DNA of 40,719 bases from Bacillota bacterium (GTDB lineage Bacteria; Bacillota; Halanaerobiia; B1SED10-174), in assembly GCA_007122335.1 (NCBI GenBank), contig SKTZ01000063.1, forward strand, positions 1 to 40,719, read 5' to 3'. Positions 1 to 40,719 of the stretch are shown in pieces. The first letter of the stretch is position 1; each line of letters begins with the position of its first letter. A program made the translations under genes and the position numbers. A model generated the notes under the pieces. It did not search any database and was not told the DNA's origin. It was given only the letters and a program-made list of their open reading frames with translations.

Positions 1-2
1 AG

Positions 3-1898
3 GATAAAAAAATACCTGGAAAGGTTTTTGCAGAATGGCAGGAAGCCGTTCAAAATATTGCTTTTTTTCTAAATGTTTCCCTGGTATTAATCATGGAGGC
101 GAATAAGAATCGGGGTAAAATTGTTGCAAGCAATATCTCCGTAAAAGATATAAAAAGCAATTCTGATCCAGAAAATAACCCCCTCCACCTAGGTCAAAAG
201 ATAATGGATGAAGGGGAACCGTTAAAAATCTCTTTTTCTGCCCGACCGGTTAAATTGGAAACTGAAAAAGGGCAAGAAATGGTTTTAAAATCTGCCCTGG
301 GTTTCCCCGTCCACTGGCCTGATGGTGAAATTTTTGGATCTTTGAGCGTTTTTTCTTCGGGAGAAAATGGACAGGGCGAAAAAACAGAAAAAGGCCTTGC
401 TCAATTTAAGGATTTCTTTGAGAAAAACCTGGAAATGATTTGTTTGGATAAAAAATTAAAAGAACAGACCAGAAAAAGAAAGGAACTCAAAAAAAGCCTA
501 AAAAAAAGACAGAAGGATTATCAGGAAACCGTCAACTCTATAAGTGATGGTGTTTTGGAATTTGATGAGGAAGGAAATATAATTTTTGCCAACCAGGCCG
601 CAGGAAATATCCTGGAGGAGAAAAAAGATGATTTAATTGGTGAAAACCTTGAGGGATTTTTTAAATTTACTTTAGTACAGAATAAAATCAATGCATCCAT
701 AGAAAATTCCCTCCTGGGGCGAAAAGAGCTTGAATATAAGATAATAACTAAAACAGGGAAAGAGCGAATTCTGAAGCTAACCCTGGCCCCCGGGGAGAGA
801 AGCTTCTCAGAGGGACGTTTCCTTTTTTTCCGGGATATTACAGAGAGCAAAAACCAGGGGAGAAGGATGAAATACCTGAGTTTCCATGATACACTTACCA
901 ACCTTTATAACAGGGCTTTCCTGGAAGAGGAGTATAAAAGGCTGGATGTAAAAAGGCAGATGCCAACCTGTCTTTTAATTGCTGATTTAAACGGGCTTAA
1001 ATTGATTAATGACTCCTTCGGATTTCGCAAGGGAGATCTTGCCCTGAAAAAAGCAGCTGAAATTCTACAAAAAAGCTGTCGCCGGGAGGATATTATTTCT
1101 CGCTGGGGTGGAGATGAATTTGTCATACTGCTGCCCAAGACAAGAGAAGATCAGGTGGCCAACCTTTGCTCCCGAATTAAAATGAACTGCCTGGCTACAG
1201 AAAATGAAGAATTTCCAATTTCTCTTTCCCTGGGAGTTGCAGTTAAGGAAAAACCGGGAGAAGGAATACATAGTCTTTTCCAAAAAGCTGAAAACAGGAT
1301 GCTGGAGAATAAACTATTGGAAAATCGCAGTGTAAAAAGCCATATCCTCAAGGCACTTTTAAAGACCCTTGCCGAGAAAAGCAGTGAAACCGAAGGCCAT
1401 GCCCTTCGCATGCAAAAAATGGCCTACGTAATCGGGGGAAAAATGGGACTCTCCCAATCTGATTTGGACCGACTATCACTCCTGGCAATTTTACACGATC
1501 TGGGCAAGACAATAATATCCGAGGAAATCCTGGAAAAGCCCGGACCGCTAACCCCAAAAGAGTGGAAAAAAATCAAACAACACCCGGTGACCGGTTTCAG
1601 GATTGCTTCTGCTACCGAAGAATTCATGCACATAGCATCCCTGATTCTGTACCACCACGAGTGGTGGGATGGTTCGGGTTATCCTTCTGGCATTGCTGGA
1701 GAAGAAATTCCCCTGCTTTCCCGGATAATTTCAATGGTTGACGCCTTTGATGTCATGACTACCGGCAGGCCTTATAAAAAGAAAATGTCCCGGGAAGAAG
1801 CAACTTTAGAGTTAAAAAGGTGTGCCGGGACACAATTTGATCCTGAACTTGTTGGGAATTTTGCTGAAGTTCTTCAAGAGGTAAATTTTGATTTATGA
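3..1898 (+). CDS. GAF-PAS-GGDEF-HD-GYP cyclic-di-GMP signalling protein, 5' partial
   Basis: Predicted bifunctional c-di-GMP enzyme, making c-di-GMP (GGDEF) and degrading it (HD-GYP). The frame is open to the window edge. The first ATG (93) has no ribosome site and the translated bases before it look like the start of a GAF-type sensor domain, so the true start lies upstream. Numbering from ATG 93: GAF-like remnant 1-100, basic coiled coil 105-145, PAS about 145-255, GGDEF about 260-415, HD-GYP about 425-601. The GGDEF motif is intact at 339-343, with a product-inhibition RxxD (330-333) exactly five residues before it. HD-GYP residues are intact: H468-D469, H521-H522 and the D526-GSGYP stretch. 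There is no transmembrane segment in the visible part, so it is probably cytosolic. Family assignment is firm; which activity dominates cannot be read. Confidence 0.93.
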   Translation, partial: DKKIPGKVFAEWQEAVQNIAFFLNVSLVLIMEANKNRGKIVASNISVKDIKSNSDPENNPLHLGQKIMDEGEPLKISFSARPVKLETEKGQEMVLKSALGFPVHWPDGEIFGSLSVFSSGENGQGEKTEKGLAQFKDFFEKNLEMICLDKKLKEQTRKRKELKKSLKKRQKDYQETVNSISDGVLEFDEEGNIIFANQAAGNILEEKKDDLIGENLEGFFKFTLVQNKINASIENSLLGRKELEYKIITKTGKERILKLTLAPGERSFSEGRFLFFRDITESKNQGRRMKYLSFHDTLTNLYNRAFLEEEYKRLDVKRQMPTCLLIADLNGLKLINDSFGFRKGDLALKKAAEILQKSCRREDIISRWGGDEFVILLPKTREDQVANLCSRIKMNCLATENEEFPISLSLGVAVKEKPGEGIHSLFQKAENRMLENKLLENRSVKSHILKALLKTLAEKSSETEGHALRMQKMAYVIGGKMGLSQSDLDRLSLLAILHDLGKTIISEEILEKPGPLTPKEWKKIKQHPVTGFRIASATEEFMHIASLILYHHEWWDGSGYPSGIAGEEIPLLSRIISMVDAFDVMTTGRPYKKKMSREEATLELKRCAGTQFDPELVGNFAEVLQEVNFDL

Positions 1899-2019
1899 AA
1901 AGGTGGGTTTTCTTTTTGGGTAAAAGATAGGATTTAAATTTCCTTTTTATTGATTTAAAGGTAAAGAGCACCTTTAAGTAGAAATAAAGGGAATAGAGAC
2001 TTTGAAAGGAGGTTAAAAG

Positions 2020-2328
2020 ATGGAAGAAGTAAAAAAAGTGGAAGGGTTTTTCAAGTCCTTATTTGATTTCTCGTTCTCATCCTTTATTACAACCAGGGTA
2101 ATTAAAATTCTCTACATTTTGTTTGTCATTGGGGCCGTGATTGCTTCGCTGGGAATTATCATCGCTGGGTTTACCCGAGGTGCTGGAACTGGTTTATTTA
2201 ATTTAATTATTGTGGGTCCGCTTGTGTTTTTATTGTGGGTCATTGGGGCCCGTGTTTATCTGGAAATTATTATAGTCATTTTTAGAATCGGGGAAGACCT
2301 TTCGGAAATTAGAAAAGGCAAGAGCTAG
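2020..2328 (+). CDS. DUF4282 family small membrane protein
   Basis: A 102-residue protein of unknown role with two hydrophobic segments (about 28-50 and 60-88) separated by a glycine-rich turn, and charged N- and C-terminal tails. The layout and the motif around ARVYLEIIIVIFRI match my recollection of DUF4282 membrane proteins. It has a strong ribosome site (GAAAGGAGG) nine bases before ATG 2020 and a good terminator 43 bases after the stop, so it may be a single-gene unit or the last gene after the c-di-GMP enzyme 121 bases upstream. No function is inferred. Confidence 0.8.
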   Translation: MEEVKKVEGFFKSLFDFSFSSFITTRVIKILYILFVIGAVIASLGIIIAGFTRGAGTGLFNLIIVGPLVFLLWVIGARVYLEIIIVIFRIGEDLSEIRKGKS

Positions 2329-2370
2329 AAGAAATTCTTATGAAAAAAATTTTGAACTACTTAATTAACT

Positions 2371-2397
2371 AAAACCCTTCTTTGGAAGGGTTTTTTT
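2371..2397 (+). terminator. intrinsic terminator after the DUF4282 gene
   Basis: A perfect 10-bp stem (2371-2380 with 2385-2394), a four-base loop, and a run of seven T from 2391. Confidence 0.85.
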
Positions 2398-2686
2398 CTG
2401 GAATAATTAAGGAAAGGTCTGGCATAACAGTTCGGGATTTTCTTTTATGAGTCTTTGACCCGGGAGTTTATAAAAACTTTATCTTTCCTTTAAAGAACTT
2501 TTAAACAAATATGCTATTTTGGAGTTAGCAAGCAGGGCAAAAAATCAAGTTTTTAATAAACAAATTATCCTCTGTTAGTGGGGTTCACATTTGCTGAATT
2601 ATTTCCTGATGAATATTTTGAACAAAGATTTTCCTGCTTAAGCGTCGATTACTCATAAAATCTGCAACTTGAAGGGGGAACAACAA
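2398..2686. other. AT-rich intergenic stretch upstream of a secreted-protein gene
   Basis: No open frame with coding character. A TTGACC (2455-2460) with a poor -10 match 17 bases later is the only promoter-like signal, and it is weak. The ribosome site of the next gene, AAGGGGGAA, lies at 2672-2680. I looked for a c-di-GMP riboswitch here because of the upstream enzyme and did not find one. Confidence 0.5.
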
Positions 2687-3769
2687 ATGAAGAAGAAAAA
2701 AAGTTGGATTCGATTTTCTTTCTTGTGTGTTCTTGTTTTTTGTTTTATTTTTTTCCCCGTTTTGGCCAATGAAGTTCACGCTGGTGAGGGCTGGAAATCG
2801 TTATTTTTTGAGCCTGGCCAGAGCTTTACCTATTTAATTAGGGCAGAAAAGGACGGAGTTGAAACTCTGGGTGAGGTTAGTATTTTCGTTTATCCTGCTG
2901 GCGGAGAAATGATTGAAATTAATCTACAACTTGAATTTGACGGGGAATATTTTGAGGTTTATGCAGAAGGTGATAGGAACGACATTGAGGATTTATACGT
3001 TAATCTTTTGGTTAGCATGATGTGGGAAATACCTGAACTGGCTATGCAGTTAATGATGCATACCTTTCTACAGCCCTGGGTTGAAACACCCCTCCAGGAT
3101 GCAGAACTATCCCTGGATTGGGTCTGGGAAGAAGATGAAGATTGGGATGACTGGGAGGATGAAGACCTGTTTATAGGAGTGGTAGGAGAAGCAACATATG
3201 GGGGTTTTGATGGCTTTGTAATCAGGGCCGAAGAAGATGTGGATTTGGATTTTGTTTTTGAAGTCTGTATTAATCCTACTCTACCTCTTCCCATTATGGG
3301 AAGGGCAAGCAATTTTGTCCCGGGAACTGAATTTGAAGGGGGTTCCCTTTATGCCGAACTAATTAATTATGAAATTGTTTCCTTTGCCGAAGTAGACCTG
3401 GAAGAAAAAAGAAAAACTGAAGCAACGATTCTGGATGAACTGGTAGAGTATTGGGCTGAACACGGCCTGGAAATAGGGGAAAGAACGATGAAAGCTTATG
3501 GGATGCTTGGTGCTGTGGCCGGATTTGGCCTGATGGTTGAAGGTGATGAAATTGAAGTTTATCTTTTTGATCCGGAAACAGCTGATGAGAAAACTCTTGA
3601 ATATCTCTATGAGGCAAGGGAGACGGGTAAGTTTGTCTTCGAAGAGATGGGTGGGATGGAAATCCCGGTGGTTATTAATGGATATATAATGCTAACTGGT
3701 CTTGAATATGGAACTTTTTATAAGCACCCGGAAAAAGATTTAATTGTGGAGATTTTTAATAGTTTTTAA
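2687..3769 (+). CDS. secreted acidic protein of unknown function
   Basis: A 360-residue protein with a Sec signal peptide: basic MKKKK start, hydrophobic core about 10-27, likely cleavage after A32 in the NEVHA-GEGW region. There is no lipobox. The N-terminal half (about 35-240) is predicted mostly beta and carries a very acidic, tryptophan-containing patch at 148-160. The C-terminal part (about 243-360) begins with an amphipathic helix and looks like a separate small alpha/beta domain. I chose ATG 2687 over the in-frame TTG at 2669 because the ribosome site AAGGGGGAA falls between them. Flanked by terminators on both sides, so probably transcribed alone. Family not recognised; exported location is well supported. 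Confidence 0.75.
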   Translation: MKKKKSWIRFSFLCVLVFCFIFFPVLANEVHAGEGWKSLFFEPGQSFTYLIRAEKDGVETLGEVSIFVYPAGGEMIEINLQLEFDGEYFEVYAEGDRNDIEDLYVNLLVSMMWEIPELAMQLMMHTFLQPWVETPLQDAELSLDWVWEEDEDWDDWEDEDLFIGVVGEATYGGFDGFVIRAEEDVDLDFVFEVCINPTLPLPIMGRASNFVPGTEFEGGSLYAELINYEIVSFAEVDLEEKRKTEATILDELVEYWAEHGLEIGERTMKAYGMLGAVAGFGLMVEGDEIEVYLFDPETADEKTLEYLYEARETGKFVFEEMGGMEIPVVINGYIMLTGLEYGTFYKHPEKDLIVEIFNSF

Positions 3770-3800
3770 ATAATTTTTTCAGGGTAAGACTTTTTTAAAA

Positions 3801-3838
3801 CGCTCCAGGTCTTAAAAACCTGGGGCGGTTTGGTTTTT
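3801..3838 (+). terminator. intrinsic terminator after the acidic secreted protein
   Basis: A 10-bp stem (3801-3810 with 3818-3827, one G-T wobble), a seven-base loop, then a T-rich tail ending in TTTTT at 3834-3838. Confidence 0.75.
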
Positions 3839-3856
3839 AAGCTCCTTAAAGAGGGG

Positions 3857-3893
3857 AATTTTCACCCTTCCTTTGTTAGGGAAGGTAAAATTT
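3857..3893. other. imperfect inverted repeat between genes
   Basis: About 15 paired bases with two single-base bulges (AATTTTCACCCTTCC against GGGAAGGTAAAATT). It could be a second, weak terminator after 3838 or an operator before mscS. The sequence does not decide. Confidence 0.4.
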
Positions 3894-4010
3894 GCAAAAA
3901 ATAGAAGTGTTTAAAAACCCCCGGTCTAATTTTTCAGTTCGGGAATTTTAAATTGAACTCCCGTGATTTATTACTAAAAATTTAAATTAAAGATAAGGAG
4001 GAAAATAAAA

Positions 4011-4805
4011 ATGGATAATTTTTTAGAGATTGCTTTACCTGTAATCAGGAGCATAGCTCTGGCGATTGTTGCCCTGTTTTTTGGTTTAATGATTATCAGG
4101 TGGATTGGGGAACGAGCAAGAAAATATTTAGAGAAAACCGGTATGGATAAAACCCTAAAACCCTTTATTATTTCCCTGGTAACAACTGTCCTAAAAATTC
4201 TCCTGGCAATTTCCATTATCCGGGTTCTGGGGATCGATACTACCTCGTTTGTAGCAGTAATCGCAGCGGCTGGTTTTGCTATTGGCCTGGCTTTTCAGGG
4301 TTCCCTTGCAAACTTTGCTGGGGGGGTTTTACTGCTAACCCTTCGTCCCTTTAAAGTTGGGGATTTTGTTGAAGCAGTAGGTTTTATGGGAACAGTGCAG
4401 TCCATCCAGATTCTCCACACTGAACTAACAACTCCCGACAATAAATTGATATACATACCCAACGGGAATCTCTCCAATTCCAGCATAGTTAATTTTTCAG
4501 CAAAAGACAGAAGAAGGGCTGATTTCAAATTCGGAGTGGGGTATGAAGAAGATACTGACAGGGTAATTTCAGTGTTAAAGGATGTTGTAGAATCCCATGA
4601 AAAAATCCTGAAAGAACCTCCACCATTTGTCCGTATGTCCGAACATGCTGATAGTGCAGTTATTTTCACGGTTAGGGTCTGGGCAATGGCCGAGGATTTC
4701 TGGAATGTTTACTTTGACGTGATTGAGATGGTCAAAAAAAGGTTCGACCAGGAGAAGATTTCTATTCCCTATCCCCAAATGGATGTTCACATGGACAAGA
4801 ATTAA
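4011..4805 (+). CDS. mscS: MscS-family small-conductance mechanosensitive channel
   Basis: Tension-gated inner-membrane channel that releases solutes on osmotic down-shock. At 264 residues it is near the length of E. coli MscS. Three hydrophobic segments are visible (about 8-28, 52-75, 78-110). The third is the glycine/alanine-rich pore helix, containing the stretch AAAGFAIGLAFQGSLANFAG. It is followed by the hallmark beta domain (RPFKVGDFVE, then IPNGNLSN-S-I-N) and an alpha/beta C-terminal vestibule region. The ribosome site AAGGAGG sits 11 bases before ATG 4011. Terminators on both sides indicate a single-gene transcript. Assignment is firm; ion preference is not determined. Confidence 0.95.
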   Translation: MDNFLEIALPVIRSIALAIVALFFGLMIIRWIGERARKYLEKTGMDKTLKPFIISLVTTVLKILLAISIIRVLGIDTTSFVAVIAAAGFAIGLAFQGSLANFAGGVLLLTLRPFKVGDFVEAVGFMGTVQSIQILHTELTTPDNKLIYIPNGNLSNSSIVNFSAKDRRRADFKFGVGYEEDTDRVISVLKDVVESHEKILKEPPPFVRMSEHADSAVIFTVRVWAMAEDFWNVYFDVIEMVKKRFDQEKISIPYPQMDVHMDKN

Positions 4806-4853
4806 AAAGACAAAACCGGAAAAAAGAGAGAGAAATTAAAAAGCTAAAAAATG

Positions 4854-4877
4854 AAAGGGCCCTGTCGGGCCTTTTTT
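4854..4877 (+). terminator. intrinsic terminator after mscS
   Basis: Stem AAAGGGCCC with GGGCCTTTT (one G-T pair), loop TGTC, followed by a T tract. Confidence 0.85.
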
Positions 4878-5186
4878 AATTTGTTTTTTCCAGGTAGAAA
4901 TAAATAAACTTCCTGGAAATACCGTTAAATGAACTGCTCTGTTTTACATTCCAAACGCCCATATACCAGGTTGTTCAGAAGTAAAATAAACAGGTTTTTT
5001 CCTGTTTTGGTGGGGAATGAAGGTGTTTTACACTTTAAAGCGAAACAGGTTAATATAACTCTTAATTAGAATGAATTTATTAATTTTAAGGATTTCCCAC
5101 TGGAAATCCTGTAAATTTTTGTTTTCTGGATTGATAGAAAGATACCAGAAAAAATCCGGCCGTTGCTTATCTTTATACAGAATGGG
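4878..5186. other. intergenic stretch with two short hairpins
   Basis: No coding frame. Two perfect small hairpins are present: AAACAGG-TTTTTT-CCTGTTT at 4988-5007 and GGATTTCC-CACT-GGAAATCC at 5090-5109, the latter followed by an AT-rich tail. Either may act in the leader of the two-component operon; no consensus promoter was found. Confidence 0.45.
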
Positions 5187-5912
5187 GTGATTATCCTGGC
5201 AGGAGAGAAAATTTTGATAATTGATGATGAAAGAGAAATCTGTGAAATGGTCTCTTTGTGTCTGGAGAATGAACGTTACCAGCCCTTAATTGCTGAAGAC
5301 GGCCGGAAGGGTTTACAGAGTGCCAGAGAAGAAAAACCTGACCTGATTATTCTTGATATTTACCTTCCGGATATGGATGGGATTGAGGTTTGCCAGGAAC
5401 TCCGTAATTTCACCAGTGTCCCCATTTTGTTTTTGAGTTGCAAAAGCGAGGATGTTGATAAGATTGTGGGATTACGGGTTGGGGGAGATGACTATATCAC
5501 CAAACCCTTCAGTCCCGGTGAACTGACTGCCCGGGTAAAAGCCCATCTCAGGAGGAACCGACTTCTTGATGCCATAAGTAAACACAACCAGATTTTAAGA
5601 TTTCCCGGGCTGGAAATTGATATAGGAAGCCATGAAATCCGAAAAAATGAGGCCAAGGTTCCCCTTTCGGCAATCGAATTTCAGATTTTAACCATCTTGG
5701 CCAAAAATCCCAATCGGGTTTTTAACCCCGACCACCTTTACGAACTTGTCTGGGGTAATGAAGAACTGTGTGACCCCCGAACAGTTGCAGTTCATATCAG
5801 TAATTTACGAAAAAAAATTGAATCCGATCCAACCAGACCTACATATATTCTGACTGTAAGGGGAGTGGGCTATAAGTTTAATGTTCCTTCCCCTGAACCG
5901 GAAAAACTTTAG
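5187..5912 (+). CDS. OmpR/PhoB-family response regulator
   Basis: DNA-binding output protein of the two-component pair with the kinase that follows 30 bases later. The receiver domain opens with KILIIDDE; the phosphoacceptor is the Asp of LIILDIYLPD and the conserved Lys lies in ITKPF. The C-terminal winged helix (about the last 100 residues) has the family ending GVGYKF. The start is uncertain: GTG 5187 (241 residues) keeps the first beta strand, and TTG 5163 would add eight residues. Neither has a convincing ribosome site. Target genes are not evident, though the neighbouring secreted-protein genes are candidates by position only. Confidence 0.93.
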   Translation: MIILAGEKILIIDDEREICEMVSLCLENERYQPLIAEDGRKGLQSAREEKPDLIILDIYLPDMDGIEVCQELRNFTSVPILFLSCKSEDVDKIVGLRVGGDDYITKPFSPGELTARVKAHLRRNRLLDAISKHNQILRFPGLEIDIGSHEIRKNEAKVPLSAIEFQILTILAKNPNRVFNPDHLYELVWGNEELCDPRTVAVHISNLRKKIESDPTRPTYILTVRGVGYKFNVPSPEPEKL

Positions 5913-5919
5913 AAAAAAA

Positions 5920-5936
5920 CCCTTCTTCGGGGAGGG
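5920..5936 (+). promoter_or_regulatory. UUCG hairpin covering the kinase ribosome site
   Basis: CCCTTC (5920-5925) pairs with GGGAGGG (5930-5936, one bulged base) around a C(UUCG)G tetraloop at 5925-5930. The paired 3' arm contains the GGAGGG ribosome site for the TTG start at 5943. The pairing is seen directly; a role in limiting kinase translation is inferred. Confidence 0.45.
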
Positions 5937-5942
5937 ATCGGA

Positions 5943-8843
5943 TTGGATTTTTTAACTTATTATTTTTTGATTTTTTATATGCTGACTGTTTCCGGCGCGG
6001 CCATATGCGGAGCCGGACTTTTTGTCATGGGAAAATATGTTCCAGTAAAAAAACTTTTCTTTCTTGGCCTGATTTCGGCAATAATAATGTCCCCGATCTG
6101 GCTTTTGAACTTATCCAATGGGTCCAAGGTTTATCTAACAATTTTACTTTTGGTAGTTCTAATTAACCTAACACAGAAATTCGGCTGGTTTATTTCCACT
6201 GGTGCAGCTCTTTCGGGGTTGGCCATTATGACTCTGATCGAATTTTCATTTACTCTCTTTCTGCAATTTAACCCTTCCTGGTTTATTCGAGTCCTTCATG
6301 CTTCACCTCCGAATCTATTGGGGCTGATCCTTGCGATAATTGGGCAAAGCTGGCTTAAAAGTTCACCAGCGGGGAACTGGTTTGCGGATGTTGAAAAAAA
6401 TGAAGATTCTGACTGGGAAAGGGCCTTAAAAATTGTTCCTCTGGGACAACTTTTTAATGCCTTTATTTTAATTGCAGTAACTGTTTCCTTGATTTCCTGG
6501 CCGGTTTTTAACCGTTTTTTACCTTTACTCTTAACAGGCTGTATTTTATTCAGCCTGTATCTGACCAAAAAATATTTTCTTCCCCGGAACTTTTCTCTCA
6601 CACCTATGGATGTTGCTGACCTGATGATTATGGTCCCAGTAATTTTCTATATTATCAGTGTTACAGGAGGTGTGGAGAGTCCCTGGAAAGTTTTCTTTTT
6701 GCTTTTAGTAATAACAAACGCCCTGAAGAAAAAAATTATATTTGGGCTTTTAAGTATCTTTTTTTCTGGTGGGGTTCTATTTTTCTTTGGGGTCAGGGAA
6801 TTAATTGAGGGGGAGAATTGGTTCTGGCAGCTTGATTTTCTCTGTTTTACCGCCCTGACTTTAATTTTTACATTAATTCGCTTTTTTATTTTTTCAGAAC
6901 AAAATCTCAAAGAAGAGGTCAAAAATACAAGGAGGAATATACTTTCCAGTATTTCGCATGACCTGAGAACGCCAATGACCCTGGTGCAGGGTTATACCGA
7001 GGTTATATTACAGGAAAAAATTTTAGATCCGGGTAAAAAACAGTACTACCTGGAGCTAGTCCTTAAAAAAGCCCGGGACTTAAAACGATTTGCCCAAAAC
7101 CTCCTGGAACTTGCTCGGCTTGAAACGGGGAAAATTCCCCTGCAGAAAGAGCAAATTTCATCCCAGGAGTACGTGGAAGGAATTGAAAAAAGTTATAGAT
7201 TAATTGCAGAAAAAAAAGAAGTGGGATTAAAAACCGATGTTATTGAGGATTTAAATTTTGAAGTTGACCCTTATTTGCTGGATCGGGTTCTGGCCAACCT
7301 TATTTTAAATGCTTTAACTCACACATCTCCTGGTGGGTCCATTACCGTTTCCTGCTCCAGAATAAAAGATGGCAATGAAGTGTTTTTTTCGGTGCGGGAT
7401 ACCGGGAAAGGGATAAGGGAAGACGAAGTGTCCAGAATTTTTTTGAGATTCTATCGGGGTTCCGAACAGGAAAGAAGCAAAGGAAAAGGATTGGGGTTAC
7501 CCATAGCCCGGGAGATTGTTGAATTACACGGAGGAAGGATCTGGGTAGAAAGCAAAAAAGGTGAGGGAACTACTTGTTTTTTTACAATTCCTATCAAGGC
7601 CAGGAGGGAAAAGACAGCAGAATTTTTTAGAAGGAGAGGAAAGTCTCTTGTAAAACCAATTCCCCTGGCCCAGTTTTTTTCTTTTATTTTTGTGATTTTT
7701 GCTTTTTTTGCTTCGGGTTTAGATTTTCATCCTAAAAATTTCAGCCAGATATTATTTTCTTTCTCAATCGGAACAATTATTCTAAGTGGAGTTGCTCCTT
7801 TAATTTTAAAAAGAGAAGATACTGGTGGGAGATTTTCCAACATTGGTTTTATTTATGATCTGCCTGTTTTGGTAATAATGATCTTCCTGATCCTCGCCAG
7901 CACAGGTTATTCTGCAAGTCCCTGGAAACTGCTTTTCATTCCTGTAATAATTACCAACAGTTTGAAAGGGAGTAAAGTTATCGGGCCTTTAAGTGTAGCC
8001 CTGGCTTCGGTTAGCCTCGTTATCATGGGGGTCATGGATTCTTTAAGGGGAATGGAATGGTTTATCGAGCAGGACCTTGCCTATATTACAATTTTTGCCC
8101 TGGTTTTTGGGGTAACCAATCACTTGAAAAAAGCTCAGGAAGCCCAAAAAACCGAACTCGCCCATTCGGGCGGGCATTTCTTGGCTTATCTTACTCACTA
8201 TCTCCAGGTTCCCCTTGAAGAAATTATCAATACCATGGAGAGCTTAATGGAGAAAAATAAAGAGGGCAAAAAGGATTTTCGCCCTGCTCTCCTTCATGTT
8301 CAACAACAGGTCTTCCAGTTAAACAGGTTTATCGAGAACGTTTTTGAAATAATCCAGTTTGAAGCAGGTAGGGCTGTATTGCAAATTGCTCCGATCCCCC
8401 TGGATGAACTTATAGAAAAGAGCCTTAAAAAGGCCAGGGCAGATAACAAGTTAAATCCTGTTGAATTCTCTTACTTCTGTGATGGTAGAGCCTGCAATTC
8501 TGCTTCTTTCCCTTTGCTTTTTGTGGACAGGGAAAGGTTCAGCAGGGCGCTGGCCAGTTTTCTATTTATTCCTCTTCTGGTTGGGGCGTATAATTTAAAA
8601 AACAAAATTTATTGTCGGGTTTTAAATAAAGGAGATGAAATTATTTTTGAAATAAGAGGGATTAAAAGGGTTAACGGAAATAATTCAAAGGAAAAATTAG
8701 AAATGAAAAACCTCTTCGACATGGAGATTATGATAATCGAAAAGATAATCAAGCTGCACAAGGGGGTTATTTTAATTGAAGAACGGCCGGGAAATGATGA
8801 AATAGTTTTAAGTTTAACGGTTCCAGTGAATGTACCTTTGTAA
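5943..8843 (+). CDS. tandem-duplicated membrane sensor histidine kinase with degenerate second kinase half
   Basis: A 966-residue membrane kinase, partner of the preceding regulator. The N-terminal region (1-317) has many transmembrane segments. The first kinase half is complete: H-box with H339 and P344, N-box N456, DTGKG 486-490, GKGLGLP 514-520. A second set of membrane segments follows (about 575-725). Then comes a second H-box-like segment (H752, P757, but lacking the usual E/R/T residues) and a C-terminal region with no recognisable N-box, DxGxG or GLG motif. The two halves are related: the motif SPWK at 246 and at 659, followed by ITN-x-LK, lies exactly 93 residues before each H-box histidine. 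The second half is therefore probably a pseudokinase or dimer/regulatory module. The TTG start has GGGAGGG seven bases upstream. Signal unknown. Confidence 0.92.
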   Translation: MDFLTYYFLIFYMLTVSGAAICGAGLFVMGKYVPVKKLFFLGLISAIIMSPIWLLNLSNGSKVYLTILLLVVLINLTQKFGWFISTGAALSGLAIMTLIEFSFTLFLQFNPSWFIRVLHASPPNLLGLILAIIGQSWLKSSPAGNWFADVEKNEDSDWERALKIVPLGQLFNAFILIAVTVSLISWPVFNRFLPLLLTGCILFSLYLTKKYFLPRNFSLTPMDVADLMIMVPVIFYIISVTGGVESPWKVFFLLLVITNALKKKIIFGLLSIFFSGGVLFFFGVRELIEGENWFWQLDFLCFTALTLIFTLIRFFIFSEQNLKEEVKNTRRNILSSISHDLRTPMTLVQGYTEVILQEKILDPGKKQYYLELVLKKARDLKRFAQNLLELARLETGKIPLQKEQISSQEYVEGIEKSYRLIAEKKEVGLKTDVIEDLNFEVDPYLLDRVLANLILNALTHTSPGGSITVSCSRIKDGNEVFFSVRDTGKGIREDEVSRIFLRFYRGSEQERSKGKGLGLPIAREIVELHGGRIWVESKKGEGTTCFFTIPIKARREKTAEFFRRRGKSLVKPIPLAQFFSFIFVIFAFFASGLDFHPKNFSQILFSFSIGTIILSGVAPLILKREDTGGRFSNIGFIYDLPVLVIMIFLILASTGYSASPWKLLFIPVIITNSLKGSKVIGPLSVALASVSLVIMGVMDSLRGMEWFIEQDLAYITIFALVFGVTNHLKKAQEAQKTELAHSGGHFLAYLTHYLQVPLEEIINTMESLMEKNKEGKKDFRPALLHVQQQVFQLNRFIENVFEIIQFEAGRAVLQIAPIPLDELIEKSLKKARADNKLNPVEFSYFCDGRACNSASFPLLFVDRERFSRALASFLFIPLLVGAYNLKNKIYCRVLNKGDEIIFEIRGIKRVNGNNSKEKLEMKNLFDMEIMIIEKIIKLHKGVILIEERPGNDEIVLSLTVPVNVPL

Positions 8844-8860
8844 AACAAAAGGAGAGACAG

Positions 8861-9046
8861 GTGATTTTACCGCAGATTTTCTGGCCTCTGGTTTTATTGT
8901 TCCCGCCTAGTCCGATCCTTTACAAAAACTTTAGGTTAGCTTTAAAAAGCTTTAAAGATATTGTGGTATCTTTAAACTGGGGGGTTGTATTTATTTCGAA
9001 TAACCCAGTGATTTGGAAAGAAATTTTGTCACATATTGAAAATTAA
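8861..9046 (+). CDS. possible small hydrophobic protein, doubtful
   Basis: A 61-codon frame with GTG start and an AAAGGAGA ribosome site eight bases before it, 17 bases after the kinase stop. The residues are hydrophobic at the N-terminus (about 3-20), but composition and the embedded perfect hairpin at 8951-8976 suggest non-coding leader DNA. No family recognised. Listed so that it can be tested. Confidence 0.25.
   Translation: MILPQIFWPLVLLFPPSPILYKNFRLALKSFKDIVVSLNWGVVFISNNPVIWKEILSHIEN
8951..8976. repeat. perfect 10-bp inverted repeat upstream of a secreted-protein gene
   Basis: TTTAAAGATA, six-base spacer, TATCTTTAAA. No T tract follows, so an operator or RNA structure is more likely than a terminator. 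It sits 94 bases before the TTG start at 9070. Confidence 0.5.
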
Positions 9047-9069
9047 AGGAAAAGAAAGGGGATGGGCTT

Positions 9070-10635
9070 TTGTCCAGACCAAATATTATTGGAGAAGCTC
9101 TAAGTAAAAAAAATAAAAAGTATTTTGTAGTTTTCTTTGTAATAATGTTTATGCTTTTTCCAAGTGGAAAAATTGAGGCCCAGGGAAGATGGTTGGATCT
9201 AAACTTTTTGAGTATTCCTGAACTGGGTTTAAGTGAAGAGGAGATTGAAAACTATAAAACCAACATGTTGGAGGTGCTGGATATTTTCCGCAAGGCTCCT
9301 CCTCTCGATCCTCCCCGGGGTTTTGAAATAGTGCCCCGGATCAATATTAGCTCACGACTTATACTACCTGATGGAGTTAGAGGCCCAGTTCAATCCAGGA
9401 TTACCATGGCGATGTGGTTTCCAGAATATCATCCCAGAGATCCTGCTACAGCACGGGTTTCGATCTGGTTTAATAACCCGGAAAGTTTCCTGGGAGATCC
9501 CATTCTTGCTGATGAAGGAGGAAAAATATACATTCTTCCTCCGGTTTTTGAGCAAAGTCCAGGGGGGAATATATTTTCCCGGGGTGCCCATCCTCCCGGA
9601 TATGAAGAAGCATACCCTTCATACAGCATGTTTCCCCTCTGGGATGCCAAGATTGAACCATTTTTGCGTTCTGTGGTCCGCCCGTCTTTTGAACTGGGAA
9701 GGCATGAGGGAGCGGTTTCGGTTTTAACTCGGGATGGCAACCCCTTTTGGGTTCCTGTCAGTCAGGAAAGGTGGATCAGAGCTCTGCAGGATTACGCCAG
9801 GCGGGAAATTGAAACCGTTCAGCTGGGGTTCGAAGCAGCAGAAGAAGTTGAATTGACCCAGCAGCAAATTACCCAAATAAGAAACTATATGACACAACTC
9901 CAGAAGGCTTTTTCCGAAGAAGAAATTATTAAAAGCCACCAGAAAATGTTCGATGATTATTTAGATCTATATGAATACTATAAAACTGTGGATGCTGATG
10001 CTGCCCAGAATTTTTATGAAGCAACCATTGAAAATGCCGATCAAATATTGGAAGATCAGCTTGAAATGGCTTTAGAACTGCGGCGAGAGTTTGCAGAAAT
10101 GGAGGAAAAAATTCTGCAGGCTCTCCTTGCTCGTCAGGACTTTATAGAGGAAATGGATGGATTAATTAAGACCGAGGATTGGGATGGATTGGAGGACTTG
10201 GGAAGAGAATTAGATCTGGAAAGAGTTATCTTCCTTGCTTATGCGGGACGGGCAATTAATGGTCTTGAATTCGAACTTGCCAGCCTTTCCCCCGGAGAAA
10301 GAGCCGCCCAGGCTTATGGTTTTGAACTCCCTGAATGGCATCCTTTTGGTCCTCACAGGCAGGTTGTTGCAATGCCCTTTGAAGCAGTTCGTTTTTCTGG
10401 CCTGGTTTCACCGGATAGTGAAGGAGCCAGGGCCCTTGTGGCCGTTGATCCCAAATATTTCAACAGCAACCTTCCTCCAACGGAAATACAGTTAATTGTT
10501 GTTGATTGGTGGGAGGAAACCCATCCCCGGTATTATTCACCTACCGGGAGTGCTTATAATGAAATCCGGGTTCAATTGCTCAGCAGACTCTGGAACAGTC
10601 TGGACTGGAGCTCTTTAAGAAGCTTTGTTAGGTAA
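9070..10635 (+). CDS. secreted protein of unknown function with helical C-terminal region
   Basis: A 521-residue exported protein. The charged N-terminal tail (to about 17) precedes a hydrophobic segment (18-31), with likely cleavage after A37 (KIEA-QG). Residues 80-220 are proline/aromatic rich and probably a beta domain. Residues about 235-390 are strongly helical and acidic, with coiled-coil character. The last 130 residues return to a mixed fold. The TTG start is chosen because AAAGGGGA lies about eight bases upstream and the ATG at 9062 is in a frame that closes after 13 codons. No family recognised, and no catalytic motif seen. It lies just downstream of the two-component genes, which might control it, but that is inference only. 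Confidence 0.72.
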   Translation: MSRPNIIGEALSKKNKKYFVVFFVIMFMLFPSGKIEAQGRWLDLNFLSIPELGLSEEEIENYKTNMLEVLDIFRKAPPLDPPRGFEIVPRINISSRLILPDGVRGPVQSRITMAMWFPEYHPRDPATARVSIWFNNPESFLGDPILADEGGKIYILPPVFEQSPGGNIFSRGAHPPGYEEAYPSYSMFPLWDAKIEPFLRSVVRPSFELGRHEGAVSVLTRDGNPFWVPVSQERWIRALQDYARREIETVQLGFEAAEEVELTQQQITQIRNYMTQLQKAFSEEEIIKSHQKMFDDYLDLYEYYKTVDADAAQNFYEATIENADQILEDQLEMALELRREFAEMEEKILQALLARQDFIEEMDGLIKTEDWDGLEDLGRELDLERVIFLAYAGRAINGLEFELASLSPGERAAQAYGFELPEWHPFGPHRQVVAMPFEAVRFSGLVSPDSEGARALVAVDPKYFNSNLPPTEIQLIVVDWWEETHPRYYSPTGSAYNEIRVQLLSRLWNSLDWSSLRSFVR

Positions 10636-10829
10636 AAAGATTTATAACAAAAGTTTTATAAAAAAACGCCAGTTTTTCCAACCTTAAAAGCGACCCCAAT
10701 TACAAACGGATATTAATTCCTTTTTCCAAATAAAGCGGGATGAAAAATGAAAAGAAGGAGTTGATATATGGGCTGAGTTTAAATTTCAGGCGAGTTTTTC
10801 TGACTTAAAAAAGCTAAAGGGGTAAAAAA

Positions 10830-11573
10830 GTGAAAAAGAAAAAATGGTGTTTTCTTATTTTATTAATTTTCAGCTTGAGTATGATATTTTCAGGTTGTCT
10901 GGAAACCGTGAAAAAGAGGTAATCAACCATTATAATCTTACAATTGAACTTGCCGGGAAAGGAGATGTTAATCCCCTTCCGGGGGAGCACGAAATAGGAA
11001 AAAACACTTTTTCTGATTTAGAAGCCAGGAGGTCATCTTTTGGCTGGGATTTCCAAGAATGGGAAGGAGATGTTGGTAACTCAACGAATCCGATTACCAA
11101 TGTTTACATGAATGAAGATAAAACTGTAAAAGCAATTTTTTCTGAAGAAATTGAGCGTGAAATTTATACCCGGGCTTCCATAAAAGATGCTGATGATGAA
11201 AATAAATTAGTGGAAGGAAATCCAGTTGAGTATCAGGTTGGTCATGGAGATGATGAATTTATAAATAGAATTTTATTTTTTAAAACAACAGCAGGTAATT
11301 ATGGGAAAATGTTAATTGTTGATATAAGTTATTACGATTCTGATTGTTGGTAATTCAGTATTATCACTTTCAACCCTGACCGGACGGTAAAAATTTCTTT
11401 GGATGAAATCCTCGTTAATAAGGATTATTTTTTTTGATTTGGATACAGACTCACAATATTCTGAAGAAAATTCAAATGTTGATTTTGAATTGTACTTTTG
11501 GATAACTGAAATGGCGGGAGGGGTTAGTATCAGGACCCAAAACGATGCTTTGTTTTATCTTACACCTCAATAA
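10830..11573 (+). pseudogene. broken lipoprotein gene with divergent InlB-type repeat domain
   Basis: A lipoprotein gene interrupted three times. A GTG start at 10830 (AAAGGGG nine bases upstream) opens a frame with a lipoprotein signal peptide and an FSGC lipobox, but it stops at 10920. One extra A in the A5 run at 10911-10915 would join it to the frame that then encodes a bacterial repeat domain: the pattern G-x-G-x-V-x-P, an F-x-x-W-x-G-D segment and V-K-A-I-F. That frame hits TAA at 11351; a single C-to-T change from CAA would explain it. Coding-like sequence continues in the same frame to an eight-T run at 11428-11435. Removing one T there restores a frame that ends at 11571-11573. The rebuilt length is 248 codons including the stop. 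Homopolymer errors in the assembly could mimic two of the three lesions. Confidence 0.75.
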
Positions 11574-11666
11574 ACCTTTCAACCAATTGCTTAATTTCTG
11601 TTATTTTTACCTGAACTGATATCTTTTTCAAGACCAGGGGAGAATTTTCCCTTAAAATAAAAAAAT

Positions 11667-11690
11667 CTCCCCCAAATTTTTTTGGGGGAG
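11667..11690 (-). terminator. intrinsic terminator of the minus-strand Fe-S/NifX operon
   Basis: A perfect 10-bp stem (CTCCCCCAAA with TTTGGGGGAG) and a four-base loop. Reading the minus strand, the stem is followed by a long T-rich tail, while the plus-strand side has none. It lies 14 bases after the DUF134 gene. Confidence 0.85.
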
Positions 11691-11703
11691 GAAAAGTCCA
11701 TAA

Positions 11704-12036
11704 TTAGGTTTTCCAGGGAGGGCCGCCGCCTCTGCGGCCTTTTCTTGTTACCTGGAAAGTGCCTCCTTCTATCCGGATTGCTTTGCCCTGGGTAAGGGCT
11801 TCAGCTATCTTGGCCCGGGCAGAAATGAGGATCCGTTGGAAGGTGGGGCGGGAAACACCCATCCTTTCTGCACCTTCCTGCTGATCCAGGCCCTCTTTAT
11901 CTTTTAACCGGACCGCCTCCATTTCTTCAAATGAAATAACTATTTTTTCTAAATTACGCAGGGGAACGCCCTGGGGTTTAAAATAGGTTATTTCAGGGAT
12001 GTGTTCTACCCGGCGGATTTTGGGAGGTCTGGGCAT
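11704..12036 (-). CDS. DUF134 (UPF0251) helix-turn-helix protein
   Basis: A 110-residue predicted DNA-binding protein of the DUF134 family, recognised by the [14 protein letters not shown] start, the FKPxG-P motif and the sigma70-region-4-like helix-turn-helix at about 50-85 ([16 protein letters not shown]). The family commonly sits beside NifX-like and Fe-S ATPase genes, as here. It is the last gene of the operon, 40 bases after the fused ATPase, with ribosome site AGGAGG nine bases before its ATG. It is the obvious candidate to bind the inverted repeat at the operon promoter (autoregulation), but this is inferred. Confidence 0.9.
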
Positions 12037-12076
12037 GTTTTTTCCTCCTGACTGAAAGATTTATTTAATAACCCGA

Positions 12077-13933
12077 TTAAGGGACATTTCCATGCTCTGG
12101 CCTTTTTTCGAGCAGGCCTAGAATTTTTTCCCACAATTTTTCAATTTCTAACGAAAGAGTACAGTCTGGAGCATATTCGATGATTGTTTGTTTATTAAAC
12201 TGGGCCAGTGTAATTTTTTCATCATAGGGGAGCTTCCCGAGAAAGTCAATTCCCTGTTCTAAAGAGTATTTCTCTATTTTCTGTGCAATTCCTTGATTAA
12301 TATCCCACTTGTTAACCACAACACCCGTAGGAATTTGGAAAAACCTCGTTAAATCTATTATTCTCTCCAGGTCGTGCAGGCCGGAGAGGGTGGGTTCAGT
12401 GACCAAAATGGCATACCTGGATCCAGTAAGGGAAGCGATAACCGGGCAGCCCGTTCCGGGAGAACCGTCTATGAGGATTTCCCGGTACAGAGGTGAATCA
12501 ACGAGTGAAACTGCTTTTTTTCGGGTAAGGCTAACCAGACGGCCAGAATTTTCTTCTGCAAGCCCCAACCTTGCGTGAGCCATTTTCCCAAATCTTATTC
12601 TGGAAGTATACCATTCCCCGTTAATCGCTGTTTGAAGCTTAATGGCATTATTTGGACAGGCAAGCCCGCAAAGGCCGCAACCCTCGCATCCCAGGGGATC
12701 AATAACGAAGGTGGAATCATTGTGTGAAATGGCCTCAAACCGGCACAAGCTTTGACAAAGACCGCATTTTTCGCAATTTTCCTGGAAAATCTCAGCAAGG
12801 AAACCACCTGAGAATAATCCCCGGTCTTCAATTTCAGGGTTAAGGAGAAGAGGTAGGTCGGAGGCGTCCACATCACAATCAGCCACAACAGTTTTTCCTG
12901 CAAGGGCTGCAAAAGCTCCCACAAGAGAAGTTTTGCCGGTTCCTCCTTTTCCGCTAATAACAACCAGTTCGGGCAGGTTGTTATTTTTTCCTTTTTCTGA
13001 GTTGTTTGAGCTGGTGATTGGTTTTTTCAAATTGCCGTTTGCCGCAGGGAAAAAATCTTCCGGGGGTTTTTTTATTGCTCTGCGCTGTTTGGCCAGGCAA
13101 GTTATTTTTTCGCCGAGTTCAGAAAATAGTTTTCTATAATTGGGATTTTTCTCAACCACAAGTTCACCCCGGGAGTATATTCGGGCAATTTCTCTGCTGT
13201 CAGGGATTTCTCCAATGATTTCAAGGGAAGTGGTTTGACAGTATTTTTTTAATTCCTGGTTGCGGTAATTGGCTCGGTTAACAACAACTACAGGTTCCTG
13301 ACCCAGGGCTCGACACATATTTACCGCGAGTTTAAGATCATGCAAACCGAAGGGAGTTGGATCTGCAACCAGTATACAGAAGTCGGTATTGGTTACAGAT
13401 TCCACTGCAGGACAGGCTGTTCCCGGAGGAGCATCAAGGATATTGACCCCGGGGCCAGCTTCTTCCCGCACTTTTTTAATCAGGCGAGGGGTCATCCCTC
13501 CTTCTCCACAGGTTAGGGTCGCGTAATGCAAATTGATTTCACCACTGCTGTGGAAGATATCCCCGATTTGTCTTTCTCCCTCAATTATTGCCTCCATGGG
13601 GCAAATAAAAGAGCAGGCTCCGCAAGCGTGGCAGAGTTCCCTGAACATTAAGATAGTGTTTTTGACCTTGGCCAGGGCATTAAAATTGCAAACCTCAACA
13701 CATTTTCCACAGCCATTGCACTTTTGGGTATCAATATCTACTGGTGATTTAATTGTCACGTTTCCTTTTGTTACTTTTTGTTTTGGAAAAAATATGTGCA
13801 CGTTTGGTTCCTCTACATCGCAGTCGATCAAGGTAAGGTTTTCACCCAGGGTATCCTGGAGAACTCGGGCCAGGTTTGTGGCTACAAATGTTTTGCCAGT
13901 ACCACCCTTGCCACTGGCGATAACTATTTCCAT
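12077..13933 (-). CDS. fused tandem MinD/Mrp-type P-loop ATPase with four 4Fe-4S motifs
   Basis: A 618-residue protein in which two complete ferredoxin-carrying MinD/Mrp-like ATPases, usually separate neighbouring genes, are joined. Copy 1 spans about 1-283, with P-loop GKGGTGKT at 8-15 and cysteine motifs C72/C75/C78/C82 and C101/C104/C107/C111. A lysine/asparagine-rich linker runs 284-320. Copy 2 spans about 321-618, with P-loop 328-335 and cysteines C387/C390/C393/C397 and C416/C419/C422/C426. Each copy also keeps a later Gly-Thr-x-Cys-Pro motif (APPGTACP and GSPGTGCP). Start at 13933 because GAGGTGAG precedes that ATG; the in-frame extension to 14023 runs through a hairpin and lacks coding character. 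Probable role: nucleotide-dependent Fe-S or metal-cofactor handling in the cytosol; the client is unknown. Confidence 0.93.
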   Translation of the reverse strand: MEIVIASGKGGTGKTFVATNLARVLQDTLGENLTLIDCDVEEPNVHIFFPKQKVTKGNVTIKSPVDIDTQKCNGCGKCVEVCNFNALAKVKNTILMFRELCHACGACSFICPMEAIIEGERQIGDIFHSSGEINLHYATLTCGEGGMTPRLIKKVREEAGPGVNILDAPPGTACPAVESVTNTDFCILVADPTPFGLHDLKLAVNMCRALGQEPVVVVNRANYRNQELKKYCQTTSLEIIGEIPDSREIARIYSRGELVVEKNPNYRKLFSELGEKITCLAKQRRAIKKPPEDFFPAANGNLKKPITSSNNSEKGKNNNLPELVVISGKGGTGKTSLVGAFAALAGKTVVADCDVDASDLPLLLNPEIEDRGLFSGGFLAEIFQENCEKCGLCQSLCRFEAISHNDSTFVIDPLGCEGCGLCGLACPNNAIKLQTAINGEWYTSRIRFGKMAHARLGLAEENSGRLVSLTRKKAVSLVDSPLYREILIDGSPGTGCPVIASLTGSRYAILVTEPTLSGLHDLERIIDLTRFFQIPTGVVVNKWDINQGIAQKIEKYSLEQGIDFLGKLPYDEKITLAQFNKQTIIEYAPDCTLSLEIEKLWEKILGLLEKRPEHGNVP

Positions 13934-13977
13934 TTTTCTCACCTCTTTATGGGTAAACAATAGGAGCACAAAAAGGA

Positions 13978-14027
13978 GCCGGTGGAATAGAAGTTTTACT
14001 TTGAGGGTTCCCTCCAATTCCACCGGC
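13978..14027 (-). terminator. nested hairpin between DUF5320 and ATPase genes, possible attenuator
   Basis: An outer perfect 11-bp stem (13978-13988 with 14017-14027) encloses a smaller hairpin (GAGGG-TT-CCCTC, 14003-14014). On the minus strand the outer stem is followed by CCTTTTTG. It may partly terminate or stabilise the transcript before the ATPase gene. Structure is seen; function is inferred. Confidence 0.5.
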
Positions 14028-14037
14028 CATGATTTTT

Positions 14038-14400
14038 TTAGTTTTCCTCAAGCCTATCAATTTCTTCTTCAAGTTCTTTTAAGTGTTCCTTTAAGGCCCG
14101 GGCCCGGTTTTCCAGGTATTCTTTTTTTTGTTCGGTGGTCAGGGTTTGGAGTGGAGCATCTTCCGGGGCATAAACGGGGTCTCCCCACTCCGGGCGAGGA
14201 GGAGAACCAAAACGAGCCCAACCAGGAAGAGAAGTGGCATAATACATGTGCCGGTACCCCCGACCACCGCCGCCAAAACCCGATCCTCCCCGATAAGCTG
14301 GATTAGCAAAACCGGGGCGGGGAAAACCAGCGCAATAGCCGGCCATTCTTCCGGTCATTGGCCCAACACCAACAGGTCCAGTTCTATCACCACGAGGCAT
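14038..14400 (-). CDS. DUF5320 glycine-rich protein
   Basis: A 120-residue protein of the DUF5320 type. The N-terminus MPRGDRTGPVGVGPMTGR and the following AGYCAG are the family hallmark. The middle is glycine/arginine/proline rich, and the last 40 residues form a charged coiled coil (EELEEEIDRLEE). These proteins are regularly found with NifX-like and MinD-type Fe-S ATPase genes; their biochemical role is unknown. Third in the operon, 41 bases after the second NifX-like gene, with ribosome site AAAGGAGGG. Confidence 0.88.
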   Translation of the reverse strand: MPRGDRTGPVGVGPMTGRMAGYCAGFPRPGFANPAYRGGSGFGGGGRGYRHMYYATSLPGWARFGSPPRPEWGDPVYAPEDAPLQTLTTEQKKEYLENRARALKEHLKELEEEIDRLEEN

Positions 14401-14441
14401 ATTATTTCCCTCCTTTCAAATTATGAACTTTTCTAACTAAT

Positions 14442-14771
14442 TTACCTGTCGCACAAATCTTCTCCCGGAACAAGGTTACCCTGGGAGAAATCCTCAAGGA
14501 CTTCATCAACAGGTCCGGTAATTCCAACGAGGGTATCGATTTCCCGTTCGGAAAAAAGGGTTTTTGCCCGCTGGCCCATTCCACCCGCAATTATACAATT
14601 TACGTTTTTTTCGGAGAGAAATTTCGGCAAAAATCCGGGTTTGTGACCGGGGTTTTTAATTGTTTCTTTGCTGGTAATTTTTCCTTTTTCAATTGTAGCG
14701 ATGGTGTATTCCGGGCAGCGTCCAAAGTGCTGTGCGACATAATCATTTTCCGTAGAAATAGCTATTTTCAT
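14442..14771 (-). CDS. NifX/NifB-like (dinitrogenase FeMo-cofactor domain) protein, second copy
   Basis: A 109-residue single-domain protein of the dinitrogenase iron-molybdenum cofactor biosynthesis family (PF02579, NifX/MTH1175-like), with the typical start KIAIST, the AQHFGRCPEY loop and IAGGMGQRA. Members bind Fe-S or Fe-Mo cofactor precursors. No nif structural genes are visible, so a general metal-cluster chaperone role is more likely than nitrogen fixation. Lies 12 bases after the first copy, with ribosome site AAGGAGG before the ATG. Confidence 0.92.
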   Translation of the reverse strand: MKIAISTENDYVAQHFGRCPEYTIATIEKGKITSKETIKNPGHKPGFLPKFLSEKNVNCIIAGGMGQRAKTLFSEREIDTLVGITGPVDEVLEDFSQGNLVPGEDLCDR

Positions 14772-14783
14772 AGGTTTACCTCC

Positions 14784-15170
14784 TTAAAATCCGCGTCCTT
14801 TTCTAAACTTACCTCTGCCAAAATTAGCTTCAACACTCGGAAAATCAACAGGCTTTAATATCCCGGCTTGAAAGGCTTCCACTGCTTCTTTTGCTGTACC
14901 ACCGGCTCCAGTGCACACCTTGATACTTGCTGAATTAAGAACCTGCATTGCCTTGGGGCCGACATTTCCAGTCAGAAGAATATCGATGTTTTTTTCTGCT
15001 AAAAACTGTGCGGTTCGAACTCCTGCTCCACTACTTTCGGTAGAGAAAGGGTTCTCCTGACCCGTAAAATTTTCGTTGTCTGGGTTAAAGAAAACAAAAT
15101 ATTCGCTACGCCCGAAACGGTTGTCAACAAGGGAATGAGCTTCTTTTCCCATAGTTGAAATGGCGATCAT
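14784..15170 (-). CDS. NifX/NifB-like (dinitrogenase FeMo-cofactor domain) protein, first copy
   Basis: A 128-residue member of the same family as the next gene: start MIAISTMG, the NRFGRSEYF loop, a DILLTGNVGPKA motif, and a basic GRGKFRKGRG tail. The start is at 15170, where GAAGGGGGTG precedes the ATG; the longer frame to 15260 would run across the promoter. It is the first gene of the operon. The downstream copy is clearly diverged, so the two probably have different cargo or partner surfaces. Confidence 0.92.
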   Translation of the reverse strand: MIAISTMGKEAHSLVDNRFGRSEYFVFFNPDNENFTGQENPFSTESSGAGVRTAQFLAEKNIDILLTGNVGPKAMQVLNSASIKVCTGAGGTAKEAVEAFQAGILKPVDFPSVEANFGRGKFRKGRGF

Positions 15171-15215
15171 TTTTTCACCCCCTTCTATTTCTAGGTATGG
15201 TGAAAATCCAAAGTA

Positions 15216-15257
15216 ACATATGTTCATAATTATTATAAAGCCATAATGAGCATATGT
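15216..15257. promoter_or_regulatory. inverted repeat flanking the operon promoter (candidate operator)
   Basis: Left arm ACATATGTTCAT (15216-15227) and right arm ATGAGCATATGT (15246-15257) match at 11 of 12 positions when one is reverse-complemented, with 18 bases between. The arms overlap the -35 box and the expected transcription start and enclose the -10 box. A bound regulator would block the promoter. DUF134 at the operon end is the nearest candidate. Confidence 0.6.
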
Positions 15258-15260
15258 CAA
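15232..15260 (-). promoter_or_regulatory. perfect consensus sigma-A promoter of the Fe-S/NifX operon
   Basis: On the minus strand, TTGACA (15260-15255), exactly 17 bases, then TATAAT (15237-15232). Both hexamers match consensus completely. It lies 62 bases before the first gene's ATG. Confidence 0.88.
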
Positions 15261-15389
15261 ATATAAAGGAAGGCTAAAATCAATCTGTTCTCCTGAAATT
15301 CCACAATATTTTTGCTAAAACGAGGGGTTTTAAGGGAGAAAGGAGAAAAAAGAAATAATAAAGATTGGAAAAAATTAAGGGGGTTAAAG

Positions 15390-16124
15390 ATGAGGCCAAT
15401 TTTGTTTGAAATAGCTGGTTTTCCAATTTATTCATACGGGGTTATGATTTTTTTCGCCTTTTTGCTGGGTATATACCTGGCCCAGAGGCAGGCTCCCCGG
15501 GAGGGTTTTGAGAAGGATCATGTTTACGATGTTGCAATAATGACAATTATTCTTGCCTTAATAGGAGCTCGCCTGGCTTATGTTATTTTGCACTGGGATT
15601 ACTTTAGCCAGAACCTGCTGGAAATTTTTGCGGTAAGAAGAGGAGGCCTAACCTTTTACGGTGGCTTCATTTTACCTTTGCTGGGTGGTTTTTTCTACGC
15701 CCGGATCAAAAAGATTTCCATGTTAAAATTCCTTGATTTTATTTCCCCTTACATAGCTCTTGGTTATGGAATTACCCGGATAGGTTGTTTTTTAAATGGA
15801 TGTTGTTATGGGATTCCCACAGAAACTTTTTTGGGGGTTGTTTTCCCGGCAGTAGATAATATACCCAGGCATCCGACGCAACTTTACTCTGCCGGGGCTA
15901 TGTTTTTGGTCTTTTTGATTTTAAGTTTTATGCAAAAAAAGTATCATCCCCGGGGAGTGGTCTTTTTCACCTTTATTTTTCTTTATGGAGTTTACCGGCT
16001 TCTTGTTGAATTTTTAAGGGTTTCTGAGCCGGGTTATTGGGGTTTGACCCTGGCTCAAAACGTAGTAATCCCGGTAATTTTACTGGCCTTTTTATTTATT
16101 TTAATGAAACCCTTTCGAGATTGA
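15390..16124 (+). CDS. lgt: prolipoprotein diacylglyceryl transferase
   Basis: Transfers diacylglycerol from phosphatidylglycerol to the lipobox cysteine of prolipoproteins in the inner membrane, the first step of lipoprotein maturation. At 244 residues it has seven or so hydrophobic segments, GGLTFYGG at 85-92 and the Lgt signature region RIGCFLNGCCYG at 130-141. ATG 15390 is chosen (ribosome site TAAGGGGG nine bases upstream, protein begins with the usual short MRPILFEI). The longer frame from 15312 is a lysine-rich leader without support. Confidence 0.95.
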   Translation: MRPILFEIAGFPIYSYGVMIFFAFLLGIYLAQRQAPREGFEKDHVYDVAIMTIILALIGARLAYVILHWDYFSQNLLEIFAVRRGGLTFYGGFILPLLGGFFYARIKKISMLKFLDFISPYIALGYGITRIGCFLNGCCYGIPTETFLGVVFPAVDNIPRHPTQLYSAGAMFLVFLILSFMQKKYHPRGVVFFTFIFLYGVYRLLVEFLRVSEPGYWGLTLAQNVVIPVILLAFLFILMKPFRD

Positions 16125-16252
16125 ATAAAAGGAAGAATCATTACATCCCCGGGAAAAAATAAGGTAAAATTGATGGTTTAAGAAAAATAAAATAAAAGGG
16201 AAAGAAGGATAAGAATAACATTTATAGAAATAATGGTATACAGTAAGTTTGA

Positions 16253-16279
16253 TGAAACATTAAGTTTCAAGGTTTTTTT
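16253..16279 (+). terminator. weak terminator-like hairpin after lgt
   Basis: Six-base-pair stem TGAAAC with GTTTCA, loop ATTAA, then seven T at 16273-16279. The stem is short and AT-rich, so efficiency is doubtful. Confidence 0.35.
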
Positions 16280-16328
16280 GGTCAGAAAAGCAAAGAATTT
16301 TGATCAAAAAGAAAGGAGGAACAATTAA

Positions 16329-16790
16329 ATGAGAAGGAAAATGTCCATAGGAATTGTAGTTGGTGTTGTTCTCCTGGCGTTGCTCATGGTTCCACAGGCA
16401 GTTCAAGCGCAGGAGGGGCAGTTCAGATTGGGAACCCAATACAACCATCCCTTCGGTGGTCTTTCCGCGATTTTTGATGTGGACGATGCTTTTGCCGTGC
16501 AGGGGATCTTAGGAGGTGGCTTTGCAGGCAAAATTATTTACCGGGTAATCCGTGAACCCATGTGGAACGTATATGGTTTCGCAGGAGCCGGTTACCGCTG
16601 GTGGGGTTTTTATTCAACCAGCGCTTTTGCCGGAGCAGGATATGAGTTTGATCTGCGCCACTTCGGACTCGATCTTGGAGCGGCCCTTGGTCGCCCTGAC
16701 TGGGTTTTCAAGCCCAATATTGAGCTTGGAGCTTCCCTGTGGCCGGGCTATGGTCTCCATATAGGTTCAGGATTCCACGTAACATTCTAG
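16329..16790 (+). CDS. small secreted beta-barrel-like protein (outer-membrane protein fold)
   Basis: A 153-residue protein with a clear signal peptide (hydrophobic 8-24, cleavage after VQA at about 27). The mature part is rich in glycine and aromatic residues arranged as alternating short strands with tight turns (GFAGAGYRWW, AFAGAGYEF, LDLGAALG), and it ends in phenylalanine (HVTF). This is the pattern of small outer-membrane beta-barrels, including the C-terminal aromatic residue used by the BAM machinery. Ribosome site AAGGAGG lies eight bases before the ATG; a strong terminator follows. The alternative is a soluble secreted beta protein. No family name is claimed. Confidence 0.65.
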   Translation: MRRKMSIGIVVGVVLLALLMVPQAVQAQEGQFRLGTQYNHPFGGLSAIFDVDDAFAVQGILGGGFAGKIIYRVIREPMWNVYGFAGAGYRWWGFYSTSAFAGAGYEFDLRHFGLDLGAALGRPDWVFKPNIELGASLWPGYGLHIGSGFHVTF

Positions 16791-16811
16791 AGTTTTTAAA
16801 AATAGCACATA

Positions 16812-16847
16812 AAAGAGTGAGCCCGGTTACCGGGCTCACTCTTTTTT
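16812..16847 (+). terminator. strong intrinsic terminator after the barrel-like protein
   Basis: A perfect 15-bp stem (16812-16826 with 16830-16844), a three-base loop and a T tract. The most stable hairpin in the window. Confidence 0.93.
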
Positions 16848-16885
16848 CTCCGGGCTGGGGTTGCTTGGACCTGAGGATTTTTTCC

Positions 16886-16914
16886 TTGACATTACCGGGG
16901 CCTTGCTTTAAAAT
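16886..16914 (+). promoter_or_regulatory. promoter of the tRNA-Tyr/tRNA-Gly unit
   Basis: TTGACA (16886-16891), 17 bases, TAAAAT (16909-16914), with the tRNA starting 13 bases later. Confidence 0.85.
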
Positions 16915-16926
16915 ATTATTGCGTCT

Positions 16927-17012
<86 letters not shown>

Positions 17013-17015
17013 TCT

Positions 17016-17091
17016 GCGGAAGTAGCTCAGCTGGTAGAGCACAACCTTGCCAAGGTTGGGGTCGCGGGTTCGAATCCCGTCTTCCGCTCCA
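17016..17091 (+). tRNA. tRNA-Gly (anticodon GCC)
   Basis: Acceptor GCGGAAG pairs with CTTCCGC, then T and encoded CCA. Anticodon GCC is at 17049-17051, the T-loop is TTCGAAT, and it lies three bases after tRNA-Tyr, so the two are co-transcribed. Confidence 0.96.
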
Positions 17092-17104
17092 GTTAAAATT
17101 ATGG

Positions 17105-17133
17105 ATGCGTCCGGATACGGGCGTATTTTTTTT
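17105..17133 (+). terminator. terminator of the tRNA unit
   Basis: An eight-base-pair stem (17105-17112 with 17119-17126, two G-T pairs), then a run of eight T. Confidence 0.75.
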
Positions 17134-17189
17134 GCGTAAAAGGAAAATGAGCAGTAAGGGCCAATATTATTATACGAGGAGGGATTAAA

Positions 17190-18146
17190 GTGGATAAAGT
17201 TTTTGTTACAAGAAAAATCCCCGAAGAAGGATTGAAATTGCTCCGGGAAAATTGTGAAGTAAAGGTTTGGGAGGAAGAAGTTCCCCCAAAAAAAGAGGTT
17301 CTTCTGGAAGAAATCAAGGAAATCCAGGGCCTGCTCTGCCTGCTTACTGACCCTATCGATGCAGAAGTCCTGGAGGCAGCCCAGAACCTCAAAGTTATAT
17401 CAAATTACGCCGTTGGCTACGACAATATAGATATCGAAAAAGCAAAAGAAAAGGGAATTGTGGTAACGAATACCCCCGGTGTCTTAACCGAGGCAACGGC
17501 TGACCTTGCTTTTGCCCTCCTACTTGCAGCTTCCCGGTCTATTGTTGCTGCTGATAATTATACCCGGGCCGGTAAGTGGAAAAGCTGGGGTCCCAAACTG
17601 TTTTTGGGGCAGGAGGTTTTTGGGAAAACCATTGGAATAATTGGAGCCGGGAGGATAGGAAGTGCAATGGCCCGCCGGGCTAAGGGGTTTGCCATGGAGT
17701 TATTGTATTATAACCGGAGCACAAAACCCCGCCTGGAAAGGGAAACTGGAGCAAAAAAAGTTGAACTGGAGCAATTACTCCAGGAAAGTGATTTTATAAG
17801 TATCCACGCTCCCCTGAACAACCAGACAGAAAACATGATTGGGCCCAGGGAATTCAGGTTGATGAAAAAAACAGCGGTCCTTGTCAATACAGCTCGGGGT
17901 GCGATTGTTAATCAAAGGGCCCTTTTAGAAGCCCTGGAAAACCGGGAAATATTCGCTGCCGGCTTGGATGTTTTTGCAGAGGAACCAATTAATAAAAATG
18001 ATCCCCTCCTGCAAAATCCAAGGGTTGTGGTGGCTCCTCATATTGGAAGTGCTACCTTCGCCACCCGAGATAAAATGGCCCAAATGGCAGCTCAGGATCT
18101 TCTGGCAGTTCTGGAAGGGAAAAAACCCAGAAATCCAGTTTCATAA
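17190..18146 (+). CDS. D-isomer-specific 2-hydroxyacid dehydrogenase (glyoxylate/hydroxypyruvate reductase type)
   Basis: NAD(P)H-dependent reduction of a 2-oxoacid to a D-2-hydroxyacid. At 318 residues it has the family layout: split catalytic domain (1-100 and about 285-318) around a Rossmann domain. NAD-binding motif GAGRIG is about 152-157. Catalytic residues are in order: Arg of NTARGAIVN, Glu of DVFAEEP, His of APHIGSAT. The short length without an ACT domain and the YAVGYDNID motif favour glyoxylate/hydroxypyruvate reductase over 3-phosphoglycerate dehydrogenase, but substrate cannot be fixed from sequence. GTG start 17190 with GAGGAGGG upstream. Stands alone between the tRNA terminator and the riboswitch. 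Confidence 0.92.
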   Translation: MDKVFVTRKIPEEGLKLLRENCEVKVWEEEVPPKKEVLLEEIKEIQGLLCLLTDPIDAEVLEAAQNLKVISNYAVGYDNIDIEKAKEKGIVVTNTPGVLTEATADLAFALLLAASRSIVAADNYTRAGKWKSWGPKLFLGQEVFGKTIGIIGAGRIGSAMARRAKGFAMELLYYNRSTKPRLERETGAKKVELEQLLQESDFISIHAPLNNQTENMIGPREFRLMKKTAVLVNTARGAIVNQRALLEALENREIFAAGLDVFAEEPINKNDPLLQNPRVVVAPHIGSATFATRDKMAQMAAQDLLAVLEGKKPRNPVS

Positions 18147-18199
18147 AAAAGGATATTAGTGAATTTAAAAGAAGTAGTAATTAGGAAATTGAATAGCTC

Positions 18200-18366
18200 A
18201 TGCCGTCAGGTTCCAAGTGGATTAATAGGGAAACCCGAAAGCCTTTAGGCTAAAGGGTGCGGACCCGCCACTGTAGTCAGGGAGTTTCCATCACTAAAAC
18301 CACTCGCTTAAGCGGGGAAGGTTGATGGAAGCGGTGAACTGGAGCCAGGAGACCTGCCTGCCGGTA
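18200..18366 (+). ncRNA. cobalamin riboswitch
   Basis: The B12-sensing leader of the downstream import operon. Recognised by CCCGCCACTGT at 18264-18274 and the B12-box region GCCAGGAGACCTGCC at 18344-18358, with the GGGAA segment near 18229 and a closing helix of TGCCG with CGGTA. It represses expression when adenosylcobalamin is bound. Exact ends are approximate. Confidence 0.95.
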
Positions 18367-18410
18367 CTGCAGCCAAGCCTTCGGGGAAAGGGGTGGTCTT
18401 ATATTGTATT

Positions 18411-18440
18411 AACCCCAGGTTAAGGTTTGGGGTTTATTCT
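18411..18440 (+). terminator. terminator in the riboswitch expression platform
   Basis: AACCCCA (18411-18417) pairs with TGGGGTT (18428-18434), followed by a T-rich tail. Placed between aptamer and btuF, it fits transcriptional control by the riboswitch. The upstream GGGG-rich strand at 18382-18394 could form the competing antiterminator. Confidence 0.7.
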
Positions 18441-18481
18441 TTGTACCGGACATTAAATCAAAAAAACAGGAGGTTTATTTG

Positions 18482-19336
18482 ATGAAAAAATTATTGCTGA
18501 TTGCACTGGTTCTGTTTGTCGCCCTGGGGGGAACAGCCCAGGCTGGAACAATCGTTGATGATATTGGCAGAGAAGTAGTTTTAGAATTTATCCCGGAAAG
18601 GATAGTTTCCCTTGCGCCAGCAGTAACGGAAATTCTCTTCGCTCTGGATCTGGATGAAGAAATTGTTGGAGTAAGTAATTACTGTGATTATCCAGAAGCA
18701 GCCCTGGAAAAACCGAAAGTTGGAGATATTAACGTTGATTTTGAAGCAATCGTTGAAAAGGATCCGCACCTGGTTTTCATGACTGCAGGTATGGATGAAG
18801 ACCGGGAAAAAATTGAAGAACTGGGGTTTAAGGTTGCTGTTGTTGATCCCAGTACTATTGAGGAAATAATTAGCAGTATCCAATGGATTGGCGAGATAAC
18901 CGGTAGAGAAAGGGAAAGCAGTGAACTGATTGCCTGGATGAGAGAAGAGATTGAATCTGTAAAAAAGAGAGCTCAGGAAATAGAAGCTACTCCCCGAGTT
19001 TATTATGAAGTTTGGGACGATCCTTTAATGACTGCTGGTCCCAATACATTTGTGCATGATATTATTGAAATTGCTGGCGGAGAAAACATCGCAGGAAACC
19101 TGCAGCAGGAATGGGCTCCGTACAGCGTGGAAGACGTAATTGACAATGATCCCGAGGTGATTATCGTTCCCTGGCAGGATGACCGGGTCTATGAAAGAGC
19201 TGAATGGAGCGATATTTCGGCTGTAAAAAATGGAAGAGTTTATTTTGTCGATCCAGACCTCATGGTTCGTCCTGGACCCCGGATTATTCAGGGACTGGAG
19301 CTGGTCTTAGAAGCCATTCTGGGTGAAGTGAAATAA
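18482..19336 (+). CDS. btuF: cobalamin ABC importer, substrate-binding protein
   Basis: Extracytoplasmic binding protein of the B12 importer (periplasmic-binding-protein family PF01497). At 284 residues it has a signal peptide with likely cleavage after AQA (about 21), then the typical opening TIVDDIGREV and RIVSLAPAVTEILFAL. No lipobox cysteine is present, which is unusual for a single-membrane Firmicute, where such proteins are normally lipid-anchored. Substrate is inferred from the cobalamin riboswitch in front and cobO behind. ATG 18482 follows AGGAGG; an adjacent in-frame TTG at 18479 is less likely. Confidence 0.93.
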   Translation: MKKLLLIALVLFVALGGTAQAGTIVDDIGREVVLEFIPERIVSLAPAVTEILFALDLDEEIVGVSNYCDYPEAALEKPKVGDINVDFEAIVEKDPHLVFMTAGMDEDREKIEELGFKVAVVDPSTIEEIISSIQWIGEITGRERESSELIAWMREEIESVKKRAQEIEATPRVYYEVWDDPLMTAGPNTFVHDIIEIAGGENIAGNLQQEWAPYSVEDVIDNDPEVIIVPWQDDRVYERAEWSDISAVKNGRVYFVDPDLMVRPGPRIIQGLELVLEAILGEVK

Positions 19337-19337
19337 A

Positions 19338-20366
19338 ATGGGGGGAGAGCGCAGTCGTCGCTGGCTGGTTCTAATCTGCCTGGCTGCCCTTTTGTTAACG
19401 GGGGCCTTACTGGCAATGGCCTGGGGTAGTGTAAATATCCCCTGGCAAAAAATCCCAGCTATTTTATTTGATCCTCAAACAGAACACGCTTCCTGGAGGA
19501 CAATTCTGATTCGGCTGCGCCTGCCCCGGATACTTTTAGGATTGGTTGTGGGTGGGGCCCTGGGGATGGCGGGAGGAGTTTTCCAGGGGCTTTTGCGCAA
19601 CCCAATGGCTGATCCCTACCTGGTAGGAATTTCGGCCGGTGCCGGGTTCGGGGCCGTAATGGCCATGCTTTTCGGCTGGAATTTCACTATTTTGGGCCTG
19701 GGATCGCTGCCTTTCCTGGCCTTTGCCGGGGCCCTTACCACTGTTTTTGTTGTCTACAGGCTGGCCCGGGTGGGAGGGAAGGTACCGGTCACTTCGTTCC
19801 TCCTGGCCGGGGTGGCGGTAGGTTTCCTGCTCAATGCTTTAATGTCTTTAATGATGGTAGGAATGGGCAGGGATTTGCACCGTGTTTTTTACTGGTTAAT
19901 GGGAACTTTTTCTGGGAGAGGCTGGAATGAATTACGACTTTTACTCCCTTATTTTTCCCTTGGATTTATATTGGTCCTGTGGCAGCTTCGCAACCTTAAT
20001 TTACTGGTTCTGGGCGAGGAAGCCGCCCTGCACCTTGGAGTTAACGTTGAACAAACCAAGGTGATCCTGATTGTCGGGGCCAGCCTTTTGACTGCAAGCG
20101 CTGTAGCAGTGAGCGGTTTGATTGGCTTTGTGGGCTTGATTGTTCCTCATATCATGCGCCTTTTGATTGGTCCGGATCACAGATATCTTGTTCCTTTCTG
20201 TGGTCTTGCCGGGGGGACGTTTTTAATGTGGGGAGACACCCTGGCCCGGTCCCTGTTTCCTCCCCTGGAGATACCGGTAGGGATTATCACTGCCCTGGCC
20301 GGAGGGCCCTTTTTCCTTTACTTTTTGCGCCGTCACCAGGGACGGTATTTTGGGCAGGGAGGGTAA
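19338..20366 (+). CDS. btuC: cobalamin ABC importer, FecCD-type permease
   Basis: Membrane subunit of the B12 importer, 342 residues with about ten hydrophobic segments. Family motifs: RLPRILLGLVVGGALGMAG, GLLRNPMADPYLVGIS, and the ATPase-coupling segment GFVGLIVPHIMRLLIGPDHR. Starts one base after the btuF stop, so translation is probably coupled. The ATPase gene follows six bases after its stop. Confidence 0.95.
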   Translation: MGGERSRRWLVLICLAALLLTGALLAMAWGSVNIPWQKIPAILFDPQTEHASWRTILIRLRLPRILLGLVVGGALGMAGGVFQGLLRNPMADPYLVGISAGAGFGAVMAMLFGWNFTILGLGSLPFLAFAGALTTVFVVYRLARVGGKVPVTSFLLAGVAVGFLLNALMSLMMVGMGRDLHRVFYWLMGTFSGRGWNELRLLLPYFSLGFILVLWQLRNLNLLVLGEEAALHLGVNVEQTKVILIVGASLLTASAVAVSGLIGFVGLIVPHIMRLLIGPDHRYLVPFCGLAGGTFLMWGDTLARSLFPPLEIPVGIITALAGGPFFLYFLRRHQGRYFGQGG

Positions 20367-20372
20367 ATTACA

Positions 20373-21635
20373 ATGGAACTTTTCCGCTTAGAGGATGTAA
20401 GTTTTGCCTACGGGGAAGAATTAGTTTTAAAAAATATTGATTTAACCGTCGAAGAAGGCGATTTTATTGGCATTCTGGGCCCCAATGGGTCGGGAAAATC
20501 CACCCTGCTCAAAGTAATGTCTGGGCTGCTTCATCCCGACAAAGGGAGAGTTTTCCTCGGGGACCGGGAAGTCCACAGAATCTCCCCGGGAGAAAGGGCT
20601 CGAATAATTGGGGTTGTTCCCCAGGAAACCTATCTTGATTTTCCCTTCATGCTGGAAGAGGTTGTAGCAATGGGCCGCTATCCTCACCTGGGATGGTGGG
20701 GAACCCTGCGTTACAAGGACATGGAATACGTGGAAGAAGCTCTCGCAACTACTGGCCTTTTGGAATTGCGCCAGCGGAGTATTCACCAGTTAAGTGGTGG
20801 GGAGCGGCAGCGGGGAATTATTGCCCGGGCCCTGGCCCAGAATCCCCGGGTTTTGCTGCTTGATGAACCTGTTTCTAATCTGGATATTAAATATCAACAG
20901 GGAATTTTTGAACTTCTTCTCAAGCTCAACCGGCAGGAAGGTTTGACAATTATTCTGGTTTCTCACGACTTGAACCTGGCTTCCCAGTATTGTCAGAATC
21001 TGGTTCTACTGGACCAGGGCCAATTGAGAGCTGTGGGGTCGGCCGAAGAAGTCCTTACCCCGGAAAATATTGCCAAGGTTTACCAGGTGGAGGTGGATGT
21101 TGAAAAGTGGTCTCCCCTGGAAAAACCACGGATTAATCTCCGCCCTCCCCCGGAAGAAAATGGAAGTTCCAAAAAAATAAAACCAAGGCGGATCCATATT
21201 GTAGGAGGCGGAGGTTCTGCCTGGAGGCTTAGCAAAAGGCTCAACGCAATGGGACATTTATTGAGCCTGGGAGCAGTAAATGAGGGAGATACAGACTCTG
21301 AAGGAGCAAGAGAACTGGGTATAGAATGTATCCGGGAGGTTCCATTCCATCCCATTACAGAAGGAAAATTAAAACAAACCCTGGAATTGATGCTAAAAGC
21401 AGACCTGGTCGTAGTTTCCGAAGTCCCCTTTGGCCGGGGCAATATTGGAAACCTAAAAATGGCTTTGGAAGCATTAAAAAAAGGCAAAGAGGTTTTTGTT
21501 CTGGATGGAGAGAATATTGCCAATAGAGATTTTACCGGGGGAGAGGCCAGTGAACTCTGGCAGGAAATGAAAAAAAAGGGAGCCCGGTCGGTCAACCCCC
21601 CTGAATTGGAACAAATTTTGAAAGAAGGTGAATAA
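20373..21635 (+). CDS. btuD: cobalamin ABC importer ATPase with C-terminal Rossmann-like extension
   Basis: ATPase subunit of the importer. Residues 1-250 are a complete ABC domain: Walker A GPNGSGKST 36-44, signature LSGGERQ 140-146, Walker B with D164-E165, and the H-loop in VSHDL. The protein is 420 residues, about 160 longer than a plain BtuD. The extra part (about 272-420) begins RRIHIVGGGGSAWRL, carries a second strand-helix repeat with VVVSEVPFGRGN, and looks like a nucleotide-binding alpha/beta domain. I have seen this kind of tail on clostridial cobalamin ATPases; its role is not established to my knowledge. It overlaps the potential GTG start of cobO. Confidence 0.93.
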   Translation: MELFRLEDVSFAYGEELVLKNIDLTVEEGDFIGILGPNGSGKSTLLKVMSGLLHPDKGRVFLGDREVHRISPGERARIIGVVPQETYLDFPFMLEEVVAMGRYPHLGWWGTLRYKDMEYVEEALATTGLLELRQRSIHQLSGGERQRGIIARALAQNPRVLLLDEPVSNLDIKYQQGIFELLLKLNRQEGLTIILVSHDLNLASQYCQNLVLLDQGQLRAVGSAEEVLTPENIAKVYQVEVDVEKWSPLEKPRINLRPPPEENGSSKKIKPRRIHIVGGGGSAWRLSKRLNAMGHLLSLGAVNEGDTDSEGARELGIECIREVPFHPITEGKLKQTLELMLKADLVVVSEVPFGRGNIGNLKMALEALKKGKEVFVLDGENIANRDFTGGEASELWQEMKKKGARSVNPPELEQILKEGE

Positions 21636-21636
21636 T

Positions 21637-22236
21637 ATGGGCGGGACAGGCAAACTGGAAAAAGGTCTTATCCAGGTTTATACAGGCAACGGCAAGGGGA
21701 AAACTACAGCAGCTATCGGGCAGGCTTTTCGGGCTGCAGGTCATGGTTTGAGCTCCATTTTCATTCACTTTATGAAAGGTACCGGTTACGCCGGGGAATT
21801 ATTTGCCACACCACGTCTTTTTCCCCTTATAACCATGGAGGAATTCGGAAGAGGCTGCCGCTGGAGTTCAATGATCAAAAACGGATATGTTGACTGCAGG
21901 GGTTGTGGAGAATGCTTTGTTAAAAAGGGCAAGGGGACCCAGGAAGATCGAGATATGATGGAACTGGCTTTAAATAGAAGCCGCCAGGTTCTCCAGGAAG
22001 GAAATCACGACCTGGTCATTCTTGATGAACTGGGTAATGCTATTTTCTTTGAGCTGATAACCCTGGAAGAAGCCCAGGACTTAATTGACCTCAAACCCGA
22101 GAGCTGCGAGCTAATAATTACCGGCAGGTATGTTCCCGATGAGATCTTAAAGAGAGCGGACCTGGTAACGGAAATGAAACCCCATAAACATCCATTTGAC
22201 CAGGGTTTAACAGGGCGCTGGGGAATTGAGTATTAA
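21637..22236 (+). CDS. cobO: ATP:cob(I)alamin adenosyltransferase
   Basis: Transfers the adenosyl group of ATP to cob(I)alamin or corrinoid, turning imported cobalamin into the coenzyme form. At 199 residues: P-loop TGNGKGKTT at 16-24, then LDELGNAI and ITGRYVPDEI typical of the CobA/CobO type. ATG 21637 follows GAAGGTGA by about five bases; a GTG at 21628 overlapping btuD is the alternative. Unusual feature: cysteines C87, C90 and C93 spaced C-x2-C-x2-C, plus C74, where relatives usually have only one or two, which might bind a metal. Confidence 0.93.
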   Translation: MGGTGKLEKGLIQVYTGNGKGKTTAAIGQAFRAAGHGLSSIFIHFMKGTGYAGELFATPRLFPLITMEEFGRGCRWSSMIKNGYVDCRGCGECFVKKGKGTQEDRDMMELALNRSRQVLQEGNHDLVILDELGNAIFFELITLEEAQDLIDLKPESCELIITGRYVPDEILKRADLVTEMKPHKHPFDQGLTGRWGIEY

Positions 22237-22262
22237 TTATTAGTTTTACGGAGGGCTCAATC

Positions 22263-24155
22263 ATGGGAGGACTCATCATAGGTACAGCGGGCCATGTCGA
22301 CCACGGCAAAACGGCCTTGATCGAAATAATGACAGGAATTGATACTGACCGGCTCCGGGAAGAAAAGGAACGCGGGCTTTCAATAGATCTGGGTTTTGCC
22401 CCTCTCCGGCTTCCTTCTGGACGCCTGGCCGGGATTGTTGATGTTCCAGGGCATGAAAAATTTATGACCAATATGCTGGCTGGTGTGGCTGGAATGGACC
22501 TTGTCTTACTCGTGATTGATCTTACCGAGGGGATAATGCCCCAGACCAGGGAACACCTTGAAGTTATTGAAATTCTGGAAATAAAAAAAGGGGTTGTGGT
22601 TTTAACCAAAGCTGACCTGGTGGAAAAAGAGTGGATTGAATTAATGGAGGAAGAAGTTCGGGAAGAGTTATCCGGAACTGTTTTTGCAGGAGCTCCGGTT
22701 GTAACTACCTCGGCTCAAACAGGAGAGGGAATTGATAAACTTCTGGAAATTCTTGATAAAATTGCCGAGACAAGGGAAACTGAAGAAAATGCGCCCCTGC
22801 GCCTGCCCCTTGACCGGGTATTTCAAATGCACGGCATGGGAACGGTAGTTACGGGAACATTGATTTCCGGGCAGGTAAAACCGGGAGATGAAATTGAAAT
22901 TCTTCCCCGCAGAATTCGGAGCAGGGTTCGCCAGGTCCAGGTCCACAATGAGAAGGTGGAAAAAGCGGGAGCGGGTCAACGGGTTGCACTGAATATACCC
23001 CTGGACCGAAAGGATTTAGCCCGAGGGGATGTAATTGCTACCCCAGGATTTTTTGAACCAACCGGGGAAATGGATGTTTTTCTCAACATGATTGATGATT
23101 TCCCTCATCCTCTTAAAGATAACAGCACGGTCCATTTCCACCTGGGAACATCCCGTTGTTTGGGGAAGGTTAAATTTTACGGTGACCGACGAAGACTGGC
23201 TCCAGGAGACGAAGCCCTTGCCCGCATTAAGCTTGAAGAAGAACTGGTCGCGGGTTTTCAGGACCGTTTTATTATCCGCTTTTATTCCCCGGTCCACGTA
23301 ATGGGTGGGGGCAGGGTTTTAATTACGGATCCCCCTGAATACAAAAGACATGATAAAAAACACGTTCGCCTTTTGGAGAGAATGGTTTCCGGAAAGTCCG
23401 AAGACCTTTTATTCCAGATTATTTATCGCCGGGGAGTAATTCAGAAAGACAACCTGATCCTCCTGGCCCGGATTAGCGAAGAGGAAATAGAGCAGGGATT
23501 AAAAAAGCTGGAGAACGAGATCCAGGAAATCCAGCCCAATTATTATGTTTCTCGGGACCGCCTGGAGGAATTTTACCAAAAATTTGCAGAGGAGCTAAAC
23601 TCCTATCACCGACTTTACTCCCTCAGGCCTGGAATGCCGAGGACTCAGGCTGTGAATTTTGTCAGTGATATAAGCGGTAGTGAAGAAGGTGAGAAACTCC
23701 TTAACCTGTGGTTAGAAGAGAGAAGGATAAAAAAAGTAGATCAGCGGATAGCCCTGGTTGATTTTAATCCCCGGCCGGGGAATAAAGAAAAACAGCTTGC
23801 AGATCAATACCGGGACAAACTTAGAGAAGGAGGTTTTTCCCCTCCTCTTGCCTGGGAATTGGGGCAGAAAGCGGGAGAAATACTGGACTACCTGGCTTTC
23901 CAGGGAGAAATTGTAAGAGTAAATGAAGAGCTTTACCTTACCAAGGATAAATACGAGGAGGCTGAAAGCTTGTTAATAGAGTTTCTGCAGGAACAGGGCA
24001 AGATAACTGTTGCGGAATTTAGAAATTTGTTAGCAAGTACCAGAAAGTTTGCTTTGCCTCTATTAGAACACTTTGATGACCGGAAAATAACGAAAAGAAG
24101 CGGTGATGAAAGGCTTCCCGGGTCTGCTTTTGCTGCAAATGAGCAGAAAGGTTAA
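22263..24155 (+). CDS. selB: selenocysteine-specific elongation factor
   Basis: Delivers selenocysteinyl-tRNA to UGA codons marked by a SECIS hairpin. At 630 residues: GTPase motifs TAGHVDHGKT (8-17), DVPGHEKFMTNM and TKAD, then the beta-barrel domains, and about 250 C-terminal residues forming the winged helices that read SECIS. It shows that the organism should make selenoproteins. selA, selD and tRNA-Sec are not in this window. No in-window gene shows an internal TGA I would call selenocysteine. Ribosome site GGAGGG lies before ATG 22263, 26 bases after cobO, so it may be read from the B12 operon. Confidence 0.97.
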   Translation: MGGLIIGTAGHVDHGKTALIEIMTGIDTDRLREEKERGLSIDLGFAPLRLPSGRLAGIVDVPGHEKFMTNMLAGVAGMDLVLLVIDLTEGIMPQTREHLEVIEILEIKKGVVVLTKADLVEKEWIELMEEEVREELSGTVFAGAPVVTTSAQTGEGIDKLLEILDKIAETRETEENAPLRLPLDRVFQMHGMGTVVTGTLISGQVKPGDEIEILPRRIRSRVRQVQVHNEKVEKAGAGQRVALNIPLDRKDLARGDVIATPGFFEPTGEMDVFLNMIDDFPHPLKDNSTVHFHLGTSRCLGKVKFYGDRRRLAPGDEALARIKLEEELVAGFQDRFIIRFYSPVHVMGGGRVLITDPPEYKRHDKKHVRLLERMVSGKSEDLLFQIIYRRGVIQKDNLILLARISEEEIEQGLKKLENEIQEIQPNYYVSRDRLEEFYQKFAEELNSYHRLYSLRPGMPRTQAVNFVSDISGSEEGEKLLNLWLEERRIKKVDQRIALVDFNPRPGNKEKQLADQYRDKLREGGFSPPLAWELGQKAGEILDYLAFQGEIVRVNEELYLTKDKYEEAESLLIEFLQEQGKITVAEFRNLLASTRKFALPLLEHFDDRKITKRSGDERLPGSAFAANEQKG

Positions 24156-24157
24156 AC

Positions 24158-24187
24158 AAAAATTGCCTTGAAGAAGGCAATTTTTTT
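24158..24187 (+). terminator. intrinsic terminator after selB
   Basis: An 11-bp perfect stem, loop GAAG (24170-24173), then seven T. Confidence 0.88.
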
Positions 24188-24286
24188 GTGGGAAAAGGGA
24201 GCTGATTGGAAAAAGAAAGCCTGAAATGAAGGACTTTTCCGGTAAATGTAGAAGTACAGAAGACCCTGAAGGAGGGAGATAGGGCC

Positions 24287-24562
24287 ATGGCAAAAAACTA
24301 CCGTCGGGCATTAATAATTTTTGCGATTTTCCTGCTGTACATAACCTTTCATTTTGCCCAGAGTTATGTCTACTACCTCGACCGCCAGTCTGAACTGAAA
24401 AACCTGGAACAAGAAGTAGTAGAATTACAGGAAACCCGCCAAGACTACAAAGAAAAACTTGAATACGCCCGCAGCCTGGAATATGTTGAAAAAGTGGCCC
24501 GCGAACAGTTGGGACTGGTAAAAGAAGGAGAGACTCTAATTGTTGTGATTGAAGAAGAATAA
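24287..24562 (+). CDS. divIC: septum formation initiator protein (FtsB/DivIC family)
   Basis: A 91-residue single-pass membrane protein of the divisome: short basic cytoplasmic tail, transmembrane helix about 7-25, coiled coil about 33-65, and the family's C-terminal motif EKVAREQLGLVKEGE. It works with FtsL/DivIB at the division site. Ribosome site GGAGGG upstream. Followed by an S1-domain gene, as in Bacillus (divIC-yabR). Confidence 0.92.
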   Translation: MAKNYRRALIIFAIFLLYITFHFAQSYVYYLDRQSELKNLEQEVVELQETRQDYKEKLEYARSLEYVEKVAREQLGLVKEGETLIVVIEEE

Positions 24563-24565
24563 GAA

Positions 24566-24594
24566 TTGACAGGCTCAGGGGTATTATGTATAAT
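24566..24594 (+). promoter_or_regulatory. perfect consensus promoter of the S1-domain gene
   Basis: TTGACA (24566-24571), 17 bases, TATAAT (24589-24594), four bases after the divIC stop and 49 before the next ATG. Confidence 0.88.
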
Positions 24595-24642
24595 AAATTA
24601 CGAGTTTAACTCAATTAATTTAGAGGAGGAGTTTTGCTAGTT

Positions 24643-25023
24643 ATGTCAATCGAGGTTGGCAGGATTGTCGAGGGCAAGGTTACCGGGATAACAGATTTCG
24701 GTGCCTTCGTGGAACTTGATAAGGGGAAAACCGGTCTTGTTCATATTTCTGAAGTTGCTCATACCTATGTCAAAGATGTTAACCAGCACCTGAAGGTAGA
24801 TGACCGGGTAAAGGTTAAAGTTATTTCCGTTGGCGACGACGGAAAAATTGGTCTTTCCATTAAAAGACTTCAAGCCCCCCCCAAAAAAGAAAGGCCCCAG
24901 CACCAGAAAAAGGACCTTTCTTTTGAGGATAAGCTGAGCCGGTTTTTTAAAGAAAGCGACGAGAAGTTTCAAGAGCTCAGCGAAGACCGCGCGCCCAATA
25001 AGAAAAAAACCAATAATCGTTAA
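24643..25023 (+). CDS. S1 RNA-binding domain protein (YabR-like)
   Basis: A 126-residue protein with one S1/OB-fold domain (about 3-72; motifs VEGKVTGITDFGAFVEL, GLVHISEV, KVKVISVGDDGKIGLSIK) and a lysine-rich disordered tail. The place after divIC and the domain match Bacillus YabR. Binds RNA, probably in association with ribosomes; exact role not known. ATG 24643 is preferred: the AGGAGGAG site is 11 bases upstream, and too close to an in-frame TTG at 24634. Expected to be highly transcribed from its consensus promoter. Confidence 0.93.
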   Translation: MSIEVGRIVEGKVTGITDFGAFVELDKGKTGLVHISEVAHTYVKDVNQHLKVDDRVKVKVISVGDDGKIGLSIKRLQAPPKKERPQHQKKDLSFEDKLSRFFKESDEKFQELSEDRAPNKKKTNNR

Positions 25024-25038
25024 TAGAGCTGATTATAA

Positions 25039-25061
25039 GCACCCCTGCAGGGGTGTTTTTG
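25039..25061 (+). terminator. intrinsic terminator after the S1 gene
   Basis: CACCCC-TGCA-GGGGTG stem-loop followed by TTTTT. Confidence 0.8.
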
Positions 25062-25085
25062 CTGTGGGGATGGGAGGGAAACACG

Positions 25086-25613
25086 TTGGATGATTTGAAA
25101 GTGGTTGGTTTGCAGCTGCAGAGAGAGTTAATGGCTGAATTCGATGTAATAAAAAGATGCTCAATCGGTTATCCCATAGCTATATTAAATAAACCTCTCC
25201 CCCGGGGAATTGGTGGACCCGTCTTTTCCACTCCCTGGTGGTTAACCTGTCCTCAATTGCAAAAGGATATTCACCTTCTTGAAGCCGAACACGCCATGAA
25301 AAGTCTGCTCAGTGTTGAACTTAAAAATATTTACCGGGAGTACAGGATAAAAGCAGCCCGGAAGAGGGCTGAGTTGATACCCCGGGAGTTGCTGGAAGAA
25401 ATATACTGGAAAAAACCTGAGCTTTACAGGGAAATGGTGGGGCGGGGAGTGGCTGGAGAGAGTGGTTCCGGCTTGAAGTGCCTCCATGCCCACTATGCCT
25501 TTTTTTTGTTATACCCTGATTACCCTCTGGGACAGGAGATTGCCCAATTACTGCCCGGAGTTCCAGAAGAAAGGTGTGGAAGGTACTGTGAAAAAACCTT
25601 TAGCTGCAGTTGA
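25086..25613 (+). CDS. DUF501 family protein
   Basis: A 175-residue protein of the DUF501 family, recognised by PRGIGGPVFSTPWWLTCP and the conserved Cys-x-H-AH segment (LKCLHAHYAFFL) near residue 137. Function unknown; the family regularly precedes a Ppx/GppA phosphatase, as here. The TTG start at 25086 has GGGAGGG nine bases upstream. Its 3' end overlaps the next gene by 26 bases, pointing to coupled translation. Confidence 0.88.
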   Translation: MDDLKVVGLQLQRELMAEFDVIKRCSIGYPIAILNKPLPRGIGGPVFSTPWWLTCPQLQKDIHLLEAEHAMKSLLSVELKNIYREYRIKAARKRAELIPRELLEEIYWKKPELYREMVGRGVAGESGSGLKCLHAHYAFFLLYPDYPLGQEIAQLLPGVPEERCGRYCEKTFSCS

Positions 25614-26478
25614 TATTGGGACAAATTCAATCAGGTTATTAATTCAAAAACCCACTCCTGAGGGGTGGGTTAATCTATTGCAGCAAAGGGAAATTGTTCG
25701 CCTGGGATCAAACTGGAATAGAGAAGGGCAAATTCCCATGGAAAAAATCGAAAAAGCATTTGAAATTCTGGAATCTTACCGGGAGGAAATAAAGAAGTTT
25801 AAAGCAAAAAAAACCCTTGCTGTTGGAACTGAAGCACTTCGGCGGGCAAAAAATGGTCTGCAGATTAAGATCAGTCTGGAAAAACACCTGGGGGAAGAAA
25901 TAAATATTATTACCGGGGAGGAAGAAGCCCGGCTTTCCTATCTTGGAGCTGCAAAAGAATGGGCGGAGAAAAACCCCTGGGTTCTGGATATTGGTGGGGG
26001 GAGTACTGAATTGGTTGGGCCCTGTGGCCGGGTAGCAAGCTTTTCCCTGGGAGCCCTTGAACTTTTCCAGCGCTTCGGGGAAGGGAATTTCGAGGCAATG
26101 GAAAGGTATGCAACCCAAAAACTGGCTTCTTTTCTTGCTGGGAATGCCTTTTCCTTATTTATTGGAGTGGGAGGAACTATTGCCAACCTGGCGGCAATAA
26201 AGGAAGGGCTGGAGGTATTCAGAGAAGAAAAAGTACATGGGACAGAAATTGAAAGGACCTGGCTGCTCGAAGTAATTGAAAAGATGAAAAACCTACCCCA
26301 AAATGAGAGAGGAAAAATTATAGGATTAGAAAAGGGCCGAGAAGATATTATTATCCCCGGAGCAATAATTTTAAAGGTGGTTCTGGAAGTAAGCAACAAA
26401 AAAAAGATAGTCTACAGCGGGAAAGATATTCTCCAGGGAATGATTTTAAACTGGGCTGGAGAAAATGGAATTAAATGA
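25588..26478 (+). CDS. Ppx/GppA family exopolyphosphatase
   Basis: Hydrolyses polyphosphate and/or pppGpp. At 296 residues this is the short form: ASKHA-fold motifs AAVDIGTNSIRLLI near the start, the catalytic-region glutamate in ITGEEEARLSYLGA, and LDIGGGSTEL around 133-142. No C-terminal HD domain, as in other short bacterial Ppx proteins. GTG 25588 follows GGAAGG and gives the typical beginning; the longer frame upstream is DUF501 coding sequence in another frame. Confidence 0.92.
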   Translation: MKKPLAAVDIGTNSIRLLIQKPTPEGWVNLLQQREIVRLGSNWNREGQIPMEKIEKAFEILESYREEIKKFKAKKTLAVGTEALRRAKNGLQIKISLEKHLGEEINIITGEEEARLSYLGAAKEWAEKNPWVLDIGGGSTELVGPCGRVASFSLGALELFQRFGEGNFEAMERYATQKLASFLAGNAFSLFIGVGGTIANLAAIKEGLEVFREEKVHGTEIERTWLLEVIEKMKNLPQNERGKIIGLEKGREDIIIPGAIILKVVLEVSNKKKIVYSGKDILQGMILNWAGENGIK

Positions 26479-26480
26479 AG

Positions 26481-26506
26481 AAAATGCCTCCGGAAGGAGG
26501 CATTTT
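26481..26506. terminator. bidirectional terminator between ppx and the CofE-like gene
   Basis: A perfect 11-bp stem AAAATGCCTCC / GGAGGCATTTT with loop GGAA. T-rich tails on both sides serve the converging genes. Confidence 0.88.
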
Positions 26507-26511
26507 AGTGT

Positions 26512-28080
26512 TTACTTTTCAATTTTCCCGAGGTCAAAGCCCCTGATTAAAACAATAGGGGTTCCCGCATCAGCTGAACCGGTAATCAGGTCAGCCAGAC
26601 TGCCCAGGATGCTTGTAACGCTGCGGGGAGTTGTCCCCAGGTCTTCCTGGGATGGTAATTTTTCCGGGTTCTGTAATTGCTGGGCAATTTCTTCCCGGCT
26701 CAGACCCTTGCGATAAAGGGTGTCAACCTGGAGTTTCAACTTGGAACCAGTCCTCAATTTTGCCCGGCGGAGGTTTTCACTGGCCCCGATGGCAGGATGA
26801 GGGTCTGCTAATTCATAAATTCCAGTATCGGGATCCTTGTAGGCGCCATCCCCAAAAATCAATGTTTCCACTTTTTTCCCGGTGTCCTCTTCGATCTTTT
26901 TTTTGATTATATCGGCGCTCCAGTCAGCATCTTCGGGCAGTAGTTTCAGAATACCCCGGTCAAAATCAGAAACGTTGGATCCGATAACCCCCCAGGGAGG
27001 GGGCCCAATATCTTTTAGGGAAACAATGGGGACCATACCCCCGAAGGCATGGAAAAGTTCTCTTCTTTTTTCGGCTTCGTGAACCTCCCCCAGGCAAACC
27101 CCGTCAATAAAACCAAGGTCATATACCCGGAGCGGGTTGTTTGTATAAATTACATCACCCCTGGCGCCACCTTTTTTGATCATATCCAAATAAAGCTCTC
27201 TGTAATCGACTCCCGTGATGGGGTGAGGAAAAGTTCTTTCCCCAAGTTCGGCGCTGAAGATAATATCAGGTTCAAGGTAACTATCTCTTTGAGGACCGTA
27301 ATCAAGAACCTCTGGTTCCAGGTCAGGGTTGGCAAGGAGCTGGTGTGCATCGGCAAGTTTTAAATTCTGATGCTCTAAATTGACTGCTATGGCCAGGGCT
27401 TTCTGGGCCATGGGAACATCTTTTTGAATTCCTATTGCTTTTTTGGCTGCCTTTTGGATATCTGCAAAGCTAACCTCCACCACGGCAAGTTCCCCCTGGG
27501 GTGTGCGAACGGTGAGGTCGGCAATTCCCTGTCCAGTTATTTTCCGTATGCTTTCAATGTTATAGCCCAGTTCCTGTAATTTAAGAGCAGCTAGAAGCTC
27601 CCGGATAAGGACATTAAGCTGAGGAGTATTACCCCTGGCCTCGCGGAGGCTTTTTAGGGTTTGTTTAAAGCGCAACCTGGTATTGGCAAACTCTTCATCC
27701 ATAACCCTGTTACCCACTTCATCGAAGGGGATAGAGAGCTGGACAATTACCTTTCCTCCTCTGGTTGCAAGGGAAATAGCCTTAAGGATTAAAGAAAAAC
27801 GGTTTCTGCTGGCAATGGGGCTGATGACAGCCACCGTGCTTTGGGGTTTCAGTTGTAATTTTTCCTGAATATCCCGGGCTAATTCTTCACAACTTACATA
27901 GCGGTTTTGTGAACGTGCCACAACGGCTTCAGTAACACAAATGATATCACCATCTTTTACTATATCTTTTACAGCATCGGAGGTAATGGCGGCAATGTCA
28001 TCATGGGGAACAATAAGGCCGGTTTTAATTCCGATTGCGGCAACACCTGTATTTTGGGGTAGAATAAAATCATCCATCAT
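26512..28080 (-). CDS. coenzyme F420-0:L-glutamate ligase (CofE)-like protein with inserted domain
   Basis: A 522-residue cytosolic protein of the CofE-like amide ligase family (PF01996): GIKTGLIVPHDDI (17-29), GDIICVTEAVVARSQNR (44-60), VISPIASRNRF (85-95), later HPITGVDYRELYLDM and IYTNNPLRVYDLGFIDGV. CofE itself adds glutamates to F420; related domains exist in organisms without F420, so the substrate here is open. Residues about 150-265 do not fit the ligase and look like a separate inserted alpha/beta unit, with helix-ELGYNI, then GIADLTV and AVVEVSF strands, resembling a restriction-endonuclease-like fold that lacks the usual Lys. ATG 28080 follows GGTGGG; the longer frame to 28203 is not supported. 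Transcribed alone. Confidence 0.8.
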   Translation of the reverse strand: MMDDFILPQNTGVAAIGIKTGLIVPHDDIAAITSDAVKDIVKDGDIICVTEAVVARSQNRYVSCEELARDIQEKLQLKPQSTVAVISPIASRNRFSLILKAISLATRGGKVIVQLSIPFDEVGNRVMDEEFANTRLRFKQTLKSLREARGNTPQLNVLIRELLAALKLQELGYNIESIRKITGQGIADLTVRTPQGELAVVEVSFADIQKAAKKAIGIQKDVPMAQKALAIAVNLEHQNLKLADAHQLLANPDLEPEVLDYGPQRDSYLEPDIIFSAELGERTFPHPITGVDYRELYLDMIKKGGARGDVIYTNNPLRVYDLGFIDGVCLGEVHEAEKRRELFHAFGGMVPIVSLKDIGPPPWGVIGSNVSDFDRGILKLLPEDADWSADIIKKKIEEDTGKKVETLIFGDGAYKDPDTGIYELADPHPAIGASENLRRAKLRTGSKLKLQVDTLYRKGLSREEIAQQLQNPEKLPSQEDLGTTPRSVTSILGSLADLITGSADAGTPIVLIRGFDLGKIEK

Positions 28081-28307
28081 GGACCCACCACACTTTCTAT
28101 TGGATTGCTTTTTCCACATAACATTATAGCAGGAATATAGGATCAGGGAAAGAAAAATACTTCTGGGAATTGAAAAACAGGGTATAATATGGCAAAAGAT
28201 CATTAAGCTTTTTTCGCGGGTATCTGGTACAAAGCAGGGCAGGATGCAAAGGGAATTTAGAAAGCCAGTCCGGCCTGCAGAGAAAAAGAGAAATTAAATT
28301 GTAACCC

Positions 28308-28336
28308 TTGACCCCAACCCCTATTTGTAATATAAT
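28308..28336 (+). promoter_or_regulatory. promoter of the two tRNA-Met genes
   Basis: TTGACC (28308-28313), 17 bases, TATAAT (28331-28336), with the first tRNA 13 bases later. Confidence 0.85.
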
Positions 28337-28349
28337 AGGGAGGCGAAAT

Positions 28350-28426
<77 letters not shown>

Positions 28427-28427
28427 A

Positions 28428-28504
28428 GGCGGTGTAGCTCAGTTGGCGAGAGCATGCGGTTCATACCCGCAGAGTCCGGGGTTCAAATCCCTGCGCCGCC
28501 ACCA
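28428..28504 (+). tRNA. elongator tRNA-Met (anticodon CAT)
   Basis: 77 bases: acceptor GGCGGTG, fully paired stem, anticodon CAT at 28462-28464, T-loop TTCAAAT, encoded CCA. The opening GGCGGTGTAGCTCAG closely matches Bacillus elongator tRNA-Met as I remember it, which favours Met over lysidine-type tRNA-Ile. It starts one base after the initiator tRNA. Confidence 0.9.
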
Positions 28505-28513
28505 ATATTGTCA

Positions 28514-28545
28514 AAAAAAGAGGGTTTCCCTCTTTTTTTTCTTTT
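28514..28545 (+). terminator. terminator of the tRNA-Met pair
   Basis: AAAAAGAGGG-TTT-CCCTCTTTTT stem-loop with a long T tail. Confidence 0.88.
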
Positions 28546-28655
28546 GGGTTATTATCGGCCAGGGGTTTATAGTTTCCCTCTTATTTCTTAAAACAAGGGA
28601 GGAAATAAGGGTTGGATGTGGAATAGGAAAAATAAGTCTGGGAGGAGGTACACCG

Positions 28656-30080
28656 GTGGATCTCTTGCCAACTTTTTTGGAAACCGTAAAAAAATACTCC
28701 CTTTTTTCCCCCGGCCATAAAATACTGGTCAGCCTCTCGGGCGGGGCAGATTCTCTTGCCCTTTTCCACCTTTTGTTTCGTATAAAGGACGAGTGGCGAC
28801 TGGAAATCGAAGTTTTCCACCTGGATCACAGCTTGCGGGAAGAATCCTCTGAACAAGCAAAGCAGGTCTGCGAGATGGTCAGGGGAAAAGGGATTCCCTG
28901 TCATTGTCTAAAGGCAGATATAAAAGCCCTCCACCAGGAAAAGGGAGGTTCTTTACAGGAAGTAGCCAGGCAGGAAAGAATGCATCTTTTGAAAAAAACA
29001 GGTGTGGGAAGAAGGGTCGATCGGATTGCACTGGGTCATCAGGCCAATGATCAGGCAGAAACCTTGCTGCTAAATTTAATCAGAGGCTCCGGAATAGGGG
29101 GTCTTGCAGGCATTCCCTACGGGGGTCAGGGGAAAATAATTCATCCCCTGCTTGATATCTGGAGAGAGGAAATTGAGAAATATTGCAAGGCCTGGGATCT
29201 AGAGATTATGGAGGACCCGAGCAACCTTTCCACCAGGTACCGGCGAAATAAAATTCGTCTGGAAGTTCTTCCCTGGTTGGAAAAGGAATTCAACCCAAAA
29301 TTGCAGGAGTCCCTCTGGCGAACCGCGAAGAACCTTCAGGAAGATAGTTTTTTCCTGGAAGAAATGGCAGAAAAAGAACTGGCAAAGAATTGGCGATCCC
29401 GGGAAACCAGCCTGGAGCTAAGGTGGCTTTTAAACCTTCCAGTTTCCCTGCGCAAAAGGGTTCTCCTGGGAGCGTGTCGAAAAATAGCGCCAGAAAGGTC
29501 TTTTTATTTTGAGCACCTTGACCTTCTGGATGCTTTATTAAGGATTGGCAAGACTGGGAGCAGGCTGGATCTTCCAGGGCTGACTGTGGAAAAAGGCTAT
29601 CGCAAGCTTTATTTTTTTCCTGCAAAAAGAAAAGAGCAGTTCGAGGAAGAGTACTGCTATTACCTTTCCATTCCCGGCCAGGTTATCGTCCCAGAAGCGG
29701 AAGTCCTTATCTCTGCAGAAAGGATTGATCAGGCGGACTGGGATAAAATTGACAAAAATAGAATTATTGTTGATGGAGATAAAATCGGGAATACCCTGAT
29801 GGTTCGGAGCCGTAAACCGGGTGATCGGTTCTGGCCTTTGGGATCTCCTGGTCAGAAAAAATTAAAAGACTTTTTTATAAACAGCAAGATTGACCGCTGG
29901 CGACGCCGGAGGATTCCTCTCCTGGTTACAGAAGACGGGAATATTGTCTGGGTTGTTGGCTGTCGGGTAAGTGAAAAATACCGGGTTGAACCTGAAAGCA
30001 AAAACCTGGTAGAAATTAAATGCAAGGGATTGGGGGAAGAGAAAAATGGATCAAGATTTGAAGCAAATCCTCTTTGCTGA
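28656..30080 (+). CDS. tilS: tRNA(Ile)-lysidine synthase
   Basis: Converts cytidine 34 of tRNA-Ile(CAT) to lysidine, so that it reads AUA. At 474 residues: PP-loop motif SLSGGADS near 26-33, HLDHSLRE, LGHQANDQAETLL, MEDPSN with RNKIR, then the C-terminal TilS substrate-binding domains (GDRFWPLG, LKDFFINSKI). The GTG start at 28656 has GGAGGAGG seven bases upstream; the longer open frame begins inside tRNA-Met and is rejected. Its end overlaps hpt by 35 bases. Confidence 0.96.
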   Translation: MDLLPTFLETVKKYSLFSPGHKILVSLSGGADSLALFHLLFRIKDEWRLEIEVFHLDHSLREESSEQAKQVCEMVRGKGIPCHCLKADIKALHQEKGGSLQEVARQERMHLLKKTGVGRRVDRIALGHQANDQAETLLLNLIRGSGIGGLAGIPYGGQGKIIHPLLDIWREEIEKYCKAWDLEIMEDPSNLSTRYRRNKIRLEVLPWLEKEFNPKLQESLWRTAKNLQEDSFFLEEMAEKELAKNWRSRETSLELRWLLNLPVSLRKRVLLGACRKIAPERSFYFEHLDLLDALLRIGKTGSRLDLPGLTVEKGYRKLYFFPAKRKEQFEEEYCYYLSIPGQVIVPEAEVLISAERIDQADWDKIDKNRIIVDGDKIGNTLMVRSRKPGDRFWPLGSPGQKKLKDFFINSKIDRWRRRRIPLLVTEDGNIVWVVGCRVSEKYRVEPESKNLVEIKCKGLGEEKNGSRFEANPLC

Positions 30081-30588
30081 AGAAGAAATTCAGAAGAGGG
30101 TCCGGGAACTTGGTCAGCAGATTAGCAGAGATTATGGAACCGAAGGTGAACTGGTTTTAATCTGTATTTTACGAGGAGCAGTTGTTTTTCTTGCCGACCT
30201 GGCCCGGTCAATTGATCGACAGGTGACTTTCGATTTTATGGACGTTTCCAGTTATGGGGCAGACACAGAGTCGAGTGGGGTTGTACGTATAATTAAGGAT
30301 CTGGAAGAGAACATTGAAGGGAAGCACGTCCTGATTGTAGAGGATATTATTGATACCGGGCAAACCTTAAAATATGTTGTTGATGTTTTACAGACTCGTA
30401 AACCTGCTTCGATAAAAATTGTTACCCTTTTAGATAAACCCGAGCGTCGGGTTACAAAGCACGTTAAAGTTGATTACAATGGGTTCGAGATTCCCGACGA
30501 ATTTGTTGTTGGATATGGGCTTGATTATGCACAAAAGTACAGGAATCTACCATATATTGCAGTGCTTAAACCCGAGGCCTACAGTTAG
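30046..30588 (+). CDS. hpt: hypoxanthine phosphoribosyltransferase
   Basis: Purine salvage: hypoxanthine or guanine plus PRPP to IMP or GMP. 180 residues, with the PRPP-binding signature VLIVEDIIDTG (E99-D100, D103-T104-G105), CILRGAVVF, and the flexible-loop SSYG. Overlaps tilS by 35 bases; the tilS-hpt-ftsH order is the conserved Firmicute arrangement. Confidence 0.96.
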   Translation: MDQDLKQILFAEEEIQKRVRELGQQISRDYGTEGELVLICILRGAVVFLADLARSIDRQVTFDFMDVSSYGADTESSGVVRIIKDLEENIEGKHVLIVEDIIDTGQTLKYVVDVLQTRKPASIKIVTLLDKPERRVTKHVKVDYNGFEIPDEFVVGYGLDYAQKYRNLPYIAVLKPEAYS

Positions 30589-30598
30589 TTGAACCTGT

Positions 30599-30627
30599 TT
30601 GCCTAAAACCAACATATGTGGTATAAT
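30599..30627 (+). promoter_or_regulatory. promoter of ftsH
   Basis: TTGCCT (30599-30604), 17 bases, TATAAT (30622-30627), 37 bases before the TTG start. Confidence 0.75.
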
Positions 30628-30663
30628 ACCTTGCGTGAAAATCCTCTGAGGGGAGGATGAGAT

Positions 30664-32547
30664 TTGAACACCTTTACCCGCAATATAGGTTTTTATCTCA
30701 TCGTAATAATTTTATCCATCCTACTCGCCCAATATTTTATGCAGCCCGAGGCTCCGGGTGAAATTGAATTAACCTATTCTGCCTTTTTGCAAAGGGTGGA
30801 GCAGGGAGAAATTCAAAGAGTTAAGATAATTGGGGAAAATAGGCTGGAAGGAGAAATTGAAGGAAGGCCTTTTGAAGTTTCTGTTCCCGCAGGAGTAATG
30901 GGGGAACTTATGGGCCGCCTAGAAGCCAACAATGTAGAAATGGTAACCGAACCGGAAGATAGCCCTGCCTGGTGGCTGGGATTTTTAGGTTACCTTCTAC
31001 CTACTATATTGATTTTCGGAGTTTTTCTCTTTTTCCTAAACCGGATGCAGGGTGGAGGCAACCGGGTAATGTCTTTTGGAAAAAGCAAAGCCCGTTTAAA
31101 CCAGGATACAGGGAAGAAGAAAAAAACTTTTGCCGATGTGGCTAATTACGAAGAGGTTAAAGAAGAATTAACGGAAATAGTCCAGTTTTTAAAGCGACCC
31201 CAGGAATTTGCCGAAATGGGAGCAGAAATTCCCAAAGGAATCCTTCTGGTTGGTCCTCCAGGGACAGGAAAAACCCTTCTGGCCCGGGCAATTGCCGGGG
31301 AGGCAGGAGTTCCTTTTTATATTATCTCCGGTTCTGACTTTGTTGAAATGTTTGTTGGGGTTGGTGCTTCCCGGGTTCGGGACCTTTTTGAACAGGGAAA
31401 AAACAGTGCCCCCTGTATTGTTTTTATCGATGAGCTTGATGCAGTGGGTCGACAGCGGGGTGCTGGCCTGGGTGGAGGCCATGATGAAAGAGAGCAGACC
31501 TTGAACCAGCTTCTCGTTGAAATGGATGGTTTTGAACCCAATGAAGGAATTATCGTTATTGCTGCAACAAACCGTCCCGACGTTCTTGACCCGGCTTTAT
31601 TGCGTCCGGGAAGATTTGACCGACAGGTTATTGTGGATTCTCCCGATTACCTCGGTCGAAAGGCCATCCTTGAGCTTCATGCTCAGAAAAAACCTCTTGA
31701 AAATGAAGTTAATCTTGGAGTTCTGGCCCGCCGGACTCCAGGCTTTACAGGGGCTGATCTGGAAAACCTGGCCAATGAGGCCGCTATTCTTGCTGTCCGC
31801 AGGCGGAAGAAGACAATTGGTATGGCCGAATTTGATGATGCCGTTGACCGGGTAATAGCCGGTCCTGAGAAAAAGAAAAGAGTTATCAGCGACCGGGACA
31901 AAAATATTGTTGCCTACCACGAGACCGGTCACGCCCTGCTGGGCGAATTTCTTAAATTCGCAGATAGGACCCACAAGGTATCTATCATTCCCAGGGGCCG
32001 GGCTGGAGGCTTTACCATACCTCTTCCCGAAGAAGATAAAAAATTCCTGACCAAAGAAGAACTATACGATAGAATTGCTGCTCTGCTGGGTGGAAGGGCC
32101 GCTGAAGCAATCTTCCTCGAAGATATCAGCACCGGCGCCCATGATGACCTGGAGAGGGCAACGAAATTGGCCCGGGCAATGGTAACTGAATACGGGATGA
32201 GCCAGCGGTTGGGGCCCTTAACCCTGGGGCACAAAAATGACCAACAGGTATTTTTAGGCCGGGATATTTCCCGGGATCGCAACTACAGTGAAGATGTCGC
32301 TGCTGCAATCGACCAGGAGATCAGGGGAATAATTGAACGGAGCTATCAGAGAGCAGCTTCTATCCTGGAGGAAAATAGAGATACCGTGGAGAGGGTAGTT
32401 ACTGCTTTAAAAGAGAGAGAAACGCTCACTTCAGAAGATCTGGCACTTTTAATCAAAGGAGAAAGTCTCCCACCCCTGGAAAATGGGATTGAAGAAAAGG
32501 AAGAAGAGGAAACCGGCGTTAAGGAGCCTAGATATGAAACCAGATGA
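30664..32547 (+). CDS. ftsH: ATP-dependent zinc metalloprotease FtsH
   Basis: Membrane-anchored AAA+ protease that degrades misfolded membrane proteins and regulators. 627 residues: two transmembrane helices (about 8-25 and 104-126) around a short extracytoplasmic domain, Walker A GPPGTGKT 197-204, Walker B with D256-E257, the second region of homology ([18 protein letters not shown] area), zinc motif HETGH 419-423 and third ligand Asp about 494. The TTG start has GGGGAGGA upstream. Has its own promoter although it follows hpt. Confidence 0.97.
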
Positions 32548-32584
32548 TGCCGGGCGGAATTTAAGTGAATATTTTTTTGGTTTT

Positions 32585-32614
32585 GAAGAGGGGGAGTAAT
32601 CCTCCTCTTTGTTT
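32585..32614 (+). terminator. intrinsic terminator after ftsH
   Basis: GAAGAGGGGGA-GTAA-TCCTCCTCTTT stem (one G-T pair), then GTTTT. Confidence 0.75.
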
Positions 32615-32646
32615 TATCCGTTTATCCGTGTAAAGGGGGAAAGTGG

Positions 32647-34167
32647 ATGATCAATGTTGATGGATTGAGTCTAACGATTGATAAAGCCCTTCTAGTGATG
32701 GAAAAAGGAGAAACTGTAAAACTTGACCCTGAAGCAAAAAAAAGGGTCCAGGTAAATAGAGATTACCTGGAAAAACGTCTTGCAGGGGACGAAGTGATTT
32801 ACGGGATAAATACGGGTTTTGGGCATTTGAGCCGGATATCCATTTCTCCCAATGAATCGGATGTCCTGCAGCGCAATTTGTTGTTGAGCCATGCTGCTGG
32901 TTTCGGGCCGGACCTGGAAGAATCTGCAGTAAGGGGAGTAATGCTTTTGCGGGCTAATGCCTTGGCCCTGGGAAACTCGGGAGTAAGGCCAGGGGTAATA
33001 GAACAAATAATTGGTTTTTTAAACCATAAAATTCACCCCAGAATTCCAGCCCAGGGATCCGTTGGAGCAAGTGGCGACCTTGCCCCGCTGGCTCATATGT
33101 CCCTGGCTTTAATTGGCGAAGGAGAAGTTTACTTCCAGGGTCAGATTATGCCTAGTAGTGAAGCAATGGAAAAAACGGGACTTAAGCCCCTCCAGTTAAA
33201 AGCAAAAGAAGGACTGGCGCTGATTAATGGGACCCAGGTAATGGCCGCTCTGGGGATCTTGGGTTTGGCCAGAGGCTGGAGGTTAATTCAGCAGGCGGAT
33301 GTTATTGCAGCCCTTTCCTGGGAAGGTTTACGGGGTCTTGGAGATGCTTTCGACCCCCTGATTCAAAGAGCCCGCCCCCATCCCGGACAGCAAAATGTTG
33401 CCCAAAACCTCAGGAAGCTGATAGAGGGCAGTGAAAATTTAACCGATAACATGGAAGATAAAGTTCAGGATGCCTATACACTGCGCTGTATACCACAGGT
33501 TCATGGAGCTTCCAGGAATGCCCTTGAACATTTGCAGGAGATTTTGCTTTGCGAGATTAATTCTGCAACTGATAACCCTTTAATTTTCCATGAGGAAGAT
33601 CGGATAATATCCGGGGGAAACTTTCATGGCCAACCCCTGGCCCTACCGCTCGATTATGTCGGGATGGCTCTCGCCGAAATTGGCAATTTTTCTGAGAGGA
33701 GAATTGAAAGGCTTGTTAACCCGGCTTTAAGTGGCTTACCTCCTTTTCTCGTTGAAAATAGTGGTTTAAATTCAGGTTACATGGTAATCCAATATACTGC
33801 TGCGTCTCTGGTTTCCGAAAATAAGGTGCTGGCTGGTCCGGCAAGCATTGATTCTATTCCAACTTCAGCCAATCAGGAAGACCACGTCAGTATGGGAACT
33901 ATTGCTGCAAGAAAACTGGACCAGATTAATACGAACCTGGCGGGTATTCTGGCGATCGAAGCTCTTTGCGCCTGTCAGGCTGTTGAACTTGCGGGAATTA
34001 GCAGGCTTGGACGGGGAACGGAAAAAATGTATAATTATCTCAGGGAGAAAGTTCCTCACCTGAATACTGACAGGCAGCTTTCCACTGAAATCCAGGTTGT
34101 TGCAGAGTTGCTCCGGGAAGGTAATATTCTGCAAATTTTGGAGGAAGCCCGGTGCGGTTTGGAGTAG
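32647..34167 (+). CDS. hutH: histidine ammonia-lyase
   Basis: First step of histidine degradation: L-histidine to urocanate plus ammonia. 506 residues; the Ala141-Ser142-Gly143 triad in GSVGASGDLAPLAHM forms the MIO electrophile, and YGINTGFG (52-59) is the other hallmark. ATG 32647 has AAAGGGGGAAAG upstream. First gene of the hut block; a hairpin after it at 34298 may partly separate it from hutU. Confidence 0.97.
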   Translation: MINVDGLSLTIDKALLVMEKGETVKLDPEAKKRVQVNRDYLEKRLAGDEVIYGINTGFGHLSRISISPNESDVLQRNLLLSHAAGFGPDLEESAVRGVMLLRANALALGNSGVRPGVIEQIIGFLNHKIHPRIPAQGSVGASGDLAPLAHMSLALIGEGEVYFQGQIMPSSEAMEKTGLKPLQLKAKEGLALINGTQVMAALGILGLARGWRLIQQADVIAALSWEGLRGLGDAFDPLIQRARPHPGQQNVAQNLRKLIEGSENLTDNMEDKVQDAYTLRCIPQVHGASRNALEHLQEILLCEINSATDNPLIFHEEDRIISGGNFHGQPLALPLDYVGMALAEIGNFSERRIERLVNPALSGLPPFLVENSGLNSGYMVIQYTAASLVSENKVLAGPASIDSIPTSANQEDHVSMGTIAARKLDQINTNLAGILAIEALCACQAVELAGISRLGRGTEKMYNYLREKVPHLNTDRQLSTEIQVVAELLREGNILQILEEARCGLE

Positions 34168-34297
34168 AAAATTAATAAAAAAAATAATTGCTTGGTTTTC
34201 GTAAAGAAAAGGTAACCGGCAAAACACAGTTTAAATGAAATGCCGGGAGAAGAAAAGTGAAGCGGAGCAAGCAAAATTTTTCCATGGGTATTGCAAA

Positions 34298-34326
34298 CCC
34301 GTCATTTGAAATGAGGGAATTTTTTC
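34298..34326 (+). terminator. terminator-like hairpin between hutH and hutU
   Basis: CCC-(G)-TCATT with AATGA-GGG, loop TGA, then AA and seven T. One bulged base. If active it would lower hutU transcription relative to hutH, or imply a separate hutU promoter, for which I found no good match. Confidence 0.5.
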
Positions 34327-34384
34327 AGTTAAAGGCTAAACCATGTAAATTAAAATCCGGGAGTTTTTAAGGAGGGGGAAGGAT

Positions 34385-36025
34385 ATGGGAAAAGAGTACA
34401 GGGCTCCAAGGGGAAAAGATAGGAGCTGTAAGGGGTGGATTCAGGAAGCTGCCCTGCGTATGCTGCTTAACAACCTTGATCCTGAAGTTGCCGAAAAACC
34501 AGAAGAACTTGTGGTTTATGGGGGGCGGGGAAAAGCAGCCCGCAACCCGGAAGCTTTGGAAAAAATAATTAAAAGTTTAAAAGAACTGGAAAACGACGAA
34601 ACTCTGCTGGTTCAATCGGGAAAACCCGTGGGGGTTTTTAAAACCCACCCGGATGCCCCCAGGGTGCTTCTGGCCAATTCTCTTCTGGTTCCCGCCTGGG
34701 CTGACTGGGAGAATTTCTGGGAACTGGAGAAAAAAGGACTTACAATGTACGGACAGATGACAGCAGGAAGCTGGATTTATATTGGAACTCAGGGAATTTT
34801 GCAGGGTACCTATGAAACATTTGCAGAGGCAGCAACCAAAACGGGGCGTAAATCCCTGGAAGGGACAATCACCCTTACTGCAGGACTGGGAGGCATGGGA
34901 GGCGCTCAGCCCCTGGCAGTAACCATGAACGGCGGAGTTGCCATTGTCGTAGAGGTTGATGAGGGACGGATTGACCGGAGAATCGCCGGCGGTTACTGTG
35001 ACCGGAAAACCGAAAACCTGGATGAAGCCCTGGAATGGGCTCAGAAGGCTGCTGCTGAAGGAAAACCTCTTTCTATAGGTCTTTTAGATAATGCTGCAAG
35101 AATTTATCCTGAACTGGTTAAAAGGAATTTCACCCCAGATTTTGTCACCGACCAGACTTCAGCCCACGATATTTTAAACGGGTACGTTCCCCTGGGTTAT
35201 TCTGTTCCAGAAGCAGACCGGTTTAGGAAAGAAAATCCCGAAGGTTATCAGGAAAAAGTACTGGATTCAATTAAAATTCACGTGGAAGCAATGCTTGAAC
35301 TACAAAAAAGAGGAGCTATTACCTTTGATTATGGTAATAATATCCGGGAACAGGCCCGCAAACGAGGAGTAGAAAATGCTTTTGATTTTCCGGGTTTTGT
35401 TCCCGCTTTTATTAGGCCCCTTTTCTGCGAGGGGAAAGGGCCTTTCCGCTGGGTTGCAATTTCTGGTGCCGAAGAAGATATTTACCGTATTGATAAAAGA
35501 ATAGAAGAAATTTTTCCTGAGGATGAACGCCTGTTGCGCTGGATTAAAATGGCCCGTGAACAGGTGAGCTTCCAGGGTTTACCCGCTAGAATTTGCTGGC
35601 TGGGTTACGGGGACCGGGCAAAGCTGGGCCTGGAGATGAACCGGATGGTTGCTAACGGCGAGTTACAGGGACCAATTGTAATTGGCCGGGACCACCTGGA
35701 CACTGGTTCGGTTGCTTCGCCCTATCGGGAAACCGAAGGCATGAAAGACGGCAGCGATGCAATTGCTGACTGGCCTATCCTCAATGCCCTTTTAAATACT
35801 GCCGGTGGAGCTTCCTGGGTCAGTGTTCACCATGGGGGTGGAGTAGGCATCGGTTATTCTCTGCATGCAGGGATGGTGATTGTCGCCGACGGAACTCCGG
35901 AAGCAGAAAAAAGACTAAAAAGAGTTCTTACCTGTGATCCGGGGACAGGAGTTGTTCGACATGCGGATGCAGGGTATGAAATAGCCATTAAAACAGCCCG
36001 GGAAAAGGGAATAAAAATACCTTAA
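34385..36025 (+). CDS. hutU: urocanate hydratase
   Basis: Second step: urocanate to 4-imidazolone-5-propionate, using tightly bound NAD. 546 residues with [10 protein letters not shown] at 166-175 (NAD binding), the conserved catalytic-region cysteine in [11 protein letters not shown], and [21 protein letters not shown] precedes the ATG. ftcD begins 15 bases after its stop. Confidence 0.97.
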
Positions 36026-36040
36026 AGGAGGTTTTTGGGG

Positions 36041-36937
36041 ATGGATAGGATAGTTGAATGTGTGCCCAATATCAGTGAAGGTAGAAATAAGGAAACTGTT
36101 GAGGCTGTAGTTGATGAAGTCAGGGGAGTTGAAGGTGTTCGCCTTCTTGACTATTCTTCTGACACCAGCCACAACCGCTCGGTTATAACTTTTGTAGGAG
36201 ACCTGGAACCGGTAAAGGAAGCAGCTTTCCGCCTGGTAAAAAAAGCCGGCGAACTAATAGATCTTGATCAGCATACAGGAGAACACCCTCGAATGGGAGC
36301 AACTGATGTCCTGCCCTTTATTCCCATTGCCGGGGTTGGGATGGAAGAATGTGTCGCAGCAGCTGAAGAAGTTGGCCGCCGTATAGGGGAAGAACTGGGA
36401 ATTCCTGTGTTCCTTTACGGGGAAGCAGCCCGGGTACCGGAGAGGAAGAACCTGGCCAAAATCCGCAAAGGCCAGTATGAAAAGTTAAAGGAAATACTCG
36501 CAACAGAACGCATCCCCGACTTTGGCCCCCAGACCATGCCCAAGATGGGAGCCACTGCAGTTGGAGCAAGAATGCCCCTGGTAGCATACAATATAAACCT
36601 TGATACCTCCCAAAAAGAAATTGCCGATAAAATTGCCCGCTGTATTCGAGGAAGCGGAGGTGGCTTCCACAACGTAAAAGCCATGGGCGTATTTCTGGAA
36701 GACCGGGGAATCGCCCAGGTTTCAATGAACCTGGAAAACTTTGAGAAGACCCCGATTTTCCGCGTGTTTGAAACCGTTAAAAGAGAAGCTCAGCGGTACG
36801 GGGTAAATGTTGTCGGCAGTGAGATAATTGGTCTTGTTCCACAAAAGGCCCTTACTGATTCTGCTGATTTTTACCTCCAGTTAGAAGAATTTACCCAGGA
36901 GCAGGTCCTGGAAAACAAGGTTTTTCGTGGTGAATAG
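36041..36937 (+). CDS. ftcD: glutamate formimidoyltransferase
   Basis: Fourth pathway step: formiminoglutamate plus tetrahydrofolate to glutamate plus 5-formimino-THF. 298 residues, N-terminal-type transferase only, with HTGEHPRMGATDVLPF (catalytic His82), ECVPNISEGRN at the start and RGSGGGFHNVKAMG later. In mammals this is fused to the cyclodeaminase; here fchA is a separate gene two positions on. ATG 36041 follows AAAGGAGG; the TTG at 36035 is a worse choice. Confidence 0.96.
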   Translation: MDRIVECVPNISEGRNKETVEAVVDEVRGVEGVRLLDYSSDTSHNRSVITFVGDLEPVKEAAFRLVKKAGELIDLDQHTGEHPRMGATDVLPFIPIAGVGMEECVAAAEEVGRRIGEELGIPVFLYGEAARVPERKNLAKIRKGQYEKLKEILATERIPDFGPQTMPKMGATAVGARMPLVAYNINLDTSQKEIADKIARCIRGSGGGFHNVKAMGVFLEDRGIAQVSMNLENFEKTPIFRVFETVKREAQRYGVNVVGSEIIGLVPQKALTDSADFYLQLEEFTQEQVLENKVFRGE

Positions 36938-36939
36938 AA

Positions 36940-38226
36940 ATGGCTGAAAGAGCTGACCTTTTAATTTTTGCCGGGAAAGTTGTCACCTCTAATGGGGCCA
37001 GTGAAAAACCCCTGTCCGGGGAAAAATTAAGCCAAATAGAAGTTATTTCCGAAGGCGCTGTAGCTGTTAAAGACGGAAAGATTGTTGCTGTTGGCCCTGA
37101 AAAAGAGGTTGGAGAAAAATTTCCCCAGGAACAGGCCCGGCGGGTAATTGAAGCCCCGGGAAAAACTTTGACTCCGGGGTTGATTGATCCCCATACCCAT
37201 ACAGTTTTTGGGGGCTCCCGGGAAGAGGAATTTGCCCTCCGCATTTCTGGAGTGCCCTACCTGGAAATCCTGAAAAAAGGAGGGGGAATACTCGATACCG
37301 TCCGGGCAACAAGAGAAACTCCTTATGAAGCACTGCTGGAAAAATCAAGAAAGCACCTGGATCGAATGCTGGGCCAGGGAACAACCACTGCTGAAGTAAA
37401 AAGCGGTTACGGGCTTGATCTGGATACCGAGATGAAGATGCTCCAGGTAATTAAACAACTCGACAGAGAACATTTTATGGACCTGGAAGCTACCTTTTTG
37501 GGGGCCCATGCTCTTCCCCCGGAGTACCGGGAAAGGCCAGACGATTTTATTGATTTTATGGCTGAAGAAGTTCTCCCCCGGGTGGCGGAGGGGAAACTGG
37601 CCAAAAACTGTGATATTTTCTGTGAAGAGGGGATTTTTGACATTGAACAATCCCGCCGCCTTCTAAGAAAAGCTCTGGAACTGGGTTTTGAAATCCGTTT
37701 CCACGCTGATGAGATGGTCAGTTTAGGTGGAGCCGAACTGGCTGCAGAACTGGGTGCAAGATCTGCAGATCACCTCCTGAAAATATCAAAAGAGGGTATG
37801 CAGGCCATGAGTGAAAAGGGAGTTGTGGCAACTCTTTTACCGGCGACCCCCTTTACTTTAATGAAAAACGAGTATGCCCCCGCGAGGGAAATTATAGATT
37901 CTGGAGTTGCTGTTGCCCTTGCTTCTGATTTTAATCCCGGGAGCTGCCCCACCCACTCCCTACCCCTGGTTATGACCCTGGCCTGTTTACAAATGAAACT
38001 AACTCCCGAAGAGGCTCTAAACGGAGTAACCATCAATGCCGCTCACAGCCTGGGCAGAGCCCAAGAGATCGGGAGTATTGAAGTGGGGAAACAGGGGGAT
38101 CTGGTCATCTGGGATGCTCCAAACCACAGATTCCTGCCCTACCATTACGGCAGTAACCTGGCTGAAACTGTAATAAAACGAGGCCGGGTGGTGGCGGAAT
38201 CTGGAAGACTCAAGGAGGGAAAATAA
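36940..38226 (+). CDS. hutI: imidazolonepropionase
   Basis: Third pathway step: hydrolysis of imidazolonepropionate to N-formiminoglutamate. Metal-dependent amidohydrolase of 428 residues; metal ligands H85 and H87 in LIDPHTHTVFGG, a histidine in FHADEM, and the Asp in ASDFNPGS. Starts two bases after the ftcD stop and shares one base with the fchA start, so all three are translationally linked. Confidence 0.97.
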   Translation: MAERADLLIFAGKVVTSNGASEKPLSGEKLSQIEVISEGAVAVKDGKIVAVGPEKEVGEKFPQEQARRVIEAPGKTLTPGLIDPHTHTVFGGSREEEFALRISGVPYLEILKKGGGILDTVRATRETPYEALLEKSRKHLDRMLGQGTTTAEVKSGYGLDLDTEMKMLQVIKQLDREHFMDLEATFLGAHALPPEYRERPDDFIDFMAEEVLPRVAEGKLAKNCDIFCEEGIFDIEQSRRLLRKALELGFEIRFHADEMVSLGGAELAAELGARSADHLLKISKEGMQAMSEKGVVATLLPATPFTLMKNEYAPAREIIDSGVAVALASDFNPGSCPTHSLPLVMTLACLQMKLTPEEALNGVTINAAHSLGRAQEIGSIEVGKQGDLVIWDAPNHRFLPYHYGSNLAETVIKRGRVVAESGRLKEGK

Positions 38227-38834
38227 TGAATATAAAGAAATTTCTTGAGGAAGTTGCAAGCGGGAACCCCACTCCCGGTGGAGGCAGTGTTGCAGCCTTC
38301 TCGGGGTCTTTAAGCTCAGCCCTGGTAAGGATGGTCAGCAATATTACACTTAAAAAAGCTGAGGGAGAGAAGAAAGAAAAATTTGAAAGTTTAGAGGAAC
38401 AAGCGCGGGTTTTGCAGAATGAATTATGGAGGCTGGTTGACCGGGATGCAAATGCTTTTAACATGGTAATGGACGCATTTAAACTTACTAAGGAAACTCC
38501 CGAAGAAAAGGAGAAAAGGAAGGCAGAAATACAGAAAGCCTTTCAAGAAGCAACTCGTGTTCCTTTTGAAACCATGGAAAAATCTCTTCAGGCCGCAAGG
38601 CTGGCCGTAACAGTGATGCGGGAAGGTAACCCCAACTGTATTACCGATGGAGCTGTGGGTTTTTTGATGGCCCATGCCTGCATTAAGGGTGCGGCTCTCA
38701 ATGTTCGCATTAATTTGGGATCAGTAAAGGACGAAGAATTTAAAGAAAAAGTTACAAAGGGGGTTGATAAGTTTTTAGAGGAGGCATTGAGATTGGAGGA
38801 TGAAGTAAACAAACTAATTGAAGAAAACATATAA
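38226..38834 (+). CDS. fchA: formimidoyltetrahydrofolate cyclodeaminase
   Basis: Converts 5-formimino-THF to 5,10-methenyl-THF plus ammonia. 202 residues, all-helical; family motifs FLEEVASGNPTPGGGSVAA at the N-terminus and DGAVGFLMAHACIKGAALNV. It overlaps the hutI stop by one base (TAATG). Links histidine breakdown to the folate pool and to fhs downstream. Confidence 0.96.
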   Translation: MNIKKFLEEVASGNPTPGGGSVAAFSGSLSSALVRMVSNITLKKAEGEKKEKFESLEEQARVLQNELWRLVDRDANAFNMVMDAFKLTKETPEEKEKRKAEIQKAFQEATRVPFETMEKSLQAARLAVTVMREGNPNCITDGAVGFLMAHACIKGAALNVRINLGSVKDEEFKEKVTKGVDKFLEEALRLEDEVNKLIEENI

Positions 38835-38852
38835 AAAGGAGGCTGATTTAAT

Positions 38853-40520
38853 TTGAAATCTGATATTCAAATTGCACAGGAAGCAAAAATGGAACATATT
38901 CAAAAGATCGCTGACAAGGTTGGCCTAAAACCTGAAGATATAGAACTGTACGGTGATTATAAAGCCAAGGTAAAATTCGAAGCAATAAAACGGTTAGAAG
39001 ATGCACCCGATGCCAAGCTTGTCCTGGTAACAGCTATTACTCCTACCCCGGCCGGTGAAGGAAAATCCACAACTACCGTGGGCCTGGGTGAGGCTTTAAA
39101 TAAGATGGGTAAAAAGACTGTCATCGCTTTGCGGGAACCTTCCCTGGGTCCCTGTTTTGGAATTAAAGGTGGAGCTGCGGGTGGCGGCTATGCCCAGGTT
39201 GTTCCCATGGAGGATATTAACCTTCACTTTACTGGAGATATGCATGCCATCAGCGCTGCCCATAACCTTTTAGCCGCGGCTCTGGATAATCATATCAAGC
39301 AGGGCAATGATCTGGGTATTGATCCTACCAGGATATCCTTCAAGCGGGTTGTTGATATGAACGACCGGGCCCTTAGGGATATAGTTATTGCTCTGGGTGG
39401 ACCGGCCAATGGGCTGCCCCGTCAGGATGGGTTTATGATAACCGTAGCTTCGGAAATAATGGCGATCCTCTGCCTTTCTCAGGACCTGGAAGACCTGAAG
39501 AACCGACTGGGGAATATTGTCGTTGGAAGTACCTTCGACCGCAAACCTGTTACTGCTAAAGAGCTGAAGGTCCACGGGGCGATGGCTGCCCTGTTAAAAG
39601 ATGCGGTCAAACCGAACCTTGTTCAAACCCTGGAAAATAACCCTGCTTTTGTGCATGGGGGTCCATTTGCGAACATAGCGCATGGTTGTAATAGTTTGAT
39701 CGCTACCAAACTTGCTCGCAAGCTCGGCGATATTACTCTTACTGAAGCTGGATTTGGTGCGGATCTTGGTGCAGAAAAATTCTTTGATATCAAGTGTCGC
39801 TTCGGCGGTTTGGATCCAGAGGCTGTGGTTTTGGTCGCCACTATTCGCGCCCTTAAGATGCACGGCGGAGTGGACAAAAAAGAACTGGAAAAAGAAAATC
39901 TACAAGCCCTGGAAGAAGGGGTCGAAAACCTGGAAAAACACATTGAAAACATCAAAAAATTTGGACTGCCCCTGGTTGTTGCAATCAACCGCTTTCCCCA
40001 TGATACTGAAAAGGAAATTGAATTAATCCGCGCACACTGTGAAAAACTTGGTGCTGAAGTGGCCCTTTCCGAGGTCTGGGCCAAGGGTGGAGAAGGTGGA
40101 ATTGAGCTTGGTGAGGCTGTCCTCCGTGCCCTGGACAAAGAATCCAATTTCAAGGTTCTCTATGAATCCGATCTTCCAATAATTGAAAAGCTGGAAAAAA
40201 TTGCAACGGAAATTTATGGAGCAGATGGTGTCGATATGCCCAAGGCTGTTGAAAACAAAATCAAGAAGTTTGAAGAACAGGGCTATGGCAACATGCCAAT
40301 CTGTGTGGCCAAGACCCAGGCTTCTCTCTCGGATGACCCAACTCTGGTGGGCCGTCCCCGCAACTACCGGGTTTCCCTCCGGGATATCAATGTTTCAGCC
40401 GGAGCAGGATTTTTGGTAGCGCTTATGGGAAGTATTATGGTTATGCCGGGCCTGCCCAAGAAGCCTGCAGCAGAAGGAATCGATGTTGATAAGGATGGAA
40501 AAATTTCAGGATTATTCTAA
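38853..40520 (+). CDS. fhs: formate-tetrahydrofolate ligase
   Basis: Interconverts formate + ATP + THF and 10-formyl-THF + ADP. 555 residues; P-loop region [13 protein letters not shown] (about 63-75), [11 protein letters not shown], and [23 protein letters not shown] nearby. TTG start 38853 with AAAAGGAGG upstream, 18 bases after fchA. In this operon it most plausibly runs towards formate and ATP, taking the carbon released from histidine after FolD (not in the window) makes 10-formyl-THF. A biosynthetic or acetogenic role is equally compatible with the enzyme. Confidence 0.97.
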
Positions 40521-40532
40521 AAGAAGCCAAAA

Positions 40533-40564
40533 ATGCCGCCGGGGTTTTTCCGGCGGTTTTTTTT
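40533..40564 (+). terminator. intrinsic terminator of the hut/fhs operon
   Basis: CCGCCGG with CCGGCGG, seven-base loop GGTTTTT, followed by eight T. Confidence 0.92.
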
Positions 40565-40625
40565 GCCCTGGAAACAAAAAATAATAAGAAAACTGGAGTA
40601 AATAGTGATTTAGTTGTAATTTGTC

Positions 40626-40654
40626 TTGCTAACAATGGTAGTAAATGTTAAAAT
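40626..40654 (+). promoter_or_regulatory. promoter of a gene beyond the window end
   Basis: TTGCTA (40626-40631), 17 bases, TAAAAT (40649-40654). Confidence 0.6.
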
Positions 40655-40719
40655 GAAGGCGCAGGCGGCATCTTTTTGGAGCCGCACTGAATTTGCCGAT
40701 AAAAATTGGTTTCGCTTGG
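40655..40719 (+). other. start of a GC-richer leader cut by the window edge
   Basis: After an AT-rich promoter the sequence becomes GC-richer and holds a small stem GCGGC (40667-40671) with GCCGC. It may be a structured leader or RNA gene; no known riboswitch core was recognised in the 65 visible bases. Confidence 0.35.

Follow-up and report, generated by a model that had tools for sequence, protein, structure and literature searches.

The 40,719-nucleotide stretch of DNA analysed here (the window) encodes a 966-aa histidine kinase built by internal duplication, and all known copies of this double architecture go back to a single event. In every one of them the second half has lost its catalytic motifs, and it is kept under purifying selection. 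The whole is best explained, and we hold this with somewhat better than even confidence, as a tandem-duplicated sensor kinase whose unit 1 is active and whose unit 2 has been maintained as a pseudokinase that would act as an attached regulatory partner.

Domain layout and sensor family

The open reading frame (5943-8843, forward strand) starts with TTG and comprises two units, residues 166-552 and 574-966, with about 21 residues between them, each with a DHp hairpin and a CA domain behind a six-helix sensor (Table 1). Pfam gave no match to HAMP or PAS between sensor and DHp, and none to Response_reg anywhere in the 966-aa protein, which does not therefore belong to the hybrid kinases of the TRTR type.

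Table 1. Features of the double kinase and of the regulator gene beside it (positions in the window; aa, residues of the kinase).
Feature	Position	Strand	Evidence
OmpR/PhoB-type response regulator	5163..5912	+	Pfam Response_reg 4.3e-28, Trans_reg_C 2.1e-25
5-helix N-terminal membrane domain, aa 1-160, single copy	5943..6422	+	hydropathy, profile-profile
Sensor unit 1, PilS-like six-helix membrane domain, aa 166-322	6438..6908	+	
SPWK of sensor unit 1, aa 246-249	6678-6689	+	
DHp1 (HisKA), aa 325-397	6915..7133	+	Pfam HisKA 5.3e-17
H339 in active H-box SHDLRTP of DHp1	6957-6959	+	
CA1 (HATPase_c), aa 398-552; N, G1, F, G2 boxes intact	7134..7598	+	Pfam 6e-31, motif table
21-residue linker from CA1 back to the membrane, aa 553-573	7599..7661	+	
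Sensor unit 2, duplicated six-helix membrane domain, aa 574-735	7662..8147	+	
SPWK of sensor unit 2, aa 659-662	7917-7928	+	
DHp2 (degenerate HisKA), aa 738-812	8154..8378	+	HisKA below cut-off
H752 of DHp2, non-invariant	8196-8198	+	H752G in L012
CA2 (pseudo-ATPase domain), aa 813-966	8379..8840	+	fold predicted; ATP motifs and lid lost

The sensors resemble the PilS-like sensor family (PF25323, 6TM_PilS) in the TGGxxSPxK motif and the six helices, and differ from it in that two copies stand in one chain. Neither window sensor has a Pfam match to PF25323 and they are not counted as members; a single-kinase relative with a similar motif matched at 0.0016, which is also below the cut-off. In single-unit relatives of the sensor the output is one kinase, a GGDEF domain, or GGDEF plus HD-GYP. 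For example, L103:5309-5986 (reverse strand) has the same membrane sensor (SGGSTSYLKFLYIPLIISNALKP) joined to a GGDEF domain in a frame cut by the contig end.

The N-terminal 5-helix domain is related to standalone membrane proteins of about 165 aa in L088 and L093 (profile-profile E=3e-6), one of which is encoded beside an AgrB gene. In L093 (genome G208) the standalone 5-helix protein, the AgrB homolog and a sensor-GGDEF-HD-GYP protein are encoded together, hinting at a link between the window kinase and peptide signalling.

Evidence for internal duplication

Both halves carry the same landmarks, namely SPWK at residues 246 and 659, ITN at 257 and 670 and the H-box His at 339 and 752, so that the distance from SPWK to the H-box is 93 residues in each, exactly as the first-pass annotation had reported. 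The halves align along about 390 residues. Smith-Waterman alignment of residues 166-565 with 566-966 scored 267, against a maximum of 82 among 500 locally shuffled controls, and BLASTP of half against half gave 26% identity over 344 aa (E=2e-25). A profile built from three second halves aligned with the first half over model positions 7-400 (E=6.7e-34); in the same search, which covered 59 genomes of the class, matches to unrelated kinases were confined to the surroundings of the DHp and reached 1.5e-8 at best. The halves thus align far better than unrelated kinases do, the profile specificity rejects a motif shared by chance or through general sensor similarity, and the internal duplication proposed earlier is upheld as one event found in four orthologs. 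At the DNA level the likeness is confined to one 42-nt stretch (6678-6719 and 7917-7958, 71%, offset 1239 = 413 codons), and the duplication is therefore old. An assembly artefact was rejected as well, since the double gene occurs in four genomes and its halves diverge strongly in DNA.

The 93-residue spacing recurs in all eight half-units of the four double proteins, and in single-copy kinase relatives 96, 104 or 99 residues separate the S..K motif from the H-box. The equal spacing reflects common ancestry together with a fixed register from TM6 to the DHp helix. In the AF2 model of the full chain, whose membrane part is of low confidence, TM6 and DHp alpha1 form one unbroken helix in each unit (294-357 and 706-773), and SPWK lies in the fourth sensor helix; the spacing is rigid because continuous helices set the register from SPWK down to the His.

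Orthologs, phylogeny and gene neighbourhood

A search for homologues with the same double architecture yielded four proteins including that of the window. Three belong to one genus, the two congeners being G004 (L011/L082, 79%) and G002 (L012/L083, 54%); a GTDB scan identified these records as the Halobacteroidaceae MAGs T1Sed10_148 and B1Sed10_204 and returned the same two congeners and no more. From the isolate names, both are taken to be from a hypersaline soda-lake sediment set (compare PMC6146748). Across the phylum, 399 genomes added a single further double protein, in G142 of another family (L102:6588-9599, 1003 aa, 37%). The gene of a response regulator with 72% identity to that of the window lies immediately before it, and the regulator in G004 is 96% identical. 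Altogether, the regulator gene adjoins the double kinase in all three contigs that reach upstream (window, L082 and L102), the L012 contig starting at the kinase.

A tree of sensor and DHp, with moderately supported branches and no fixed root, separates the four first halves from the four second halves (support 89/86, 100% of 200 bootstrap trees), and it follows that one duplication preceded the split of the lineages. A frame in G005 (L081:8778-9758) encodes the N-terminal 5-helix domain and the sensor, and could be a single-unit ancestor or have a different output. It is the only related frame in that genome. Since it is cut by the contig end, the suspected continuing contig piece encodes a different kinase and there is no upstream regulator, we did not accept it as evidence of an ancestor, and it says nothing on polarity.

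In the congener G003, homologs of window 2669-3769, of the MscS gene (4011-4805) and of 9070-10635 lie on one contig (L149), and the regulator-kinase pair is absent from it, the MscS and 9070-10635 homologs being 308 bases apart (L149:593-1969, against window 3769-9070). Given this absence and the similar pair in G142, regulator and kinase look like a two-gene cassette acquired or lost as a whole.

Window 9070-10635 encodes a 521-aa protein with a signal-like N-terminus and no Pfam match. Four further genomes of the genus have homologs, G002 also has a divergent second copy (42%) and G001 a 37% relative, and none was found in G005 or G142. Window 2669-3769, L082:14812-15582 and L083:3266-3949 encode secreted proteins or lipoproteins that flank the kinase and have alike N-termini (GQxFxYxxxA), with no Pfam match for the first two. 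G004 and G002 have a copy immediately after the kinase that the window lacks.

Catalytic motifs in the two halves

The first half passes the Pfam cut-offs for HisKA (62.1 bits) and HATPase_c (107.6 bits), and its H, N, G1, F and G2 boxes are all present, in agreement with the earlier claim that it keeps every catalytic motif. H339 is retained in all four double proteins. The best NCBIfam matches of this half are PnpS, PhoR and WalK (aa 324-551), all below the curated cut-offs. With such kinases it shares a DHp and CA with all boxes and an OmpR-type partner encoded next door, which is likely its cognate regulator; the window protein differs from them in having no HAMP or PAS and in carrying a second, degenerate unit in the same chain.

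The second half of the window protein passes neither the HisKA nor the HATPase_c cut-off. No HATPase_c match was found in the second half of any of the four double proteins, and HisKA stays below cut-off in all of these halves except that of L102. The residues corresponding to N452 and N456 are S and I, GIKRV stands in place of DTGKG, and the GKGLGLP lid has been deleted. Losses of the same kinds are seen in L102, and in every second half the N-box asparagines, DxGxG and the GLG lid are gone. The motif table accordingly matches the first reading of the window, in which these motifs were lost and H752 and P757 kept.

The predicted structure is still that of a kinase. A model of the C-terminal half (mean pLDDT 63, CA mostly 60-85) has a DHp-CA fold, for which Foldseek gave 4u7o as the best match (6.9e-10) and also DivL (4q20, 1.3e-8); the best PDB match by sequence is likewise the pseudokinase DivL (E=3e-5). 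We rejected the alternative of an intact ATPase from a different family, as there is no HATPase_c match and Foldseek leads to HisKA-type kinases.

It had also been suggested that H752 accepts phosphate, and this suggestion is not supported. The residue is Gly in L012, a 54% identical ortholog (GGT vs CAC, at least two base changes), and the acid that should follow the H-box His, normally D, is lost throughout: the second halves of the window protein, L011 and L012 have Y at this position and that of L102 has G, so that the conserved His with an acidic neighbour that marks a phosphotransfer site is not found here. In addition, the regulator-contact positions of DHp2 are L/G/V, against E/N/S in DHp1, and vary between orthologs. 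A built-in phosphotransfer site at which H752 takes phosphate from CA1 or from the regulator would fit the retention of the His in three of the four orthologs, including the distant L102 (THGLQNP), and has a precedent in the Myxococcus Red system, where a second transmitter without autokinase activity accepts phosphate (PMC3018481). Nevertheless, besides the changes listed above, the chain has no receiver domain as a phosphate source, and we regard this explanation as very improbable.

Selection on the second half

We estimated omega between the window and L011 (Nei-Gojobori, 200 bootstraps). It was 0.15 for the first half and 0.27 (95% 0.20-0.38) for the second, in which DHp2 reached 0.07 (0.02-0.15), sensor 2 0.33 and CA2 0.41, the intervals of such small domains being wide. 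The second half is thus under purifying selection. Identity to L102 is 34% for sensor 2 against 40% for sensor 1, and 25% for CA2 against 45% for CA1; by this measure sensor 2 is nearly as conserved as sensor 1 and CA2 is freer. TGYSxSPWK and TNxLK of sensor 2, as well as several DHp2 positions, are invariant in the four orthologs.

A functionless, decaying remnant of the duplication would account for the higher omega of the second half and for its maximum in CA2. This explanation is hardly credible and already contradicted, as the upper bound of 0.38 lies far below 1, the frame has stayed open in four lineages across families and the sensor motifs are invariant. Shared catalytic loss combined with purifying selection makes the second half a maintained pseudokinase and not debris. 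The designation as a pseudokinase, made at first from the window protein, is upheld with four orthologs, and together with the homology to HisKA/HATPase_c kinases these are the properties of a pseudo-histidine kinase. Constraint that holds the sensor and helical bundle and leaves the CA loose is the pattern that a dimer partner or an allosteric input would be expected to leave, rather than a phosphotransfer domain or debris.

The strong constraint on DHp2 could also be explained if the second half were, as in DivL, a surface for docking or sensing the phosphorylated response regulator or another regulator, with feedback on unit 1. The sequence and structural matches to DivL point the same way, and in DivL itself the kinase domains have taken on a new role and sense DivK~P as input (PMC4211667). 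However, the regulator-contact residues of DHp2 differ from those of DHp1 and are variable, and we consider this role improbable.

Proposed mode of action

In the reading that we prefer, an ancestral unit, in which a long helix joins a PilS-like six-helix sensor directly to DHp and CA, underwent tandem duplication inside a single reading frame, ahead of the split of the lineages. The motifs and the gene order suggest that CA1 binds ATP and phosphorylates H339, and that the OmpR/PhoB-type regulator, whose gene lies immediately upstream, receives the phosphate from H339. Unit 2 would have no usual ATP binding and is probably not phosphorylated; with its membrane sensor and helical DHp retained, it would remain a permanently attached regulatory partner, and the second half probably regulates the active kinase. 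Most likely, the DHp2 helices pack against DHp1 in the same 93-residue register, and unit 2 may in this way let a further membrane signal act on the geometry that switches the active unit on and off. We infer this packing, the second signal and the direction of control. The locked dimer geometry envisaged in the first-pass annotation is consistent with the conserved register and the strongly constrained DHp2, and is our best hypothesis.

A more specific form, to be held tentatively, is that the single chain forms its own "dimer", in which the active unit pairs with its dead copy, giving one catalytic side and one purely sensory or allosteric side. If the bundle forms within the chain, phosphorylation in L012, whose second half has no His at the corresponding site, must take place in cis on H339; WalK, which is of the same broad kinase type, does work in cis (PMC11371814).

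DHp1 could equally pair with the DHp1 of a second chain. The main rival to our reading, a rather unlikely one in our view, is indeed that two ordinary homodimers stand side by side, DHp1 with DHp1 and DHp2 with DHp2, the second half being a scaffold or an extra sensor tether with no mixed four-helix bundle. Histidine kinases normally homodimerise through the DHp, and the 21-residue linker allows several arrangements. RcsC and its inactive relative RcsD are each reported to be homodimeric, a 1:1 heterodimer having been judged unlikely (PMC13317618), and mixed pairing should accordingly not be taken for granted. The identical register in all orthologs suits a mixed bundle instead, though each half may keep it for reasons of its own. 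The full-chain AlphaFold model has a poor membrane part (mean pLDDT 56), was supplied without inter-domain error and gives no direct evidence of a DHp1-DHp2 contact.

Comparison with known systems and significance

In a census of two-component proteins, only 2 of 15,704 non-hybrid kinases had two transmitters, and 51 of 53 two-transmitter proteins had receiver domains between or after them (PMC3018481). Degenerate second copies fall below Pfam cut-offs, and tandem kinases are for this reason underestimated by domain counts. TodS, the RedCDEF loci and the TRTR proteins also have two transmitter modules per protein or locus (PMC3018481, PMC4603909), whereas the window protein is without a receiver and its second transmitter is dead. 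Also comparable are the pseudo-histidine kinases that regulate active kinases, including DivL (PMC4211667), RcsD (PMC13317618) and the CA frameshift mutant of ChrS (PMC9491836), in which a kinase-like DHp-CA acts without kinase function. These are separate polypeptides, whereas in the window protein tandem duplication has joined the pseudokinase to its active paralog, and degradation has reached the CA and is not limited to the His. It does not belong to the DivL family, which has a Tyr at the H-box, PAS domains and DivK as partner; the second halves have His or Gly there, no PAS and a six-helix sensor.

No description of a pseudokinase fused by tandem duplication to an active paralog was found in the open-access literature. 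Eukaryotic JAKs, of an unrelated protein family and chemistry, are pseudokinase-kinase tandems in which the inactive copy controls the active one in the same chain. Both chains of a histidine kinase dimer are identical, and different roles of its two sides are therefore hard to test. In the window kinase the asymmetry is covalently fixed, as a dead unit follows the active one in a single chain and both have a membrane sensor. Should the pairing take place between the halves of one chain, the kinase would allow direct tests of asymmetric signalling, of phosphorylation in cis and of the integration of two inputs with no need for engineered heterodimers, and such a single-chain pseudo-dimer would be, if true, a bacterial counterpart in principle of JAK-like kinase-pseudokinase tandems.
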